Shown here: piece after piece, positions 1 through 64,000 of the stretch | Position numbering within the stretch: position 1 is the first letter of the stretch | How the letters are laid out: every line of letters starts with the position of its first letter | Source of the DNA: Candidatus Eisenbacteria bacterium | Lineage (GTDB): Bacteria; Eisenbacteria; RBG-16-71-46; JAFGJU01 | Reading direction: 5' to 3' | Assembly (NCBI GenBank): GCA_026388185.1 | Contig: JAPLKG010000003.1 | Location: 101,606-165,605, forward strand | Length of the DNA: 64,000 nucleotides | Notes under the pieces: model-generated | Database searches by the model: none | What the model saw: only the letters and a program-made list of their open reading frames with translations | Told to the model about the DNA's origin: nothing | Made by a program: the position numbers and the translations under genes

Positions 1-1
1 G

Positions 2-433
2 GAGCCCACGGGGGAGGTCGCGGCGAGCGAAGCCAAGGCCGTTAGGAAGGCGCTCGTGGTCGCCAACAAAGTAGATGTGACGGTGCAATCTGAGACTCTG
101 ACGCTAGTTAAGGAGTACCTGGGACAGAGCATGAAAGTAGTCCCGTTCTCTGCTCTCACTGGAGAGGGCACCGGCACCCTTGGCTCGCAGGTTTTTGAGA
201 TGTTGGCCCTTGTAAGGGTATACACAAAGGTGCCCGGCAAGAAGCCTGACTTGAACAGGCCATTTGTGTTGCCGGGTGGAAGCACCATACTTGACGTGGC
301 CAGGCTGGTCCACAAGGATTTCGCTGCGAATCTGAGATTTGCCAAGACATGGGGTGCGGGGGTCTTCGACGGCCAGTTCGTCGAGAGAGACCACGTCGTG
401 AGCGATAAAGACGTGGTAGAACTGCACTTGTGA
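2..433 (+). CDS. TGS-domain GTPase (Obg/DRG-like), 3' part
   Basis: The open frame runs in from the left edge, so only the C-terminal part is present. The visible segment starts near the end of a P-loop GTPase domain: an NKVD G4 motif (guanine specificity) at about 70 nt, then a G5-like SAL about 25 residues later. It ends in a TGS domain of about 75 residues (start near PFVLPGGSTILDVARLVHKD, end near the V-V-E-L-H-L stop). TGS after the G domain is typical of DRG/Obg-like and YchF-like GTPases that bind ribosomes or RNA. G1-G3 lie outside the window, so the subfamily cannot be fixed. A strong promoter for the next gene begins 15 nt after the stop. Confidence 0.8.
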   Translation, partial: EPTGEVAASEAKAVRKALVVANKVDVTVQSETLTLVKEYLGQSMKVVPFSALTGEGTGTLGSQVFEMLALVRVYTKVPGKKPDLNRPFVLPGGSTILDVARLVHKDFAANLRFAKTWGAGVFDGQFVERDHVVSDKDVVELHL

Positions 434-448
434 GGATTGCCAAATAGC

Positions 449-477
449 TTGACAGTTGGCCTTCGGAGGAGTATAAT
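449..477 (+). promoter_or_regulatory. Perfect-consensus sigma70 promoter
   Basis: TTGACA at 449-454 and TATAAT at 472-477 are separated by exactly 17 bp, so both hexamers match the housekeeping consensus at every position. Transcription would start near 484 and give a 5' UTR of about 100 nt before the ATG at 585. It lies directly after the upstream GTPase stop, so the secreted-protein gene is independently transcribed. Confidence 0.85.
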
Positions 478-584
478 ATCAGAGTGTTCCATCCCGTTTT
501 GTGGTCAGCCGTCGGATTTTCCTATCCTCTCGGCTAGGGGTTTGTGGGGGTGCTCTTGCCTCCAACGCTGAAAGGAGCGTGCCT

Positions 585-2321
585 ATGAGAGCGTGTGCGA
601 ACGTGTTCTGTGTTGTCCTCTCTGTCTTTCTTGGGATTCTTCTTCTGCCGACCCTCGTCGCTGCCAGCCCATCGGTGGTCAATGCGACGGCAGCGCTTAA
701 TTATGTTGGGGGTGAGCCCGGCAACCAGACGTATCGTTTGGACTACACAGTCGAGAATGTTGACGTACAACCGTCTCTCTCAGGCTTTGTTGTCTTCTTC
801 GACAGCGACGGTCTCAATCGCTCGGACTTCGTCTCTTACGAAGCCCCTGCCGGCTGGGAAGACGTGTTTGTTACACCCGAGGCACCGGACGGCTCATGGA
901 ACCTGGAGTGGGACGAGCTTTACGGAACTAATCGGATTCTTCCCGGAGGGACCCTGGGCGGCTTCTCGATAACATTCACCTGGAACGATCCCAACTCTCT
1001 GCCCAGCGTCCAGTTCTTCGAGGCCTGGAACGGCGACGCCCACGAGGGCTACACGGTCGTTGTACCTGGTTCAAGCCTCCTGGGCGGCATCGAAGGCACG
1101 ATTGTAACGGTCTGCGGGGGCACGTGCGGCGGTGGTCAAACAACGGCGCCCGCGGCCGGTGTGACTGTTGACCTCTTCACAACTGACAACGTGCTGCTTG
1201 AAGGCATCCCAACAGACGTGAACGGTCACTATTCCTTCATAGGATTGGCAATCGGCGATTACAACATAACGGTTGTTACTCCGGCCGGCTTTGTGGCCGA
1301 TCAAGAGACCAAGACGACTTCTGTTTCCATGGGGCAGCCCACCGTCGTTGACTTCCAGCTTAGTTGTCTGCAGATCAAACCCGACGCCCGAAGCCACGGT
1401 TACTGGAAGCACCAGCTCAACTCCTTCTCGTGCGGCAAGTGCGGGAAGTGCGGCAGGGATAAGACCCCCGAGAGCCGTCTCGATTACTTGTGTCACAAGT
1501 GCGGGAAGTGCGGCAACTGCGGCAAAGGTGAGGCCTACCAGACCTTTGACAATTACTTGTGTAGCCAGTGCAGCAGGTGCGGGAGGTGCGGCAAGGGTAA
1601 GGAACACGAGACCCTTGACGATATGCTCTACTACATCGAAGAGATCGACGCTCACTTCAACAGGAACCTGCTAAATCCAGTGAAGATGATCTTGATCGAC
1701 CCAGAAACTGGAGAAGCTGATCAGCTGAAAGTGCTGGACAAGCTACTTACGGTGAACAGATACAGCACGATGCGTGATAAGGCCAAGATGCAGGCGCTTG
1801 CCCTGTTGCTCAACGTTGTTTCGCTCAAGATCTCTCAGGCTCAAGTCATCAGTGCCGACGGTGCCAACGTAAGTCAGGCAGTTACGTATGTGAATGAGCT
1901 CATCATGGACATGGTAACGTCAAATGATGAGAGAGCGAAGGACATTGCCGAGTACATCAACAACGGCAGGAGGGTGCCGTCTGGCTGGATCCCGACCAGT
2001 ACGCCTGTCATCTACTACGAGCGTGACCGGTACGGATCGATAGACTATCTGGGCAAGGGATTCCCGAACCCATTCTCCAGCACCGCGAGCATTTCCTTCG
2101 GTCTCAAGGGTGACGGTGCGGTTCCTGTTGACCTCAAGGTGTTCGACGTGACTGGTAGAGTGGTTAAGACTCTCGTGAGCGATGCTCTCCAGCCTGGCCA
2201 GCACTCGGTGTCCTGGAACGGAATGAGTGAAGAAGGTGCAAAGGTAAGCTCAGGCATCTACTTCTACGAACTTAAGACGCCGACGGGTGTCGCGACAGGG
2301 AAATTGGTTTACAGGAGGTAG
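585..2321 (+). CDS. Secreted multidomain protein with Cys-rich repeats and FlgD-type C-terminus
   Basis: I place the start at ATG 585 because an AAAGGAG ribosome site lies 8 nt upstream and a good signal peptide follows (MRACANVFCV..., cleavage near residue 27). In order, the 578-residue protein has: a beta-rich domain (about 30-165) homologous to the next gene; a carboxypeptidase-regulatory/SdrB-like Ig fold (about 168-260, D-x-N-G-x-Y-x-F); an SHGYWKHQ motif; a Cys-rich insert (residues 283-335); a helical region; and a FlgD-type Ig domain (about 490-578) starting FPNPFSSTASISF. FlgD-type C-termini mark exported proteins in FCB-like phyla. The insert has 11 cysteines as C-x2-C-x2-C blocks, the last two in 23-residue repeats. 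Function unknown; extracellular or cell-surface role inferred. Confidence 0.85.
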   Translation: MRACANVFCVVLSVFLGILLLPTLVAASPSVVNATAALNYVGGEPGNQTYRLDYTVENVDVQPSLSGFVVFFDSDGLNRSDFVSYEAPAGWEDVFVTPEAPDGSWNLEWDELYGTNRILPGGTLGGFSITFTWNDPNSLPSVQFFEAWNGDAHEGYTVVVPGSSLLGGIEGTIVTVCGGTCGGGQTTAPAAGVTVDLFTTDNVLLEGIPTDVNGHYSFIGLAIGDYNITVVTPAGFVADQETKTTSVSMGQPTVVDFQLSCLQIKPDARSHGYWKHQLNSFSCGKCGKCGRDKTPESRLDYLCHKCGKCGNCGKGEAYQTFDNYLCSQCSRCGRCGKGKEHETLDDMLYYIEEIDAHFNRNLLNPVKMILIDPETGEADQLKVLDKLLTVNRYSTMRDKAKMQALALLLNVVSLKISQAQVISADGANVSQAVTYVNELIMDMVTSNDERAKDIAEYINNGRRVPSGWIPTSTPVIYYERDRYGSIDYLGKGFPNPFSSTASISFGLKGDGAVPVDLKVFDVTGRVVKTLVSDALQPGQHSVSWNGMSEEGAKVSSGIYFYELKTPTGVATGKLVYRR

Positions 2322-2326
2322 TATGG

Positions 2327-2358
2327 TGGAGGGGGCGGCATTACGACTGCCCCCTCCA
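2327..2358. terminator. GC-rich hairpin after secreted-protein gene
   Basis: TGGAGGGGGC (2327-2336) pairs perfectly with GCCCCCTCCA (2349-2358) around a 12-nt loop, 5 nt after the stop codon. No T-tract follows, so this is a strong hairpin that may end transcription or protect the mRNA 3' end, but it is not a textbook intrinsic terminator. Confidence 0.55.
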
Positions 2359-2425
2359 ATCTTGCTCGTGTTCAACGTTGGTCCGTTCTTGGTTCAGGGT
2401 CCCCACCGGGAGAGGGGTTGATACT

Positions 2426-2998
2426 ATGACCAAAATGCTACCGTTTCTTCTGACTGTGCTATTGGTAGGGTTTCTTCTGGTTCCTCTATCAGCTGATGCC
2501 TTACCTGAGACAGACGTTCAGTACAAGCTGTACCATCAGGGGGACTCTGGTTGGGTGAGGCATAACCCGGGCGATCCGTTCCCGTCTGGGGGAAACGTGT
2601 GGAAGTACGAGTACTCGGCGGCGAACTACCAGTTTGCGTACGGTGTTGAGCAGTTCATCATTTTCTTTAACTCTAACAACGTTCTCAGGTCAACATATTC
2701 ATCTGCGCAGGCGCCGACGGGCTGGGCGGCGATCACATACTTTCAACCGATTGCGCCTAACAACAACTGGAAGGTGAGGTTTAGGCCGTCGTCGAGTTCA
2801 TACTACATTGCGCTGGGCAGTTCGCTTGCTGGGTATGTTGTACAGTTCACGTGGGCCGTTTCCGATACAGTGCCTGGGTCGCAGAACTATGATTTGAAGA
2901 CTAGTTCCACTTCTGACGCTGATGTGACGCACGAGGCGCCACCGGACATGACTTCTGTGGAGGCGACCACCTGGGGAAGGATAAAGGCACTTTTCTAG
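2426..2998 (+). CDS. Secreted beta-rich protein, paralogous to the upstream N-terminal domain
   Basis: ATG 2426 follows a GAGAGGGG ribosome site and opens a clear signal peptide (MTKMLPFLLTVLLVGFLLV..., cleavage after ADA). The mature part of about 165 residues aligns by eye with residues 30-165 of the preceding gene product: both share Y-x-Y/V, F-x-x-F-F-x-S, A-P-x-G-W, SLAG(F/Y)-x-V-x-FTW and P-x-x-Q. The two genes look like a partial tandem duplication. There is no FlgD domain. The protein ends in a short T-T-W-G-R-I-K-A-L-F tail; I recall similar tails on exported proteins of related candidate phyla but cannot check this here. A strong terminator follows. Function unknown. Confidence 0.75.
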   Translation: MTKMLPFLLTVLLVGFLLVPLSADALPETDVQYKLYHQGDSGWVRHNPGDPFPSGGNVWKYEYSAANYQFAYGVEQFIIFFNSNNVLRSTYSSAQAPTGWAAITYFQPIAPNNNWKVRFRPSSSSYYIALGSSLAGYVVQFTWAVSDTVPGSQNYDLKTSSTSDADVTHEAPPDMTSVEATTWGRIKALF

Positions 2999-3051
2999 AG
3001 GTAAGCGACTGCTAGGCTTTGCTTCAGACAGGTATGCCTCGCCTGAAAGTG

Positions 3052-3090
3052 AGAGGCAGGAGCGCAAAACCACTCCTGCCTCTTCTTTGT
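3052..3090 (+). terminator. Intrinsic terminator
   Basis: AGAGGCAGGAG (3052-3062) pairs perfectly over 11 bp with CTCCTGCCTCT (3073-3083) around a 10-nt loop, followed by TCTTTGTTT. It ends the rightward transcript and sits between convergent genes. Confidence 0.85.
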
Positions 3091-3157
3091 TTCCCAAGCA
3101 GCCCCGAGCCCGCACGGCGCTGGAGCGAGTCGAGCACGGCAGCCCCGAAACCTCCGA

Positions 3158-6100
3158 CTAGCGCAGCAACACCATCTTACGCAAGGCCGTCTTGCTCCCG
3201 GCCTCAAGCCTGCATACGTAGATTCCTGAAGCCACGGCCATTCCAGATTCGTCTTCCCCGTTCCACGTGGCGTTGTGCCTGCCTGCAGACATGCTCTCCT
3301 GCACGAGTGTTCTCACGACTTTGCCGGATATGTCGTAGATTCTCAGGGAAACCCTGGCCTGTTCGTCCAACCCGAATTCTATACGAGTCACGGGATTGAA
3401 CGGATTCGGATGATTCTCCAGCAGACCAAACTTGGCGACCTCCGCAATCGGATTCACGCCCATGGGGCTACTTATGGTGAAGATGGCATCGCTGATATCT
3501 TCCGCAGTGTTCAGAGAGCCGTCGTACGCGACAATCTTCACGACACAACTGTCCGAAGGCGTGTCCGGAACCGTCCAGGCATAGACAGAATCGTTCGCCT
3601 CTCCCGTCGCAACTGTGTATGGGAAGGTCGCGCCGGCGTTGATAGAGTAGTAGATGCTCACTGAATCGACGCCGATGTTGTCCGAGGCAATCCACCTGAT
3701 GGTATCCGGAGAATCTGAGTAGAAGACCTCGCCGCCGTTCGGCCTGACCACTGTTATGGACGGCGATGTTGTGTCTGGTGGAGGAGCTATGGTGAAGAGG
3801 GCATCGCTCACGTCTTCTGTCTCATTGAGGGAGCTGTCGTACGCGACCACCTTGACCACGCAACTGTCCGAAGGTGTGTCCGGAACCGTCCACGTGAAGG
3901 TGGAGTCGTTCGCCTCCCGCGTGGCAATCGTGTAGGGGAAGGAGGCTCCGCCGTCGGTAGAATAGTATATGCTGACAGAATCCACGGTCGCGTTATCACC
4001 GGCAATCCACCCGATCTGCTGCTCAGTGTCGACTTCCCATTCCTCACCGCCATTAGGAGAGGTCACGGCGATGCTCGGCGGCTGATAGTCCTGGGGCGCG
4101 AGGAGCCAGTCCACGACTCTCTTAATGACTGTCGCGCGGTTATTAGGAGCCGTACCGTTTGCAACCGCCTCGAACGGGAAAGCAAAGAACACAACCTTGT
4201 ACGCCGCGGTTCCCGAGGCGGGATACCGCAAGGCGCCAGGATTGGAGGTCGAGTTTGTCAAGATCGCACCGGCATTGGGCCCGGGAGTGACGTCGTCGGA
4301 GTAGTTGTAGAAGGGATAACTCGTGGTCAAACTCAGACCGTTTGATATCGGATCGCCGGAAACACCCGTCTCGGAGGTGCTGGCGACATCCGGGATGAAA
4401 TCCTGGACGTGGAGGTAGTTCTGTGCGAACGTTTCGAATCTCTCAGTCAAGTAGTCCTGCGACGAGAAGAAAAGCGTGCCACCGGCGTTCAGATAGCTCT
4501 GCAAGTTCGTCTCGTCCAGACCCGTGAGCGTGACGCTCGACTGCAAAGACGTGAACCAGATCACGATTTCTCTCTTGTTTAGCTCGGAGAGCGACGGCGA
4601 ACCCTGTGTTTTCACTACCCAATTCGCGTAGGTGTAGCCGTTCGCATCCAGGGCCGCCTTGTAGTAGCTCTCGTAGGAGGACCCGCCATCATCGTCGACG
4701 AGAAGAATCGGCGCCACACCAACCTGAATTGTGACAGTCGCCGTCGTATCGTAGCTCGCCCCGATGATGGTCAGTGTGAACGTCACCACGTGGGCGGGGG
4801 GAGTGCCCGACGAGGCGGTGAAAGCGTAAGACGTATTGCTCGTGGCCTTCCCATCCAGAGCCATGTCCGAATACGTAGAGTAGTTATTGGAAATCGTGAT
4901 GTACGAATCCGTTGTGGAAAGGAACGCAGATACATTGGTTACGGGCAGACCCCAGTTTTTCAACGTCACAGGCATCGTTACGCTCTCGCCGGCATCGACC
5001 ACGCCGTTGTTGTTGCCGGTCGGATCGTGGATCACGTGCGAGTAATACTTCACGATCGGCCCGTCCAGCCAGCCCAGGTGCCCGGGAGTGAAGGCGCAGA
5101 GGAGTGTATCCGTTTGCTGCAACCTCATCATGCACCCCACTGCTTGAGAGTTGCAGTATTGGCAATTGCCGTTGTTGATGCCGTGGCTGCAAAGACCACA
5201 GCTCGTGCACCCACCGTAGCCGGCCTGATAGTACTCATCGCAGGCCCAGAAAACATGACCAGTCTCGTGGGAGAAGACGCCGTTGAAATCAGGCCAACCG
5301 TCGTTTCTATAGAGAAGGTTTACGTACCCGCCAAAGTAGGCCCACGCAAAGTAGTTATCCGTAAAGCGAGTAGAAGCGGGCGAGGGATTGTACTCGATGA
5401 ACGCTGAGAAGGCCCAGTCGGTACCGTAATTTGATCTCGCCCACGTATCGTAAGCACGCACCCTGTCCAGGTGAGAACCTGAGGAGTAGCCGAAGCTCGC
5501 CATTATTTCTGCGATCCAGTCGGGCGCGTCAGAGGAAGAATGAAGTATGGGCTCGTAGCCGGTCTGGCATCGCACGTCCGTGCCTGGGTAGTAGTAGACC
5601 GTAAAAGAGAGGGGTTTCCCGTAGCGGGCGGCCTTGTTGGACCACCAAGAAAGACCTGACGTCGCGCTGTTGACGGCGTAAGTCACGGCGCTGGTCGTCC
5701 ACGTGTATGTGTTCGGGTCCATCGAGCCGTCGCTTTCCACAAAGAACAGAGTCACCGTGACCGTGCCAATCATGTCATCACTGTTGCCCAGGGCGGCGAG
5801 CGCAGGGCTGAGACCGGAGAGCCCCTTTACTCCCTTGTCAGCATCAAAACCGACTGAACGAAGGTTCTCGAGGTACGCGTCTACGTCAAGAGGCGGGGCA
5901 TCCCACGCGTCATTTATGAGCGGTGTCAACTCCGTCTCTCCTCGCAGCTCTTGTGCCTCTCTCGCCTCTTCCATCTCCTGTCTTAGTTGACCCGAGACGA
6001 CCGAGTTGAAGAACCGCACATGTGCGAGCGTGACTTCATCCATTCCCGCAAGCATTGCCTCTGGAACGGGCTCTGTAAAGACGCCCTTTACTCCCGGCAA

Positions 6101-6370
6101 CGCCGCGACCGTAGAAGAAAGCTCGGGCGGCACCCAACCCAACATCACCCCTGGAGGAAAGGCCACCGCAACGCGTGCACCGGTGCCCTGGACGGCGTCC
6201 CTGACGGATGCGAATGTTCGCGCGTCGTCTGTGGTCAGAAGCACCAGCGAGTAACCAACCATCCAGTCTTGGGAGACCTGTTGTGAGCTTACAGAGGCAG
6301 AAGCACTGAGAGGCAGGAGACAAGCGACACATAGAAGCACACTCGTGGAGAGACGCAACACCCGACGCAC
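3158..6370 (-). CDS. Large secreted metallopeptidase-like protein with tandem Ig domains and FlgD-type C-terminus
   Basis: The GTG start at 6370 has GGAGGT 5 nt upstream and opens a signal peptide ending near residue 26. Residues about 340-420 carry HETGH (H368, E369, H372) followed by D378-E379-Y, then six cysteines (388, 391, 394, 403, 406, 413) and C-M-M-R. This is the layout of secreted HExGH...DEY zinc peptidases. Then come a CARDB-like Ig segment, a domain of about 220 residues starting ILLVDDDGG that resembles GATase-like/ThuA-like beta-barrel wall domains, two tandem Ig domains of about 105 residues (S/V-x-x-PNGGE start, FTWTVPDTPSD core) that are also near-repeats in DNA, and a FlgD-type Ig domain (about 985-1070, ENHPNPFNPVTRIEF). 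Probably an exported or surface protease; catalytic status inferred from motifs only. Confidence 0.85.
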   Translation of the reverse strand: MRRVLRLSTSVLLCVACLLPLSASASVSSQQVSQDWMVGYSLVLLTTDDARTFASVRDAVQGTGARVAVAFPPGVMLGWVPPELSSTVAALPGVKGVFTEPVPEAMLAGMDEVTLAHVRFFNSVVSGQLRQEMEEAREAQELRGETELTPLINDAWDAPPLDVDAYLENLRSVGFDADKGVKGLSGLSPALAALGNSDDMIGTVTVTLFFVESDGSMDPNTYTWTTSAVTYAVNSATSGLSWWSNKAARYGKPLSFTVYYYPGTDVRCQTGYEPILHSSSDAPDWIAEIMASFGYSSGSHLDRVRAYDTWARSNYGTDWAFSAFIEYNPSPASTRFTDNYFAWAYFGGYVNLLYRNDGWPDFNGVFSHETGHVFWACDEYYQAGYGGCTSCGLCSHGINNGNCQYCNSQAVGCMMRLQQTDTLLCAFTPGHLGWLDGPIVKYYSHVIHDPTGNNNGVVDAGESVTMPVTLKNWGLPVTNVSAFLSTTDSYITISNNYSTYSDMALDGKATSNTSYAFTASSGTPPAHVVTFTLTIIGASYDTTATVTIQVGVAPILLVDDDGGSSYESYYKAALDANGYTYANWVVKTQGSPSLSELNKREIVIWFTSLQSSVTLTGLDETNLQSYLNAGGTLFFSSQDYLTERFETFAQNYLHVQDFIPDVASTSETGVSGDPISNGLSLTTSYPFYNYSDDVTPGPNAGAILTNSTSNPGALRYPASGTAAYKVVFFAFPFEAVANGTAPNNRATVIKRVVDWLLAPQDYQPPSIAVTSPNGGEEWEVDTEQQIGWIAGDNATVDSVSIYYSTDGGASFPYTIATREANDSTFTWTVPDTPSDSCVVKVVAYDSSLNETEDVSDALFTIAPPPDTTSPSITVVRPNGGEVFYSDSPDTIRWIASDNIGVDSVSIYYSINAGATFPYTVATGEANDSVYAWTVPDTPSDSCVVKIVAYDGSLNTAEDISDAIFTISSPMGVNPIAEVAKFGLLENHPNPFNPVTRIEFGLDEQARVSLRIYDISGKVVRTLVQESMSAGRHNATWNGEDESGMAVASGIYVCRLEAGSKTALRKMVLLR

Positions 6371-6426
6371 GTTACACCTCCGTTTTGCATCTGTCTATTC
6401 ACTGCTAACGCCAAGGAATCACACAG

Positions 6427-6455
6427 ATTATACCACTAAAGCCCGCGATTTACCA
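6427..6455 (-). promoter_or_regulatory. Candidate promoter for the metallopeptidase gene
   Basis: Read on the minus strand, a perfect TATAAT (6427-6432) lies 17 bp from TGGTAA (6450-6455), which matches only 3 of 6 consensus -35 bases. The spacing to the GTG start is right for a UTR of about 50 nt. The -10 is convincing and the -35 weak. Confidence 0.5.
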
Positions 6456-6549
6456 GCGAAAAACGAATTGCAGTGGATCAATTGTATGGATGCCTCACCA
6501 GGAGACGATAGCCTACGAGTCGTCCTGATTTCAAGGAGTCGTGCCGATC

Positions 6550-7695
6550 TCAGGATGAACGAGCAAGAGGTTCAGCGCCAGCCTTTCCTAACGAAGACAT
6601 AATCTCGACTGCCGCGGCAAGCACGGTCGTCTCTGCCAGCTCCTCCATCTTGGAACCGGGGGCGGTGAGCGCTCTCACTCGGTCTGTGCGCGGTGCCCAG
6701 CGAAGGGGATCGGTGGGTCCGAAAAGCGCGAGCGTGGGACAACCTACGGCCGCAGCAACGTGAAGGACCCCGGTGTCATTGCAGATGAATAGCGAGAGTC
6801 TCTTAATGAGGGCGGCGACTCTGCCGATGCTCTCGCCGGTTAGGACTGCGGGAACAAATTCCAGCTCCTTCAGCATGGCGTCAACCAGCTCTGAATCGGA
6901 CGGACCTCCTATCACGACTATCTGAGCTCCCTGGTCTGTGTGCAGTGCCTTCGCGACGCCGGCAAACCTCGAAGCCGGCCACCGATTATTCGTCTTCCCT
7001 GCTCCCGGATGGACGCCGACAATGACCACCCGGCCTCCCGGGCGAAGCGAACGTTCTAACATAAACTTGACCGCGAACTTTTCGTCCTCTTCGGTCGGCA
7101 CCATTATCGGAGAGAGGTCCGCCGTCGTCACTCCAAAACGTTCGAGGAGCCTGAGGCCGAGCTTCGTCTGGTGCTCGCCTTCATCACCAAGCGGAACCGT
7201 GACGTGAAACGCTCTGTCAACAAACGCCAGGCCGTAGCTCTCGCCGCTGTAGCTGACCCTGTATCGAGCCGAGCTGGCGAGGCAGAGCAGAGAACTCGTG
7301 ACGGAGAAAGAAACAGTCGAGAGCACGACGCAGATGTCGAAATCCCTCCTCCGGAGGGCACGGATGAATCTGATTAGGGCGAGGGGACTTTTTCTGAAGG
7401 CCCTCTTATCGTAGACAAGGACTTCGTCCACGTGTGGATTGTTGCGCACGACGGCCTCGTTCTCACGGCTAGCGAGAAGCGTCAGCCGGCTCTTGGGCAG
7501 GCTCTGCCTCAGCGCTCTCAGGCAGGGAGTGGCAAGAAGCATGTCACCCATCTGATTCTGTTGGCGAACGACGAGTATCCTTGCGTTTGGACCGCAGAGT
7601 TCAAAGGGGTTCTCACTGATGGTGTGAGTCTTCAATAATCTGAAGAAGAGCGCAGCCAAAGTCAGCCTGAGTCTTCTGGATGGTCTGCTTCCCAA
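6550..7695 (-). CDS. Glycosyltransferase family 9 (heptosyltransferase-like)
   Basis: The 381-residue product is a GT-B fold enzyme of the ADP-heptose:LPS heptosyltransferase family. Visible signatures are the N-terminal R-x-x-x-x-G-D-M-L-L-A-T-P loop (about 44-57), GVHPGAG (227-233) with N-R-W-P just after, the donor-site NDTGVLHVAAAVG segment (306-318) and FGPTDP (325-330). Length is typical. It probably adds a sugar during lipopolysaccharide-core or other envelope glycan assembly at the inner membrane; the actual donor cannot be read from sequence. The start codon is TTG at 7695; no obvious better in-frame start lies upstream, and the N-terminal 25 residues may be an amphipathic helix. No other LPS genes flank it. 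Confidence 0.9.
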   Translation of the reverse strand: MGSRPSRRLRLTLAALFFRLLKTHTISENPFELCGPNARILVVRQQNQMGDMLLATPCLRALRQSLPKSRLTLLASRENEAVVRNNPHVDEVLVYDKRAFRKSPLALIRFIRALRRRDFDICVVLSTVSFSVTSSLLCLASSARYRVSYSGESYGLAFVDRAFHVTVPLGDEGEHQTKLGLRLLERFGVTTADLSPIMVPTEEDEKFAVKFMLERSLRPGGRVVIVGVHPGAGKTNNRWPASRFAGVAKALHTDQGAQIVVIGGPSDSELVDAMLKELEFVPAVLTGESIGRVAALIKRLSLFICNDTGVLHVAAAVGCPTLALFGPTDPLRWAPRTDRVRALTAPGSKMEELAETTVLAAAVEIMSSLGKAGAEPLARSS

Positions 7696-7853
7696 CGGCC
7701 TGCTTCCCCACGCTCCATTTCACGATGGTTCACGGCGATGCCCGAGACACATCGGCACGCCTCGGTTCCCACTTTCCTCACCGGCTCCCCGTTGCACCAG
7801 ACATCGCTCGCGACGTGATTCGGCGCTTTCCCACGGCGACGGGGGCCTTTTTT

Positions 7854-7882
7854 ACCGTAACGGACGCTATTGCCGTTGTCAA
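7854..7882 (-). promoter_or_regulatory. Sigma70-type promoter for the GT9 gene
   Basis: On the minus strand TTGACA (7877-7882) and TACGGT (7854-7859) are 17 bp apart. It would give a UTR of about 150 nt before the TTG start at 7695. Apart from this promoter I see no gene in 7696-7990. Confidence 0.6.
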
Positions 7883-7990
7883 GCCGGCGTCTCGTTGGCT
7901 ACCAGTGATCGGAGCGGCGCCCGGGCAACCAAGCCAACAGGGGCAGGTGTCGGGTGATTACCATCACTGCACACGGGCACGACTCCCGGC

Positions 7991-8179
7991 TTACCCCTGC
8001 ACAATCCAGCCTCGCCCGGTCTCCTCTCCATCACCCATCGCAACCGCCACAATCGCACACGCGATCCAGTCCGACAACTTATTCGTCTCCCTCGCACGCT
8101 CACACCACAGATTGACACCCGCCGACACGCAAGCGGGTACCACCAACGACAGCAGCACAACAACAATCAGCTTCTTCAC
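7991..8179 (-). CDS. Cassette 1 small secreted/membrane peptide
   Basis: GTG 8179 has GGAGGT 8 nt upstream, and that ribosome site overlaps the end of the preceding larger gene. The 62-residue product starts with a signal-like segment (MKKLIVVVLLSLVVPACVSAG) followed by a short amphipathic region, C-E-R-A-R-E-T-N-K-L-S-D-W, and a second hydrophobic patch. It is clearly homologous to the 65-residue product at 10040-10237 (shared hydrophobic start, C-E-x-A-x-E-T-x-K-L-x-D-W). I do not recognise the family. Conservation between two copies, with the same ribosome site and spacing, argues that it is really translated. Confidence 0.7.
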   Translation of the reverse strand: MKKLIVVVLLSLVVPACVSAGVNLWCERARETNKLSDWIACAIVAVAMGDGEETGRGWIVQG

Positions 8180-8195
8180 GGCAACTCACCTCCTT

Positions 8196-8765
8196 TCACC
8201 TGGTCTCTCGGTAGGTAGTGTCCTCGATCGCCCCGACCACCTCGAACTCAACTATGTCCTCCATCCGAAAACTACCCTCAGCAAACTTAACCACACCGCA
8301 CGGCCGCCCTGCGTCCTCCTTACTCCAAACCGACTTTCTCGTCACGACCACCGGCTTCTTCCTCGCGTCATACACCTCCGTCTGCATCAGGTCGGGCGTG
8401 AACAAACATGCCTCACTCTCGTAGCGCTTCCCGCCCTTGTCGATCAACACAATCCTAGTGCTCTTGGTGAACACTACCTTTTCAACCGCACCAAACTTTA
8501 TCGAGAAACCCAACCACACACCCGGCTCAGCAACCATAACCCCGTACATCTTCGCAGCCTCTACCCCAGCCGGTATCTTCGACAGCACATCAGCAAGCCT
8601 AACCAGGCGCCACGCCTTAAACTCAGAATACATCTCCCATCCACCACCGCCAGCCATCCACACCACCGCACCCTTCTCCCCCACACGGAAACCACCATCA
8701 CCACACGGCGCCCACAACACCATTAGGCAAACAACGATCAACACCGCTCCCATCGCTCTCCTCAT
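8196..8765 (-). CDS. Cassette 1 secreted protein of about 190 aa, unknown family
   Basis: ATG 8765 is preceded by GGAGGGAG. The 189-residue product begins with a signal peptide (MRRAMGAVLIVVCLMVLW...). It is homologous along its length to the products at 9279-9857 and 10254-10820. The best conserved stretch runs V-x-F-T-K-x-x-x-I-V, D-x-x-G-K-R-x-E-S-E, F-x-P-D-x-x-Q-x-x-V-Y-D-x-R, V-V-V, VKFAEGS and D-I-V-E-F-E-V-V-G-A-I near the C-terminus. The middle part (about 50-90) is more variable. No catalytic motif is apparent; the pattern suggests a compact beta-rich exported domain. The small peptide gene starts 16 nt downstream, so the two are very likely cotranslated. Confidence 0.75.
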   Translation of the reverse strand: MRRAMGAVLIVVCLMVLWAPCGDGGFRVGEKGAVVWMAGGGGWEMYSEFKAWRLVRLADVLSKIPAGVEAAKMYGVMVAEPGVWLGFSIKFGAVEKVVFTKSTRIVLIDKGGKRYESEACLFTPDLMQTEVYDARKKPVVVTRKSVWSKEDAGRPCGVVKFAEGSFRMEDIVEFEVVGAIEDTTYRETR

Positions 8766-9082
8766 CTCGCACTACTCCCTCCAACCCCGGTCCGATCAAC
8801 AACACCCTTGAACATGTGGGCTCCACCGCTCGAGATGACATCTGGATCCTAGCACTCGCAACCTGTGACCTGGTCGCACCAATCTTCTTGTATCGCACAA
8901 CTCGTGCCAGGACGCAACTAATGTTGTGATATTGCCGCGATCCCTACCTACTCGCCCGTCAACGAGTTATGTGACCGAGTAAATGCCCGCACTCATCGCG
9001 ACCCACGCCCGCCCACTCAGTTTTGCGACCAAAGTCACCAGTCAGCGTGGGAGAGGTACAACTCTGTGAAACGCAACGCAGT
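8766..9082. other. Gene-free leader between cassettes 1 and 2
   Basis: No open frame with a ribosome site is visible on either strand. Next to the cassette 1 ribosome site lies a 20-bp sequence (8781-8800) that recurs exactly at the same place before cassette 3. The stretch presumably carries the promoter or leader of cassette 1, but I cannot point to a convincing -35/-10 pair. Confidence 0.4.
8781..8800 (-). repeat. 20-bp leader repeat, copy 1
   Basis: CCAACCCCGGTCCGATCAAC (plus-strand reading) is identical at 8781-8800 and 10837-10856, in both cases a few bases upstream of the ribosome site of a large cassette gene. It is a candidate conserved 5'-UTR or operator element. Confidence 0.6.
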
Positions 9083-9253
9083 TCAGTGGGTACGAGATAG
9101 CCACGTTCTTGGCGACCTGGGTAACAGATTTTTGTCTTCTCTGATCTTGTTCCAAACAGAAGGGCGCGTTTGGCGAGAACCAAGCGCGCCCTGTTTGTTC
9201 GGATTCTGTCCCTCTCTTCTCTCGAAAAGGCCGGCCACCACAGCACGCTTCAT
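9083..9253 (-). pseudogene. Cassette 2 relic of the small-peptide gene
   Basis: The position, the ribosome site (GAGAGGAGGTGGGTTGG) and the first codons match the start of the cassette 3 small gene, but after M-K-R-A-V-V-A-G-L the frame loses the hydrophobic core and the C-E-x-A-x-E-T segment. It then runs through a perfect-looking hairpin to a stop after 56 residues. I read this as a degraded copy, with the hairpin now ending the cassette 2 transcript. A divergent functional peptide cannot be excluded. Confidence 0.5.
9153..9197. terminator. Long hairpin downstream of cassette 2
   Basis: AGGGCGCGTTTGG (9161-9173) pairs with CCAAGCGCGCCCT (9180-9192) over 13 bp with one G-U pair and a 6-nt loop. 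Flanking CAAAC/GTTTG extends the stem past a small bulge. Short T-rich flanks occur on both sides, so it could stop transcription in either direction. It lies inside the degraded small-gene frame. Confidence 0.65.
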
Positions 9254-9278
9254 GCCAACCCACCTCCTCTCACTCCAG

Positions 9279-9857
9279 CTACATCCCTCCTCCGTCCGCG
9301 ATCGCTCCAACAACCTCAAAACCCACTATGTCACCCAGCTTCACACTCCCCGCCCGGAACTTCACCGCGCCACACGGCCCCCAACGGTCCGACCCGCACC
9401 ACACAGCATTACGCGACACAACAACCGGCGACGTCCTCGAGTCATACACGCTCGTCTGCGACCGATCCGGCCAGAAACACACCCCCTCACTCTCAACCCT
9501 CTTCCCCTCTCTGTCCCTCACAACGATCTTCGTGTTCCTAGTGAACGTCACACTCTTAACATGAACAAGGTCCACTCGAAAAGCCAACCACACACCCTCA
9601 TTCTTCGCTATCTCCTCAAACACCAGCCACCCAACAACCCTGTCCGGCCTCCCCTCAACAGACTTCCGGAGCCTCTCACGATCGAACAGCCGAAACCCGA
9701 TCACCCTCCACGAGCTGTCCGGCGCCGCCCAACTCACTCTCTTCTCATCAGCTCTCCAAGCCTCGACGTCGCCACACGGAACAACAAGCCCCAGGAACCC
9801 ACCGACCACAAGAGCAACACCCACACACGCACACAACACAGAACGCGACAGTCCCAT
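9279..9857 (-). CDS. Cassette 2 secreted protein, unknown family
   Basis: I choose ATG 9857 because GGAGGTGG lies just upstream and the frame then opens a signal peptide (MGLSRSVLCACVGVALVVGG). The mature part shares the family core seen at 8196-8765: V-x-F-T-x-N-T-K-I-V, D-x-E-G-K-R-x-E-S-E, F-W-P-D-x-S-Q-T-x-V-Y-D-x-R, P-V-V-V-S and G-A-V-K-F-x-x-G-S with D-I-V-G-F-E-V-V-G-A-I. Its C-terminus ends G-G-G-M instead of the T-Y-R-(D/E)-T tail of the other two copies. A 98-bp leader upstream is nearly identical to that of cassette 3. Function unknown. Confidence 0.75.
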   Translation of the reverse strand: MGLSRSVLCACVGVALVVGGFLGLVVPCGDVEAWRADEKRVSWAAPDSSWRVIGFRLFDRERLRKSVEGRPDRVVGWLVFEEIAKNEGVWLAFRVDLVHVKSVTFTRNTKIVVRDREGKRVESEGVCFWPDRSQTSVYDSRTSPVVVSRNAVWCGSDRWGPCGAVKFRAGSVKLGDIVGFEVVGAIADGGGM

Positions 9858-9877
9858 CTCGAGCCACCTCCCTCCAG

Positions 9878-9975
9878 CCCCCTGAGAATGCAAGCCGGCG
9901 CGATGAGTGCGCGCGATCGACCACCGCACGCCCATCACCAACTCGACCTTTCAGCGAGCCAAGACGCGCCGGCCA
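9878..9975 (-). repeat. 98-bp direct repeat, copy A (leader of cassette 2)
   Basis: 9878-9975 and 10862-10959 are direct repeats differing at about 4 positions by eye. Each lies just upstream of a large cassette gene on the minus strand. The element is not coding in any obvious frame; it is a candidate promoter/5'-UTR unit duplicated with the cassettes. Confidence 0.8.
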
Positions 9976-9994
9976 CCAATCACACGCTGCACCA

Positions 9995-10020
9995 GGAAGA
10001 CTGGCTGACGCCAGTTTTCC
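9995..10020. terminator. Hairpin downstream of cassette 3
   Basis: GGAAGACTGGC (9995-10005) pairs with GCCAGTTTTCC (10010-10020) over 11 positions with one G-T wobble and a TGAC loop, 20 nt beyond the cassette 3 small-gene stop. There is no minus-strand T-tail, so termination strength is uncertain. Confidence 0.5.
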
Positions 10021-10039
10021 TCATGCAACAGCCGCACGG

Positions 10040-10237
10040 TCAATACTGCCAATCAACCGGGATACCGTCACCACTATCCGCCTGAATACAACGCACTACG
10101 AGGATCATCCCGCACCACAACCAGTCAGCTAACTTTCCGGTCTCCGCAGCATACTCGCACGCCAGCGGCAGCGCCACAGCCACACCAACCGGCACCAAAA
10201 ACGACAGCAGCAGAACCACAAGAATCACCTTTCTCAC
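10040..10237 (-). CDS. Cassette 3 small secreted/membrane peptide
   Basis: GTG 10237 has GGAGGT 8 nt upstream, the same arrangement as in cassette 1. The 65-residue product starts V-R-K-V-I-L-V-V-L-L-L-S-F-L-V-P-V-G and continues with a C-E-Y-A-A-E-T-G-K-L-A-D-W segment and a second hydrophobic patch (L-W-C-G-M-I-L-V-V). It matches the 7991-8179 product. Both retain one Cys before the E-T-x-K-L motif. It could be an exported peptide or a two-helix membrane peptide. The family is unknown to me. Confidence 0.7.
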   Translation of the reverse strand: MRKVILVVLLLSFLVPVGVAVALPLACEYAAETGKLADWLWCGMILVVRCIQADSGDGIPVDWQY

Positions 10238-10253
10238 ACCAACCCACCTCCTC

Positions 10254-10820
10254 TCACTCAGTATCTCGATACGTGCTGTCCCCGACCGCACCCACCACCT
10301 CAAACTCGACGACGTCCTTAGGACGCACACTGCCCTCAGCGAACTTCGCAGTCCCTAGAGCCGTCGTATCGGCAGCCCGACAGTACACAGAGTGCATCGT
10401 CACAACCACGCTCATCTTCCGCGTGTCATACACCTGGCTCTGCGCCTCATCCGGACAGAAGAACAACCCCTCACTCTCGTGACGATTCCCCTTCCTATCC
10501 ACCACAACGATCTTCGCACCCTTCGTGAACACCACCTTCCGCACACTCCTAAACCCCACACCAAACTTCAGCCACTCACCAGGCTCCTTAACCATCAACT
10601 CAATCAGCCTAAGCCCCTCCTGACCAGCAGGTCTCTCAGGCATCACCATGGGCAATTTCTCAACAGCCCACCTACCGAAACCACCAACCGCCCACCCCTC
10701 TCCGGCCGGAACCCACACCTTCGCACCCTTCTCACTCACGTAGAACCTGGCATCACACAACGACACAAGCGACGCCACCACCAACGGCGTCACAATCAAC
10801 ATCAGCCCCAGCTTCCTCAT
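10254..10820 (-). CDS. Cassette 3 secreted protein, unknown family
   Basis: ATG 10820 is preceded by GGAAGGAG. The 188-residue product has a signal peptide (MRKLGLMLIVTPLVVASLVSL, cleavage near C-D-A) and the family core: V-x-F-T-K-G-A-K-I-V-V-V-D-R-K-G-N-R-x-E-S-E, F-C-P-D-E-A-Q-S-Q-V-Y-D-T-R, KFAEGS and D-V-V-E-F-E-V-V-G-A-V. With cassette 1 it shares S-E-K-G-A near the mature N-terminus and the T-Y-R-D/E-T end. It is the most upstream large gene of the array, 16 nt from its small partner. Function unknown; export is the only confident statement. Confidence 0.75.
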   Translation of the reverse strand: MRKLGLMLIVTPLVVASLVSLCDARFYVSEKGAKVWVPAGEGWAVGGFGRWAVEKLPMVMPERPAGQEGLRLIELMVKEPGEWLKFGVGFRSVRKVVFTKGAKIVVVDRKGNRHESEGLFFCPDEAQSQVYDTRKMSVVVTMHSVYCRAADTTALGTAKFAEGSVRPKDVVEFEVVGAVGDSTYRDTE

Positions 10821-10836
10821 CCCTCACTCCTTCCTA

Positions 10837-10856
10837 CCAACCCCGGTCCGATCAAC
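10837..10856 (-). repeat. 20-bp leader repeat, copy 2
   Basis: Identical to 8781-8800 and at the same place relative to the ribosome site of the downstream large gene. Confidence 0.6.
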
Positions 10857-10861
10857 CAACA

Positions 10862-10959
10862 CCCCCTGAGAATGCAAGCCGGCGCGACGAGCACGCGCGA
10901 TCGACCACCGCACGCCCATCACCAACTCGACCTTTCAGCGAGCCAAGACACGCCGGCAA
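10862..10959 (-). repeat. 98-bp direct repeat, copy B (leader of cassette 3)
   Basis: Partner of 9878-9975, about 96% identical by eye. It starts directly after the 20-bp leader repeat. Confidence 0.8.
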
Positions 10960-11882
10960 CCAGCCACACGCAACGCAACAATGCGCCACGAAACAAGCTG
11001 TGCTCCACGAGATCGCGCCAGGCAACAGAACCTCGCCGCAAAAGATCGTGCCGCACGAAGCTCGCACCCTACTCGGTGCGACAATATCACTTATTTAGAG
11101 TACCCCGTAGAACAGATGCTTCCTCAGCAACCGCCACGCGGCTAGCAGAGCCGTTCTCCAGGCACGAGTCACCCACGCCGGGCTCGCGCCGTCCCACCAC
11201 ATCAGCACCGGTCACACACCTCCCTAGGCGTCACGCCAAGAGATCGCTTGGATTCACCTGCACAGTGGCCGCGTGCGTCTCCCCGTCTCCTTATCCCCCT
11301 TCCCTCTCTGTCCGCTCCACCTGTTCTGTCGACTGAGCGGGTCAGGGGCGGGGCAGGGTGACCTTAAAGAGCGGCGACGATGGAGGTCTTGGGACGGTAA
11401 ACTCGGAAGTCCCTCGTGTGCGCATCATCCGTGCTCTCTTACCGCAATCGCTCTGGTTGCAGTTGCGGGGTCACCCTTTGAACCCCGGTTGCTGTGGAAC
11501 ACCAACCGCTGTCAAGCACTTCAAAACTGTCTTCAATGCAGAAAATGACCTCGTTTGATCTGCCGAGCATATTATTGCACATACGCAAATACTTGTCAAT
11601 AGGAAAGTGCCGCGCCCCGTGTCGCCTTCGCGTGCGGCCGGTTTTGCCCACTCGGCTGACGACGCGAATGAGCGCAATGGCTAAAACCAACGCCTCGGGC
11701 AAGCCCGCGGTGTCTCCGCTGAACCCACAGCACGCCACCGAGCCGACTACGCCCTTGCCGACGCCGACACCGCCTGCAAATGACTCCAGTCGGCACGGCC
11801 AACTGTTGCCGAAACTCGTCATTAGCGATACAATCCCATCGACCGCATCGTGCCGGGAGCGTCTCGTCCGTGGGGAGTAACC
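10960..11882. other. Long gene-poor region between the cassette array and the MttB operon
   Basis: About 0.9 kb with no open frame that combines a ribosome site, a protein-like composition and a recognisable family on either strand. The only clear signal is a leftward promoter at 11571-11599. Several short inverted repeats occur around 11440-11520, for instance GGGGT/ACCCC. The left part shares the plus-strand C/A-rich composition of the cassette array; the right part (from about 11340) looks more like ordinary chromosome. Confidence 0.5.
11571..11599 (-). promoter_or_regulatory. Orphan leftward sigma70-type promoter
   Basis: On the minus strand TTGACA (11594-11599) and AATAAT (11571-11576) are 17 bp apart. 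Transcription would run toward the cassette array, whose first gene starts some 740 nt away. It could therefore drive the array through a very long leader or make an unrecognised RNA. Confidence 0.55.
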
Positions 11883-12554
11883 TTGGAAGAACCCAATCGC
11901 TATACCGATTTCTCTGTCAGTACGGACCTCGATGATGTATTGCGCCTGCTGGGCTACGGGCGGGACAAGAAACCCGGCGGGGCACTGGCAAGGATGCTGG
12001 GGGGAGCGATACAAGAGGCAGAGGGACTTGCGCGACCCTCCGGGATAGCTTCCGTATTTGAGAAACACAGCTTTCCTAAAGGCTCTTTTCTTTCCGCGCT
12101 CTTTGAAGAGGACAACTCGCCCGCCATAAAGATCGCCCTGGCGGTCTGCACGATCGGGCCGCTACTCGAGGAAAGCGTTTCGAGATACTCCGATTCCGGA
12201 CAACTTACCCGCGCTCTCGTGATTGACGCCGCGGGTTCATCGCTAACCGAGACAGTATGTGATTTCGTCAATGAGAGGATATGCCAGACGGCAGCGGGAG
12301 GCACACTTTATCCTGCTCCCAGGATAAGTCCCGGGTACGGACACTGGAAAATCGAAGAGCAAGAAATCATATTTGGGCTTCTTCCGGCCGAGTCGGTTGG
12401 AGTCTCTCTCACAGAATCGTATATGATGATCCCGAGAAAATCCGTGTCTTTTGCCGTGAAACTGCTCGGCGAATCGTCACCCGAGGGATCAACCTCGGCG
12501 TGTAAACGATGCGGAAGAAGTGATTGCCAATTCAGACGCGAGCCCCGAGGATAA
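11883..12554 (+). CDS. Stand-alone MetH-type vitamin B12-dependent methyltransferase activation domain
   Basis: The C-terminal half carries the signature of the AdoMet-binding reactivation domain of cobalamin-dependent methionine synthase: R-I-S-P-G-Y-G-H-W, then G-L-L-P-A-E-x-x-G-V-S-L-T-E-S-Y-M-M-I-P-x-K-S-V-S-F, ending in C-K-R-C-G-R-S-D-C. In MetH this domain delivers a methyl group from AdoMet to re-methylate oxidised cob(II)alamin. Here it is a separate protein of about 220 residues. I place the start at TTG 11883 (GGGGAG 5 nt upstream); GTG 11850 is an alternative without a ribosome site. It overlaps the MttB-family gene by 35 nt, so the two are coupled and the protein may reactivate that system's corrinoid partner. 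Confidence 0.8.
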   Translation: MEEPNRYTDFSVSTDLDDVLRLLGYGRDKKPGGALARMLGGAIQEAEGLARPSGIASVFEKHSFPKGSFLSALFEEDNSPAIKIALAVCTIGPLLEESVSRYSDSGQLTRALVIDAAGSSLTETVCDFVNERICQTAAGGTLYPAPRISPGYGHWKIEEQEIIFGLLPAESVGVSLTESYMMIPRKSVSFAVKLLGESSPEGSTSACKRCGRSDCQFRREPRG

Positions 12555-14106
12555 GCAGCCCGCGAGAACGAGCAGAGTGCTGAGACCGGTTGCCCGCGGA
12601 TGCCGTTTCCCGATGACAACTGAGGAACGTGACTCCAGGAGGTACGACGTGAACAGCGCAAGAACCCCGCTTGTTGAATTTCTGTCCGGCGGCGACATTA
12701 CGCCAATAATCGAAGAGGCCAAGTATCTCTTGGAGCAAACGGGCGTTTTTGTCGAGAACGAAGAGGCCTTACGACTTCTCAAAGACGCGGGCGCAACGTC
12801 TGACACCGAGAGAAAAAGGGTGCTCTTCCCTCCCGAGCTTGTCGAGAAATGCCTCGAGACCTGCCCGCGCCGAATCGAAATCTACGACAGGCAGGGGAAC
12901 CCTGCGCTTGACCTCTCCGGAAACAACACGTATTTCGATCCAGGGTCTGCAGCCCTCAAGATTTTCGATTTCGAGAAGGGCGTGAGCAGACCTCCGCTCG
13001 TGGACGACGCCATAAAGCTCGGAAGACTGGCGGACAGTCTGGCCCACATCCGCGCACAGAGCACCGCCATCGTTCCGAGCGACGTCCCCGAGGAGATGTC
13101 GGACAGATTGAGACTGTACGTGGCACTGCGATGTTCCACCAAACCCGTCATCACCGGGACCTTCGTCAAGGAGAGCTTCGCCGTGATGAAGGAAATGCTC
13201 GTCGCTGTCAGAGGAAGCGAGGCGGCGCTCAAGGCAAAGCCATTGGCGATTTTCGACGCGTGTCCGTCTCCACCCCTCAAGTGGAGTGATCTGACGTGTC
13301 AGAGTCTCATCGATTGCAGCAAGTCGGGGATCCCCTCGGAACTGGTTTCCATGCCGTTGTCCGGCGCCACCTCTCCCGTTACACTCGCCGGCTCGCTCGT
13401 CCAGCACACTGCAGAGAATTTGAGCGGAATTGTGATTCACCAGCTTGCGCGTCCGGGCTCACCTATCATTTACGGCGGCTCGCCCGCTTTCTTCGACATG
13501 CGCAACGGCACGACCCCCATGGGAGCGATCGAGACGATGATGATTGATTGTGCCTTCTCTCAGGTAGGAAAGTCCCTCGGCGTTCCCACTCACGCATACA
13601 TGGGATTGAGTGATTCGAGAACCGTTGACTATCAGGCGGGGCTCGAGAGCGGCCTCGGAGCAGTACTCGCCATGCTGGCCGGCATCAATGTCGTCTCTGG
13701 CGTAGGGATGATGGAATTCGAGAAATGCCAGAGCCTGGAGAAGCTCTTTCTGGATAACGACATTTGCGGAATGGCTTACAGGCTCAGGGATGGTATAACG
13801 GTGAATGAGGAAACCCTGGCCCGAGAGGTCTTCAAGGAAGCGACTCTCGACACTTCTTTCCTCAGATCCAAGCACACTCTGAAATGGTTCAAGAAGGAAG
13901 GTTTCTTCCCCGGAGCGGGTATCGATCGTTCAGCCGGAACAGAAGGTAAGCCCGTCACCGCCTTCGAGAGAGCGTCGGCGGAGGTGAAGAGGATCCTCGA
14001 GACTCATATCGTTCCCCCCATGCCCCAAGAGGTTCTTTCTCAACTGAAGAGCATCGTGGACAGAGACCTCTCGGCCCACGGAATCAAGAGAGAGTGGAAG
14101 TTCTGA
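12520..14106 (+). CDS. MttB-family (trimethylamine methyltransferase-like) corrinoid methyltransferase
   Basis: The 528-residue product fits the MttB/MtgB superfamily TIM-barrel along its length: E-A-x-x-L-L-E-x-x-G-V near the N-terminus, H-I-R-A-Q-S-T-A-I-V-P-S-D-V-P, L-S-G-A-T-S-P-V-T-L-A-G, G-S-P-A-F-F-D-M-R-x-G-T, and the late A-G-x-N-V-V-S-G-V-G. No in-frame amber codon is present, so it is the non-pyrrolysine type; such homologues demethylate quaternary amines (glycine betaine, proline betaine, carnitine) onto a corrinoid protein. No MttC-like corrinoid protein is adjacent. The start is GTG 12520, overlapping the activation-domain gene; ATG 12613 is possible and would give the conserved region alone. 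Substrate unknown. Confidence 0.85.
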   Translation: MIANSDASPEDKQPARTSRVLRPVARGCRFPMTTEERDSRRYDVNSARTPLVEFLSGGDITPIIEEAKYLLEQTGVFVENEEALRLLKDAGATSDTERKRVLFPPELVEKCLETCPRRIEIYDRQGNPALDLSGNNTYFDPGSAALKIFDFEKGVSRPPLVDDAIKLGRLADSLAHIRAQSTAIVPSDVPEEMSDRLRLYVALRCSTKPVITGTFVKESFAVMKEMLVAVRGSEAALKAKPLAIFDACPSPPLKWSDLTCQSLIDCSKSGIPSELVSMPLSGATSPVTLAGSLVQHTAENLSGIVIHQLARPGSPIIYGGSPAFFDMRNGTTPMGAIETMMIDCAFSQVGKSLGVPTHAYMGLSDSRTVDYQAGLESGLGAVLAMLAGINVVSGVGMMEFEKCQSLEKLFLDNDICGMAYRLRDGITVNEETLAREVFKEATLDTSFLRSKHTLKWFKKEGFFPGAGIDRSAGTEGKPVTAFERASAEVKRILETHIVPPMPQEVLSQLKSIVDRDLSAHGIKREWKF

Positions 14107-14119
14107 GACGGGACGGAAC

Positions 14120-15496
14120 CTAGGAGGGCTCGGGCACAGCGTCAGGCACAACGTCAGGCACAGTGCTCAGACGCGTATTAAGCCTATTTCTTATTTCTTC
14201 CCTGTGGTGCATGAGGGTTCTGTATTGCATCTGGAAAATCAAGAGCGGAAGCATGCTCTTCCATTTCTTGTACGCGCGCAATACTCGCTTCGCTATCTTC
14301 TTCCGCGAATAAAACTCTCTCCATGCCCAGTGGTAGCCTTCCTGTAGCTTCTCCGGCGAAATCCTCTTGGGCTCGTATACTACCTCGTCAACCCCGTACT
14401 TGCTCCAATCACGATTGAATATCCTGCCCTCACCATCGAGCTTGGAAAATAGCTCGGTGCCGGGAAACGGCGTGAGTATACTGAACTGGGCCGCGTCTAC
14501 TGCAATCTTGTCGGCAAACTCGACGGTCTCTTCGAAAACCGTCTCTTCGTCGGAATCGAATCCGACTATGAAGGCACCTTCCACCATGATGCCGTGGTCG
14601 TGGAGATAATCGATTTTCGCTCGAAATTCCTGCGGGCGAAGCCATTTTTTCTTGGCCTCTTTCAACGAAGACGGATTCGAAGACTCCAATCCTATGAAGA
14701 GCGCCTTGCACCCGCTCTTTGCCATGAGCGGCACCATGCCAGGCATGTCCACGACGTCAAGCGAGGACTGACCCGCCCACATGATATGCAGTGGGACGAG
14801 CTTCTGGAAGAGCTCCACGGAGTACTTTTCATCGCCCGCAATGTTGTCGTCCAGGAATCCAAAGAAACGACTCCATCCGGAAGAACCTCTGAGGAATTCG
14901 ATTTCTTTAACCACCTCTTCGACGGGTCTCATTCTGTAGCTGCGACCGAAAAACCGAGAGACGGAACAAAAGCTACAGTTGAACTTGCATCCCCTGAATA
15001 CCTGGATGGTGTTCTTGAACAAGTAGCCTTTGTTGTCGAGCAATTCCCTTCGTGCAATCGGCATGTTTACGAGGGAGGGCCTGACGTCCTGGGTGTAGAT
15101 CGACTGCAGTCTATTGTCGCGGAAGTCGTCAAGCACGCGCGACCAGATTGTCTCAGCTTCGCCCACCACGACGGCGTCCGCATAGCGTGCAGCTTCGTCG
15201 GGCAGAGCCGTCGGATGAATCCCGCCGATCACCACCTTCGCACCGCGCTTTCTCATCTCCGTGGCGATCTCATACGCTCGCGGAGCCTGGGCGGTCATTG
15301 CCGTGATACCGACGAGGTCTGCCATCTTCTTGTCATAATCCCAGTGTTCGATGTTCTCATCCACTATTTCGACGTCCACTCCGGGAGGAGTAAGCGCGGC
15401 AATGATCGGAAGGTTCAGGGGAGGAAACGCAAAGATCTTTTGCTTTGTGAGGCCGAAGTCACGATTGAACGACGGCGAGATTAGCGTCAGTTTCAT
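14120..15496 (-). CDS. B12-binding radical SAM protein
   Basis: I use ATG 15496 (GGGA just upstream; product starts M-K-L-T-L-I-S-P). The protein of about 458 residues has an N-terminal cobalamin-binding Rossmann domain (D-E-N-I-E-H-W, G-I-T-A-M-T, V-I-G-G-I-H-P-T-A-L-P) and then a radical SAM core with G-C-K-F-N-C-S-F-C as the [4Fe-4S] ligands. Family members of this layout do C-methylations, ring formations and other difficult radical steps; the substrate is not inferable. It converges on the MttB-family gene with only 13 nt between stops. The C-terminal tail contains three tandem copies of a 12-nt unit (V-P-D-V/A repeats). Confidence 0.85.
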   Translation of the reverse strand: MKLTLISPSFNRDFGLTKQKIFAFPPLNLPIIAALTPPGVDVEIVDENIEHWDYDKKMADLVGITAMTAQAPRAYEIATEMRKRGAKVVIGGIHPTALPDEAARYADAVVVGEAETIWSRVLDDFRDNRLQSIYTQDVRPSLVNMPIARRELLDNKGYLFKNTIQVFRGCKFNCSFCSVSRFFGRSYRMRPVEEVVKEIEFLRGSSGWSRFFGFLDDNIAGDEKYSVELFQKLVPLHIMWAGQSSLDVVDMPGMVPLMAKSGCKALFIGLESSNPSSLKEAKKKWLRPQEFRAKIDYLHDHGIMVEGAFIVGFDSDEETVFEETVEFADKIAVDAAQFSILTPFPGTELFSKLDGEGRIFNRDWSKYGVDEVVYEPKRISPEKLQEGYHWAWREFYSRKKIAKRVLRAYKKWKSMLPLLIFQMQYRTLMHHREEIRNRLNTRLSTVPDVVPDAVPEPS

Positions 15497-15535
15497 TGGG
15501 TTCCCGTTGTTTGCTGAAATCAATATTTTCGCACC

Positions 15536-15564
15536 ATATTACTCTTCCTACTACGGTGTGTCAA
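15536..15564 (-). promoter_or_regulatory. Sigma70-type promoter for the radical SAM gene
   Basis: On the minus strand TTGACA (15559-15564) and TAATAT (15536-15541) are 17 bp apart and about 40 nt upstream of the ATG at 15496. Confidence 0.65.
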
Positions 15565-15651
15565 TGAGAGAACAAACAAGAAACGGTTGGACACGCTCTT
15601 GGGGCGCCCCCAAAGAGTTCGACGGTCTCGGTCCTCGAACGCCGTTTTCTG

Positions 15652-15680
15652 TTGACAGGCGTTGTTGACTTACCTAGTCT
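15652..15680 (+). promoter_or_regulatory. Candidate promoter of the four-gene membrane operon
   Basis: TTGACA (15652-15657) is followed after 17 bp by TAGTCT (15675-15680), which keeps the critical TA---T of the -10 box. It lies about 55 nt upstream of the ATG at 15737, back to back with the leftward radical SAM promoter. Confidence 0.55.
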
Positions 15681-15736
15681 TTGAGGGTCTTCTCATTCTT
15701 GTTTTTTCGTCTGGGGTTCTGCAGCACGGAGAACGC

Positions 15737-17071
15737 ATGGCTCCCTGTAGCGGGAAGCGAAACAGGAAGCGTAATTGCCGCCCACGAGTCCTTAGGCTTG
15801 CTCTTGTCTTTCCATTAGCATTTCTCACAATAGCATTTATTCTTGTCCGGCCCGGCTCTCTCGTTTTTGCCAGCGCCACCGCAACCACGACAGGTTCAGC
15901 AAAGGCGAGCCCCGGCCCCACGGCAGTCGTTCCGGAATCCATCCTGGTCCCGCCCCCTGCCCCTCCCACGAGCGTCGAAGCCTTCGACTCCCCGAGCGAT
16001 CAAGGCGGAATGATGACCATCCACTGGACAAAATCAGTGGATGATATTCCTATCACGGGAAGAGTCAGGGGATACGTCATAGCGAGGTCGGAGGCGCCAG
16101 ACGGCAAGTTCGAACCAGTGAGCACCGTTGCTTTGCAGATCGAAGAGTATTTGGACACTTCTGTCCAGGACCAGGTTCCTTACTACTACAAGGTGGCCGC
16201 AATCGGTGACGGAGAGGTCTTGAGTTTCTCCGGCGTCGTAGGCCCCGCGGTGTCAAAGCAGCAGTGGTTCAGTACGCGCAAGGCGAACTTGCTCGTAATA
16301 TCTCTCATCATCGCAGTGGCCATACTGTTGTACGTGTATCAAGCCAAAGCCGGAAAGAAGCTGTACATACGAAGAATCGCCGGCATCGAGGCGGTTGAAG
16401 AAGCGGTCGGAAGAGCGACGGAGATGGGAAAACCCATTCTTTTCATTCCCGGCATCCAGGACATGGACAACGTTCAAACCGTAGCGGGCCTTAGCATTCT
16501 TGCGAGTGTGGGAAAGCTGGCGGCGCAATACGAAACGAAGCTGGACGTGCCCGTCAGCCGCTCGCTGGTCATGAGCACTGCCAGGGAAACTCTCAAGCAG
16601 GCGTACCTGAGCGTCGGTAGACCCGACCTCTACAACGACGACTCCGTTTATTACATCACGGACGAGCAGTTCGGTTACGTCGCCGCCGTCGACGGAATAA
16701 TGGTTAGGGAAAAGCCCGCCGCTTGCTTCTACATGGGGGCCTTCTTTGCGGAATCGCTCATCCTTGCCGAAACCGGGAACTCGATAGGCGCAATTCAGAT
16801 CGCCGGCACCGCCATGCCCACTCAGTTGCCGTTTTTTGTGGCAGCGTGCGACTACACGCTCATCGGCGAGGAACTCTTCGCGGCAAGCGCGTACCTTTCC
16901 AAGGACGAAAGAATGATCGGAAGCCTGAAGGGTCAGGACGTGGGCAAGGGCATTGCAATGTTCTTCATAATCCTTGGGACGCTTGTGGCAACCGTCGGAG
17001 CTCTCACTGAAAACGGGACGGTCGTCGGCATTAGCGACTGGTTGAAGAACCTTTTCTCTTTGAACTTCTGA
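15737..17071 (+). CDS. Fn3 - transmembrane - DUF6754-like membrane protein
   Basis: ATG 15737 has GGAG 7 nt upstream. The 444-residue product has a signal/anchor segment (about 18-46), a Pro-rich linker, a fibronectin type III domain (about 75-172, exported side), a transmembrane helix (183-202), a globular domain of about 200 residues (about 205-405: E-A-V-E-E-A-V-G-R-A-T-E-M-G-K-P-I-L-F, then G-T-A-M-P-T-Q-L-P-F-F) and a last hydrophobic helix (406-425). The globular part resembles what I know as DUF6754, a domain of unknown function from uncultured bacteria; this is from memory. It leads four closely spaced membrane-protein genes, so it is probably a subunit of a membrane complex with periplasmic and cytoplasmic parts. 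Confidence 0.75.
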   Translation: MAPCSGKRNRKRNCRPRVLRLALVFPLAFLTIAFILVRPGSLVFASATATTTGSAKASPGPTAVVPESILVPPPAPPTSVEAFDSPSDQGGMMTIHWTKSVDDIPITGRVRGYVIARSEAPDGKFEPVSTVALQIEEYLDTSVQDQVPYYYKVAAIGDGEVLSFSGVVGPAVSKQQWFSTRKANLLVISLIIAVAILLYVYQAKAGKKLYIRRIAGIEAVEEAVGRATEMGKPILFIPGIQDMDNVQTVAGLSILASVGKLAAQYETKLDVPVSRSLVMSTARETLKQAYLSVGRPDLYNDDSVYYITDEQFGYVAAVDGIMVREKPAACFYMGAFFAESLILAETGNSIGAIQIAGTAMPTQLPFFVAACDYTLIGEELFAASAYLSKDERMIGSLKGQDVGKGIAMFFIILGTLVATVGALTENGTVVGISDWLKNLFSLNF

Positions 17072-17154
17072 CGTGAACGCGCGCAGAACCGTGAGCACCA
17101 CTGGAGTGACACATTGGAGATGAGATCAACACTCGCTAGGTTCTTGAAGCGACC

Positions 17155-17838
17155 ATGAGAGTACAAGTTCCTCTTGTCATAACCTTCGTCGTTGGCTTCG
17201 CCCTGATAGCAGCCATCTTCGTGCCGCACGATCCATTCCACACGATGGATCAGAATTTCTCCATCTATTTTGATCTCATTGCAGTGTTCGCCTTCATTCT
17301 TGGCGGCGGCAACCTCCTCAAGATTCACGGAAACAAGATCTGGAGGCGCGCGAGGGATTGGAAGTACAGCATCGTGACCGTCGCGGGATTCATGGTGATG
17401 ATGATCGTGGGCACCTTCAAGATCGGCGGGCCGCCGGGACTCACGGGCGACGTGACCGCAGACGGGAGCTGGTTCAAGTTCCTGTACGACGCTATGTTTG
17501 TGCCGCTCCAATCGACCATGTTTTCTCTACTCGCCTTCTTTGTTGCGTCGGCCTCATACAGGGCCTTCCGCGCAAAGACCAGGGAAGCAACGATTCTCCT
17601 GGTCGCGGCGTTCATCATACTGATAGGCCGGACACCGCTCGGTCATTCCCTGACTGCCTGGCTCCCTCAGCCTTTGCAGTTCCTTCACATACCGAACCTG
17701 AGCAACTGGATCCTCTCGTTTCCTAACATGGCCGGGCAGCGAGCCATCATGATCGGAATAGCCCTCGGCATCATCTCGACTTCGCTCAAGCTGGTCTTGG
17801 GAATCGAACGCTCCTACCTCGGCGGAGAAGGAAAATAG
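17155..17838 (+). CDS. Polytopic membrane protein, second gene of the operon
   Basis: ATG 17155 opens a 227-residue protein that is hydrophobic throughout, with about six predicted membrane helices. The first runs from residue 6 (L-V-I-T-F-V-V-G-F-A-L-I-A-A-I-F-V); others lie around 40-52, 74-88, 120-135 and 145-160, with a last one near 200-215. Loops contain H-D-P-F-H-T-M and G-P-P-G-L-T-G-D-V but no catalytic motif. It follows the DUF6754-like gene by 83 nt and precedes the next by 36 nt. Family not recognised. Confidence 0.7.
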   Translation: MRVQVPLVITFVVGFALIAAIFVPHDPFHTMDQNFSIYFDLIAVFAFILGGGNLLKIHGNKIWRRARDWKYSIVTVAGFMVMMIVGTFKIGGPPGLTGDVTADGSWFKFLYDAMFVPLQSTMFSLLAFFVASASYRAFRAKTREATILLVAAFIILIGRTPLGHSLTAWLPQPLQFLHIPNLSNWILSFPNMAGQRAIMIGIALGIISTSLKLVLGIERSYLGGEGK

Positions 17839-17874
17839 AGATGCGAGAGGCGTGTCACACAGCATTTAGATGGC

Positions 17875-18798
17875 GTGAAAGACTCTGTGATGTCGGAGAG
17901 CGAAAATAGGATGGCGAAGGGCAAGCGCGACATAATCGACATACTGAACTCGATAGACAGGCGAATCATTTTCTTCCTCATCGCTCTCGCCGTCATCATT
18001 CCTCTCGTATTCCATTTGGTCTTCACCATACGTACCTCTCCCATCGTGGAGGCAATCTTCGACAAGATGGAGGCGCTCCCCCCGGGCTCGAAAGTGCTCG
18101 TGAGCTTTGATTACAGCCCGAGCACGGCTCCGGAAAACCAGCCGATGGCCGAGGCCATAGCGCGCCACGCGCTCCAGAAAGACTTGAAACTCTATTTCAT
18201 GGCCGTGTGGGCGACCGGGCCGCCGCAAACCGACGTCCTGATTGCCAACGTAATCAACACGGATTTCCCCAACAAGGTTTACGGCAAGGATTGGATAAAC
18301 CTGGGCTTCAAGGCGGGAAACCAGGGACTCATCAACGCAATACTTCTCGACTTGAAGGCCATGTACACGACAGACGTTCACGGCACTCCAATCGACAACT
18401 TCGAGATGATGAAGGACGTTCAGAATCTCACTGACATGTCACTCATCGTCTGCATCGGAAGCGGCTTCCCCGGCGTGAGGGAGTGGGTGCAGTTCGCGGG
18501 CGACCCCGGAGACATACCGGTCGCAGCCGGGGTCACCGCCGTCGAGGCGCCCCTGCTCTACCCTTACTACCCGAGGCAGTTGCTCGGCCTAATGGGCGGG
18601 CTTCAGGGCGCGGCGGAATACGAGGCGACCCTCGTCAAAACATATCCGCAGTACCAGGGCAAGGCCAATTGCGCGCAGGCCGTCCAGTTGATGGGACCGC
18701 AGACCATCGCGCATCTTGTGATAATAGCTTTTGTGATAATAGGCAACGTCGCCTTCTTCGGCGAACGAAGAAAACGGGCTCGAGCTAAGAAAGGTTAG
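17875..18798 (+). CDS. Bitopic membrane protein with large exported domain, third gene of the operon
   Basis: The product is about 300 residues, depending on the start: GTG 17875, ATG 17890, or ATG 17911 with GGAGAG 10 nt upstream. A membrane helix near the N-terminus (I-I-F-F-L-I-A-L-A-V-I-I-P-L-V-F) and one at the C-terminus (H-L-V-I-I-A-F-V-I-I-G-N-V-A-F-F) enclose an alpha/beta domain of about 230 residues predicted to face outside, including K-V-L-V-S-F-D-Y-S-P-S-T and a C-I-G-S-G-F-P-G loop. A basic tail follows the second helix. No enzyme signature seen. The next gene begins 3 nt after its stop, so the two are tightly coupled. Confidence 0.7.
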   Translation: MKDSVMSESENRMAKGKRDIIDILNSIDRRIIFFLIALAVIIPLVFHLVFTIRTSPIVEAIFDKMEALPPGSKVLVSFDYSPSTAPENQPMAEAIARHALQKDLKLYFMAVWATGPPQTDVLIANVINTDFPNKVYGKDWINLGFKAGNQGLINAILLDLKAMYTTDVHGTPIDNFEMMKDVQNLTDMSLIVCIGSGFPGVREWVQFAGDPGDIPVAAGVTAVEAPLLYPYYPRQLLGLMGGLQGAAEYEATLVKTYPQYQGKANCAQAVQLMGPQTIAHLVIIAFVIIGNVAFFGERRKRARAKKG

Positions 18799-18801
18799 GA
18801 A

Positions 18802-19473
18802 ATGGCCCACACCGTTGAACTCTGGTTGGGTGCGCTGCTCACGCTGATGATATTCAGCTTCCTTTACAAGGACAACCCATTCTACAAGTTCGCAGAGCAT
18901 CTCTTCGTGGGCGTCTCCGCCGCCTACTGGATGGTGATAGGCATCTGGACGACGCTAATGCCCAACCTCGTCGCCCGCATCTGGCCGTCCGCCGTGAAGA
19001 GCATCGTCAACATGCCCGAGGACGCGAGACCTCAGTATCACTTCATCATCCCCGCGGTCTTCGGTCTTCTCATGCTGACGCGACTTGTGGAAAAAATCAG
19101 TTGGCTTTCGCGGTGGGCGATGGCCTTCGTCATCGGTTACGCCGCGGGGACGAATTTCACCAGATACCTTCAGTCCGATTTCGTGGGACAGATATACAAC
19201 ACAATGCTCCCGCTCGTCGTGAAAACAAACGGAGGAATCTCGATCGGCGCCATCCTTTCGTCGGTGGTACTCCTGGTCGGCGTCATATCCGCGCTCATTT
19301 ACTTCTTCTTCTCCAAGGAGCACTCTGGAGCGTTCGGTGCCGCGTCCCGCCTCGGAATATGGTTCCTGATGGTCACGTTCGGCGCCGCATTCGGTTACAC
19401 GGTGATGGCAAGAATTTCGCTACTCACGGGAAGGATGCAGTATCTCGGTGACTGGCTGGCGACGATGTTCTAG
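18802..19473 (+). CDS. Polytopic membrane protein, fourth gene of the operon
   Basis: ATG 18802 lies 3 nt after the previous stop, with AGGA overlapping it. The 223-residue product has about six membrane helices (around 8-20, 32-48, 74-86, 100-115, 150-170 and 185-205). Loops carry Y-K-D-N-P-F-Y-K-F-A-E-H and G-T-N-F-T-R-Y-L-Q-S, the latter after a helix with a G-Y-A-A-G motif. The family is unknown to me. It ends the operon. No terminator is obvious before the convergent amidase gene at 19589. Confidence 0.7.
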   Translation: MAHTVELWLGALLTLMIFSFLYKDNPFYKFAEHLFVGVSAAYWMVIGIWTTLMPNLVARIWPSAVKSIVNMPEDARPQYHFIIPAVFGLLMLTRLVEKISWLSRWAMAFVIGYAAGTNFTRYLQSDFVGQIYNTMLPLVVKTNGGISIGAILSSVVLLVGVISALIYFFFSKEHSGAFGAASRLGIWFLMVTFGAAFGYTVMARISLLTGRMQYLGDWLATMF

Positions 19474-19588
19474 GAAAGCATGCGCCGGAGGAGCGAACCG
19501 ACGTTTGGGCGGGCCAGCGAAGCAAGCTAACGTGACAGTGCGAGCCGTAGCGTAGACCGGATACTTGAGGCCGCTGAAGAGCGTGCCT

Positions 19589-20464
19589 CTACGGCAGGTC
19601 TTCTACCAGCTCCATGTATGCGTCAGGCCGCCTGTCCCTGTAGAACTGCCAGGTTCTCCTCACTTCCAGGATAAGATCGAGGTCGAGATCGGCGACGACA
19701 AGCTCGTCTTTGTCCTTGCTGCCCTGAACGAGTATCTGTCCTCGCGGGTCGCAGAAGTAGCTCGAACCGTAGAATTCTCCTATGTTCCAGGGAGCCTCGA
19801 CGCCCACCCTGTTGATTGCGCCCACAAAGTACCCGTTGGCCACCGCATGCGCGGGTTGCTCCAGCTTCCAGAGATATTCCGACAGACCGGCGACCGTCGC
19901 CGAAGGGTTGAAAACAATCTCGGCTCCGGCAAGACCTAAGATGCGCGCGCCTTCGGGAAAGTGTCTATCGTAGCAGATGTAGGCGGCAACCTTGCCGTAC
20001 GCGGTCTCGAAGACCGGATAGCCCAGATTGCCGGGACGGAAATAGAACTTCTCCCAGAACCCGGGCAGGCAGTGAGGGATGTGCGTCTTTCTATATTTCC
20101 CGAGGAACTTCCCGTCGGCGTCTATAATTGCAGCCGTGTTGTAAAAGACTCCTGTAATCTCCTCTTCATAAACGGGAACGACAATAACCATGCCATTCTC
20201 TTTCGCCACCTTCTGCATCAGCTTAGTCGTCTCGCCGTCAGGCACCCGTTCAACGGCGTCGTACCATTTGATGTCCTGCTCGGCCGGGAAGTACGGAAGC
20301 GTGAAGAGCTCCTGGAAGCAGAGCACCCTGACGCCTCGCTTGGCAGCATCTTCGATGAGGGGCATCTGCTTATCGAGCATTGCCTTCTTGATGGCGGGGA
20401 TTGTCTTTCCCGAGGTGTTCACGCATTTACACTGTATGAGACCACATCTAACGATTCTTGCCAT
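19589..20464 (-). CDS. Nitrilase-superfamily amidohydrolase (beta-ureidopropionase/N-carbamoyl-type)
   Basis: The 291-residue product has the Glu-Lys-Cys triad of the carbon-nitrogen hydrolase superfamily: E52 (C-F-Q-E-L-F), K126 (Y-R-K-T-H-I-P-H) and C164 (I-C-Y-D-R-H-F-P-E-G). The C-Y-D-R-H-F-P-E-G context is typical of beta-ureidopropionase and N-carbamoylputrescine-amidase-type enzymes, which hydrolyse N-carbamoyl compounds to amine, CO2 and ammonia. No dihydropyrimidinase is nearby, so the substrate stays open. The start overlaps the stop of the upstream zinc-ribbon gene by one base (TAATG), indicating translational coupling. Confidence 0.85.
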   Translation of the reverse strand: MARIVRCGLIQCKCVNTSGKTIPAIKKAMLDKQMPLIEDAAKRGVRVLCFQELFTLPYFPAEQDIKWYDAVERVPDGETTKLMQKVAKENGMVIVVPVYEEEITGVFYNTAAIIDADGKFLGKYRKTHIPHCLPGFWEKFYFRPGNLGYPVFETAYGKVAAYICYDRHFPEGARILGLAGAEIVFNPSATVAGLSEYLWKLEQPAHAVANGYFVGAINRVGVEAPWNIGEFYGSSYFCDPRGQILVQGSKDKDELVVADLDLDLILEVRRTWQFYRDRRPDAYMELVEDLP

Positions 20465-20760
20465 TAGGTTCCCTCCTGGTCTTTGCCGAATAGTTGGTCC
20501 AGTTTCTTCCTAGCCGAGCCCTCTCTCGAGACTCCGCCCTTCCCGGGTCGACCCGAGAATCTAAAATACTCGCAGAAGTTGGCGCGATCCTTCTCTTTCA
20601 CCCACTCTGCCTGCGGCTCCCTGCACTTGTTGTGAGCCCCCTCGTCGTAGAAGATGCAGTTGAGGCACACTTTCACGTCTCTGCCGCATGAAGAGCAGAC
20701 GTCCGTCCTCACCGGCTTACGATTTTCGAGCTCAGCCCCGCAGAAATGACAAAACGGCAT
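20464..20760 (-). CDS. Small zinc-ribbon protein
   Basis: The 98-residue product has three CxxC pairs and two further cysteines in its first 65 residues (C4-x2-C7, C22-x2-C25, C32-x2-C35, C46, C63). It looks like two zinc-binding knuckles followed by a charged C-terminal tail. The conserved F-C-E-Y-F after the last Cys is seen in short zinc-ribbon proteins of unknown role. It is coupled to the downstream amidase by a one-base stop/start overlap. Function unknown; a regulatory or assembly factor for the amidase is speculation. Confidence 0.75.
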   Translation of the reverse strand: MPFCHFCGAELENRKPVRTDVCSSCGRDVKVCLNCIFYDEGAHNKCREPQAEWVKEKDRANFCEYFRFSGRPGKGGVSREGSARKKLDQLFGKDQEGT

Positions 20761-20826
20761 CGTGCAGTCCAGTTAGATCGTGTAGCCCCAGTAGAGGATC
20801 GGCAAAACAGGCCCTGGCGAGAGACC

Positions 20827-21426
20827 TTATTGCGTCTGGCGAAGGATTTTCCGGAACGTCCGTGAGAAATCTTCCTTGAGGGATTCGTCAAACTCCCCCA
20901 GCCACTTCCTGATGTAGCCTTTATCATAGCGCCGGTTCTTGAGGAGAATGCATTTCACGTCTTCCAAATCCCTCGCTCTGCCGGCGATTATCTTGTGTAT
21001 AACAACATCCTCAAGAGCTGCAAACTTGACCACTGACCGACCGAATGTTACGTCAACAGCTCGTTCAATAGCCTGCTTCTCGTAGAGGGAGAATGAGAAG
21101 ATAAAGTTCACTCTTATTCCTGTCTTGTCATACATTACGGGTAGCACCATCGTCTTTGAGACAAATTCCGCCGGATTATCAACCAGAGTTCTAAGACCAA
21201 GTTTCCGGGTAACGCCTCGCAGTTTCTTCAAGCCCTCGGTTCCCATACCCAAGGTAATATCGATGTCCTTTGTCAGCCGAGGCTCGCCGTAGAGAAGCAC
21301 TGCTTGACCCCCTATTACCATGTAGGGTATCCGTTGTCTCTTAAACTCGTTCGCTATTCTTGTGAGTAGTCCTTGAAACACAGTTGACCGCCTTCGCAAT
21401 TCTGATCGCAACGTCCAACCCCTCAC
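20827..21426 (-). CDS. Nucleotidyltransferase-fold protein (AbiEii/DUF6036-like)
   Basis: Up to 199 residues. It has the minimal nucleotidyltransferase signature G39-G40-Q-A-V-L-L-Y-G followed by R-L-T-K-D54-I-D56, giving the two metal-binding aspartates. Such proteins are often the toxin half of AbiE-like or MNT-type toxin-antitoxin pairs, or tRNA/protein nucleotidylating enzymes. It overlaps the upstream small gene 21341-21571 whichever start is used (GTG 21426 or GTG 21378), so the pair is cotranslated. The frame ends with a basic, Lys/Arg-rich tail. Confidence 0.75.
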   Translation of the reverse strand: MRGWTLRSELRRRSTVFQGLLTRIANEFKRQRIPYMVIGGQAVLLYGEPRLTKDIDITLGMGTEGLKKLRGVTRKLGLRTLVDNPAEFVSKTMVLPVMYDKTGIRVNFIFSFSLYEKQAIERAVDVTFGRSVVKFAALEDVVIHKIIAGRARDLEDVKCILLKNRRYDKGYIRKWLGEFDESLKEDFSRTFRKILRQTQ

Positions 21427-21571
21427 ACGGGTGCCTCAGTGGAAGAATCCCGAGTGCAACTGCTTCTTCATACATTGCTTCAACAATGCGGAAATTCTTG
21501 GCAACGTCCGTTCGCTCTCGCCTGAGCAGCTCTCTCTCTAGCATCTGAAGTCGTTTGGGATTTTGTATCAC
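21341..21571 (-). CDS. Small helical partner of the nucleotidyltransferase
   Basis: The GTG start at 21571 has GGAGG about 4 nt upstream. The 76-residue product is charged and predicted helical (R-L-Q-M-L-E-R-E-L-L-R-R-E-R, then A-M-Y-E-E-A-V-A-L-G-I-L-P). It overlaps the nucleotidyltransferase gene, and the two share a promoter at 21686-21714. Gene order (small first, then nucleotidyltransferase) is that of many two-gene toxin-antitoxin units, but I do not recognise the small protein as a known antitoxin. Confidence 0.65.
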   Translation of the reverse strand: MIQNPKRLQMLERELLRRERTDVAKNFRIVEAMYEEAVALGILPLRHPCEGLDVAIRIAKAVNCVSRTTHKNSERV

Positions 21572-21685
21572 GGGGCCTCCTCGACCGTTTCTCCTGCTGT
21601 TGACGATGCGCCTAACGGCATCTGTCTCTCGGGTCTGTAATGGAATCCGAGGCTCAACAACGCCCCACCTTTACGGCACGCCTCT

Positions 21686-21714
21686 AGAATACACGTCAGC
21701 GCAACGGGTGTCAA
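21686..21714 (-). promoter_or_regulatory. Sigma70-type promoter for the nucleotidyltransferase pair
   Basis: On the minus strand TTGACA (21709-21714) and TATTCT (21686-21691) are 17 bp apart. The UTR to GTG 21571 would be about 108 nt. Confidence 0.7.
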
Positions 21715-21841
21715 TCGGGCGCGCTGATTGGGCAAGAGACAGATGGTTTGCCGTAGGTCGCTGGTTAGTAGCGGGCCCCCGCTACCAACCCGAGACCGCG
21801 GTGCGTCGAGCCTCGCCTGAGCGGATCGGGTCACGCAGACA

Positions 21842-21875
21842 GAAGCCCCCGAACCCAGGCAGGTTCAGGGGCTTC
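21842..21875 (-). terminator. Hairpin downstream of the lipoprotein gene
   Basis: GAAGCCCCCGAACC (21842-21855) pairs with GGTTCAGGGGCTTC (21862-21875) with one mismatch and a 6-nt loop, 70 nt past the lipoprotein stop. There is only a weak T-rich tail on the minus strand (TGTCTG). Otherwise 21572-21944 holds only the promoter listed at 21686-21714. Confidence 0.65.
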
Positions 21876-21944
21876 AGCTACATTCTTGGGTACAAGTTGT
21901 CGCCGCGAGCGGCAGGCCGTGATGACCGCCACGCAGGGTCTACG

Positions 21945-22859
21945 CTATTCCGGGCAAACGGTGTTGTACTGATGCGTGTCCCAGCAGGACTTCTCGCCGT
22001 TTCTGTAATCCGGCCAATCTATGCTCCCGGAGCCGTCCGGGTGCCACGAGATGATTCCCCTTGTGCCGGCTTTAGCATCGACGAAATCGACTGAAAAGAC
22101 TGTGGGTAACTCAAGATAGGTGAGAGTAGAGCCTTCTTCGGGTATGCCAGGTTTGTTCACGAGGAACACCAGCTTATGCTCGTTGCCTTCGCGGTTTTTC
22201 CAGTCGATCCTGATGCTCAGGACGCCAGGCGTGGAGAGGGCTTCGGCAGCGCCTGCCATTACCACTCCAGGCGTCATGGTGAGCAGCTCCACTGTGGGTT
22301 CGTAGAATTGCCAGTAGCCTGAGCTGTCGTCCTTTTGCACCTCTCCCTCGAACCAGAGTAAGTGATCCAGAGGAGCCGACGGATCGGTGCTCGAGACTTC
22401 CATTTTCCAGGCTGTGTAGCTTCCCATGTCCTTACCGTTCAGGAAAATGCTGTACTCGACTGCGTTGTTCACGAAGATGTACGTCCAGAGCCACGAACCG
22501 TCGTCCTGGGGCTGAGGCACAGAGTGAACGGCAACGCCGAACGCCGCAACGGGCTCAACAAGAGCTGCACAGACTACAAGGTTGAGGAAATACACTCGCA
22601 CGGCTGCGTTGAAGAAATTGAGTTTCGATTCGAGGCCTGCCACCGGTTGGATTTCTTTGTACCCCCCGTCCTTTATCGCCTGCGCATCGACCTGGGCGGA
22701 TTCGAAGACAGACAAGTCCATTGACATCGTCGAGATGGAGGGTAACGGTGGTGCTGCGGCCGGCTCGGGCGAGTTGACATTGCCCTCCCTGGAGCAATCG
22801 GCCAGGAGCAGGCAAAGGAAAGCGAGCGGAACAAGAACTGCGGTGAGACGTCTCCTCAT
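21945..22859 (-). CDS. Putative lipoprotein of unknown function
   Basis: The 304-residue product begins with an Arg-rich N-region and a hydrophobic stretch ending L-L-L-A-D-C22-S, a lipobox-like site with an unusual Asp at -1. It continues with a Pro-rich linker (P-A-A-A-P-P-L-P). The mature part is beta-rich with many Trp/Tyr (W-L-W-T-Y-I-F, W-H-P-D-G-S-G) and ends with two cysteines (S-C-W-D..., T-V-C-P-E). I do not recognise a family. It could be an outer-membrane-attached lipoprotein. Confidence 0.7.
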   Translation of the reverse strand: MRRRLTAVLVPLAFLCLLLADCSREGNVNSPEPAAAPPLPSISTMSMDLSVFESAQVDAQAIKDGGYKEIQPVAGLESKLNFFNAAVRVYFLNLVVCAALVEPVAAFGVAVHSVPQPQDDGSWLWTYIFVNNAVEYSIFLNGKDMGSYTAWKMEVSSTDPSAPLDHLLWFEGEVQKDDSSGYWQFYEPTVELLTMTPGVVMAGAAEALSTPGVLSIRIDWKNREGNEHKLVFLVNKPGIPEEGSTLTYLELPTVFSVDFVDAKAGTRGIISWHPDGSGSIDWPDYRNGEKSCWDTHQYNTVCPE

Positions 22860-23184
22860 GATAGAACCTCCTTCGGTTAGTTGGTGACAGTGCCTTCAAT
22901 CGGTGCCAGAGACACCTCTACGCAGGTTTCGCGCCAGCCGCCGTTGGCACAACCAATTGCTATTACAGCAGATAGGGTTTTTGGCGGAGACGCGAAAAGT
23001 GTGGTCGAAAATCACAGAAGTGATGATGGATAGACACTGGATGCCTCACACCCAGCACGATAGCCACGCCGCTGCCGGCGATTGCCAAATAGATCGAGCG
23101 TCGCTAATTGCCTGCACGCCCAGTCCTAATCGCGGTCGAAACGGCTTGGGTCGCCCGTGGACACGCCTCCTGCGTCTCCTCTTG
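22860..23184. other. Intergenic region without recognisable genes
   Basis: Contains the ribosome site of the lipoprotein gene (GGAGGTTCTATC next to 22859). I see no other open frame with a start signal and no clear promoter. Confidence 0.4.
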
Positions 23185-24096
23185 TCAAGCCGGTTTGGGC
23201 ATGATCACATGGATGGCTTTGGGGACCAGCTTTATTTCTACCGGCGTGTGACCAATCACTTCGCCATCCGCCTGGACCAATGGGGAACGCCGGATGGCAT
23301 CAATGCGTGCGCTTTGCTTGACCGTCCAGTGTGATAACTTCGCCCCAGGCTTGCCCGGTCGACTGAACAGGTCCCACACCAGCCTCATGTAATCGCCCAG
23401 GTGGCGCGCCGTGACAACGTAGACCTCAAGCTGACCGTCGCTGAGGGTTTCAGGCGGGCCAAAAAGAAAGAGCGGCTTGTCCAGCAAGGTGGTGTTGGAA
23501 ATCATCACCTCGGCAGCGCGGAGCGACTGGGGCTGACCGTCTAGCGTTAACGTATACCACTGTAGCTTAAAGATGCTCGACCGTTTGACCATCGCCAGGG
23601 CGTAGGCCAGACGACCAAAGAGTTTCTTGTTCGCCGACTTGGTGTCTTTCGCCATCTCCGAACTAATGCCCACGCTGACATTTGAAAAGAAATGGCGCTC
23701 GCCCACCTGCAGCGCATCCACCTCCATTACGGCGTGATCACTGACCAGCAGCTCCACTGCCTCGTCCAGTTTCAAAGGAATAAGTAAGGCTCGCGCTAAG
23801 TTATTGCCGGTGCCCAGTGGAAGAATGCCTAACGGAACCGGACTGTGTACCAGACCATTCGCGACGCCGACCAGTGTACCGTCGCCGCCGACCGCGATCA
23901 CGAGAGATGCGCCGCGTTCGCAAGCCGCACGGCAGAGCGCGGCGACATCCTCCTTGCCGGTTGTCTCGTAGATTTCAGGCGTCCACTGGGGCGGAATGAA
24001 ATGGCGCGCCAACGCCGCGCGAACCTCATCGGCCTGGCCTTCTTTTCCGGCCTTGGGATTGAAAACTACAAAGACTTTTTGACTGGAATTGCCCAT
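23185..24096 (-). CDS. Diacylglycerol/sphingosine-kinase-like lipid kinase (YegS/BmrU type)
   Basis: The 303-residue product has the DAGK catalytic-domain hallmarks: F-N-P-K-A-G (12-17), the nucleotide-binding A-V-G-G-D-G-T (68-74) with N80-G, and L-G-I-L-P-L-G-T-G-N-N-L-A. The C-terminal lobe ends with D-G-E-V, as in bacterial YegS-like lipid kinases. It likely phosphorylates a membrane lipid (diacylglycerol or phosphatidylglycerol) at the cytoplasmic face. Length is normal. No operon partner is evident. Confidence 0.9.
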   Translation of the reverse strand: MGNSSQKVFVVFNPKAGKEGQADEVRAALARHFIPPQWTPEIYETTGKEDVAALCRAACERGASLVIAVGGDGTLVGVANGLVHSPVPLGILPLGTGNNLARALLIPLKLDEAVELLVSDHAVMEVDALQVGERHFFSNVSVGISSEMAKDTKSANKKLFGRLAYALAMVKRSSIFKLQWYTLTLDGQPQSLRAAEVMISNTTLLDKPLFLFGPPETLSDGQLEVYVVTARHLGDYMRLVWDLFSRPGKPGAKLSHWTVKQSARIDAIRRSPLVQADGEVIGHTPVEIKLVPKAIHVIMPKPA

Positions 24097-24218
24097 GGAC
24101 GAAAGTACCGTGTGGATGGCGAATGCAGCCTGAATTTTCTCTGCCAGCGTCGAGCTGCCCCCGCGCAGCGCTGGCCCATAGTCTGATCACGATCAAGTGA
24201 GCATTACGGAGGGCCATT

Positions 24219-24419
24219 TCACTTACCGGCTACCGGGCCCTGGGGCAGTTCTCTTTGCCCCATCATAACTGAAACCAATAGAGCTTGCTGCTGCTGGAGG
24301 GCATCGACTTTGCCCTCCAATTTCTCTAAGGTTCCGTGGAAAAGGATATAGCTTATAAGTAACCCGGCAACCACTCCCAGAGCGAGTTTCGATAACCAGT
24401 CAATGACTGTTTTGTTCAT
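24219..24419 (-). CDS. Small single-pass membrane protein with coiled coil
   Basis: I choose ATG 24419 because GGAGGAG lies 8-9 nt upstream; longer frames would overlap the peptidase gene. The 66-residue product has one membrane helix (about 10-28, L-A-L-G-V-V-A-G-L-L-I-S-Y-I-L) followed by a short heptad-like segment (L-E-K-L-E-G-K-V-D-A-L-Q-Q-Q). It sits 72 nt after the prolyl oligopeptidase gene on the same strand. Function unknown. Confidence 0.65.
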   Translation of the reverse strand: MNKTVIDWLSKLALGVVAGLLISYILFHGTLEKLEGKVDALQQQQALLVSVMMGQRELPQGPVAGK

Positions 24420-24490
24420 CGAGAGTCTCCTCCACGATTCAGAATTGTCGCGTCCGCAAGAGGCCACCTTTTGACCCGTGAGCGCGGCTC

Positions 24491-26545
24491 CTACTTCCCG
24501 GGCGATGGCTGGAAACCCGGAACCCCAAACTGCCAGAATAGAAACGCCCATATGTCGGTCATTTGCTCCTGGATCTGCGTCTTCGTGGTACCAATGCCGT
24601 GTCCGGCTTCGTAATCGACTCTAAGTACCACGGGCTTGCCGCTCGCAGTCGCAGCCTGCAACCGTGCGGCCATCTTCGCCGACTCCCAGGGTTCGACGCG
24701 CGGATCGTTGATCCCGTGTATCAACATCACCGCGGGGTAGTTCACTCCGTTGACGACATGATGATACGAGCTCATTTCGTATAGAGCCTTGAAACCTTCC
24801 TCTGTTTTCGTGCTGCCAAACTCCGGAATGTTCGGGATGCCGTTTGGTGTGGTCTCCGCCCTCAACATGTCCAAAGCTCCCACCTCCAGAATCGCGACAC
24901 CAAACAGCTCGGGTCGCTCCGTAATCGCCCTGCCGATCAAAATGCCGCCCGCACTTCCACCCATACCGGCCAGCTTCTGCGGCGACGTGTACTTGTTCTG
25001 AATCAGATACTCGGCGCAGGCGATGAAGTCTTTCCACGTGTTGGGCTTGGTGACCTGAAACCCGGCTCTGTACCAATCTTCACCATATTCGCCGCCGCCA
25101 CGCACGTGCGCCACGGCGTAGACCCCACCCCCCTCGAGCCATGCAAGAAGCCTGGGACTGAACCAGGGGTCTTCCGTCATGCCGTAGGAGCCGTACCCGT
25201 AAAGAAGTGTGGGGTTGGAGCCATCGAGCTTGATACCGCGCTTGTAGATGATGGAGAGAGGAATCATGGTGCCGTCGTGGCTCTTGGCTCTGACTTCCAC
25301 GGATTCGACATTCTCGGGCGCGTCGAACGTGCCGAGAGGCTGAATGCCCGTATTGGCTACGTTATTCGTTTTTGGATCGTACTCGTATATCTGCATCGCC
25401 TTCGTCCAAGCGGCCATGACCAGCAACACCCCGTCGCAACGAGGGTCAGTCTTCGCCAGGCTCACCGAACCATCGAACGGGAGTTGTACCTGCTCCGGCG
25501 CGCCACCGAACGGAACGCGCAGAAGCCAGCCAACCACGCCGTCTCTCAACTGAACGTACAGGGCGTCTTTGGCGCAGGTCAGACCGGCCACCACGGCTTC
25601 GCCGGCCGGCACTATCGTCTCCGCCTTTGTGATGTCAAGGTGGGACAGGCTGGTCTTGATGACCTTGAATCGCGAAGCGTCCTTGTGCGTCAACAGAAAG
25701 AGATTGTCTCCGCTCGCAGTCACGCCGGTCACGCCATCTTCCACGTCGCACGCCTTCTGCCACAGCGTGCTCCCCGCGTCTACGGCCGCAAGCGGCGCCA
25801 CGTAGATGGTGATTTCATTTTGGGTACCATGTGCTATCACGCCGGCGGCGTATTCCGAACCGGGCTCCGTAACGACAAACGGTATGTCCGAAGGCAACAT
25901 CTTGGCCGAGGGACACGTCTCAAAGCCAAAGACAGCTTGTTCTTTGTCTGGATCGGTTCCCAAAGTGTGAAGGTAAACGCGGCTCTTCTGATAGCGCTCC
26001 GTTGGATCGGCGCCGGATTCCAGTTTCTGGAGCCGGTTATAGAAGAACGACTTCCCGTCCGGGCGCCAATTCACTTCGCCAAACTGCGCGCGGTCAATGG
26101 GGGTATCCACTTCTTTTCCCGTGGACGTATCGATCACGTGAATGACGGCTTCCTCCGAGCCGGCGGCAGAGATCCCATAGGCGACGTACTTACCGTCCCA
26201 GGACGGTTGAAAGTAGTTGATTGCGTGTGGCTTCCCGGTCGCCTTTGCAAAACTCTCGGGATCGACAAGCAGAACTTCCTCCCCGGTCAGACCCGTACGC
26301 ACGTACAGCTTGTAAGTATTGTCTGTAGGAAGTCGCTTCGTGTAGAAGTAGAGACCGTTGGGCAGCTTCCGCACGTCCCAGATCCTTGCCGAGACCGCAC
26401 CGTCTATGGTCTTGATTCTGTCGAGCAGCTCTTCGCGCCCAGGAATCTTGTCCAGCAAGCTGCGCGTGAAATCACTCTGCGCTTTGAGCCACGCCTGCAC
26501 TTCTGAGTTCGAAAGGTCCTCCATGTAGCGATACGGATCGTCCAC
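24491..26545 (-). CDS. Prolyl oligopeptidase family (S9) serine peptidase, N-terminus frame-disrupted
   Basis: The frame encodes a beta-propeller (about 60-410) and an alpha/beta-hydrolase domain with the S9 triad: Ser531 in G-G-S-A-G-G, Asp614 in N-D-P-R-V-E-P, His649 in G-H-G-I-G-T-T. The family cleaves short Pro-containing peptides. The only in-frame start is GTG 26545, inside the conserved sequence (DDPYRYMEDL). The codons upstream in this frame (about 26546-26610) still encode G-E-N-P-P-E-A-P-V-K-N-V-T-D-T-Y-Y-G-T-A-V, the usual mature N-terminus, but with no start codon. The signal peptide is encoded just upstream in another frame. This implies a one-base indel, either real or a sequencing/assembly error. 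The catalytic part looks intact. Confidence 0.85.
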   Translation of the reverse strand: MDDPYRYMEDLSNSEVQAWLKAQSDFTRSLLDKIPGREELLDRIKTIDGAVSARIWDVRKLPNGLYFYTKRLPTDNTYKLYVRTGLTGEEVLLVDPESFAKATGKPHAINYFQPSWDGKYVAYGISAAGSEEAVIHVIDTSTGKEVDTPIDRAQFGEVNWRPDGKSFFYNRLQKLESGADPTERYQKSRVYLHTLGTDPDKEQAVFGFETCPSAKMLPSDIPFVVTEPGSEYAAGVIAHGTQNEITIYVAPLAAVDAGSTLWQKACDVEDGVTGVTASGDNLFLLTHKDASRFKVIKTSLSHLDITKAETIVPAGEAVVAGLTCAKDALYVQLRDGVVGWLLRVPFGGAPEQVQLPFDGSVSLAKTDPRCDGVLLVMAAWTKAMQIYEYDPKTNNVANTGIQPLGTFDAPENVESVEVRAKSHDGTMIPLSIIYKRGIKLDGSNPTLLYGYGSYGMTEDPWFSPRLLAWLEGGGVYAVAHVRGGGEYGEDWYRAGFQVTKPNTWKDFIACAEYLIQNKYTSPQKLAGMGGSAGGILIGRAITERPELFGVAILEVGALDMLRAETTPNGIPNIPEFGSTKTEEGFKALYEMSSYHHVVNGVNYPAVMLIHGINDPRVEPWESAKMAARLQAATASGKPVVLRVDYEAGHGIGTTKTQIQEQMTDIWAFLFWQFGVPGFQPSPGK

Positions 26546-26730
26546 CGCGGTGCCGTAATAAGTATCCGTGACGTTCTTGACAGGTGCCTCAGGAGGATTC
26601 TCGCCGGCGGCGGACGCGAAACCGCCGAGCCCGCCGACAGCGCGAGCAGACAGATCGAGGTCATGAGTACGAATGTGAGAAACGATTTGGCCGAGCGCCG
26701 TGGCTCGATAGAGGACAGAAGCCGCTTCAT
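26546..26730 (-). pseudogene. Displaced signal-peptide segment of the S9 peptidase
   Basis: ATG 26730, with GGAGGT 8-9 nt upstream, opens a textbook signal peptide (M-K-R-L-L-S-S-I..., hydrophobic F-L-T-F-V-L-M-T-S-I-C-L-L-A-L, then S-A-G-S-A). After that this frame turns into Arg/Pro-rich nonsense, while another frame continues as the S9 mature protein. The switch point lies roughly at 26590-26650. Together 24491-26730 is best read as one gene with a frameshift. Confidence 0.7.
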
Positions 26731-26818
26731 TTTTGTAACCTCCGTGCTAGGGATTGAGCAACCTTACGGGTCATTGTCACGATCCGGTTCTCTTGCGGCA
26801 ACCTCACATTCAGCGAAA

Positions 26819-26989
26819 TCACCTCAAGTATGCGCCCAGGAGATACGGCCATATTATCAATGCCAGAACGGCCTTCCAGAATGGAAGACTTGCGAAACCC
26901 ACCGTGAAGAGCCAACCGATGAACCAGATTGGGCCAGCGATACTGCCCGCCACGGCGGAGTTCCTACAGCTTTTCTGATCGTCTGCCAT
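26819..26989 (-). CDS. Very small two-helix membrane protein
   Basis: ATG 26989 has AAAAGGAGG 5-6 nt upstream. The frame encodes 56 residues: a short polar start (M-A-D-D-Q-K-S-C-R-N) and then two hydrophobic helices (about 13-32 and 37-54) rich in Gly, Trp and Phe, with W-F-I-G-W-L-F-T-V-G and W-P-Y-L-L-G-A-Y-L-R at the end. The strong ribosome site and membrane-protein composition argue that it is real. It lies 88 nt upstream of the S9 peptidase signal peptide on the same strand. Function unknown. Confidence 0.65.
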   Translation of the reverse strand: MADDQKSCRNSAVAGSIAGPIWFIGWLFTVGFASLPFWKAVLALIIWPYLLGAYLR

Positions 26990-27335
26990 TTGCGCCTCCT
27001 TTTGGGAAGTACTCGCGCAACACTAATCATGCGAAACCGGCTCCTATTGTACACAGAGATACCCCGGAATCAACACAAGGTTTCGCAATGGTTCACAGCA
27101 TTACCTACACCCGGCACCGCCAGATTGGCCGGCTGTCGGCCGGCCCATTACCTCTGTCCGGCTCTATTCACACGGCGAGCCCGCTGCCGAACTTCGTTGA
27201 CAAGTGCGCGATCAACGGACAGAATCCGACTAGCGATGAGTAGTCCAGAACTCGTGGTTGTTTCGTGATTGTTACCTGGTGATCCTATGATTGTCGCATG
27301 ATTGTCAAATGATCGTCGAAGGAGGCAGTTGCTTT
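26990..27335. other. Divergent intergenic region
   Basis: Holds the ribosome site of the leftward small membrane protein and the rightward promoter at 27197-27225. No further gene seen. Confidence 0.4.
27197..27225 (+). promoter_or_regulatory. Sigma70-type promoter for the O-methyltransferase gene
   Basis: TTGACA (27197-27202), 17-bp spacer, CAGAAT (27220-27225). The UTR to ATG 27336 is about 105 nt. Confidence 0.6.
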
Positions 27336-28508
27336 ATGGTCAGCAAGAGACATGCTAGTGCCGAGCCATCCCCCACCGTGTCACCAATCGCCATCAGGGA
27401 GATGGCGACCGCGTTTCAAAGAAGTCGCGTGCTGCTGACGGCTTTCGAATTGGGCATCTTCACGGCACTGGACGGCGCGAGCAGGTCCTCAAGTCAAGTC
27501 GCCGCGACCTTGCGAGCTGAGAAACGCGCCACAGACCGCCTCATGAACGCGCTCTGCGCGATGGGATTCCTTCGGAAGCGAGGCGGACGCTTTTCGAACA
27601 CCCCTCACGCGTCACGATTTCTGGTAAAGGGAAAGCCCGAGTACATGGCGGGTCTCATGCATACCGTGCACCTGTGGAACACCTGGAGCACGCTCACTCA
27701 AGCCGTTCGGCGTGGTACGTCTGTAGCGACTCGTCCGGCAGACGAGAGCGCAGCGAAATGGCGGACGGCCTTCATCGCGGCCATGCATGACCGCGCAAGC
27801 AAGGTCGCTTTGTCCGTCGTCGAGATGCTGGACCTGTCTCATGTGTCGCGCGTCCTCGACGTCGGAGGCGGCTCCGGCGCTTACTCCATGGCCTTCGCGC
27901 GGGCCAAGAAAGGGCTCAGCGCCACGGTGTTCGACCTGCCTGACATTATTCCTCTGACAGAAGAGTACGTCAGGAGGGAGGAACGTCTAGACAAGGGGGG
28001 GAGTTCCCGAAACAGGAAGAAAAGTCTGCTGGACAGGAAGAGAAGTCTCTCGGACGGGGACGCGGGTCTCTCGGACAGGATTGATTTTGTGTCAGGAGAC
28101 TATACGGTTGACGATTTCGGCAAGGGCTCGCGTCGCGCCGGCGCAGGAACCGGACAGCAGGCAGACGCCGGCCGAACCGAGTCCCGGGGCTACGACCTTG
28201 TGTTTCTGTCAGCGACAATCCACAGCAATTCCGTTGCGGAAAACCGAAGGTTGATGCGGAAATGCGCAAAGGTACTCAATCCCGGCGGCCAGGTCGTGGT
28301 GCAGGATTTCATTGTGAACGAAGACAGAACGGGACCCGCCCCGGCCGTGCTCTTCACTTTGAACATGTTGGTCAATACAGAGGCCGGAGACACCTACACG
28401 GAAACCGAAGTCAGGGCGTGGATGAAGGCGGCCGGTCTACACAGGATTGCCAGAAAGGACACGGAGTTCGGCACGACGCTGATAGTCGGAAAGAGAACGC
28501 ATAGATGA
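27336..28508 (+). CDS. SAM-dependent O-methyltransferase (plant-OMT/hydroxyneurosporene type) with repeat insertion
   Basis: ATG 27336 has AAGGAGG about 10 nt upstream. The 390-residue product has an N-terminal winged-helix dimerisation domain (about 20-100, F-E-L-G-I-F-T-A-L-D-G...T-D-R-L-M-N-A-L) and a Rossmann methyltransferase domain: V-L-D-V-G-G-G-S-G (173-181), F-D-L-P-D (199-203), S-G-D-Y-T (253-257). The family methylates hydroxyls of carotenoids, polyketides or other small molecules. Residues 219-247 are a low-complexity block made of four 7-residue units and a following Gly/Ala/Arg-rich stretch, inserted before the D-R-I-D-F-V strand; homologues I know lack it. Substrate unknown. 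Confidence 0.85.
   Translation: MVSKRHASAEPSPTVSPIAIREMATAFQRSRVLLTAFELGIFTALDGASRSSSQVAATLRAEKRATDRLMNALCAMGFLRKRGGRFSNTPHASRFLVKGKPEYMAGLMHTVHLWNTWSTLTQAVRRGTSVATRPADESAAKWRTAFIAAMHDRASKVALSVVEMLDLSHVSRVLDVGGGSGAYSMAFARAKKGLSATVFDLPDIIPLTEEYVRREERLDKGGSSRNRKKSLLDRKRSLSDGDAGLSDRIDFVSGDYTVDDFGKGSRRAGAGTGQQADAGRTESRGYDLVFLSATIHSNSVAENRRLMRKCAKVLNPGGQVVVQDFIVNEDRTGPAPAVLFTLNMLVNTEAGDTYTETEVRAWMKAAGLHRIARKDTEFGTTLIVGKRTHR
27991..28074 (+). repeat. Four 21-bp tandem units inside the O-methyltransferase gene
   Basis: Units at 27991-28011, 28012-28032, 28033-28053 and 28054-28074. The last three follow AC(A/G)GG(A/G)A-x-x-x-(A/G)(A/G)GTCT(G/C)(C/T)(T/C)GG; the first is more diverged. Because the unit is a multiple of 3, the repeats add 7-residue blocks ending S/G-L-x-D without breaking the frame. 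Confidence 0.7.
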
Positions 28509-28592
28509 GAGTGGCGGGCTTGAAGGAAGTCTAGTCGCAAGCTGCTTCCATTGGCCTACTGCATCTTCGCCGCGAGTCACCGTCACTTCAGT

Positions 28593-29768
28593 CTACATCT
28601 TCGCCGCCAGAGCTTTCCCCAGCTCAGCGATCTTCTGGAACTCCTGGTCCGCCGGCGGCCCGTTCACCTCGACCGCCCCCAGGACCTCGAGCCCCGTCGG
28701 GCCTAGAATCTCTGCCGCCTGCTTCAAGGCTCCCCCGCCCCAACCGAACGAGCTGAGGATGACGGCATATTTCGTGGGCGGCCGCAGCGCCTTCACGAGG
28801 TGAGAAGCATAGATGGCGAGCGGATGCATTCCGGCAAGCACGGTCGGCGTGCCGAGGACAATGGCGCTGGAATCGACGAGGTCTCTCGCTATATCGCCAA
28901 TATCAGCTATGGTAAGGTTGTGTAGGCACACTTCGACGCCCTCTGACAGTAGCGTCTCGACCATCGCTTTTATCATGGTTTCCGTCGAGTTCCACATGCT
29001 GACGTAGACAACGATTGCTTTGCGTTCGGTCTGCCCCGCGGTCCATTTGCCGTAAGCCTCGATGATTTTCGCCGGATTCCTGTGGATGGGGCCATGACTC
29101 GGGGCGATGACCTTCACGTCCCTGGCCTTCACTTTCTGGAGGGCCTTTGAACCCGCGCTCCTGAAGGGCATCATTATCTCGCCGAAATATCTCTTCGCGA
29201 AAGTCATCAGCTCTGGAACGTCGTCTTCATAAGTCCCGAACGCGGTATGGGCTCCGAAGAAATCACAGGAAAACAGTACTTTGTCCTCCACGATGTACGT
29301 GAACATCGTCTCCGGCCAATGAAGCCAGGGAGCGTCGATGAATTCGAGGGTCTTCCCTCCCAGCTCGATGCGGTCTCCCTCCTTGACCTTCCTTATTCTA
29401 TCATCGGGCACCTTGTAGTAGATTTGGGCCATCTTGGCGCCCTTCTCCGTGGTGACAAGCAGGGCCTTCGGTGCCGCCTGCATCACGTAAGGGATGGAGC
29501 CCGCGTGGTCCGGCTCGGCATGGTTCATGACGACGAAATCCAGTTTCGCGATGTCCGTGATTTGAGCGATCTTCGCGTGCAGCTCTTTCTCAAAGCCGGG
29601 ATTGGCGGTGTCTATGAGGACGGTCTTGTCCTTCCCCTTCACGAGGTAGGAATTGTAAGTCGTCCCCTGCGGAAGCGGGATGAGGGCGTCAAACATTCTG
29701 CGGTTCCAGTCCTTCACTCCCACCCAGAAGACGTCCGTGGCGATTTCAGGGACATTGTAAGTCTTCAT
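28593..29768 (-). CDS. Flavodiiron protein (FprA family)
   Basis: ATG 29768 follows GGGAGGTG at good spacing. The 391-residue product has a metallo-beta-lactamase domain whose diiron ligands are all present: H83-x-E85-x-D87-H88 (N-H-A-E-P-D-H-A-G), H150 (W-L-H-W-P-E), D169 (S-C-D-F-F-G), H225 (P-S-H-G). A flavodoxin domain follows (about 252-391, starting Y-V-S-M-W-N-S-T-E-T-M). The family reduces O2 to water or NO to N2O in anaerobes, taking electrons from rubredoxin, F420H2 or NADH-linked partners. It is the last gene of the minus-strand Nuo/Glt-like cluster, 160 nt downstream of the GltB-like gene, so it may draw electrons from it or have its own promoter. Confidence 0.92.
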   Translation of the reverse strand: MKTYNVPEIATDVFWVGVKDWNRRMFDALIPLPQGTTYNSYLVKGKDKTVLIDTANPGFEKELHAKIAQITDIAKLDFVVMNHAEPDHAGSIPYVMQAAPKALLVTTEKGAKMAQIYYKVPDDRIRKVKEGDRIELGGKTLEFIDAPWLHWPETMFTYIVEDKVLFSCDFFGAHTAFGTYEDDVPELMTFAKRYFGEIMMPFRSAGSKALQKVKARDVKVIAPSHGPIHRNPAKIIEAYGKWTAGQTERKAIVVYVSMWNSTETMIKAMVETLLSEGVEVCLHNLTIADIGDIARDLVDSSAIVLGTPTVLAGMHPLAIYASHLVKALRPPTKYAVILSSFGWGGGALKQAAEILGPTGLEVLGAVEVNGPPADQEFQKIAELGKALAAKM

Positions 29769-29937
29769 TTCGGTCACCTCCCGATTTACCCAACTGATCC
29801 CCTTGCCTTACTCGGCACTCCGCTCCACGAGATTACCCTCTCTCGCTTGCAGCCGCATACACGCGCCGCCCGGCTGACGTGCAAATGGCGCCGGCTCACA
29901 CATCGGACCCGGAAGCTCAACGCGCAGCTTTAAGTCT

Positions 29938-31518
29938 CTACTTGAGGATCTCGTCGACCTCTTTCTTGTCCACGTCCATCACGTACTGGATTCCGCTGAC
30001 ATTCGCGGCCTCGTGTGTCAGAGCCGCTATGTCGTCACGTGTTATGTGGTCGATGGAGAACTTCCTGCTTCCGGCCATGAGCTGGCGCAACCCCTGAGCA
30101 AGTCTCTCGTAGTACGTGTAAAGTCCGAGAGCCCCCGCGGGAATTCTCTCGAATTCGGCGTTGCCTAATTCCTTGCGCAGCGAACTCGCCGTCACGAAAA
30201 TCTCGTCCAGCGAATTGCCAAAGCGTGCGATGTAGACCGGGATCCGGCCTTCCTGGATCGCGCGGCCGATTGTTTTACCTACCATCGCGGCTGCGATGGG
30301 GGCGCGTGCCATGCCGACTAGCTTCACGTACGGAGCGCCCATTGCAATGCCCTTGAAGATTTGGTCTTCGAATGTGGTTCCACCGGCGACTGCCAACGTG
30401 GGAACGTAGCGACCCTTGTCGGCAAGGCGTTTCGCATACTGGTAGAGGAGCGAATGAAGCTCAACGGGCGGGATTCCCCACTCGTTCATCATCCGCCACG
30501 GGCTCATGCCTGTTCCACCGCCTGCTCCGTCAGCCGTGAGGAGATCTATCTTGCACTTGGATGCGAACGCCACTGCCCGCGCCAAGTCTGCGGGCCGATA
30601 AGCACCCGTCTTGAGGAAGACGTACTTCGCGCCCGCCTTGCGCAGTTCCTCTACTCGCTTAACGAAAGCTTCCTCGGTGACCATGCCGACGCGCGAATGA
30701 CGCTCGAACTCTTTGAACGCGCCGTGTTCAAAGGCCTTGATCACGTCGGGATCGGTCGGATTCGGTAGAACTATGTAGCCCCGCTCGTAGAGGAGTTGCG
30801 CCTTCTTGAGATCCGTGATTTTTACTTCGCCGCCGATGTCCTTCGCGCCCTGGCCCCACTTTAGTTCGACAATCTGAACACCCAACTTCTCAATCGCGTA
30901 TTCCTGCACGCCGAGACGAGTGTCTTCAAGGTTTGCCTGCACGATTGTGGCTCCGTAGCCGTCGCGCATGTTGTCTTTGTAGAGTTTGACGCGATTCTTC
31001 AAATCTACGGTATCAACCACACGGCCGTTCTTGATTACGGCCTGAGGATCCATGCCCACGACGTTCTCGCCGATCGTCAGACCGGTGCCGGCAAGCGCCG
31101 AGCCGATTGCGAGACCTTCCCAGTTGTTCTTCGCCACGTTGGTCGAGCCGATACCGGGAATGATCCACGGATAGCGGAACTTTATCCCCTTGTCATGGCC
31201 TATGCGAACCTCGATGTTCACGGCCGGGAAGATGGCCTTATCGCTGTCCGCTTCGATGCCAAACGCTCCGACCGCCGTACCCATGACGTTGAAATGAGAA
31301 TAGTCGATGGGATAGGTCTTCTCGCCGGCGGTCGTAATGATTCCAAAGGGCTGCGGGTAGATGACCTCGTGGCCTCTGTAGGCGGACTTGCCGATCTCGC
31401 ACATGCCGATGCATCCGTCCACGCAGGTGACGCACATGCCGGAAGCCGGCACTACGGAACCTTCGGTTCTGTTCTTCGTGAGGGTTGCAGCCGAGGCGTT
31501 TATTCTCGAGAATGCCAT
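29938..31518 (-). CDS. Archaeal-type GltB-like FMN protein lacking glutaminase domain
   Basis: ATG 31518 is preceded by GGAGGAGAACACA. The 526-residue product corresponds to the central/FMN TIM-barrel half of glutamate synthase large subunit (L-L-T-A-D-G-A-G-G-G-T-G-M-S-P-W, A-V-A-G-G-T-T-F-E-D-Q, A-I-Q-E-G-R-I-P-V). The class II glutaminase domain is absent, and the usual [3Fe-4S] Cys cluster after the barrel is not seen. Instead the N-terminus has C29-x2-C32-x3-C36-x3-C40, a possible Fe-S site. With the GltD-type module in the upstream fusion it could form an ammonia-dependent or otherwise divergent glutamate synthase, or an FMN oxidoreductase of different substrate. It starts 72 nt after the ferredoxin-like gene. 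Confidence 0.85.
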   Translation of the reverse strand: MAFSRINASAATLTKNRTEGSVVPASGMCVTCVDGCIGMCEIGKSAYRGHEVIYPQPFGIITTAGEKTYPIDYSHFNVMGTAVGAFGIEADSDKAIFPAVNIEVRIGHDKGIKFRYPWIIPGIGSTNVAKNNWEGLAIGSALAGTGLTIGENVVGMDPQAVIKNGRVVDTVDLKNRVKLYKDNMRDGYGATIVQANLEDTRLGVQEYAIEKLGVQIVELKWGQGAKDIGGEVKITDLKKAQLLYERGYIVLPNPTDPDVIKAFEHGAFKEFERHSRVGMVTEEAFVKRVEELRKAGAKYVFLKTGAYRPADLARAVAFASKCKIDLLTADGAGGGTGMSPWRMMNEWGIPPVELHSLLYQYAKRLADKGRYVPTLAVAGGTTFEDQIFKGIAMGAPYVKLVGMARAPIAAAMVGKTIGRAIQEGRIPVYIARFGNSLDEIFVTASSLRKELGNAEFERIPAGALGLYTYYERLAQGLRQLMAGSRKFSIDHITRDDIAALTHEAANVSGIQYVMDVDKKEVDEILK

Positions 31519-31590
31519 TGTGTTCTCCTCCTTCGATTCTCCCTAACCTAGCCTCTTCTTATCTCAATTGCTATCGTGTCGGTAACGGTT

Positions 31591-32268
31591 CTAATCCTTC
31601 TCCTTTTCGCAGGCTACACAGGGATCCATGTAGCACATCATATCGTCGAACTTCTCTTTTTCGATACAGGGTGGACTCAGGTTTGCACAGCCACCGCAAA
31701 TTGCCTTTTCTGGTTCGGCAAACGTACACCTCAACTGGCAGGCCGGACAGACATACATGCAGCCTCCGCACAGCCGACAAACGTCCGACCGAATGTCAAA
31801 CGGCGTGCCGATGGTGCGCTTCTCGCCGCGCCCCCTGAAGCCGATGGCCTTGGCCATCATCTGTTCCTCGCACATACGCGTGCACAGCCCACAGAGAATG
31901 CAGTCCTCGTGTTCTTGCCTGAAGCGCTGTTGACTCACTTCGTGCGCCGAGGCAAGGTCCTGGATGATCTTCGATTGCGGGCAGGAGGCGAGAAGCAACT
32001 CCAGAATCATCTTGCGAGCCTTGACCACGCGCGACGAGGCAGTTCTCACGACGAGTCCCTCTTCCGCAGGGTAAGTACAGGATGAGACGAGCTTGGCCTT
32101 CGCCCCTTCACCGATCTCCACCACACAGAGTCGGCATGCTCCGTAGGGAGAAAGACCGTCCATGTAACAGAGAGTCGGGACGGGAAATCCCAAGAATCTG
32201 GCCGCTTCAAGCAGCGTCGTTCCGTTTTCAACAGATACTGGCAGCCCATTTATGTTAAGTGTGATCAT
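31591..32268 (-). CDS. HoxU/NuoG-N-terminal-like iron-sulfur subunit
   Basis: The 225-residue product has an N-terminal plant-type [2Fe-2S] domain (C34, C45, C48, C64 in P-T-L-C, G-A-C-R-L-C and S-S-C-T-Y-P), the NuoG-like region with D-C-I-L-C-G-L-C-T-R-M-C, then a second 4Fe-4S motif (V-C-R-L-C-G-G-C-M-Y-V-C) and an unusual Cys-rich tail (C-G-G-C, P-P-C, M-M-C, D-P-C-V-A-C). Such subunits relay electrons between the NuoF flavin and a partner. Its ATG overlaps the stop of the NuoF-GltD gene by 4 nt, so the two are coupled and presumably form one complex. Confidence 0.88.
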   Translation of the reverse strand: MITLNINGLPVSVENGTTLLEAARFLGFPVPTLCYMDGLSPYGACRLCVVEIGEGAKAKLVSSCTYPAEEGLVVRTASSRVVKARKMILELLLASCPQSKIIQDLASAHEVSQQRFRQEHEDCILCGLCTRMCEEQMMAKAIGFRGRGEKRTIGTPFDIRSDVCRLCGGCMYVCPACQLRCTFAEPEKAICGGCANLSPPCIEKEKFDDMMCYMDPCVACEKEKD

Positions 32269-35200
32269 GCTGTTTTCCCCCCCGTCGCCGCGATTTCCTC
32301 TTCTTCAGCTTTGGGCTCCGTGAATTCCAGGTCGCACCTCAAGCACCTGAGGGCCTCACACCTGGCCTCTTCTACCGTAAGTGACATCTCTACCTCGGCA
32401 AAGCCCCTCTTTCTCCATTCAACCAGGGCGCGCGGAGTCTCCACACGCTTGGCGCTCAGACATTCCTCCGACACCTCGGCTGGCTCGACGTAAATGTCGG
32501 GCAACTTTATCCCAGTCGGCTGCTTTAGCTCTTCGCCGCGCAGGTAACGGTCTATCACCAAAGCCGCCCTTTTCCCGTCTGCGATGGCCTCCACAACAGT
32601 GTTTGGACCTCTCACCACATCTCCACCCGCAAACACACCGGGTTGATTAGTGCATAGGGTTTCGGGATCAACCTTGACCGTCTCCCACTCGGTAGTGTCG
32701 ATCTTCATTGAACTGGCGACCGAGATACAGTCAACGTCTGATCCCTCGCTGATTGCGGAAATTATCGTGTCCAGAGCTACTGTGAATTCGCTGCCCGGCA
32801 CGGGTACGGGCTTGCGGCGACCGCTCGAATCCATGTCTCCCAACTCGTTTTTCAGAAGTTCAATGCCCGTGACGCGACCCTCTTCCGAAATGATTCTCAC
32901 GGGAGAAGTGAGGGGTTCGAGCTTGACGCCTTCCTGGATGGCCGCCTCTATTTCTTCTTCAAAACCGGGCATCTCTTCGCGTGTGCGGCGATAGTAGATC
33001 GTCACGCCACTCACCTCTTTCTGGCGAATCGCGACTCGGGCCGCGTCAATGGCAGAGTTTCCACCTCCGATGACGCCGACTCGTCCTTTCGCCTGCCTCT
33101 TGCCACGCAGGTTAAAATCCTTGAGGAATTCGATCGAAGGGAAAACACCCTTTGAGTTTTCGCCTTCGACCTTGAGCATCTTGCTCTTATGCGCACCCAG
33201 GGCTAGAAAGATGGCCCCGTAACCTTCCTGGAACAGACTATCAAGTGTGAAATTGGTGCCGAGGGCGGCATTGCACTTCACCGTAATGTTCTCGTCGAGA
33301 ATGGACTCGATCTCTTTCTCGATTATCTCTTTTGGCAAACGGTAGGCCGGAATTGCGCCGAATAGCATACCACCCGGCTTACTTTCTTTCTCGAACACGG
33401 TTACCTTGTAGCCTCTGAGCGAGAGGTAATGCGCTGCCGTGAGGCCTGCGGGACCCGCTCCGACGATCGCGATCTTCTGACTGTTTTCCGTCGCGAATGC
33501 CACCCTTTTCGGCTTGAAAACAGAAGGGTCCATTCGCTCCGTCACAAATCGCTTGAGAGGTCGAATGGCGATGGCCTCGCCCCCGATCGTGCCGGAACGG
33601 CATCGGCCTTCGCAGGGATGGTTACAGACTCGTGCACATACCGACGGGAAGGGATTGGCCTCTCGTATGGCCTGATAAGCTTCCTCCTCCTCGCCCCTGG
33701 CTATGTGAGCAACGTATCGCCAGGCCTCGGTTCCAATGGGGCACGCAGATTGGCACGGCGCGCCAACGAGATCCTTGCAGACACCCGCCGGGCAGTGTCT
33801 GTTCTTTATGTGTTCGATGTATTCGTCGCGAAAGTAGCGCAGAGTCGATAGCACGGGATTGGAAGCCGTTTGACCCAGCCCGCACATGGTCGTATCTTTG
33901 ACCACGAGGGCAAGCTCTTCGAGAAGTTCGAGCTGCTCGAACGTACCTCTGCCGGCCGATATGTCGTCGAGGATTTCCCACATGCGCTGCGTGCCCTTCC
34001 TGCACGTGAAGCACTTGCCGCACGATTCATCCTTTAGAAACTTCATGTAGTACTTGGCGACATCCACGACGCACGTGTTCTCGTCCATGACGATCATGCC
34101 GCCGGAGCCCATGATGGAGCCCGCTTCGGTCAGGCTATCGTAATCGATCGTGAGGTCAAACTTTCTCGCCGGGATGCATCCGCCGGAAGGACCGCCCGTC
34201 TGTACTGCCTTTATCTTGGCCCTTCCAGAAGGACCACCTCCTATTCTGTTTACGATCTCGTCTACAGTTATGCCCATCGGGACTTCTACCAGGCCCGTGT
34301 TCTTTATCTTACCCACAAGACTGAATATCTTGGTGCCCGAGTTATTCTTTGTTCCCACCTTTGTGAATTCGGAAGCTCCAATTCTCATTATGAAAGGAAT
34401 GTTTGCCCACGTTTCTACGTTGTTGATGACGGTGGGACGTCCGTCAATGCCTCTCTGTACAGGGTAAGGAGGACGCTGATAGGGCTCACCCACGTTGCCC
34501 TCAACCGATCTCATCAACGCGGTTTCTTCGCCGCAGACAAATGCACCGGCACCCCTTATCAGGCTTATGTCAAATGTGAACCCCGTCCCAAGAATGTCTT
34601 TCCCGAGAAGACCGAGCTCGCGCGCCTGGCGAAGCGCAATGAGTAGATGCTTGATCGCAAGCGGGTATTCGTGTCGAACGTAGACGACGCCGTCGGTCGC
34701 GCCCGTGGCATAGGCACCAATGATCATGCCTTCAATAATGCTGTGCGGATTGCCCTCGATGACGCTGCGGTCCATGTAAGCGCCGGGGTCGCCCTCGTCC
34801 GCATTGCAAACGAGGAACTTGCCCCCCTCGTTACCTTGCTTTGATAGAAGCTCCCACTTACGTCCTGTCGGGAATCCGGCGCCTCCACGGCCACGCAGAC
34901 CTGACTTCTTGATTGCGTCTATGACCCATTCAGGCTTGCCTTTCTCGAGTACCTTGACCAGAGCGGAGTAGCCGCCTCGTTCAATGTAGTTGAAGACACG
35001 AATCGGATCGACCTTCTCGTTACTGCCCAGAATGTTTCGGATCTGTCCCTTGAAGAAGGGTAAGTCGCTTTCTTTCTCGACGGGTTTGCCGGTCTTCGGA
35101 TCAACATAAAGCAGGTCCTGAAGTACTTCGCCCTTTGCCACGGCATCTATGATGCGCACCATGTTTTCAATGCTCACCCTGGGATAGAAAGTGCTCCGGG

Positions 35201-35444
35201 GTTCGATGAGCACCGAAGGATCCATCTGGCAAAAACCCTGACAACCCGTGATTCGCAGGTGAATCTTGTCCGTCAGACCTTTCGCCAGGATCTCCCGTTT
35301 TGCAATACGTATTAGGTCGTTGGCTCCACTTGCTTGCCCACAGGTACCGGCAGAAACGACCAACGTCGGAGTCTCCTGGTCACTGTCAGCAATGAGACGA
35401 GCCTGCAGTGTCCTGAAACTATCGATGGACTTGAGTCTTTCCAT
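32265..35444 (-). CDS. NuoF-GltD fusion: NADH-binding FMN/Fe-S subunit joined to a glutamate-synthase-small-subunit-like oxidoreductase
   Basis: The 1,059-residue protein contains, in order: a thioredoxin-like [2Fe-2S] domain (about 25-110; C35, C68, C72 visible), a NuoF module with R-G-R-G-G-A-G-F-P-T-G (185-195) for FMN/NADH, an SLBB region, and the N3 4Fe-4S cluster (C475, C478, C481, C521). Then come a bridging Cys-rich segment (C551, C556, C564, C568, C603, C607, C611, C615) and a GltD/NfnB-like FAD-NAD(P) module starting V-G-A-G-P-A-G-L (661-668) with a second dinucleotide fold (V-I-G-G-G-N-S-A-I-D). The fusion brings two flavin sites and many clusters together, the layout expected of flavin-based electron bifurcation or NADH/NADPH transhydrogenation. 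It sits between the NuoE-like and HoxU-like genes. Confidence 0.9.
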   Translation of the reverse strand: MERLKSIDSFRTLQARLIADSDQETPTLVVSAGTCGQASGANDLIRIAKREILAKGLTDKIHLRITGCQGFCQMDPSVLIEPRSTFYPRVSIENMVRIIDAVAKGEVLQDLLYVDPKTGKPVEKESDLPFFKGQIRNILGSNEKVDPIRVFNYIERGGYSALVKVLEKGKPEWVIDAIKKSGLRGRGGAGFPTGRKWELLSKQGNEGGKFLVCNADEGDPGAYMDRSVIEGNPHSIIEGMIIGAYATGATDGVVYVRHEYPLAIKHLLIALRQARELGLLGKDILGTGFTFDISLIRGAGAFVCGEETALMRSVEGNVGEPYQRPPYPVQRGIDGRPTVINNVETWANIPFIMRIGASEFTKVGTKNNSGTKIFSLVGKIKNTGLVEVPMGITVDEIVNRIGGGPSGRAKIKAVQTGGPSGGCIPARKFDLTIDYDSLTEAGSIMGSGGMIVMDENTCVVDVAKYYMKFLKDESCGKCFTCRKGTQRMWEILDDISAGRGTFEQLELLEELALVVKDTTMCGLGQTASNPVLSTLRYFRDEYIEHIKNRHCPAGVCKDLVGAPCQSACPIGTEAWRYVAHIARGEEEEAYQAIREANPFPSVCARVCNHPCEGRCRSGTIGGEAIAIRPLKRFVTERMDPSVFKPKRVAFATENSQKIAIVGAGPAGLTAAHYLSLRGYKVTVFEKESKPGGMLFGAIPAYRLPKEIIEKEIESILDENITVKCNAALGTNFTLDSLFQEGYGAIFLALGAHKSKMLKVEGENSKGVFPSIEFLKDFNLRGKRQAKGRVGVIGGGNSAIDAARVAIRQKEVSGVTIYYRRTREEMPGFEEEIEAAIQEGVKLEPLTSPVRIISEEGRVTGIELLKNELGDMDSSGRRKPVPVPGSEFTVALDTIISAISEGSDVDCISVASSMKIDTTEWETVKVDPETLCTNQPGVFAGGDVVRGPNTVVEAIADGKRAALVIDRYLRGEELKQPTGIKLPDIYVEPAEVSEECLSAKRVETPRALVEWRKRGFAEVEMSLTVEEARCEALRCLRCDLEFTEPKAEEEEIAATGGKTA

Positions 35445-35560
35445 GAACTAGTTTTCTCCCTGTCTGCTCACACTCTCTTATCCAGCAATTGACCTTCCAT
35501 CCAGCTCTGACTATCTACCTCGTGCCAAGCAAGTCCTGGAGACGTTGCTCTCATGGACGC

Positions 35561-36409
35561 CTATAGATTGACGCCGTCCAGGTCAAGCATGTGCCCCTTG
35601 CATCCTCTCCGGGAGCAGATCTGAATCATTCCTCCCGGACGAACGATCATCGGCACCATCGGTGCGCCGCATTCCTGACAGTTCGAAGCCCCCACAAGTT
35701 CGGTGTGGCAATGCGGGCAAAAGAAATGAGCGATGGTATCCATTTCAATTTCGTGTTCATGTTCGAATGAATAACTGCCGTAGAGGCTGGAAAGTCTCAG
35801 CCAGCCGTGTTTGTCACCGAACGAGATGGTGACTCTGACGGAAGGATGTCCGTCGATGAGATGGTCGGGATCCATCAGACTGTGATTGCACCTGGGGCAA
35901 CTCACTTCAACGGGGAAAATCCGAACGCCGGCAGTGGCAGCGTCTTCGCTAAAGTTGCTCCGTGCCTGGTCCAGAATTGTCTTTACCCTGGCCGAGCTGA
36001 CGTTCGAGAAATAGCGGCCGTTAACAACCACTATGGGACCAAGGGCGCACGCGCCAAGGCAGTTGACTGTCTCCAGGGAGAATTCCTTGTCAGCGGTCGT
36101 CTCGCCTGCTTCAACTCTCAACTGCCTTTCAAACTCTGTCGCTATTCGAGGTGCTCCACGAACGTGACAGGCCGTTCCCACGCACACAGAGCAGAGGTGT
36201 TTACCGCGCGGCTTCAGGCTGAACGCTCTGTAGAACGTCGCAATCCCGTATACGTCTACGAGGGAACGACACGTGCGCTCGGCCACTGTCTTCAGTGCGT
36301 CCGGAGGAAGATAACCGTACCTCGTCTGGATGTCCTCGAGGATCGAGATCAATGCGCCCTGTTCACTACCGTGCTTCGACACAATTGCTGTAATATCATC
36401 CTGCTTCAT
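35561..36409 (-). CDS. NuoE-like [2Fe-2S] subunit with extra zinc-ribbon C-terminus
   Basis: Residues 1-150 match the thioredoxin-like NuoE/HoxE subunit: helical N-terminus, Y-G-I-A-T-F-Y, and [2Fe-2S] ligands C76, C81 (C-V-G-T-A-C) and C117, C121 (C-L-G-A-C). The usual protein ends there; this one continues to 282 residues with a beta-rich domain and at least two zinc knuckles (C-P-R-C, C-P-H-C with C-Q-E-C, and C-S-R-R-G-C). I do not know this extension in other NuoE proteins. It would feed NADH electrons with the NuoF-GltD fusion 116 nt downstream. Confidence 0.87.
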   Translation of the reverse strand: MKQDDITAIVSKHGSEQGALISILEDIQTRYGYLPPDALKTVAERTCRSLVDVYGIATFYRAFSLKPRGKHLCSVCVGTACHVRGAPRIATEFERQLRVEAGETTADKEFSLETVNCLGACALGPIVVVNGRYFSNVSSARVKTILDQARSNFSEDAATAGVRIFPVEVSCPRCNHSLMDPDHLIDGHPSVRVTISFGDKHGWLRLSSLYGSYSFEHEHEIEMDTIAHFFCPHCHTELVGASNCQECGAPMVPMIVRPGGMIQICSRRGCKGHMLDLDGVNL

Positions 36410-36524
36410 GTCCCAACCTTTGTTGAATTACGTGCGAACAATGATACCACACCGGTGACTTTACTTGTATCCCCTAACATGCAATGCGCTGCCCCAGACG
36501 AACACAGTGAGGAACGATTCGCTT

Positions 36525-37850
36525 CTACGGGAAAATCCCCCGTTCTTTGTAAACCTTCTCGAGACGCCCTAGTGCAACGATGTACGCGGCTGTACGCCAA
36601 TCGATGCGCGGCTGCTTGGCAACTTCGTGCACGCGAGAGTACGCACCGACGATTATCTTCCGCAGTTTGGAATCCACTTCTTCGAGGTCCCAGGATTCAC
36701 TTCGCTTGTTCTGGAGCCACTCGAAATAGCTCACGATCACGCCACCCGAGTTACACAGAATGTCGGGAATCAAGTCGATTCCTCTCTTCTGCAGAATTCG
36801 ATCGCCGTCGGGGTCCGTCGGACCGTTTGCCCCCTCTGCAACGAGCTTCACGTTCAACATTTCTGCGGTATCGCAGTTGATTTGATTTTCCATCGCTGCG
36901 GGTATGAAAATGTCTGCTTTCGTCTGCATGAACGTGTCATGATCGATGGGTTCGGCCTTCGGATAACCGCCGACGAGGCCGCGATGCTCTCTGACGTAGG
37001 CACAAATTTCTTTGGTGTCTATGCCCTCGGCATTACGAATGGCTCCACTGACGTCTTCTATGGCTACCAGTTTTGCACCCAACGGAGCCAACAGACGGGC
37101 CGACCACGAGCCGACGTTCCCGAAACCTTGCACCATGAACGTGGCCCCGTTCAGGTCGAGCCGATTGTCCCTGGCCCACTCTTGAATTGTGAAGACCACA
37201 CCTTGCCCCGTCGCCTTGTCCCGTCCTATGCTCCCTCCCGACTCAATCGGTTTTCCCGTCACAACGTGGATGGAACGATGCCGCTCACTGGAAGGTATTG
37301 TTGAGAGATACGTGTCGAGAAACCAGGCCATGATCTGGGCATTCGTATTCACGTCGGGCGCAGGAATGTCATACTCGGGTCCAACATTACTGCCTAGGGC
37401 AAAAGTGAAACGCCTGGTGATCCGCTCGACCTCGTAAGTCGTGTATTTGCTAGGGTCAAAGCTTATGCCACCCTTGGCTCCACCGAAAGGAATGTTTGTC
37501 AGCGCTCCCTTCCAGGTCATCCACGTTGCAAGAGCGCGAACTTCGTCGAGATCCACTGCGGGATGATACCTGAGCCCTCCTTTGAAAGGGCCGACCACGT
37601 CGTTATGTTGCACCCGGTAGCCCGTGAACATCTCGATCCGGCCGTCATCCATTCTCACGGGAAAATTCACCACGATTTCGTTGATTGTCTTGGAGAGGAT
37701 TTTCCGTATGTCCGGATCCAATCCCATCAGGTCAGCTGCTTTGTTGAACTGATCCGTGACATTGTCGTAAAGAGTTCTCCGAGGCTTTCGCGGTTTCTTT
37801 ACCCCTGCCGCATCAGGAGTGCTTCGCGTCTGTTTAGTCGGTTCAACCAT
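36525..37850 (-). CDS. gdhA: Glutamate dehydrogenase (Glu/Leu/Phe/Val family)
   Basis: ATG 37850 has GGAGG 5 nt upstream and is preferred over the in-frame TTG at 37862. The protein of about 441 residues has the family signatures: P-F-K-G-G-L-R-Y-H, the catalytic G-G-A-K-G-G-I loop, D-I-P-A-P-D-V-N-T-N-A-Q-I-M, and the Rossmann V-Q-G-F-G-N-V-G-S. It interconverts glutamate and 2-oxoglutarate plus ammonia; the cofactor (NAD or NADP) cannot be set by eye. It leads the minus-strand cluster from a good promoter at 37967-37995. With the GltB/GltD-like genes downstream, the cluster centres on glutamate and redox cofactors. Confidence 0.93.
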   Translation of the reverse strand: MVEPTKQTRSTPDAAGVKKPRKPRRTLYDNVTDQFNKAADLMGLDPDIRKILSKTINEIVVNFPVRMDDGRIEMFTGYRVQHNDVVGPFKGGLRYHPAVDLDEVRALATWMTWKGALTNIPFGGAKGGISFDPSKYTTYEVERITRRFTFALGSNVGPEYDIPAPDVNTNAQIMAWFLDTYLSTIPSSERHRSIHVVTGKPIESGGSIGRDKATGQGVVFTIQEWARDNRLDLNGATFMVQGFGNVGSWSARLLAPLGAKLVAIEDVSGAIRNAEGIDTKEICAYVREHRGLVGGYPKAEPIDHDTFMQTKADIFIPAAMENQINCDTAEMLNVKLVAEGANGPTDPDGDRILQKRGIDLIPDILCNSGGVIVSYFEWLQNKRSESWDLEEVDSKLRKIIVGAYSRVHEVAKQPRIDWRTAAYIVALGRLEKVYKERGIFP

Positions 37851-38259
37851 GGTTTCCTCCAAGAGATCTTACAAGGCCTTCCAGTTCTGTTAACCGTTCA
37901 TAACACGTGCTCGTACTGTGTCCGTTGCATGAACCCGCGTACAAGAGCGCGACTCATGAACAGATTATTCTAATGGTTTTTCTCCTTTCCTGCAATCCAT
38001 ATCTGACAATCTCCTTATTTTACAAGGGATTACCGCTGACTACCGGAGTCACCACATCACACCCCAAATCACAGGAACAACCCCAATTGTTCTAATGGAC
38101 GGCTCATGGCAAACCGATATTAGAGTTGGAGCGGGCCCCGGTGGGGAAGAACAGAGGGCCTTCAGGTCCACGGTGCTTCCAACTAGCGGAAAATGATAAC
38201 GTTATGCGCCCGGCCGCGCAGCATTTTCGAGGGACGAGGTAGGTGAAGTCACTCCTGGT
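37851..38259. other. AT-richer divergent intergenic region
   Basis: The stretch around 37960-38100 is visibly AT-richer than its surroundings and contains the leftward promoter. No gene is apparent. The rightward PAS-protein promoter cannot be identified with confidence. Confidence 0.4.
37967..37995 (-). promoter_or_regulatory. Sigma70-type promoter for the glutamate dehydrogenase cluster
   Basis: On the minus strand TTGCAG (37990-37995) and TAGAAT (37967-37972) are 17 bp apart. The UTR to ATG 37850 is about 110 nt. The -35 departs from consensus at two positions and the -10 at one. Confidence 0.65.
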
Positions 38260-40305
38260 ATGAGCACGGTTGCGAGACAAACAGACAACCTGAATTTGCC
38301 GGCGCAGGATGCGGAGATCGCGCTCAGACTGCTCGATAACGTGCCGATTCCGCTCGTTCTTCTCGGCAAAGATGGAACAATACAGTTCCTGAACAAGGCG
38401 ATGGAGAGTCTATCTGGTCGTTCCCTCGCCGAAGTGAGAGAGACGTGTTTCGTCTCCACTTTCGTCGCGGAAAGGGATCAGGCCAGGGAAAAGGAGATTA
38501 TCGAGGGCCTGTTCTGGCTCCAGGAGCCGGCTACTCACCGGTGCGCGATCGTCGCAAAGGGTGGTTGCGAGATTATCAAGAATTGGACGGCCATCTGCTT
38601 CTCCGATTCTCTTGGAAGGACTTCGGCAATAGGTCTGGTGGAGCGTCGCGACCCCGCGGCTCCAGACGCCGTCGAGAGCTCCGAAGAGAGACTCCTTCGG
38701 GAAGATCTTCGCACGACCAAGGAGAGTCTGGACACTCTGCTTTCCCATTCGCCTGACGGCATACTCATAGTGAACGCGGCCACAGACGAGATGCTCGACG
38801 CCAATGACCAGGCCTGCAACATGCTTCGCGCTCAGAAGAACTCGCTCTTGGGAAGCAAATCATCCGAGGTATTCTCCCCCGAGTGGCAGTCAGACTACAA
38901 GAACTCCGTGCAAACAAAACTGCTCAAGAACGGAGACTACTTCCAGATGAGCGCTCTGGTGGCAAGACCGGAAGGTCAACGTCTACCAGTGGACGTCCTC
39001 GCAGCCCTCGCCGAAACAAACGGCACAAGACGTGTTCATGTGTTCCTGAGGGACGTCTCCAAGGAGCGCCGCGTACAGGGACAGCTCAGGTCGCAGGCGA
39101 GCCTGCTTCAAAACGTGAATGACGCCATCATTTCGGTGGACATGAATGACACCATCCTTTTCCTGAACAAGAAGGCCGAGAGTGTATACGGTCTGAACGC
39201 GGAAGACGCAATATGTCGTCCGCTCTACGACGTCATCAGATACGAATTTCTCAGCATCACGCATGAGGAAGAGCACAGACGCGCGATAAGGGAGAACGGA
39301 TTCTGGAGGGGCGAAGTAGTCCATTATCACAAAGATGGGCATGCCATAAGCGTAGACACGTCGGTCTCGGTGGTGAGCGACGACGAAGGCAAGCCCGCCG
39401 GTCTTGTGATGGTCAACAGGGATATCACGGGGAGAAAGGAAGCCGAACGCAAGCTCAAGAGAAGGGGCGACGAGATGGCTGCTCTCTACGAAATAGGACA
39501 GGCAATCAGTGCACATTTGAATCTAAAAGACGCACTTTCCGTCATCCACGCCCAGGTCGGCAGGCTTATGAGAGCGCGGAATTTCTACATAGCCCTCTAC
39601 GACGCCGCGAATGACGAGATTCACTTTCCTATCTACATAGACGAGCTGACCCAGAAAGGCGGCACTTCCAGGAAGGCGGGCAAGGGTTACACGGAATACG
39701 TAATTCAGACCGGTCGGCCGTTGCTCCTCGGCAAAGAGACCGAAGAACAAATGGGGCGGGACGGGTACGAGGGAATAGGTCCTCAGGCGCTGAGCTGGCT
39801 CGGCGTGCCCCTGAGGCTGGGACAAAAGGTCATCGGCATGATGGCGGTCCAGAGCTATGCCAAGGCGGACCTCTATACCGACGATGACGTCAGAATACTC
39901 TCGGCCATCTCCGATCAGGCTGCCATCGCGATCGAGAACGCCAAGATGTTCGAGCAGGTGAGAGTATCAGAAGAGACGTACCGCAATCTCATCGAAAGCA
40001 TGAGCGAGGGTTACGTCGTGCTTCAGGACGAGAGAATCGTGTTTGCGAACCGCGCGTTTGCCGAATTATCTTCGTACGGCAAAGAAGAGCTAACTAGCAG
40101 AAAGTTCAGCGAGCTTATCCATTCCACGTCGCACGCGGTCATGGATGAGCTCTACCAGGGAAAGCTCACGAAGCCTGAGGAAGAAGTCCTTTCAGAGCTT
40201 ACGCTAGTCTCGAGGGACGGGAATCAATTCAAGCTTGGTTTCACATTCAAGAATTTGACTCACAACGGGGCGCCGGCGCTGGTGGGAATCTGTCCAAAAC
40301 GGTGA
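38260..40305 (+). CDS. PAS-PAS-PAS-GAF-PAS sensory protein without output domain
   Basis: The 681-residue product consists only of sensor modules: PAS at about 15-130, 155-275 and 285-410 (the last with the W-R-G-E-V-V-H-Y-x-K-D-G-H core and R-D-I-T-G-R-K-E end typical of PAS-PAC), a GAF domain at about 420-570 (L-G-V-P-L-R-L-G-Q-K-V-I-G-M-M-A-V-Q-S), and a final PAS at about 575-680 that ends abruptly. There is no histidine kinase, GGDEF, HTH or other output domain. The gene runs 59 nt into the 3' end of hflX on the other strand. Either it works as a pure sensor/adaptor or a kinase domain was lost here. Cytoplasmic; ligand unknown. Confidence 0.88.
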   Translation: MSTVARQTDNLNLPAQDAEIALRLLDNVPIPLVLLGKDGTIQFLNKAMESLSGRSLAEVRETCFVSTFVAERDQAREKEIIEGLFWLQEPATHRCAIVAKGGCEIIKNWTAICFSDSLGRTSAIGLVERRDPAAPDAVESSEERLLREDLRTTKESLDTLLSHSPDGILIVNAATDEMLDANDQACNMLRAQKNSLLGSKSSEVFSPEWQSDYKNSVQTKLLKNGDYFQMSALVARPEGQRLPVDVLAALAETNGTRRVHVFLRDVSKERRVQGQLRSQASLLQNVNDAIISVDMNDTILFLNKKAESVYGLNAEDAICRPLYDVIRYEFLSITHEEEHRRAIRENGFWRGEVVHYHKDGHAISVDTSVSVVSDDEGKPAGLVMVNRDITGRKEAERKLKRRGDEMAALYEIGQAISAHLNLKDALSVIHAQVGRLMRARNFYIALYDAANDEIHFPIYIDELTQKGGTSRKAGKGYTEYVIQTGRPLLLGKETEEQMGRDGYEGIGPQALSWLGVPLRLGQKVIGMMAVQSYAKADLYTDDDVRILSAISDQAAIAIENAKMFEQVRVSEETYRNLIESMSEGYVVLQDERIVFANRAFAELSSYGKEELTSRKFSELIHSTSHAVMDELYQGKLTKPEEEVLSELTLVSRDGNQFKLGFTFKNLTHNGAPALVGICPKR

Positions 40306-41578
40306 GCCCCTTCCTCCTGAGCCTGCCGATTTCCTTCTGATCCGCCCACAACAGTATGCGTATCTTGTCGGAGACAACCTTCTCTCGCACGAATTCGCAC
40401 GAGCCTCTCAAATAGGATATCAGGCCTTCCTCCGCGAGGGGAATCTCGACGCTCGCCAGCGATTTCTGCGCCCTGCTGGTGTCGACTATCCGCCCTATGA
40501 GCGAGTCGAGGTTCTGTCCCTTCAGAGCGGAGATCTCGGTCGCCGATGAAAATTTTCCCTTGAGACTCTGTACGACTTCGGGTTCTGCGACGTCCATCTT
40601 GTTGAGGGCGACGAATGCCGGCTTTTCGCCTGCACCTATTTCTGTGAGCACGCTCTCCACGATGCCAAGTTGTTCCTCGGCACGAGGAGAGCTGGAATCC
40701 ACGACGTGGATCAGGAGGTCGGCCTGGAGCACCTCTTCAAGCGTGGCTCGAAATGAAGTCACAAGATGATGCGGAAGTTTCCTGATGAAACCGACCGTGT
40801 CCGTAACGACGATCGGCGGCACTCTTCGGGAACGCAGTCTTCTCGTCCTTGCGTCGACGGTCGCGAACAGTCTGTCTTCTATGAAAGCGTCGGTTCCGGT
40901 GAGGGCTTTGAAGAGCGTAGATTTTCCCGCGTTGGTATAGCCCACGATCGCGACCCTGAAGACGTCCTCCCTCTGCTTGCGCTGGACGCACCTTTCCCGC
41001 TCCACGCCGGCAAGTTGTCTCTTCAGAGTCCCAATTCTCTCACGGACACGCCGTCTGTCCACTTCGAGCTGGGTCTCCCCGGGACCTCTTGTTCCTATTC
41101 CGCCCCCCAGACGCGAAAGATGTTTCCACAGGCGGGTAAGTCTCGGAAGTTGATACTCGAGTTGCGCGAGTTCCACTTGAACGCGCGCTTCGCGCGATCT
41201 GGCTCTCAGCGCAAAAATGTGCAGGATGACCTCGCTCCTGTCGACCACCTTGATCTGAAGAGTTTTCTCCAGATTCTTGACTTGACCCGGAGAAAGGTCC
41301 TCGTCGAAAACAACCACGTCAGCCGACGTGTCTTCGACGAGCGCCTTGAGCTCTTCCAGTTTTCCCTTTCCCAGGAACGCACCGGGAGTGATCGATTCCC
41401 TTCTTTGCATGAGGGTCCCGACTATAGTCCCTCCCGCGGTGTCCACGAGGAGCCCCAGCTCGTCGAGCGAATCGTCCGATCCCCTGACGTTGGAACCCTT
41501 GAGGCCGATGAGAATCGCTCTTTCGGATCTATTGTCTTCGGCTGTATTGTGGATGGGAGTCACCTCCGCGCGCCCCAT
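40247..41578 (-). CDS. hflX: GTPase HflX
   Basis: The 443-residue product has the N-terminal HflX domain (L-V-D-T-A-G-G, G-K-G-K-L-E-E-L, V-F-D-E-D-L-S-P-G-Q), the Gly-rich linker G-I-G-T-R-G-P-G-E-T-Q-L-E, and a P-loop GTPase domain: G1 G-Y-T-N-A-G-K-S-T, G3 D-T-V-G-F-I, G4 N-K-M-D. HflX binds stalled or hibernating 50S/70S ribosomes and splits them. The last 15 or so codons overlap the convergent PAS gene. The M24 peptidase gene is 29 nt upstream on the same strand, so the two probably form an operon. Confidence 0.95.
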   Translation of the reverse strand: MGRAEVTPIHNTAEDNRSERAILIGLKGSNVRGSDDSLDELGLLVDTAGGTIVGTLMQRRESITPGAFLGKGKLEELKALVEDTSADVVVFDEDLSPGQVKNLEKTLQIKVVDRSEVILHIFALRARSREARVQVELAQLEYQLPRLTRLWKHLSRLGGGIGTRGPGETQLEVDRRRVRERIGTLKRQLAGVERERCVQRKQREDVFRVAIVGYTNAGKSTLFKALTGTDAFIEDRLFATVDARTRRLRSRRVPPIVVTDTVGFIRKLPHHLVTSFRATLEEVLQADLLIHVVDSSSPRAEEQLGIVESVLTEIGAGEKPAFVALNKMDVAEPEVVQSLKGKFSSATEISALKGQNLDSLIGRIVDTSRAQKSLASVEIPLAEEGLISYLRGSCEFVREKVVSDKIRILLWADQKEIGRLRRKGLTVLDRFPPAPAPRCESNS

Positions 41579-41607
41579 GCATTCGGAAATGTGTCAGATA
41601 TCGGGCG

Positions 41608-42837
41608 TCAAGCTATGCGAGTCGGGGAAAGCTCTCTCGGAAAGTCCATTAGCACCTCGAACTTTCCGTCCGGTCGGGCGTAAACGACGTCCTCGATTCT
41701 GACGCCGATCCCCTTTGACGGATAGTAGAGACCCGGCTCCACGGTGAACACGGAACCGCGTTGAATCAGGTCGACGTTCGTCTCGGGCCCCGCGAGGCGC
41801 ATCTTTTCCTGCACCTCGAGACCTATGCCATGACCGAGCCCGTGCACGTAACCCTCTTCGATCCCGTCGTCCTGGCGGATCGTGCGATAGCCACGGCTCT
41901 CGAAGAAATCACAGACTCTTTCCTGATAGAGCCGCGCCGGAGAATCGATTCGGAGTGATTCGATGGACATTCTCTGTGCTTCACGCACGTCCTGGTATAT
42001 CTTCTGGACTTCGTTCGGGACTTCCCCGACACAGTAGGTCCTGGTGATGTCGAAGGCGTAGCCGGCGCCTATCTCTCCGGGGAAAACGTCCATCACGATC
42101 GTACGTCCCGGTCTCACCTCGTCGTCGTCGTTGCCGTGGTTGTGAGGCACGGCCGAATCTCGTCCCATCGATATGATCGTGCCGCCCTCCTCGACCAGCC
42201 CGCGCTTGATAAGTTCCGTACGAAGGAGAGATCGCAGGTCGCCGATCTTGAGACGGCCGCCGTCCGCCTTTATCAGACGGTCGTCCTTTATGGGACAGGA
42301 GAAGAGAAGATCCCTGACCAAAGCGATGCTCTCGCACGTTCTTCTGGCCACGTCCCTCATTCTCTTGACTTCGTGCTCGTCCTTGGTGGTTCTGGCGACG
42401 TCAAAGACGCTCTTGTCCTCATCGAGCCCTATTTCCAGGCCGCTCATTCTCTGTTTCAGGAAGTCGACGATGGCCAGAAGGCGGCTGGCTTCGAATTTTC
42501 CGTAGAAGCAGACCTTCCCTCTCACGCCGAGCTTCTCCAGGGCGCTCCCTATCATCCTGGCCTCACCCTTGAGCTCACTCTTCTCTTCTTCGACAAATCG
42601 CTTGAGACCTATCTCCGGCCAGGACATGCACGGAATGCCCGTCTCTCTCGCTTCATCTCTCTCCATCGGATTATGCACGAGAAGAGCGCTCCCATCGTTC
42701 TTCATGACGTATACGGAACGCATCAGTTTGGTGGGCCCCGTCATGTAAGTCATCACGGGGTTATTTGTGCCTCCACCCAGAATCACGATCGCGCCTATGC
42801 CTCGTTCTTTCATCAGTTTGGGGATGTCACTTCTCAT
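41608..42837 (-). CDS. M24 family metallopeptidase (Xaa-Pro aminopeptidase-like)
   Basis: I choose ATG 42837 because GGAGGAG lies just upstream. The protein of about 409 residues has a creatinase-like N-terminal domain and a pita-bread catalytic domain. Metal ligands are visible in order: D (I-V-M-D-V-F-P), D (F-D-I-T-R-T-Y), H (H-G-L-G-H-G-I-G-L), E (V-E-P-G-L-Y) and E (V-R-I-E-D). Family members release the N-terminal residue before proline; some M24 relatives act on other substrates. It is paired with hflX downstream. Confidence 0.9.
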   Translation of the reverse strand: MRSDIPKLMKERGIGAIVILGGGTNNPVMTYMTGPTKLMRSVYVMKNDGSALLVHNPMERDEARETGIPCMSWPEIGLKRFVEEEKSELKGEARMIGSALEKLGVRGKVCFYGKFEASRLLAIVDFLKQRMSGLEIGLDEDKSVFDVARTTKDEHEVKRMRDVARRTCESIALVRDLLFSCPIKDDRLIKADGGRLKIGDLRSLLRTELIKRGLVEEGGTIISMGRDSAVPHNHGNDDDEVRPGRTIVMDVFPGEIGAGYAFDITRTYCVGEVPNEVQKIYQDVREAQRMSIESLRIDSPARLYQERVCDFFESRGYRTIRQDDGIEEGYVHGLGHGIGLEVQEKMRLAGPETNVDLIQRGSVFTVEPGLYYPSKGIGVRIEDVVYARPDGKFEVLMDFPRELSPTRIA

Positions 42838-43151
42838 AACTCCTCCGCGTTGAAGTACGGGCCGAGACACCGCGTGCAGCAGACAGGCTCATCGCGGTGC
42901 CCAAAAACTCGTTGAGCAGATTCGAAGGATGACTCATAATGGGTCGGAATCACGGTCGCAAGAACGATCCGTCGCTATTGAATCGCAGGAAGTTCGTCTC
43001 ACTGCCGGATACGTGTGCATACACCTGGTTGAGATAGGCTCCACAGACGGCGATTCTACTGGAATTTACTGAGCTTGTAAACCTGAAAGCATGGCGGAGC
43101 GCAAACGTGCAAACCTGCTGACGCCTTTGCGCCCGAAACCGGAGGAAGATC
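42838..43151. other. Divergent intergenic region
   Basis: About 310 bp between the leftward M24 and rightward CoA-disulfide-reductase genes. Beyond the two ribosome sites I see no gene and no clear promoter pair. Confidence 0.4.
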
Positions 43152-44843
43152 ATGCGGGTCAACCGTAGGAGAATTCTGATAATTGGAGGCGGCGCCGTGG
43201 GTCCAAAGGCTGCCTCTCGTGCGCGAAGGCTCGATCCGGAAGCCGACATCAAGATAATCGAAAAGGGCGAGTACGTGTCCTACGGTGCCTGTGGGATGCC
43301 CTATTACGTCTCCGGTGACGTGCCGAATTCCGCGCAGTTACTTGCCAGAAGTCCCGAGTATTTCAGAGAGCAACTGGACGTGGAAGTTCTCACGGAAACA
43401 CAGGTCATGTCCATCGACAGAGAACGAAGGCTGGCACATTGTGCCGATCTGACCGGAAGGCGGTTTCCCTTGCCCTACGACAATCTCGTGATTGCCACCG
43501 GGGCGGACCCCGTCATCCCACCCTTCGAAGGTCGAGAACTGGCCGGCATATTCAAGTTCAAGAATCTTTCCGACGCCGTCGCAATCTCCGAATACGTCAA
43601 GAGGCAGGAACCCAGGAGAGCCGCGATCATCGGCGCGGGTCTAATAGGCCTCGAAATGGCGGAAGCCTTCAAGGCAAAGGGAATGGCCGTGACGATCGTG
43701 GAAATGCTCGACTGGCCGCTTCCCACTCTCGTGGACTTTGAAGTGGGAGCGCTGGTGGCCAAGCACCTTGAAGAAAAGGGAGTGAGTCTAATTCTTTCGC
43801 AGAAAGCCCTGGGCTTCCAGGGGACGGCCGGAGGACGCGTCAAGAGGCTGAGTACCGAGGCCGACACAGTGGAATGCGACATCGCGCTCGTGGTTGTCGG
43901 AGTGCGGCCGAACACCGCTCTGGCTCGCGAAGCCGGCCTCGAGATCGGAGCCACCGGTGCGATCCGAGTGAACGAATTTCTTCAGACAAGCGACCCCGCA
44001 ATCTATGCCGGTGGCGATTGCGTAGAATGCACCCATTTGCTCACCGGTAAAACAGTTTTCGTTCCCCTGGGTTCCACCGCCAACAAACATGGAAGAATCA
44101 TCGGCACGAACGTCGCCGGCGGGCACGACGCCTTTCCCGGCATATTGGGGACTGCCATAGCCAAGGTCTTTGAAATGAGCGTGGGACGCACGGGCCTCAC
44201 GGAACAAGAAGCGAAGGCGGCGGGATACGGGGTAGTTTCCTCCACGGTCACGACCAATGACAAGGCCGGCTATTACCCCGGCAGCAAGACGCTGACACTC
44301 AAACTGCTGGCGGAAGAGAAGACGGGCAAGATCATAGGGGCACAGTGCGCCGGTGAGGGCGAGATTGCGAAGAGGATAGACGTGATAGCCACGGCCATGA
44401 GTTGCGGCATGAATGCTTCAAGGTTGGCCAATCTTGATCTCGCGTACGCTCCTCCTTTCAGCCCCGCAATGGATGCCGTCCATCACGCGGCCAACGTGGT
44501 CAGAAACAAGATCGACGGAATCGCAAAGGGTATTTCCCCGCGAGAGTTGAAGAAAAAGCTCAACGGTCAGGAGGATCTCCTGGTCCTTGATGTCCGCACC
44601 AAGACCGAATGGAACCGCGTGAGGATAGAGGATCCGAAGATCCAGCACGTTCCTTTGAGCGAACTCGCGCGCACCGGCCACGAGCTCTGCGAGGGCAAGG
44701 AGGTGGTCACGCTCTGCCATTCAAGCGTGAGGGCCTACCACGCTCAAAAAATGCTGGAGAGAAAGGGATGCAAGAACATCAAGTTCTTGGACGGAAGCCT
44801 GGCGGCCTGGCCATACAAGGTCAGAAAGCAACAACCTTCCTAG
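43152..44843 (+). CDS. CoA-disulfide reductase fused to rhodanese (CoADR-Rhd)
   Basis: ATG 43152 has GGAGG at good spacing. The 563-residue product starts with an FAD fold (I-I-G-G-G-A-V-G), the single active-site cysteine C47 in Y-G-A-C-G-M-P-Y-Y typical of CoA-disulfide reductases and NADH oxidases, a second NAD(P)H fold (I-I-G-A-G-L-I-G-L-E-M), Y-A-G-G-D-C, and the dimerisation domain. It ends with a rhodanese domain (about 465-560) with catalytic C522 (T-L-C-H-S-S-V-R-A). Such fusions reduce CoA disulfide, CoA persulfide or polysulfide with NAD(P)H and act in sulfur/redox homeostasis. It converges on the ABC permease with a 4-nt overlap. Confidence 0.92.
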   Translation: MRVNRRRILIIGGGAVGPKAASRARRLDPEADIKIIEKGEYVSYGACGMPYYVSGDVPNSAQLLARSPEYFREQLDVEVLTETQVMSIDRERRLAHCADLTGRRFPLPYDNLVIATGADPVIPPFEGRELAGIFKFKNLSDAVAISEYVKRQEPRRAAIIGAGLIGLEMAEAFKAKGMAVTIVEMLDWPLPTLVDFEVGALVAKHLEEKGVSLILSQKALGFQGTAGGRVKRLSTEADTVECDIALVVVGVRPNTALAREAGLEIGATGAIRVNEFLQTSDPAIYAGGDCVECTHLLTGKTVFVPLGSTANKHGRIIGTNVAGGHDAFPGILGTAIAKVFEMSVGRTGLTEQEAKAAGYGVVSSTVTTNDKAGYYPGSKTLTLKLLAEEKTGKIIGAQCAGEGEIAKRIDVIATAMSCGMNASRLANLDLAYAPPFSPAMDAVHHAANVVRNKIDGIAKGISPRELKKKLNGQEDLLVLDVRTKTEWNRVRIEDPKIQHVPLSELARTGHELCEGKEVVTLCHSSVRAYHAQKMLERKGCKNIKFLDGSLAAWPYKVRKQQPS

Positions 44844-46045
44844 ACCCGAAACATCACCTTCTCGTTCGAGAATAGTCTCACGGACAAGAAGATCGCCCCG
44901 ACCGCAATGACGAGAGTCGACAGGGACGCCACGGCGATGTGGAGTATGTTGAAGCTGCCCATCAGCACCTCTTTCTCCAGAAAGAGCACGCCCACGAGCG
45001 GAACGGCGTAACCTTTCAGCCCAAATTCAAGACCCGGGAAAATGGTCACTACCGCGGCAAGCATTATCACCATGTAGAAGTAGGAGGAATATGTTTGCCC
45101 CTCCTTGATGCTCTTTGCGAAGCAGCCGATGGCCATGAACGCAGCCGAAAGAAAAATCATCACCGGCACGAGGCTGAGAAGAAGAATCAAGACCGTGCCG
45201 GCCGAAACGCTCATCTTGCCTTCCGCAATGGCGCTCATGAAAGACAAGCCGCTGTACATGGTGAAGAGAAGCCCCACGAGACCCATGAGCGCCGTGGCAA
45301 GCGAGAAGAGCATGACAGCCGCGAATTTTCCGAGAACTATCTCCGTTCTCGAGGCAGAAGTCACAAGCACCGTCTCCAGCGTGCTCCTCTCCTTCTCCCC
45401 CACCGTCACGTCTATGGCCGTGTGCTGGGCGCCGGCAGACATAAGAATTATGAGCAAGAACGGCACCATTGTTCCGATTGCAAATGCGCCCATCTCGCGG
45501 GCCGTCGCCACGTTACGGGGTTTGGCCTTGACCGTCTCCAGAATGGACACGTCCAGTCCTCTGCTCTCGAGTCTTTGTCTGACGACGCGGTTTCCATATT
45601 CAGCGAGCAGAGACGTGATCCTGTCTCTTCCGCCGATGGAGTTCATGTCGGCGCCATCGTAGAGCACGTCAACTTCTGTGACGTGTCCCCCTTCGAGTGC
45701 GGTCTCGAATCCGTCGGGCACGACGAGTGCTACCCTGGCGACTCTCTGTCTTATCATCTGGCCCGGATCGTCCCCCCGGCTCCCCGACACAGAGAGGACG
45801 TCCACCTTGCCCTGCTCCTTGAGAAAGGCGAGCAGGCCGGAGGCTTTCTCTGCGTTCACGACGGCGACGGAGACGGCGGTTTCTTCTTGCTTTTCTCGCA
45901 CCATTTGTTCGAAATAACCCATACCGGTGAACAGAGCCGGGTATATCACAAGTGGGAGGGCTATCATGAGAAAGATGGTGCGACTGTCTCTGACCGAGTC
46001 TACGACTTCCTTCCAGAAAACCGTTCGAACGTTGCTAATTCTCAT
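44840..46045 (-). CDS. ABC-2 type transporter permease (NatB-like)
   Basis: The 401-residue membrane protein has one helix near residue 25 (I-F-L-M-I-A-L-P-L-V-I-Y-P), a large extracytoplasmic domain (about 55-195) and then about five helices (around 190-205, 240-265, 290-312, 325-345, 365-390). The W-K-E-x-x-D-x-x-R-D-x-R-T start and E-R-x-x-x-T-L-E-T-x-L-V-T-S motif are those of NatB/ABC-2 permeases that export Na+, drugs or lipids. The ATPase gene lies 39 nt upstream on the same strand. Substrate unknown. Confidence 0.87.
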   Translation of the reverse strand: MRISNVRTVFWKEVVDSVRDSRTIFLMIALPLVIYPALFTGMGYFEQMVREKQEETAVSVAVVNAEKASGLLAFLKEQGKVDVLSVSGSRGDDPGQMIRQRVARVALVVPDGFETALEGGHVTEVDVLYDGADMNSIGGRDRITSLLAEYGNRVVRQRLESRGLDVSILETVKAKPRNVATAREMGAFAIGTMVPFLLIILMSAGAQHTAIDVTVGEKERSTLETVLVTSASRTEIVLGKFAAVMLFSLATALMGLVGLLFTMYSGLSFMSAIAEGKMSVSAGTVLILLLSLVPVMIFLSAAFMAIGCFAKSIKEGQTYSSYFYMVIMLAAVVTIFPGLEFGLKGYAVPLVGVLFLEKEVLMGSFNILHIAVASLSTLVIAVGAIFLSVRLFSNEKVMFRV

Positions 46046-46084
46046 GGAGTTCTTCTACCTCTCGTGACGATCCAATAGAGTCCA

Positions 46085-46819
46085 CTAGTTCGGGCTGACG
46101 AGCCTGATGAACACGTCTTCAAGGTCTGCGCCACCGTGAGCTTTGAGAAGCTCGGAAGGCGAACCCTTGGCCAGAAGTCTTCCCTTCTCGATTATCCCCA
46201 CTTCGTCGCAGAGTCTTTCCGCTTCAGTCATGATGTGAGTTGAAAAGATGATCGACTTCCCGTCGGCCTTCCAACGTCGTATCAGATCGAAGGTCGCGCG
46301 TGCATTCACCACGTCCAGGCCGAGAGTCGGTTCATCCAGAATGAGCACGGACGGGTAGTGGATGATAACCCTGGCCACCGATATCTTCTGCTTCATGCCG
46401 GTAGACATCTTGCCGACCCTTGTCTCCAGAACGTCGGCCAAGTCAAATTGAGTGCAAAGCTCATCGATCCTTGCCTCGAGTGCTTTGTTCCCGATGCCCG
46501 CAAGCCTGCCGAAATACGTCAGGGTCTCTCTGCCTGTAAGTCTGTCGTAGAGTTTGGTGTCACCGGACAAGAAACCTATTTTCTCCCTCACTTTCGAGGG
46601 CTCGCGCACTATGTCGTATCCGTCGACGATCGCCGTCCCGGAGGTCGGCGCCAGAATCGTGGCGAGCATGCGTAACGTCGTTGTCTTGCCGGCCCCGTTT
46701 CTTCCAAGAAGTCCGAAGACGGTTCCGGGCGGGCATTCAAAACTGAGCTCGTTGGCCGCCACGACGTCTCCTCGCTTCCCGTCACGGAAGGTCTTTGTGA
46801 GAGCTTTCGCCTGAACCAA
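46085..46819 (-). CDS. ABC transporter ATP-binding protein (NatA-like)
   Basis: I place the start at TTG 46819 because GAGGAGG lies 5 nt upstream; the longer frame would overlap the helicase gene. The product of about 244 residues has Walker A (G-L-L-G-R-N-G-A-G-K-T-T), a variant signature (S-T-G-M-K-Q-K), Walker B (V-L-I-L-D-E-P-T-L-G-L-D) and the H-loop (F-S-T-H). It powers the adjacent ABC-2 permease. It starts 32 nt after the helicase stop. Confidence 0.9.
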   Translation of the reverse strand: MVQAKALTKTFRDGKRGDVVAANELSFECPPGTVFGLLGRNGAGKTTTLRMLATILAPTSGTAIVDGYDIVREPSKVREKIGFLSGDTKLYDRLTGRETLTYFGRLAGIGNKALEARIDELCTQFDLADVLETRVGKMSTGMKQKISVARVIIHYPSVLILDEPTLGLDVVNARATFDLIRRWKADGKSIIFSTHIMTEAERLCDEVGIIEKGRLLAKGSPSELLKAHGGADLEDVFIRLVSPN

Positions 46820-46851
46820 GGTTCCTCCTCGTACAATTGAAACACGCCGTG

Positions 46852-49845
46852 TTATGGTTTCTTCGAGTCGGGGCAGATGCCGCTGTACGCACAATACTTG
46901 CAGGAAAGATGACCCGGCGCCGCGTCAAATCTCCGGGCCCTGATGCCCCTCGCAGCTTCTCCTATTCTCTCTTCGGCCTCGGCAAGATCATCTTCTTCTA
47001 CTGCGCGGCGCCCCACAAGACCCGTCTCCAGAAAATGCAGTTCGACAAAATCCGGCATTCTATCAAATGCTCTCTTGTACGCGAGAGCGTATATCTGAAG
47101 CTGTAGGCTGCCCTTCGTTTTTTTGTCCGCGTCCTTCTGAGTATGCACATCGGAAGACTTGAAGTCTACGATTCTTACTTCGCCTTCACTCTCGTCAATC
47201 CTGTCCCACCTTCCTATGACCCTGTTCTTGTCGACAAAAAAACAGAATTCCTTCTCCACGTGCGTCGGCATTCGGCCGCGCGCCTCCTCTTCCTCGAAGA
47301 ACCTTCTCATTGCCCTCTCGCCGGCTTCGAACCGCTGTTCCTCATGCTCTCGCGTCAAGAATCCCTCGCTTACCCACGAGGCCTCGAAGACCACAAGAAG
47401 CTCGTCCAAGCTCATGCGGCGGCTCTCGCGTTTTCTCCGCAGGTACTCCTGAACCGCCTTGTGCAGGGCGCTGCCGTACACGACGGCGTGATGCCTCATG
47501 ATGGGAACCCTGAGTATGTGGACGTACTTGTACTTGAGTGGGCAAGTCTCGTAGTCGTCCACCTGAAGATGACTCAGCGTAAGACTCTCTTCCGGCGAAA
47601 GGGGTCTCATTGCCGGAGGCAGTCTCTCCGGCGGCACGCCCGCATTTCGCTCGATGGCTTCAATCGCGGACGACTTGAACGGAGCCGGAGTCGTCTTGGG
47701 AAGGTCGAGCGCTTCCATCACAAACTGGCTCACCTTCTTCGGCCTGGTTCCTCCGTAGTCGCGAGCGCTCGTGAGATAGAGCTCTTCTTCGGCTCTCGTC
47801 ATACCCACGTAGAAAAGTCTTCTTTCCTCCTGAAGATGAAAATCACCCGTCGGCAAAATGTCTTTGACGAGAGGTTCGGGCAGTTCGATGGGCTCCTTCC
47901 TGTGCGGAACCGGGAACCTCTGGGAGACCAGGCTCACCAGGAATACCACTCTGAATTCCAGTCCTTTTGCCTTGTGAATTGTGAGCGCGTTGACCGCGTC
48001 AACGTCAAGATCTGCCTCCGCAACCGCAGGATTATCTCCGGCCTCGGCCAGCATGTCCAGGTGGGCAACAAAATTGTGCACGTCGTCGTGGATCGACACC
48101 GAGGCGAATGCCCGCAACATGTCAAAGAACTTCGCGATGTTTCTGATCTGCTCGTCGGCCACGGAGGACGCCTCGCTGCTCAGCCTCCGCAAATAGCCCG
48201 TATCCGTGATGAAACCGTAGAGTATCTCTCCTGCCGGTTTCTCCCTCGAGAGCATCAAGTAACGTCTGATGTCCGACATCAGTCTCCGGACGTTCCGTTG
48301 CGTGTCTTCCGAGACTTCAGGGAGTTCAGTGGGATCGGCCACGGCGCGACCCGTTTCGCCCGCCACTCCGGTCTGAGTCAGAAGCTCAAACACTTCGTGC
48401 AGGGTCAGATTTCTTCTTCTCGCAAAATTATTGAGCTTCACCAGATCGACCTGGTCCGTCCCATATATTTCCGAACCCGCCAAGTAGTAGAGACTCGGGC
48501 TGTCGTCAAAGTCGGCTATCGAGTGAAGAAAGGAAATCAGAAGCCTCACCTCTTCTCTTCCGTAGAGTCCCCTGCTTCCCGAAAATCTGTGCGGCACGCC
48601 TCGCATGTTCAGGGCCCGGAGGAAAGGATCGGCGTCATTGTTCGAGCGAACGAGAATCGCGAAATCCTTGTATGCGTACTTGCCCGATGCGACCTTTTCT
48701 TCGATCAGCTTTGCAACGACGTCCGCCTCGCTGGAGACCGCTTCAAGATGAAGATGCTCGGGAGGGCGAGCCTCGTCCTTCGTGGAAACCAATCTCTTGT
48801 CTATCGAGTTCTTGACCTCGAGCCTATCGGGGTTGTTGAATCTGATGAGTCTGTAGGCACAGTCAAGAATGGACTGAGGAGTTCTGTAGTTTGTGGTCAG
48901 CACAATCTGTTTAGCCTGCGGATATGCGTCCATGAATCCCAGAATGTTGCTGATCGCCGCCCCTCTGAATTTGTAAATGCTCTGGTCGTCGTCGCCGACG
49001 ACGGTGACGTTTTCCCCTTCGCCGGCCAGAAGCTTCACGAGCTCGAACTGCGCGTAGTTTGTGTCCTGGAACTCATCCACCAGGATGTAGCGAAATCTCT
49101 CCCGGTATCGTCTGAGTACGGTCGGATGCGTACGAAAGAGTCTCAACGTAAGATTGACCTGATCGCCGAAGTCCACGTTTCCCTCTCTGGTCATCAGGTC
49201 CTGGTAAAGCTGATAACAGTCCGCTATCTCCAGTTCCTTCCGCGCCCTCTCGCGAAGCTCCTCGTCCTCGGGTCGGAGTCTGCTCTGTTCGGCGAGAGCC
49301 CGCGCATAGTCCAGATACTCGGCCGGACTCACGTCCTCGTCCTTGGCTCTGCTGAAGACCGTCACCATTGCGCTGATGAACTTCGTCGGATCGCTCAGCG
49401 GCCGGTAGTATGAAAGAGGAAACTCAAAGAGGTGCTCCCTGAGAAAAATGATCTGCTCCGGCTGCGTGAGAACCTTGAACTCCGGCGTCAAACCCATCTC
49501 GAGAGCGTGCTCTCTCAGCACTCTGTCGCCGAACGCGTGAAAGGTGCTTATCCAGACGTCCGTGTAACCGTAGGGGACGAGTACGTCGACCCTTTCCTCC
49601 ATCTCGGCGGCGGCCTTGTCCGTGAAGGTCAGAGCCATTATCTCGCCCGGGTTCGCCCTCTTTGAGGCGATGAGGTGGGCTATTCTTCTCACTACTACGG
49701 AGGTCTTCCCGGTTCCTGCGCCGGCGACAATCAGCAGAGGACCTTTGTCGTGAACGACCGCCTGTCTCTGCGCTTCGTTCAGTCCCGCCAGGATGTCTTC
49801 CTGGGGAACGACCGTGCAGGATTCCTCGGGTTTGAAAGCTCTCAA
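46852..49845 (-). CDS. UvrD/PcrA-type helicase with C-terminal RecB-family Fe-S nuclease domain
   Basis: The 997-residue product begins (TTG 49845, GAGG upstream) with a superfamily 1A helicase: Q-motif L-N-E-A-Q-R-Q-A-V, Walker A V-A-G-A-G-T-G-K-T, D-E-F-Q-D-T-N, G-D-D-D-Q-S-I-Y-K-F-R-G, V-G-M-T-R-A-E-E-E-L-Y. The last 250 residues are a PD-(D/E)XK nuclease module: Y-G-S-A-L-H-K-A, G-R-W-D-R-I-D, I-V-D-F-K-S-S-D, plus cysteines C (Y-E-T-C-P-L-K-Y-K-Y) and C-x2-C-x5-C (C-K-Y-C-A-Y-S-G-I-C-P), which form the Fe-S staple of AddB/Cas4-type nucleases. It is a single-protein helicase-nuclease, likely acting in double-strand-break processing or foreign DNA degradation. Confidence 0.92.
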   Translation of the reverse strand: MRAFKPEESCTVVPQEDILAGLNEAQRQAVVHDKGPLLIVAGAGTGKTSVVVRRIAHLIASKRANPGEIMALTFTDKAAAEMEERVDVLVPYGYTDVWISTFHAFGDRVLREHALEMGLTPEFKVLTQPEQIIFLREHLFEFPLSYYRPLSDPTKFISAMVTVFSRAKDEDVSPAEYLDYARALAEQSRLRPEDEELRERARKELEIADCYQLYQDLMTREGNVDFGDQVNLTLRLFRTHPTVLRRYRERFRYILVDEFQDTNYAQFELVKLLAGEGENVTVVGDDDQSIYKFRGAAISNILGFMDAYPQAKQIVLTTNYRTPQSILDCAYRLIRFNNPDRLEVKNSIDKRLVSTKDEARPPEHLHLEAVSSEADVVAKLIEEKVASGKYAYKDFAILVRSNNDADPFLRALNMRGVPHRFSGSRGLYGREEVRLLISFLHSIADFDDSPSLYYLAGSEIYGTDQVDLVKLNNFARRRNLTLHEVFELLTQTGVAGETGRAVADPTELPEVSEDTQRNVRRLMSDIRRYLMLSREKPAGEILYGFITDTGYLRRLSSEASSVADEQIRNIAKFFDMLRAFASVSIHDDVHNFVAHLDMLAEAGDNPAVAEADLDVDAVNALTIHKAKGLEFRVVFLVSLVSQRFPVPHRKEPIELPEPLVKDILPTGDFHLQEERRLFYVGMTRAEEELYLTSARDYGGTRPKKVSQFVMEALDLPKTTPAPFKSSAIEAIERNAGVPPERLPPAMRPLSPEESLTLSHLQVDDYETCPLKYKYVHILRVPIMRHHAVVYGSALHKAVQEYLRRKRESRRMSLDELLVVFEASWVSEGFLTREHEEQRFEAGERAMRRFFEEEEARGRMPTHVEKEFCFFVDKNRVIGRWDRIDESEGEVRIVDFKSSDVHTQKDADKKTKGSLQLQIYALAYKRAFDRMPDFVELHFLETGLVGRRAVEEDDLAEAEERIGEAARGIRARRFDAAPGHLSCKYCAYSGICPDSKKP

Positions 49846-49855
49846 GACAAGAACC

Positions 49856-50641
49856 TCAGAGGAGCCATCCTCCAGAGATGGTAATACAGGAACCGGTTAC
49901 GTAGGAGGCATCTTCAGAAGCAAGAAACGTGATCGCGCGCGCGATTTCCTCGGGACTCGCCGCCCGCTTCATCGGAATCTTTTTCTCGATTTCCTTCAAG
50001 GCAGATCGGGAAAGAACACCCGTATCGACCATCCCCGGGGCCACGACGTTTACGGTGATGCCGAAAGACGCGACTTCCTTTGCGAGGGACTTGCTCAAGA
50101 TCAGGATTCCGGTCTTAGAGATGTTGTAGGCAGTCGTGTTCGGAAATGCTCTCACGTCATCGCATCCGGCAACACCGATGTTCACGATCCTGCCCCACCG
50201 CCGTCTTTTCATGTGGGGAATCGCTCGGATCGAACAGTGGAAGGCGCTATCAAGATTGCTCCGCATGATGCCGCGCCACTCGTCCGGTGTCACGTTGAGG
50301 ATCGGTCTGTACAGGAAATCTCCCACGTTGTTCACGAGTATGTCCAGCCTGCCGAAGCTGCGGATTACGGCGTCAACGGCCGCCCCGGCTCCGCGCGGCA
50401 GTGAGACGTCGGCGCGCACCACGCGTGCCTCTCCGCCGAACGCCCGTACCTCCTCCGCCACCTTCTCGGCGAGCTTCTTCCTGGAGCGATAATTCACCAT
50501 GACAGTCGCGCCCGACCTGCCGAGCGCGAGGGAGATCGCTCTGCCGGCGCCGGCGCCCCCCCCGGTGACGAGTGCGACCTTGCCTGAAAGGGTCACGTTT
50601 CCGGGGTGCGCCGTACTCATGTTCTTGCGCCTACTTGTCAT
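49856..50641 (-). CDS. SDR family oxidoreductase (FabG-like)
   Basis: The 261-residue product (ATG 50641, or ATG 50620 with the N-terminus M-S-T-A-H-P-G) has the classical short-chain dehydrogenase layout: T-G-G-G-A-G-A-G for NAD(P)H, N-N-V-G, catalytic Tyr/Lys in A-Y-N-I-S-K, and P-G-M-V-D-T. The usual catalytic Ser position reads G-V-A-G-C. A FabG-like 3-ketoacyl-ACP reductase or a related secondary-alcohol dehydrogenase is likely. It overlaps the M1-like gene upstream by 11 nt if the longer start is used, and precedes the helicase by 10 nt. Confidence 0.87.
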   Translation of the reverse strand: MTSRRKNMSTAHPGNVTLSGKVALVTGGGAGAGRAISLALGRSGATVMVNYRSRKKLAEKVAEEVRAFGGEARVVRADVSLPRGAGAAVDAVIRSFGRLDILVNNVGDFLYRPILNVTPDEWRGIMRSNLDSAFHCSIRAIPHMKRRRWGRIVNIGVAGCDDVRAFPNTTAYNISKTGILILSKSLAKEVASFGITVNVVAPGMVDTGVLSRSALKEIEKKIPMKRAASPEEIARAITFLASEDASYVTGSCITISGGWLL

Positions 50642-52163
50642 ATATCTTTCTCATCAGGATCCATCCGTTAGGATCGAGCAGGATATTCACCGGCTTCTCG
50701 GCAGACTTGAATGTGAAACTCATTTCTCGCTGCGACACATTCACCTCTTCTATTCGCAGACCCTTCGAGGTCTCGATCCCTATCTCGATCGGAAGATGAT
50801 AGATGTTTCCCTGTTGCTTGAGGAGCACGACAATCTGATACTCGCCGTTGTTGCGCGCGATCTCGGATCTGAGCGAGATTGTCGGCACGCCCGTCCTTTC
50901 GAGCCACTCCTCTCGCCACCAGCCGAGAGATTGGCCGCATCCTTCTTCCAAAGTCGAGATGAATTCCGACATGGAGAAGGTGTGGAAGCGAAATCTATAG
51001 AACAAGAGCCCCACGGCCTTCTTGAAAGCCTTGTCCCCGACCGAGTGCCTCATCAACCGCATGAGCCACGGATATTTCCCGTGGATAATCTCCTGAGGCG
51101 TGTTCCCTCTGAGTTCGTAGTAGAGCACGTCCTGCTCCGCGGGCAGAGACAGATACTTGTCTCGAAATGATTCGAAAATCCCGGGTATCGGTTTGCCCCG
51201 CGCCTCTTCGTACAGGAATTCCGCATGGTCTCCAAAACCTTCCGTCCACTGAAACGCGCCGGGGCCGCTCCCTCGCGTCGTGTAATCCCACCACAGAAGC
51301 GCCGTCTCGTGAGCGTCGTGTCCCGTGGTTGCGAATTCCTTCTCCAGATACTGCGGGTTGTACCCCACGAAACCGGGAAACGCGCGCCTCGCATTGATGC
51401 CGCTAATCGTGACGAAGGTGAACTGATCGAACGGATAGAGACAGTATGTCTGTGAGTACGAGGATATGATGTCATAGCTCGTCGAGAAAATCTGTTCGGC
51501 GAATCTCTGACTCTCGGGATAGAGAAAGGTCTGCATGTACAAGAATCTGACCTTCTGCTCGGTCATGATCCATCGCGAATCCGCGATCACCGAGAAACAC
51601 ACGGCGGGCGTACTCGTGCGAAAGACGTACTCGACCCTGTCCTTGGTTCTGTGCGTCTTCATGAGCCTTCCCGGGGCGACTGCCTGAAAATGTGAGGGGA
51701 GTATCAGCGTGGTGGTGACGGTTGCCCAATCGTCGAAGTCGATCGGGTAGAAGCGATCCGACCAGAGGAGAAAGAGGCTGGAATCAGCGATTACGTCTCG
51801 ATCTTCGTCGTCACTCTTTCCAAGAACTCCGCTGAGTTCCAGGTTGAGTTGGAGTTGGGTGGAAGGCTTCTCAATGACGAGCGTGACGTATCCGGGACTT
51901 CTTTCCACCATTACCTTGGAGACGTCCGACGTCGCTGTCACCAGGTCATACCGGTCGCTCAGACCGAAGCTGAAAGCCCTGGTGAGCTCCGGATTGGCGA
52001 TCGCCACGCCGGCCTTCAGCAACATGGTCTTGGTATCGAAGTTCGGTTCGATCGTGAGATCGTAGTGCTTGATGTCGTAGGAGTGCTCTTGCCCTGTTGC
52101 GTTCGTGCTCAAACCAATCGAAAAGAGAATCAGGAACATTACAGTCGATATCGTTCGCGCCAT
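50631..52163 (-). CDS. Secreted M1-like protein with a disrupted zinc site
   Basis: The start at ATG 52163 gives a 510-residue protein with a signal peptide (V-M-F-L-I-L-F-S-I-G-L-S-T-N-A-T-G). The fold order matches M1 aminopeptidases: N-terminal beta domain, then a catalytic-like region with H285-E286-T-A-L289 followed by W-W, then E308 in W-T-E-G-F after exactly 18 residues. M1 requires HExxH-x18-E; here the second zinc His is Leu289, so classical zinc binding should fail. H282 just before the motif might compensate. Probably a non-catalytic or altered member. The DUF5661 gene lies 16 nt upstream. Confidence 0.82.
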   Translation of the reverse strand: MARTISTVMFLILFSIGLSTNATGQEHSYDIKHYDLTIEPNFDTKTMLLKAGVAIANPELTRAFSFGLSDRYDLVTATSDVSKVMVERSPGYVTLVIEKPSTQLQLNLELSGVLGKSDDEDRDVIADSSLFLLWSDRFYPIDFDDWATVTTTLILPSHFQAVAPGRLMKTHRTKDRVEYVFRTSTPAVCFSVIADSRWIMTEQKVRFLYMQTFLYPESQRFAEQIFSTSYDIISSYSQTYCLYPFDQFTFVTISGINARRAFPGFVGYNPQYLEKEFATTGHDAHETALLWWDYTTRGSGPGAFQWTEGFGDHAEFLYEEARGKPIPGIFESFRDKYLSLPAEQDVLYYELRGNTPQEIIHGKYPWLMRLMRHSVGDKAFKKAVGLLFYRFRFHTFSMSEFISTLEEGCGQSLGWWREEWLERTGVPTISLRSEIARNNGEYQIVVLLKQQGNIYHLPIEIGIETSKGLRIEEVNVSQREMSFTFKSAEKPVNILLDPNGWILMRKIYDK

Positions 52164-52179
52164 CGTTTTTCCGACCGCC

Positions 52180-52452
52180 CTAGCGTTTACCGTGAAAGCG
52201 CTTGGCTTCTTCTTCCATTGCCTCAAGTCTTGTGTAGTAGTCGGGAAACTCGGTCAGATGCGCAAGTGCGATCTTCCCGGTCACAATCGGATCGTCGTTT
52301 GTCACGTCGGTGAAGGAATCGCGCTTGCCGTGCTCCAGCTCGACCTCGAGGCCCATCCTAAATTGCTCGAGATCGTACTTGTTCCAATCGACTCCGATCT
52401 TATCGCCAATCGTCTTTGCCTCAGCGGCCGTGAAACGTCTGTGATCTGTCAT
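52180..52452 (-). CDS. DUF5661-like small protein
   Basis: ATG 52452 has AAGGAGG at ideal spacing. The product of about 90 residues (T-A-E-A-K-T-I-G-D-K-I-G-V-D-W, then F-R-M-G-L-E-V-E-L-E-H-G) matches what I know as DUF5661, a short soluble protein of unknown function. The core includes the D-P-I-V-T-G-K-I-A-L-A-H-L-x-E-x-P-D-Y-Y-x-R-L motif. It precedes the M1-like gene by 16 nt. Confidence 0.75.
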   Translation of the reverse strand: MTDHRRFTAAEAKTIGDKIGVDWNKYDLEQFRMGLEVELEHGKRDSFTDVTNDDPIVTGKIALAHLTEFPDYYTRLEAMEEEAKRFHGKR

Positions 52453-52537
52453 GACAAGTCCTCCTTGCTGGTAGAGCCTCCTCTCGCCCACCTCGAAGCG
52501 GACCGGTCGGAGGCAATGAGTGCGATTCGATGCGTGA

Positions 52538-53002
52538 TCATATCCACTTCCGCTTTCTCAGGAAGACCGTTTCAAATCCCTCTCTTTCCCACACCATGAT
52601 CCCGAGCCTGTTCTTGGCATGAACCGTCAGCACGGCTTCCTTGATCCCGTGTTTCCTAAACCATGAATACGTCGCGTCCAGCATTCGCTTGGTGATTCCA
52701 CGGTTTCTGTATTTCTCCGCAACAAAGACATCTTCGATGAAACCATACTCTCTCTGCCGGAATATCGGCGGCCTCGAGGCAAGCGTCGCCAGCGCATAGC
52801 CAACGATTCTGTTGTCCTCCTCTGCCACGATGAGGAGTCTCTTCCTCGAGCGCACGCACTTTCCAAGAAACGACGCCAGTCCCTCTCGAGCATTTTCGGT
52901 CAGAGCAAAGACTCCGTCAAAGGCGGCGTGATACCCTTGCATGGTCAAGCTGAGTTCCGTCACCTGTTCGATGTCGGCCGATCTTGCCTTTCTGATCTGC
53001 AT
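52538..53002 (-). CDS. GNAT family N-acetyltransferase
   Basis: The 154-residue product has the GNAT fold: an N-terminal I-R-K-A-R-S-A-D strand, I-V-G-Y-A-L-A-T, acetyl-CoA loop V-A-E-K-Y-R-N-R-G-I-T-K-R-M-L, and the late N-R-L-G-I-M-V-W-E-R-E-G-F. The acyl acceptor is not inferable. It is the first of a possible operon running to the ABC transporter, with an 85-nt gap to the DUF5661 gene. Confidence 0.9.
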   Translation of the reverse strand: MQIRKARSADIEQVTELSLTMQGYHAAFDGVFALTENAREGLASFLGKCVRSRKRLLIVAEEDNRIVGYALATLASRPPIFRQREYGFIEDVFVAEKYRNRGITKRMLDATYSWFRKHGIKEAVLTVHAKNRLGIMVWEREGFETVFLRKRKWI

Positions 53003-53086
53003 CAGCTACCACCTTACTACGTGTGTTCTTTCCAATCGCGGAGCACCCGCGCCTCAGGCGCCGATCCTTACAGATTCTAACAGACA

Positions 53087-53117
53087 GTGAGGCCCGCGCC
53101 AATGGCGCAGGCCTCAC
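53087..53117 (-). terminator. Terminator-like hairpin after groEL
   Basis: GTGAGGCC+GCGCC (53087-53100) pairs with GGCGC+GGCCTCAC (53104-53117) with one internal C/A mismatch and a 3-nt loop. The minus-strand tail TGTCTGTTAG is moderately T-rich. It lies 100 nt beyond the groEL stop. Confidence 0.65.
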
Positions 53118-53216
53118 GCTTCGGTCGTAACGCGCGACGCGGAGTCTCAGCCGACTCGAGGCTGGTGTGTCGCCCCGAACACAAGTCCTGAGATTGCCTC
53201 GCGGGCTCTCCGTTTC

Positions 53217-54878
<1,662 letters not shown>

Positions 54879-54954
54879 CTACGGTTTCTACTGTCCTAAA
54901 CACCTGTCTCAAATGGTGAGTATACCAGACGATCCTGGTACAAGAAACAAGGTT

Positions 54955-55245
54955 CTACTCAGTCAAAACGGCCAGTACGTCGTCCTCGCGCAAGATGATG
55001 TATTCCTTGTTGTCAATCTTGACTTCCGTGCCCGAGTACTTGCCAATCAATATCCTGTCACCCTTCTTGAGCTCCACAGGAATGCGCTTTCCGTCTTCGG
55101 TCATTCTTCCGTGCCCGACCGCGATTACCTTTCCTTCCTGCGGTTTCTCCTTTGCAGTGTCAGGAATGATGATGCCTCCCTTCTTGGCCTCTTTTTCCTC
55201 GAGGCGCTCGACAAGGATTCTGTCCGCCAATGGCGCGACCTTCAT
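54955..55245 (-). CDS. groS: Co-chaperonin GroES
   Basis: ATG 55245 has AAAGGAGT 8 nt upstream. The 96-residue product shows the GroES roof and mobile loop ([16 protein letters not shown]) and the closing [10 protein letters not shown]. It caps GroEL. First gene of the groES-groEL operon. Confidence 0.98.
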
Positions 55246-55676
55246 GGTCCACACTCCTTTCTGAAGATTGAGTCATGAGATTCGAAGATGCTTGAGTGGC
55301 AGATCCGGCTGGCCATAAACCAGACAAACCTGCGTTGGATTAATAGACCCGACGAGACTACCGTGGTCAGACAGACCCCGTGAGCCTGCATTGGGCCCGA
55401 TTGTTCGGCAAAACCTGCCCATCACCTCCCCGTAACTGAAAACTTCTAAATCAAGCTCAGTCGTATCAGAGGCGAGCCTGCCGTATAACGCAACTTGCAG
55501 GCCACCACTTCGAGATCGATCGCCGGGACATTATATCACTTCTCGAGGTCTGAATGTTCGGGGGAAATTTGGCCCGGCAATACCCGTGACCGGGGTGCGC
55601 GAATCAGCCAGGACGGCGAATCCGACAAGACGAACGGAATGGACGGGTTCGACGCCCCGAATCGTGTAACCCGGAC
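55246..55676 (-). other. Upstream region of groES
   Basis: 430 bp without a gene. On the minus strand a perfect TATAAT lies at 55530-55535, but no good -35 stands 16-18 bp before it and it would give a UTR of about 280 nt. I looked for the CIRCE inverted repeat and for a sigma32-type promoter and found neither. Confidence 0.45.
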
Positions 55677-57947
55677 TTAGCTCAACCTGATGACGTTCGC
55701 GTCCCAGGTCAGGTGCCTGTCTCCGTGCGTGAATATGATCACTTGCGTGTCTCGTTCGCCAGCCAAATCGGCCAGCAACGCCCTCGCTCTTTCGAGCCTC
55801 TCGTCGTCGAAATTGACGAACGGATCATCAAGAATGAGCGGGAGGCCCTTCTCGCCGGAAAGCTCTTCGATCATTGCGATTCTCATCGAAAAATAGAGTT
55901 GGTCGTGCGCACCAGTGCTTATTTGCTCGGGGGCGATCTCCTTCTCGGCAGAAGTCTCGAGCAAAGGCTCCAACTCCGGAGAAAGTCTCACGGCTTTGTA
56001 GCGCTCTTGCGTTAGCGTTTTGAAGACTTTGGAGATTCGGCCGGCGATCCTTTCAATCGATTCGGCTTGATACTGCGCCACGCACTCCTCGAGGATTTGC
56101 ACCGCGAGCCTGAGGGCGTCTCGCCTCAGGGTGAGTCGGGCGAGGCTCTCTCGGAGCCTCTCTATCTCGTCCTGATAGACCTCGGGTGGACTCACTGGTG
56201 ATGCAGAGACGCGCGCATGTTCAATCCGCGTCTCCGTCAGCTTTCCCTCCAATTCTGCCAATTCTTTCTCGGTGCTTTCGATTTCCGCCTTAGCGCGCGC
56301 CGCCATCACTGCGGCCTTCTCAGAATCATCTTTGAGAGGAAAAAGCTCTTCGTGCTCTTTGAGAAATTGCTCGAGTTTCGCCTCCCCGACCGCCGCATCG
56401 CTCAGGGCGGCGGAGTAGCCATCGCCCCCTGTCCGTTCCCTTGCCCCTGCCTCCACCTCGGCTTCCGCCTTTCGCTCGAGCAATTGCCTCTCGAAATCCT
56501 CGACGGTCTTCTTGGCCTCTCTGAATCTTGCGTATTGCCCCGCAAGCTCCAGCATTCTGAGCGTCCCCACGCGAGCACGAGTTTCTTCGTCAGGAAATGA
56601 GCGGCACACTTCTTCCCTGAGACGAGCTTCCTCTTCTCTGAGGCTCGACAGTCTCTTCCCGGATGCCTCCAGGGACGCTGCGTCCGGCAATTTCCGCCGT
56701 CTTGACCGAGAGAGGAGGTAGAGCCCGATATACACTGCAATCGCAACCGCAGCACCCACGCCAATCGTGAGACCCAACTTCCCGTTCAGGACCCCGACGA
56801 CCAGGGACACGATAAGAATGCCAAGAGAAACTGCGGCGATGGCCCAACCGGGAATCGGTCGAGGCGCGACTCTGGACTGTGCCTCTTTATCCGACAGCTC
56901 CCTTTCCGCCAGGCCGACTTCTCCCTCGACGGAGACCGCCCTGGACAGCGTTGAGGAAATGTCGGTCTCGAGTCTCGCGAACGAGGGGTATTCTTTACAA
57001 AGTTTCTCCCTCGCCCCCTCGCAGGTCTTCTTTACCTTTTCGTAGTCTTCTTTCGCGGATTGTTCGCTCCTGAGTAGCTTCCGCTTCTCTTTGAGTATGT
57101 TTTGGAGCTCGACGAGTCTCCCTATCTTGCTCAGAAACTCTCTCTTCTGAACGCACTTCTCCCTCAGGCCCTTTATCCTCGTCTGAAGCTCCCCGGCCTC
57201 TCCTGCCAGGTTTATGTTCCTGGAAAAGAATCCCTCCGCCGTCTCCAGGTCCGCTTGCGCTTTGTTCAACTTGTCCTGGACTTCCTCGATGGCCCTCATC
57301 TTTCTGCGGGCTACCCTACCCCAGGGATTCTCGGTAGTAAGCTCGTCGAACCTCGCCTTCAGGAGTTCGATCGCGCCATTATAGTCGGTGGAGCCCGCTC
57401 CCGATATGAGTCCCCTGAGCCCGGGAGTGAATTCCGTCTCGAGATGCAGTTGTCGGACGATGGAGGTCTGCCTTGCGAGAGCTCCGTCCGAGAATCCGAA
57501 GAGTTGCCGGAGAAGCTCCAGATACGCTCTTTTCTCGTCGCTCCTGTCACTCCTGGAGCGCGGGCTTGCGTCGCCGGAGAACAGCTCCTTCGAGTTTCCG
57601 TTCTCGGTTCTCGTCACGGTCACCTTGTTCGAGGAGAAGTCCCTGAGGAATCTCACCGTGCCCCCAACCACTCCAAACTCCACCAGGCCCGTGAATCCTC
57701 TGGAGGGAGACCAGGATTGGAAACTCTGCTCCGTGTCCTTTCTCTCGACGCCAAAGACTGTCGCATAGATGGCCTCCACGAGCGTGGACTTGCCGGACTC
57801 GTTGCCTCCATAGACAATGTTCAGGCCTCTCTCCGAGAAGCGTATTGAACGCGGAGACGCGAAGGGGCCGAATCCTTCTATTTCAATTCTCAAGATTCTC
57901 ATTGGCGACGAATTTTCCCTCGGCGTGTGGCGTTGGAACAAGCTCAC
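55677..57947 (-). CDS. YhaN-like SMC/Rad50-type ATPase with two transmembrane helices
   Basis: The 756-residue product has Walker A (G-G-N-E-S-G-K-S-T, 47-55), long coiled-coil arms, a signature-like I-S-T-G-A-H-D-Q-L-Y-F and Walker B (L-I-L-D-D-P-F-V-N-F-D-D). At the centre, where Rad50 has its zinc hook, there are two membrane helices (about 366-388 and 391-412), as in B. subtilis YhaN. The ATPase heads would sit in the cytoplasm on coiled coils anchored in the membrane. The start is GTG 57947, overlapping the exonuclease stop by 4 nt; ATG 57902 (M-R-I-L-R-I-E-I-E-G-F-G) is also likely. It forms a pair with the phosphoesterase upstream. Confidence 0.87.
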   Translation of the reverse strand: MSLFQRHTPRENSSPMRILRIEIEGFGPFASPRSIRFSERGLNIVYGGNESGKSTLVEAIYATVFGVERKDTEQSFQSWSPSRGFTGLVEFGVVGGTVRFLRDFSSNKVTVTRTENGNSKELFSGDASPRSRSDRSDEKRAYLELLRQLFGFSDGALARQTSIVRQLHLETEFTPGLRGLISGAGSTDYNGAIELLKARFDELTTENPWGRVARRKMRAIEEVQDKLNKAQADLETAEGFFSRNINLAGEAGELQTRIKGLREKCVQKREFLSKIGRLVELQNILKEKRKLLRSEQSAKEDYEKVKKTCEGAREKLCKEYPSFARLETDISSTLSRAVSVEGEVGLAERELSDKEAQSRVAPRPIPGWAIAAVSLGILIVSLVVGVLNGKLGLTIGVGAAVAIAVYIGLYLLSRSRRRKLPDAASLEASGKRLSSLREEEARLREEVCRSFPDEETRARVGTLRMLELAGQYARFREAKKTVEDFERQLLERKAEAEVEAGARERTGGDGYSAALSDAAVGEAKLEQFLKEHEELFPLKDDSEKAAVMAARAKAEIESTEKELAELEGKLTETRIEHARVSASPVSPPEVYQDEIERLRESLARLTLRRDALRLAVQILEECVAQYQAESIERIAGRISKVFKTLTQERYKAVRLSPELEPLLETSAEKEIAPEQISTGAHDQLYFSMRIAMIEELSGEKGLPLILDDPFVNFDDERLERARALLADLAGERDTQVIIFTHGDRHLTWDANVIRLS

Positions 57948-59122
57948 TTCTTTGGAGCGTGCTTCACTATCCCCTTTTCTGCGAACGCGCTCAGTCCTTC
58001 CTTCAACGCGAGTTCATAAGTCGCGGGCTCCGGCGTGGCAGCGATTGCTTCTTTGAGCTTCCGCACGAACATCCCTCGGATTGTCCTCTCACCCAGAATC
58101 TCCTCGACGGGAAGTGAAGAGAGCAGGCTGGTGGCGTCATCGATTTCAATGTAGAAAAACTTGCCCGCCAGCGCCCCCGTCAGAAAATCCGATCGTACTA
58201 CGAAGTCCGGACGTCCCGTCACTGTCAGCTTGAGGAGCAGATTTTCATTCCCCAGTGACTCCAACTTCTCGAGCAGCTCCTCCTCGTCCGAGACCGGCTC
58301 AAGATCAAGAGAGAACACTTTCTCCTCCAAGACACGTTTGTTGAACGGGTGCTTCTCCACTCTAACCCGGCCGTCTTCGAAACTTGCCACCACCAGGTAG
58401 CGAGGCCCGTTCTCCCCAAACGCTTTCCCTTCGAGTGTGCCGGGGTAGACCACCTTGGTCTCCGCGCGCCCCCCGCCCTGCGGAGACTCGGAGAAACCAT
58501 GATAGTGCCCGAGGGCGACGTAGTGCATGCCGCTCGAAAGGAGGTCCTCGAGAGCCACTGGAAGGTCCTTGCGCCTCATGTCCCACTCTGGCGAGCCCTT
58601 GAGCGAGGCGTGGGCCACGAAAATCCTGTACCCGTCCTCGGGCAGACTTGCCTTCACGCCCGCCAGAAACTCCGCAACCGTTCTTTTCTCTCCAGGTTCG
58701 TGTGTGAGCCAGTAGAAGTAGAATTTCTCGCCGTTCAGCACGAGCTCAAGCGGTGCGGTAGAAAAGGGCTCTGCCAAAACGTGTACACCTGAGGGAAAAG
58801 ATTCCTTCCTGTAAACGCTCTCGGGAAGCGCAATCGTGTCGTGCGTACCAGGAATGATGAGTGCGGGGATTGAAGCCGTCGACAGCCTACCCAGCTGGGC
58901 CCTCACGAATCCCCTCACCGTCTCGTCGGGCAGGGAACAATCAAAAAGGTCACCCGCTATTATCATGGCTTTGATCGCGTTCTCGGGCTTCAAGGCATAG
59001 TCAACCGCCCTCTGAAAGGCGGACTTGAAGTCCTCAGACCTGGCTCTGGCCTTTTCGGGGCTCAGAAATCCCGGAAGGTAGCCGATGTGGAGATCGGCAA
59101 GATGGAGAATTCTCACGGGCAT
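57944..59122 (-). CDS. SbcD/YhaO-like metallophosphoesterase (Mre11-type nuclease subunit)
   Basis: I choose ATG 59122, giving M-P-V-R-I-L-H-L-A-D-L-H-I-G at the very start, as in the family. The frame extends further upstream, but that part is Arg-rich and overlaps the baeRF gene. The protein of about 392 residues carries the calcineurin-like metal motifs D-L-H (10-12), G-D-L-F-D, G-T-H-D, H-A and G-H-Y-H. It lacks the SbcD-typical long capping domain and is closer to YhaO. Likely a DNA exonuclease/endonuclease driven by the adjacent membrane-anchored ATPase. Confidence 0.88.
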   Translation of the reverse strand: MPVRILHLADLHIGYLPGFLSPEKARARSEDFKSAFQRAVDYALKPENAIKAMIIAGDLFDCSLPDETVRGFVRAQLGRLSTASIPALIIPGTHDTIALPESVYRKESFPSGVHVLAEPFSTAPLELVLNGEKFYFYWLTHEPGEKRTVAEFLAGVKASLPEDGYRIFVAHASLKGSPEWDMRRKDLPVALEDLLSSGMHYVALGHYHGFSESPQGGGRAETKVVYPGTLEGKAFGENGPRYLVVASFEDGRVRVEKHPFNKRVLEEKVFSLDLEPVSDEEELLEKLESLGNENLLLKLTVTGRPDFVVRSDFLTGALAGKFFYIEIDDATSLLSSLPVEEILGERTIRGMFVRKLKEAIAATPEPATYELALKEGLSAFAEKGIVKHAPKK

Positions 59123-59238
59123 AAAGTCGAAGACCCTCCCATTTGATTCTTCGAGAATAACTCCGGCATCGCGATGGAGACAACGGGAAAGCTGCGCGAT
59201 GGGACCGTGTCCTTCAGGGGTATCGTGTGGATTCCTCC

Positions 59239-60378
59239 TTAGAGCGCAAACCTGAGGATTGCTCCTATTCGTCCCTCTGTTTCGAGCGCGGTCGAAACGC
59301 CCACGTGAACAACCTTCCCGTTTTGCCGGAGCGTCTCCCGAATCGCTTCCTCCACGACATCGGCCACGCTCCTGGTCTTTGCCTTGCAGAGAGGGCATTC
59401 TTGCTCATCTATTCCGACGAAGCGACTGTTGTCACAAACCACCCCGTCCGCCACGTAGCCCATCTCGAGAACGAGCGTGTGAACCTGGCTCCTCCGCAAA
59501 GCTCCGAGGGTCGCCCTCAAACCCAGCACTCCCAACCCACCCCCCTTTGCGCTCTCCACGAGCTTGCGCACAAGCTCCACGTCAGAGCGTTCCTCTATCT
59601 CCTTGTCCACTTGCATGGTGCGCTTGAGAGCTTCGTCGAGCGGAATCGAGGCATCCACGCTGATTTTCGCCACCACTCGCTCCTTGAGATAGCTGTGCAA
59701 TAGCCGTTCGAATTCGGGCACGATCTCTGCCTGACCTCCTATGATGAGGCGGTCAAACTTCCTGTTCCGAAGAAACTCGTAGGTGACGTCTGCCACGTTT
59801 TTCAGGTGCCTGTGGACGTGGTCCTCTATGTGTCTCTCGATACGACGCTCTTCGTACCCGCCCCAACCCGAGGCCTTGACCTTGCCGGGGACTTCGTCGA
59901 ATATCTGAGAATGGTCTTCGATCTCACCGAGACACACGGCGAACACGCGCGCCCGCTCTCTATCAACGAGAACCGTGCAGTAGCGTTTGTACTGATCCAA
60001 CAGCATGGTGAAGGGCCTTATGTACGGATCTCTATCTACGATGAGCAGATTAGTGACGGGACCGGGAAGAGGATAGGCATTCCACAGGCCGGAGCCGGAA
60101 GAAGCAAAAATGGCGATTCCTTTTGCTCCTCTTCTGTCCAGTTCGGTCGTGACGTACTTGGAGAGTTTCTCAAAGTCATCCGCGAGCGAGAGCTTCGCTT
60201 CTCTTCCGAAGGAGCTCTTCTCGATCGCATGTTTTCTCTCCTTCATCATTCCCTTGAGAACAATCTCTGCGTCTTTCGTCGTGAACTTGAGCGAGCTCAA
60301 ATCGAGATAGAGGCTTGTCGTTGGAAACTCCTTGCCCGCGCGCTTGAGCAGACTCCAGACTAGTTCATAGCTGATCAT
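59239..60378 (-). CDS. Bacterial eRF1/Vms1-like release-factor-fold protein (baeRF)
   Basis: The 379-residue product matches the bacterial archaeo-eukaryotic release factor family: an N-terminal domain (S-L-Y-L-D-L-S), a middle domain with I-A-I-F-A-S-S-G-S-G-L-W, Y-x-V-L-V-D-R-E-R-A-R-V-F, and a C-terminal L7Ae-like domain including G-G-L-G-V-L-G-L-R-A-T-L-G-A-L and a C-x-x-C zinc knuckle (E-C-P-L-C). Related eukaryotic/archaeal proteins release nascent chains from stalled ribosomes or cleave peptidyl-tRNA; bacterial roles are largely unknown. It is 117 nt from the nuclease/ATPase pair on the same strand. Confidence 0.85.
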   Translation of the reverse strand: MISYELVWSLLKRAGKEFPTTSLYLDLSSLKFTTKDAEIVLKGMMKERKHAIEKSSFGREAKLSLADDFEKLSKYVTTELDRRGAKGIAIFASSGSGLWNAYPLPGPVTNLLIVDRDPYIRPFTMLLDQYKRYCTVLVDRERARVFAVCLGEIEDHSQIFDEVPGKVKASGWGGYEERRIERHIEDHVHRHLKNVADVTYEFLRNRKFDRLIIGGQAEIVPEFERLLHSYLKERVVAKISVDASIPLDEALKRTMQVDKEIEERSDVELVRKLVESAKGGGLGVLGLRATLGALRRSQVHTLVLEMGYVADGVVCDNSRFVGIDEQECPLCKAKTRSVADVVEEAIRETLRQNGKVVHVGVSTALETEGRIGAILRFAL

Positions 60379-60413
60379 ACGATGTACTCCTTAGTGACGT
60401 GGCGCATTACTGT

Positions 60414-61526
60414 TCAATAAGTATCGTCCAGAAGCTGAAGATTGCCGACCCTTACCCTCGTAAGCCCCTGGGCCAGAGCCGCGTTTCTTGCGCGTTCGGC
60501 GTGCCTGCGAGAAGTCGATGGAAGATCGGGAGTCAGAAAATGTGGGTTAAACGCCAACAAAGAATATGGAATGTCGGGATTGAGTTCGGCAATGAACCCT
60601 GCAATGGCCGCCACCTCTTCTTCGTCAACGTATCCCGGCACGAGCAACGTGCTCGCCACGAGGGGCGGAGGGTCGGGCCTCTGTTCGAAGAACGAAGACA
60701 GCGTTCGGAAATTGTGAAGAGTCGTCTTGTTGCTGACGCCACACAGGGCAATGTGGATCCGTTCATTTACGGCCTTGAGGTCGAACTTGACGCATCCTCC
60801 GGTCTTGAGCGAAATCTCCATCATCTTCTTGGCAAGAGAGGGGTGCATCCCGCCGTTTGTCTCCCAGCAAATGCGGAGCATGCGGGGCGTTGGGGAGCCG
60901 CTCGCCTCTTTCATGGCCAGCCTCGAAGCGTGTATGGCGTGCGGGAGTTGGGGCGTCGGGTCTCCTCCGAAAAAACAAATGCAAGACGTCCTGTGATCAA
61001 CGCTGTTGGCGAGGTCTCTGGCCGAGTGAAGCTCGCCGCGGCGACTCTGGAGCCGAAAGTGCCAGTTTTGACAGAAGAGGCAGTCGAAGTTGCAGGCCTC
61101 ATAGAAGACGGCGAGGTTCTTATATCCATACTCGGGACCAGGTGAGTACGAGTAGTCCGGATAGCCCGCTTCGGTTCCGCCGGGACACACCCAGCCGGCC
61201 ACGCAGTTGGTCGGTAGCGAATCAAAATACCACGACACGCAGCCCAGGTTCATCCACTGCCTGACCTTGCCGTCCCTGTTTTCCCGCACTCCACAGTAGC
61301 CGAATGATCCTTTGGCCATCCGGCAATGGTTGGCGCAGAGGCGACACTCCGCGCCATCAGGGTGTCTCGGCGGCTCAGGTTCCAGACCGAAATCGCGCCT
61401 CTTGTGGTGAGCCTCGCGGATGTACTTCTCGCAATCCGGGAATCTCTTGAGGATGCATTTCCGGCAAACGCTTAGAACCTGAGCGACGAGCAGGGAATTT
61501 TCTCCGCAAACTTGACAGGTTGCCAT
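60414..61526 (-). CDS. Radical SAM protein (PflA/AmmeMemoRadiSam-like)
   Basis: ATG 61526 (or 61538) starts a protein of about 370 residues. It has a zinc-ribbon-like N-terminus (C-Q-V-C, C-R-K-C), then C-R-L-C-A-N-H-C, the radical SAM ligands C-N-F-D-C-L-F-C and a glycine motif F-F-G-G-D-P-T-P. The C-x2-C-x3-C N-terminal decoration and G-D-P-T-P/E-T-N-G signatures resemble PflA-type activators of glycyl-radical enzymes and the AmmeMemoRadiSam group. No glycyl-radical enzyme is adjacent. Substrate unknown. It has a possible attenuator immediately upstream. Confidence 0.85.
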   Translation of the reverse strand: MATCQVCGENSLLVAQVLSVCRKCILKRFPDCEKYIREAHHKRRDFGLEPEPPRHPDGAECRLCANHCRMAKGSFGYCGVRENRDGKVRQWMNLGCVSWYFDSLPTNCVAGWVCPGGTEAGYPDYSYSPGPEYGYKNLAVFYEACNFDCLFCQNWHFRLQSRRGELHSARDLANSVDHRTSCICFFGGDPTPQLPHAIHASRLAMKEASGSPTPRMLRICWETNGGMHPSLAKKMMEISLKTGGCVKFDLKAVNERIHIALCGVSNKTTLHNFRTLSSFFEQRPDPPPLVASTLLVPGYVDEEEVAAIAGFIAELNPDIPYSLLAFNPHFLTPDLPSTSRRHAERARNAALAQGLTRVRVGNLQLLDDTY

Positions 61527-61585
61527 GGCCGTCACCATCCTAGCACACGCCGCATTGTCAAGCAACCCGGAGAATCAGAAGGTGT

Positions 61586-61660
61586 GAAAAAATCAAGCTC
61601 CGCCAATCCTCCCGGCGTGGAGCGTGCAGAGACACCGAGTGGAAAAGACGGAGCTTTGAT
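61586..61660 (-). terminator. Minus-strand stem with T6 tail, terminator or attenuator
   Basis: ATCAAGCTCCG (61592-61602) can pair with CGGAGCTTTGAT (61649-61660) over 11 bp with one bulge, around a loop of about 46 nt. On the minus strand six T residues follow (61587-61592 as A on plus). It ends about 60 nt before the radical SAM start, so it could terminate the polX transcript or act as a leader attenuator for the radical SAM gene. Confidence 0.5.
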
Positions 61661-61681
61661 AACTAACTACGGCCTGCGTGG

Positions 61682-61712
61682 GGTGCTCTCCGATCCGGCG
61701 AGAGCACCTTTT
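61682..61712 (+). terminator. Hairpin with plus-strand T4 tail
   Basis: GGTGCTCTC (61682-61690) pairs perfectly with GAGAGCACC (61700-61708), 9-nt loop, then TTTT. It is a good rightward terminator although no rightward gene is recognised upstream, so it may belong to an unrecognised RNA or simply be part of the leader structure. Confidence 0.5.
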
Positions 61713-61826
61713 AGACCGGCTATTTCGCCCCTTTACTATAGCACAATCGGGGCCAGTCTGCGAGAAGGAAAAAATGGCCGCGCCGGTAGTGCCTGGGGCC
61801 GAAGCGTGTTCGGCAAGCTCCGCTTC

Positions 61827-63548
61827 TCAAGCCCCTCTCGCCTTTTTCCTGAGTCTTGCCAGGAGCTCCCGCACCCCGAACGTGTTCAGCAAGTCCGCCT
61901 TTTCGAGCCAACCTCGCCTGGCCACTGCCAGGCCGAACTTGATGAACTCGAGATGTGCGATACTGTGAGAGTCCGTGCCTATCGCAAGCGTGACGCCCGA
62001 CTCCTTTGCCTTTCTGCTCCCGATGTCCGAGAGGTCCAACCTGTCGTAATAGGCGTTGATCTCCAGCGCAGTCCGGGTATCCCTCGCGGCCTCCATGACT
62101 CTATCGAGGTCAAGCTCGTAACCCTCTCTTCTCGAAATGAGCCGGCCGGTCGGGTGCCCTATGATGTGGACGTGGGGGTTTTGCATCGCCGATACGATGC
62201 GCTCTGTGACTCTTTGCTTGAAGCCACTGTGAATCGAGGCCACGACAACGTCCAGCTTCTCCAAAATCTCGTCCGAGAAATCAAGCGAACCGTCCGCCTT
62301 GATATCAACCTCGATTCCGGCCAGGAGCCGAAAGCCCCTTCCCTTCAAACGTGAGTTCACCTTCTTTATCTCTGCAATCTGCTTCAGTAGCGTGGTCTCG
62401 TTGATGCCTCCGGCGTAGCTCGCGGACTTTGAATGATCGCAGATGGCGATGAAACCGTAGCCCATTGAGAGGGCCTTCTCGGCAATGGTCGCGATTGAAT
62501 CCGAGCCGTCGCTGTAGACGGAGTGAACGTGAAGATCGCCCCGTATGTCCGAGCGTGTGACCAGCTCGGGCAATTTTCCCTCTGCGGCCGCCTCTATTTC
62601 GCCTCGATCTTCCCGGAGCTCGGGCGGCATCGCGGGCAGGCCGACGGCCTTGTAGACGTCCTCTTCATTTTTCCCGGCGATTCTCCTTTCGCCCCTGAAC
62701 ACTCCGTACTCGTTTATCTTGAGTCCCTTCCTCCTGGCGATTTCTCTGAGCTTTACGTTGTGGTCCTTGGAACCGGTGAAATATTGGAGCGCAGCGCCGT
62801 AAGAGGCCGGCGCAACCACCCGCAAATCAACCTGGACGCCGCCTTCGACTATTATGCTCCCCCTGGTCTCGCCGCGTGCGAGAACCCTCTCCGCACTGGG
62901 GAGTGAAGTAAACTCCTCTATGATCTTCTCTCCGTCAGTTCCCTCGCAGAGTATGTCTATGTCGCCGATTGTCTCTTTGAGTCTCCTGAGCGAGCCCGCA
63001 GTTGAGATTCTACTCACCTTGGTAGCCTTCTTGAGCTCTTCAATCACGTGTTCGGCCACCGGCAGAGCGATACCGAGCGACATTCTTTCGTGGCTCGCCT
63101 CGAAAAGCTGAATTCCCTTGGTCAGGTTTTCGACCTTCTTATCCCCCATGCGCGGAAGCTTCGCCAGGGAGCCGTCCGCAATCACTCTTTTGAGATCCAG
63201 AAGGTTCTTCACTTTGAGTTTCTTGTAAGCCAGCGAGAGGGTTTTGGGCCCGAGACCTTGTATGCCCAGGAGGTCTATGAGACTCGATGGCACGCTCTTT
63301 GTCACTTCCTCGAACTTCGCCATCTTTCCGGTGGAAAGGTACTCGCCTATCTTCTTCGCCATTCCTTCGCCGATACCGGGGATTTCTTCGAGCTTTCCCT
63401 CTTTCCAGATCGACTCGATGTTGTCCCTCAGATCCTGAATGACCCGACTGGCTTTCCTGTAGGCAAGCACCCTGAAGGGCAATTCGCCCTTGAACTCCAG
63501 AATGTCAGCTATGCGATCAAACATTTCGGCGATGGTGCGATTTTTCAT
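61827..63548 (-). CDS. polX: DNA polymerase/3'-5' exonuclease PolX
   Basis: The 573-residue product has the family-X polymerase layout: an N-terminal helix-hairpin-helix segment (I-P-G-I-G-E-G-M-A-K-K-I), a second HhH (L-L-G-I-Q-G-L-G-P-K-T), the nucleotidyltransferase T-A-G-S-L-R-R with D-I-D-I-L and V-D-L-R-V-V, and a C-terminal PHP domain (D-L-H-V-H-S-V-Y-S-D-G-S, C-D-H-S, G-T-D-S-H-S) with 3'-5' exonuclease metal ligands. It acts in gap-filling DNA repair. Standard length. Confidence 0.95.
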   Translation of the reverse strand: MKNRTIAEMFDRIADILEFKGELPFRVLAYRKASRVIQDLRDNIESIWKEGKLEEIPGIGEGMAKKIGEYLSTGKMAKFEEVTKSVPSSLIDLLGIQGLGPKTLSLAYKKLKVKNLLDLKRVIADGSLAKLPRMGDKKVENLTKGIQLFEASHERMSLGIALPVAEHVIEELKKATKVSRISTAGSLRRLKETIGDIDILCEGTDGEKIIEEFTSLPSAERVLARGETRGSIIVEGGVQVDLRVVAPASYGAALQYFTGSKDHNVKLREIARRKGLKINEYGVFRGERRIAGKNEEDVYKAVGLPAMPPELREDRGEIEAAAEGKLPELVTRSDIRGDLHVHSVYSDGSDSIATIAEKALSMGYGFIAICDHSKSASYAGGINETTLLKQIAEIKKVNSRLKGRGFRLLAGIEVDIKADGSLDFSDEILEKLDVVVASIHSGFKQRVTERIVSAMQNPHVHIIGHPTGRLISRREGYELDLDRVMEAARDTRTALEINAYYDRLDLSDIGSRKAKESGVTLAIGTDSHSIAHLEFIKFGLAVARRGWLEKADLLNTFGVRELLARLRKKARGA

Positions 63549-63595
63549 GGTAGGTCAAGTAGGTTTGGAACGTGATTCCCCGCGAAACAAATGCT

Positions 63596-63623
63596 GAGGG
63601 CAGCCTAAGGCCAGGCTGCCCTC
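63596..63623. terminator. Perfect 11-bp hairpin right of polX
   Basis: GAGGGCAGCCT (63596-63606) and AGGCTGCCCTC (63613-63623) pair perfectly around a 6-nt loop. It lies between the polX start and the right-edge gene, both on the minus strand, so it could end the transcript of the right-edge gene; there is no clear T-tail. Apart from a 7-bp hairpin at 63742-63759 I see no gene in 63549-63831. Confidence 0.6.
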
Positions 63624-63831
63624 TCTGTCAAGGTCAAGCGGTGTATTCAATGGGCAGGTCAAGTTTTCTTCAGTTGCCTATGTGTACTTAGCGATCGTTC
63701 AGACTCAATTGTTCGCCAAGGTCGGCTTGTCTGCTTGTGCGGAGTCCTACTCAGGACTCGATCCGGCCATCGCAGCCGTATCCTGCTTGTCCGAATACAA
63801 AACCCTGAGCTTAGGCGCTCCCTGCGACCTG

Positions 63832-63999
63832 TCAGCGCAATACAACTAACTTCTGGACGCCACCTCTGGCACGCCCTCCTGCCAAGAAACGAGCAAAGTA
63901 GACCCCGGGTCTCACCTCCTTACCCTTCTCATCCCTACCGTCCCACAATACCTCTCCCTCTCCCCCTGGACACTCTATACGCCTCACTAACCTCCCGGA
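63832..63999 (-). CDS. FlgD-type C-terminal domain of a secreted protein, 3' fragment
   Basis: The minus-strand frame entering at the right edge encodes 55 residues ending in V-Q-K-L-V-V-L-R before a TGA at 63832-63834. It has the second half of a FlgD-type Ig domain: S-G-R-L-V-R-R-I, V-L-W-D-G-R-D-E-K-G-K-E-V-R-P-G-V-Y-F. This matches the C-termini of the proteins at 585-2321 and 3158-6370. The rest of the gene lies outside the window, so the catalytic or binding part is unknown; export is likely. Confidence 0.8.
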   Translation of the reverse strand, partial: SGRLVRRIECPGGEGEVLWDGRDEKGKEVRPGVYFARFLAGGRARGGVQKLVVLR

Positions 64000-64000
64000 T

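Follow-up and report, generated by a model that had tools for sequence, protein, structure and literature searches.

A duplicated cassette of adjacent genes for an exported protein and a small exported peptide in a Candidatus Eisenbacteria genome, with relatives in a second phylum

The window (the entire stretch of 64,000 nucleotides analysed here) contains an array of three paralogous cassettes, each composed of a gene for a protein of about 190 residues (L) followed by a gene, in one case truncated, for a small peptide (S). As judged from the sequences, L and S constitute a conserved, selected and adjacent gene pair, and both products have evident signal peptides. We think it probable, by a modest degree, that the cassette encodes a co-exported protein–peptide pair of the cell envelope that has been expanded and shuffled in this host.

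Organization of the cassette array

The cassettes, designated A, B and C in the direction of transcription, have the following features.

10862–10971, minus strand: 110-nt leader repeat upstream of L-A, 94% identical to 9878–9987
10254–10820, minus strand: L-A gene, 188 aa, predicted to be exported and to form a beta-sandwich
10040–10237, minus strand: S-A gene, 65 aa, GTG start, predicted signal peptide and acidic mature peptide with Cys27 and Cys42
9878–9987, minus strand: 110-nt leader repeat upstream of L-B, 94% identical to 10862–10971
9279–9857, minus strand: L-B gene, 192 aa
9229–9253, minus strand: S-B remnant, a start codon and about 7–8 codons
9151–9203, minus strand: strong hairpin directly after the S-B remnant, −32.3 kcal/mol, z −5.2
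8766–9171, minus strand: copy-C leader block, 83% identical to the leader of the cassette on contig C8
8196–8765, minus strand: L-C gene, 189 aa
7991–8179, minus strand: S-C gene, 62 aa, GTG start

The original prediction, which was made from the sequence alone, described this array correctly in all main points. The three L genes do encode homologous exported proteins of the predicted size (188–192 aa, 36–49% identical pairwise), with signal peptides, like those of S, judged by hydrophobicity and sequence. The two intact S genes encode small exported peptides of 62–65 aa, each starting 16 nt downstream of its own L. The predicted spacing of 16–25 nt thus holds in A and C at 16 nt and in B at 25 nt, except that in B only a remnant is present: behind a preserved ribosome site, about 7–8 codons are recognisable from an ATG at 9253, followed by unrelated sequence. 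One S is therefore truncated as had been noticed, but it is the middle copy rather than the third. The hairpin at 9151–9203 has no clear T run behind it. The ribosome sites of the S genes, thought to be identical, are not strictly so, but nearly identical, with the consensus A(G/A)AGGAGGTG(A/G)GTTGNN followed by the start codon.

The segments upstream of the L genes have a complex relationship. Copies A and B have the 110-nt leader repeat in common, and copy C and the C8 cassette of the same genome are alike, at 0.66–0.96 identity per 50 nt, through about 400 nt of leader and the region encoding the signal peptide, beyond which identity falls to about 0.5. The idea that each cassette has its own leader is thus partly correct, in that these blocks exist, but they are swapped between copies. 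The copy-C leader finds no support as a structured RNA (fold z +1.05, no Rfam match), and the simplest reading is therefore that the 5′ ends, comprising leader and signal peptide, have recombined among the host copies, as the sequence comparison suggests; the likeness of the copy-C and C8 leaders may instead reflect constraint on the promoter region. The possibility that the copy-C leader is a high-copy IS remnant finds no support either, as just two genuine copies are present in the genome and its ORF has no Pfam match.

Distribution of the gene pair

Searches covered 932 genomes counting repeats, at one genome per species. In the host genome (2.62 Mb in 20 contigs), a profile of the three window L genes identifies six L genes at three loci, where four S genes are intact, which bears out the view that a coupled pair has been duplicated repeatedly. 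Contig C10 has the order L-L-S, its L genes (c10a and c10b) being 13 nt apart, and contig C8 has a single L-S cassette. It may be that c10a and c10b have one S in common. The mosaic relationships of the window genes extend to these loci: L-B is closest to the C8 copy (mature parts 55% identical), and L-C has its 5′ end in common with the C8 copy, while its mature part is closest to c10a (66%). L-A is closest to an L gene of another genus (G014; 51% over the full length, 56% in the mature part).

Distribution within the phylum is patchy, with relatives in 3 of the 47 genomes searched, the host included. The two others, G014 and a member of another family (G016), carry L with S located 5 nt after it or overlapping it by 4 nt, so that the L-to-S gaps in the phylum are 16, 16, 16, 16, 5, −4 and −4 nt, and 25 nt for the truncated copy. 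An extra S gene in G016, near a contig end, has an IstB-like transposase gene upstream instead of L. IstB-like (IS21) fragments are present near the ends of both S-carrying contigs of that genome (stretch L052:3772-4526 and the end of L026), which suggests that IS21 has inserted within an array of cassettes.

Sampling of 290 relatives, extending into other phyla, yielded one L gene in a second phylum, where a search followed by an improved profile placed L in 7 of 20 genomes. All seven also have a gene for a small exported peptide adjoining L, as the original prediction would have it. This gene lies after or overlaps L in G115, G256, G306 and G307 (−86 to +5 nt) and is ahead of L by 42 nt in G300, G301 and G303. 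Most of the genomes bearing the pair have just one, and it is the host that has expanded to six L genes.

Overall, an intact S directly adjoins 14 of the 16 L genes, the exceptions being L-B, with its truncated S, and c10a, which is followed by c10b. Because homologous pairs are present at two other host loci and in other genomes, the pairing is not a matter of chance; S is nonetheless not needed one-to-one with L, since L-B and c10a have no S of their own. The L proteins of the two phyla are homologous: the own-phylum profile alone matched the second-phylum L proteins at 3.8e-8 to 8.8e-5, and the two families align with an hhalign probability of 97.6% (E 4.3e-12). Sequence comparison of the S peptides of the two phyla gives no demonstrable homology beyond the signal peptide, and it is therefore the occurrence of a small exported partner, more clearly than its sequence, that is conserved.

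Predicted properties of the two products

An AlphaFold model of L computed with nine sequences is confident (pLDDT 81.5) and has the form of a beta-rich sandwich. W36, S116 and F160 (L-A numbering) are invariant in the 15 L genes aligned. The best structural comparisons of this model with VIA are to 5bxg (Z 4.8, rmsd 4.9, 122 aligned) and to MPT63, 1lmi (Z 4.6, rmsd 3.7, 109 aligned). These are beta-sandwich proteins that are either secreted or uncharacterised, and both Z scores are below the level that the tool regards as meaningful. Foldseek against the PDB and viral models gives no match at E 0.001; a DUF4352 viral protein is at rank 12 with E 0.11. L may resemble the MPT63-like and DUF4352-like immunoglobulin-fold proteins in having a beta-sandwich of similar size, and MPT63 is also secreted. 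It differs in that the structural scores are below the meaningful level and that the L genes tested from both phyla have no hmmscan match to PF11611 or the MPT63 family; PF11611 was not found in the host genome. MPT63-like and DUF4352-like proteins are not known to have a small peptide partner.

As anticipated, neither L nor S has a recognisable family. Pfam, NCBIfam, PHROGs and PADLOC give weak, chance-level matches only, and PDB sequence searches give nothing credible. There were no relatives in pattern scans of viral contigs and GTDB r220 contigs, which reach mainly close relatives, or in tblastn comparisons with phage and plasmid sequences.

The S peptides of the phylum have several distinctive features. 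First, the description of S as a small hydrophobic peptide fits its signal peptide, but the predicted mature peptides, of 41–45 aa with cleavage sites placed by eye, are all acidic, with net charges of −2 to −7. Second, among the seven S genes only Met1 and two cysteines 14 to 16 residues apart are invariant; the proposed core C-E-x-A-x-E-T-x-K-L-x-D-W is present in both intact window copies. Third, the residues preceding the first invariant cysteine vary (W, A, F, G, S, N, read by eye) and do not form a lipobox, and no processing motif is visible. The AlphaFold model of S is weak (pLDDT 69) and has helices that put the cysteines either side of a turn. The second-phylum S peptides lack these two cysteines and have a Trp-containing helix and a C-terminal GGWxxx or GGHWN. 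A 40-aa ORF elsewhere (stretch L015:319-441) ends in three GGHAWW repeats that are loosely like these GGW/GGHW ends.

Selection and co-divergence

Selection on both members had been proposed from their conserved cores, and orthologues confirm it, with dN/dS clearly below 1 for both. Among G300, G301 and G303, for which dS is unsaturated, omega is 0.13–0.25 for S and 0.13–0.20 for L. Comparison of cassette A with that of G014 likewise gives pS greater than pN in S (p=2.7e-6) and in L (p=3e-12). Pairwise omega among the host paralogues is about 0.4–0.8, values that are rough because dS is large, and this divergence is consistent with relaxed constraint or with diversification after duplication. 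Distances of L and S are correlated (Mantel r 0.71, 28 of 5040 permutations), and the C10 S fits better with c10a as its partner than with c10b (r 0.71 versus 0.62), although shared descent by itself would also be expected to give co-divergence of L and S.

These data bear on whether only L matters, with S a rapidly evolving peptide, accessory or regulatory, that the operon structure carries along. This would account for the persistence of L-B and c10a without their own S and for the lack of clear homology between the S peptides of the two phyla. However, S is itself under purifying selection, the own-phylum peptides have an invariant cysteine pair, and S is downstream of L at most loci and, for 14 of the 16 L genes, is intact and directly adjoining; we regard a role for L alone as rather improbable.

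They also bear on an exported toxin/immunity system, in which S would be a secreted antibacterial peptide and L a periplasmic immunity protein binding it, or the reverse, and in which an arms race would be the cause of the duplication and of the shuffling of 5′ ends. Tandem duplication, the rapid divergence of the host paralogues, the correlated divergence of L and S, and L genes kept without their own S in the manner of orphan immunity genes are consistent with such a system, and polymorphic toxin/immunity cassettes similarly have duplicated adjacent pairs that diverge in a correlated way, with one partner also present as additional orphan copies. There are, however, several points of difference. 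The acidic mature S peptides of the phylum are unlike the usual membrane-active peptides; the single-copy second-phylum orthologues are strongly conserved, which speaks against an arms race; both L and S have signal peptides; no toxin or immunity domain or delivery module was found, there being no such match in Pfam, NCBIfam, PHROGs or PADLOC; and no bacteriocin exporter was recognised by eye among the neighbouring ORFs. Since orphan L genes fit an envelope role and a toxin/immunity role alike, we still allow the latter some weight, as an unlikely explanation.

Genomic context and composition

The neighbours of the cassettes, identified by inspection, differ from locus to locus. The window has a glycosyltransferase-like and a methyltransferase-like gene, contig C10 has genes resembling those for isocitrate dehydrogenase and a metallophosphatase, and C8 has one resembling that for apolipoprotein N-acyltransferase; in G014 the neighbour is an operon of the TrmD/RpsP/Ffh kind, and in G016 it is a TonB-receptor-like gene. 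The pair is therefore a stand-alone unit that does not belong to any larger conserved operon. Upstream of the L-L-S genes on C10 (stretch L014:5239-5562) is an ORF for a 107-aa exported product with four RIDDIGF repeats that has no counterpart in the 46 genomes searched.

In both G300 and G303, PhoB-like and PhoR-like genes lie a short way downstream of the S-L pair (by inspection; stretches L088, L086 and L093); in G303 a PstS-like gene lies beyond these, also by inspection. This position next to a two-component pair, together with the pairing of a small, variable exported peptide with a single partner, is compatible with S being a secreted peptide signal, either whole or processed, and L its exported binding or processing partner. 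Yet a sensor or regulator is not a recurrent neighbour elsewhere among the loci and S has no visible processing motif, and we consider a signalling pair distinctly improbable.

The coding strand of the window array is extremely rich in G+T, at 0.61–0.72 per 500 bp compared with a sampled genome mean of 0.51 (sd 0.033). Such stretches occur at window positions 8001–11000 and at L077:12501-13750, L063:1-1250 and L079:6001-6750; the extremes are at the cassettes, at an IS3-like transposase and, at the end of one contig, in a Trp-rich exported ORF, and elsewhere in about 464 kb sampled no 500-bp window departs from 0.5 G+T by more than 0.11. We considered this composition as a cassette-specific property and rejected it, as the IS3 transposase and the other exported ORF also have it and the second-phylum L genes are without it.

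A proposed role in the cell envelope

We prefer a cell-envelope complex to a toxin/immunity system because S is acidic and the single-copy orthologues are conserved. Each cassette would give rise to two co-expressed exported partners. L is predicted to cross the inner membrane by means of a Sec-type signal peptide and, according to the model, to fold, over about 160 residues, as an immunoglobulin-like beta-sandwich. S is predicted to be a short exported peptide, acidic and helical, which in the own phylum probably contains one disulfide. Outside the cytoplasm L would most likely bind its own S, as a carrier, chaperone or anchor, and the two may act together as a small complex of the envelope or cell surface. 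A more specific proposal, which we offer tentatively as possible but doubtful, is that these are two-component extracytoplasmic systems, present in at least two phyla, in which an Ig-like L captures a dedicated short, acidic S and so assembles or controls some structure at the cell surface. The expansion in copy number and the shuffling of promoters and signal peptides would then be a means of varying which pair is expressed.

This is a gene pair that has no match in the family libraries searched, yet it has been kept together in two phyla with both of its members under selection. With the single-copy pairs of the second phylum its function can be tested directly, and the host, whose set is expanded and mosaic, shows how such a pair diversifies.

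Follow-up and report, generated by a model that had tools for sequence, protein, structure and literature searches.

A DUF6754-containing four-gene membrane cassette in Candidatus Eisenbacteria and other poorly studied bacterial phyla

The four adjacent genes D1, M2, R3 and M4, located in the window (the whole stretch of 64,000 nucleotides of Candidatus Eisenbacteria DNA that was analysed), very probably encode obligate subunits of a single heteromeric inner-membrane complex, judging from their sequences and from their distribution among genomes. The cassette is a real membrane system with no assigned function that belongs to the core of its phylum and is probably ancient, and it is neither an artefact nor a member of a known family. 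In the phylum of the window the block is universal as a core gene in good-quality genomes, and neither Pfam nor NCBIfam has a model for three of its four protein families.

The cassette and its predicted topology

The genes and domains of the cassette are the following:

15737..17071, + strand: D1, the DUF6754 protein (444 aa), with a signal peptide, an exported Fn3 domain, a TM helix, a cytosolic alpha/beta DUF6754 domain and a C-terminal TM helix
15737..15877, + strand: putative signal peptide of D1, ending in VFASA (hydrophobic helix at residues 20-36, positive N-terminus; cleavage site placed by eye)
15947..16258, + strand: Fn3 domain of D1, residues 71-174 (VIA-align)
16283..16339, + strand: TM helix of D1, residues 183-201, running from outside to inside (model and topology statistics)
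16256..17005, + strand: DUF6754 domain of D1, residues 174-423, very strongly conserved (PF20539, alignment)
17155..17838, + strand: M2, 6-TM protein (227 aa), N-in/C-in, whose R136 and R139, located in a cytosolic loop, are invariant; no Pfam family
17875..18798, + strand: R3 (307 aa), with a TM helix, an exported Rossmann-like domain, a second TM helix and a basic C-terminal tail (AF2, VIA-align, topology)
18037..18642, + strand: exported Rossmann-like domain of R3, residues 55-256 (AF2 model, VIA-align)
18802..19473, + strand: M4, 6-TM protein (223 aa), N-out/C-out (topology statistics); no Pfam family

The original prediction described a four-gene set at positions 15737-19473 with gaps of 83, 36 and 3 nt, and the open reading frames, all co-oriented, and their spacing are as it described. 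A sigma-70 scan upstream of the cassette found no site on the + strand, a result that is neutral on a shared promoter either way. The first protein had been read as Fn3-TM-DUF6754-like, which agrees with both profile and fold. D1 passes the curated threshold of PF20539 (E 1.7e-123, 411 bits against a cut-off of 27) and is the sole one of the four with a Pfam match, although this family has no function assigned and none of the papers searched names it. The Fn3 domain is matched by titin Fn3 in the PDB profile comparison (E 3e-35) and by the neogenin FN domain 4bqb_A in VIA-align (Z 13.7, rmsd 2.0, 97 residues aligned), and it has the Fn3 fold. The AF2 model of D1 is acceptable (pLDDT 85.6), and the open frame extends upstream far enough for a start at 15662 to be possible. 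Within the DUF6754 domain, the alignment shows R226, E229, R324, E339, E345, C371, D372, E378, E379, D401 and K404 to be invariant.

For R3 the AF2 model is good (pLDDT 92.9). Its best match in VIA-align is 1kjn (Z 10.1), the matches being generic Rossmann-like folds, and Foldseek gave no match at E < 0.001. The gene starts with a GTG at 17875, and conservation favours the later ATG at 17911. M2, R3 and M4 are not covered by any Pfam or NCBIfam family. When the four proteins were compared with NCBIfam, PADLOC and PHROGs nothing rose above background, and 45 relatives of M2 and 31 of M4, searched singly against Pfam including its transporter and secretion families, gave scattered weak matches only. 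A clear assignment of any of the four to a transporter or respiratory complex already known had been named as grounds for refuting the original prediction, and no such assignment emerged.

Membrane orientation was assigned by the positive-inside rule over the members of each family. The DUF6754 domain of D1 is predicted to be cytosolic in 43 of 45 sequences, as judged at the first TM helix, and the domain of R3 to be exported in 35 of 36. M2 is assigned as N-in in all 45 sequences, while for M4 the N-out orientation is favoured by 25 sequences against 2 with the opposite one (n=31). Each of the two orientations would thus be represented by one alpha/beta subunit with a TM anchor and one subunit of 6 TM. 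Both the Fn3 arm in the periplasm and the exported alpha/beta domain, as given in the original prediction, are supported by the models and the topology. The two polytopic proteins and the bitopic one were of the right types, but their true order is polytopic, bitopic, polytopic, and a channel-like nature of two of the subunits is conjectural.

In the models, D1 and R3 are laid out alike, from a first TM through a helix and six strand-helix units to a last TM, a likeness that is weak evidence given that it concerns the order of secondary structure alone. Neither the D1/R3 pair nor the M2/M4 pair showed homology between its members when their profiles were compared by hhalign. Descent of the D1/R3 and M2/M4 pairs by duplication is put forward here as a hypothesis.

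Conservation and co-inheritance of the four genes

The genome that contains the window (G000) is a 2.6 Mb assembly in 20 contigs that is 98% complete, and it is close to 'Candidatus Eisenbacteria' bin56 (L001). In other genomes all four frames are kept in the same order, at 27-85% identity. DUF6754 was found in 57 of the 60 genomes searched, with from one up to seven or eight copies each, and in none of 14 well-known control genomes. Of the 47 genomes from the phylum of the window 45 have it, among them every one of the 26 good-quality genomes. It is also found in genomes whose titles name them as Zixibacteria or Fermentibacteria, and in a further group treated as a separate phylum by the tool used. 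The block is spread over about four poorly studied bacterial phyla.

By automatic calls, M2-R3-M4 lies directly behind the DUF6754 gene in 45 of 52 cases. At L056, L057, L059, L061 and L063 the greedy ORF calls had missed genes, and rescoring with profiles recovered all four; after rescoring, every locus with enough flanking sequence has the order D1-M2-R3-M4, except for the lone D1 genes L080 and L087. The first of these belongs to the clade of the window and lies in a genome (G054) where an orphan M2-R3-M4 (L008) is found apart from it, both parts having been retained. The median spacing across cassettes is 12, 1 and 2 nt.

R3 was sought independently of D1, and its copy number equals that of D1 in 50 of 60 genomes (Spearman rho 0.987). 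D1 is slightly more numerous in G055, G058, G059 and G051; some of the mismatches in copy number fall in fragmented assemblies. Three genomes are without DUF6754 (G018, G023 and G057), and two of these, G018 and G057, are without R3 as well. The pairwise distances among the four families are correlated at 0.78-0.90. Taken together, the order, copy number, spacing and correlation of distances are strong genomic evidence for one complex. The neighbourhood of the genes had been set beforehand as a point on which the original prediction could be refuted, and the four families were found to be conserved together. Its proposal of a dedicated envelope complex gains strong support from the strict order of the genes, from copy numbers that match and distances that correlate, and from the absence of the families together. 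What it overlooked is the cytosolic DUF6754 domain, the orientation of R3 and M4 opposite to that of D1 and M2, the paralogues, and the two features described below, c13 and the link to glycine cleavage.

Glycine cleavage, subtypes and candidate functions

A fifth protein, c13 (376 aa), occurs in 55 of the 57 genomes that carry DUF6754, and the three genomes that lack DUF6754 lack c13 too. Among the 43 genomes of the window's phylum that carry c13, its gene is directly upstream of a DUF6754 gene in 28. It has no Pfam or NCBIfam model and no convincing relative in the PDB. By eye, it looks barrel-sandwich-like. In one genome (G056) three tandem cassettes follow c13 (L079).

At 10 loci from two phyla the cassette is part of a longer arrangement, whole or partial, with the order GcvT-GcvH-GcvPA-GcvPB-smTM-sm140-MutL-c13-D1-M2-R3-M4-LplA, in which a small TM protein (smTM) and a small protein (sm140) are placed between GcvPB and MutL. 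GcvP, MutL and the LplA-like protein were named by profile, while GcvT and GcvH were named by reading the sequence. In the genome of the window the operon is present through c13 on one contig (C8, locus L100), where the P-protein subunits were confirmed; another contig (C2, locus L014) holds a cassette whose subtype matches, with LplA still behind it. In a large family of the same phylum (f10), the single cassette is of the glycine-linked kind wherever its context is visible. The glycine cleavage family PF02347 is found in 10 of the 14 control genomes, all of which are without DUF6754. The cassette is therefore an addition to glycine cleavage and not an obligatory part of it. This operon offers a concrete way in, since through it DUF6754 becomes a matter of amino-acid metabolism that can be tested, in bacteria that are known almost only from metagenomes.

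The tree of DUF6754 domains separates the glycine-linked subtype, the subtype of the window and at least two others. These subtypes are common to several phyla, which indicates that the duplications are probably old, and several paralogous four-subunit complexes are unlikely to be kept without use. The cassette of the window is of a stand-alone subtype, flanked by genes on the opposite strand, the upstream one encoding a B12-binding radical SAM protein and the downstream one a carbon-nitrogen hydrolase, and its neighbours give no clue to cargo. Elsewhere, loci are adjoined by TldD/PmbA proteins (L013, L046), by a GltP-type symporter named by eye (L049, L052) or by an M28/DUF4910 protein, an M28 peptidase (L002, L004, L005, L009), and an OppA-type binding protein lies behind some glycine-linked loci (L055-L057) and L063. 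Several of these neighbours concern amino acids or peptides, although some may be there by chance.

The likeliest role, put forward tentatively, is transmembrane movement of a small amino-acid-related metabolite or ion. As sequence statistics and models suggest, the inside face would be formed by the DUF6754 domain of D1 and the outside face by the domain of R3 together with the Fn3 arm of D1; the two 6-TM subunits, in opposite orientations, would hold both alpha/beta domains, and the inner and outer domains would bind ligand or gate. The paralogous complexes may each be dedicated to a different cargo or pathway, one of them being tied to glycine cleavage, and c13, present as a single copy, would probably be a shared soluble partner. 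Against transport, the set has no ATPase and no known transporter signature, glycine cleavage runs without the cassette in many bacteria, so that the link is not obligatory, and the neighbours vary by subtype and may in some cases be incidental. An elaboration in which D1/R3 and M2/M4 would be inverted pairs of a new class of pseudo-symmetric machine, an antiparallel transporter with an alpha/beta domain on either face, whose cargo-specific versions c13 would couple to the breakdown of amino acids, glycine cleavage among others, is rather unlikely.

The glycine-linked operon also suits a membrane platform that would dock cytosolic enzymes (glycine cleavage, c13, MutL) through DUF6754, the exported half being an envelope anchor and nothing being transported, given that c13 and MutL are encoded with the glycine-cleavage enzymes right before the cassette and that DUF6754 is cytosolic and extremely conserved. 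Such a platform could, however, dispense with the two 6-TM subunits and their conserved charged residues, and equally with an exported domain of Rossmann-like fold that is conserved, and in most subtypes the enzymes are not nearby, which leaves it, too, rather unlikely.

Transport of a metabolite or ion is also preferred over a sensor or signalling complex, in which an exported ligand would be perceived by R3 and Fn3 and reported to the cytosolic DUF6754. This would explain why domains are found on either side of the membrane and why a sigma-54 activator and methyltransferase precede the loci of one subtype (L058, L061), but the regulator is missing from the other subtypes, and nothing that could serve as output, such as a kinase, cyclase or HTH domain, is present, making this role quite improbable. 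A function in envelope biogenesis, secretion or surface assembly is very unlikely: the exported Fn3 and alpha/beta domains and the limitation of the cassette to a set of under-studied phyla would agree with it, whereas no secretion family was matched and the presence of several paralogues beside amino-acid genes is a poorer fit.

Comparison with known systems

The 6-TM pair of Rnf/Nqr complexes carries conserved cysteines for an intramembrane Fe-S cluster. In the alignments of M2, M4 and R3 no cysteine is conserved, the top cysteine column reaching 9% in M2 and 29% in M4, and membership of the Rnf/Nqr family is for this reason rejected. The cassette does resemble Rnf and Na+-NQR in that its two 6-TM proteins are predicted to be oppositely oriented and that one of its subunits is exported and anchored in the membrane. 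In Rnf/Nqr the two 6-TM subunits (RnfA/RnfE) originate from gene duplication and are inverted (PMC12174285). The present set differs in that it lacks conserved redox cysteines as well as subunits with Fe-S or flavin, in that M2 and M4 have no recognisable homology to each other, and in that its exported subunit, R3, has a Rossmann-like fold. An energy-coupling pump of this type, made of two inverted 6-TM subunits, the exported bitopic subunit and the soluble c13, is highly improbable and the least likely of the rivals, since the agreement of M2 (N-in) and M4 (N-out), with 6 TM each, with RnfA/RnfE is offset by the missing cysteines in M2, M4 and R3, by the lack of any flavin or Fe-S family match and by the lack of profile similarity between M2 and M4.

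Nor does the set qualify as an ABC or other ATP-driven transporter: Pfam and NCBIfam give no ATPase family in D1, M2, R3 or M4, and a MutL-type ATPase is found only in the operon of one subtype. No PADLOC model for anti-phage defence was matched, phage families gave weak noise only, and there was no match to plasmid cargo. D1 is a clear member of PF20539, a family for which this analysis supplies the partners M2, R3 and M4, the further protein c13 and a topology. The cassette is distant from the systems described so far; a known function may lie behind unrecognised sequences.

The association of a Rossmann-like domain with a membrane complex recalls TrkH/TrkA, and R3 matches TrkA with Z 9.1, a value that is common and shared with many other Rossmann folds and is therefore not taken as membership. 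In contrast to that system, the domain of R3 is exported and membrane-anchored, and M2 and M4 do not match TrkH. Literature searches on GlmL/MutL with glycine cleavage and on the host phyla returned nothing about this system. The MutL-family ATPase that precedes c13 in the glycine-linked operon recalls the GlmL/MutL proteins (PF13941) of B12 mutase operons; here, however, MutL scores below the GlmL equivalog cut-offs and is found beside glycine cleavage and not beside a mutase.

Other gene groups in the window

Two other groups of genes are found in the window that carries the four-gene D1-M2-R3-M4 cassette:

11850-12554, gene without a Pfam family, adjoining the MTTB homologue
12520-14106, homologue of the trimethylamine methyltransferase MTTB (PF06253)
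14120-15523, minus strand, B12-binding radical SAM gene beside the MTTB homologue
29938-36409, minus strand, gene cluster encoding a 1059-aa NuoF/flavin-oxidoreductase fusion together with NuoG/NuoE-like subunits and a protein similar to glutamate synthase

The first three genes possibly form a corrinoid methyl-transfer cluster. The fourth entry resembles an electron-bifurcating module. Genes similar to this last cluster lie immediately downstream of the cassette in the near relative bin56.

Cassette subtypes and tandem copies

The cassette subtype represented by L049, L052 and L053 has two GlgC-like (ADP-glucose pyrophosphorylase) genes upstream, followed in two of these loci by a GltP-type symporter. 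One locus carries several cassettes:

L079, 105-11476, tandem array of three D1-M2-R3-M4 cassettes, each of them complete, with c13 ahead of the array

The DUF6754 domains of these three cassettes (L074-L076) occupy separate positions in the DUF6754 tree.

c13 and the glycine-cleavage operon

c13 is also found in the window's own genome, within a glycine-cleavage operon:

L100 (contig C8), 5224-13546, GcvT-GcvH-GcvPA-GcvPB-small TM protein-MutL-c13

The pairing of MutL with glycine cleavage, and not with a B12 mutase, is unusual. Weak relatives of c13 (E 1e-36 to 1e-9) occur as longer frames of approximately 850-1030 aa in four genomes (G011:C84, G001:C33, G007:C236 and G009:C143).
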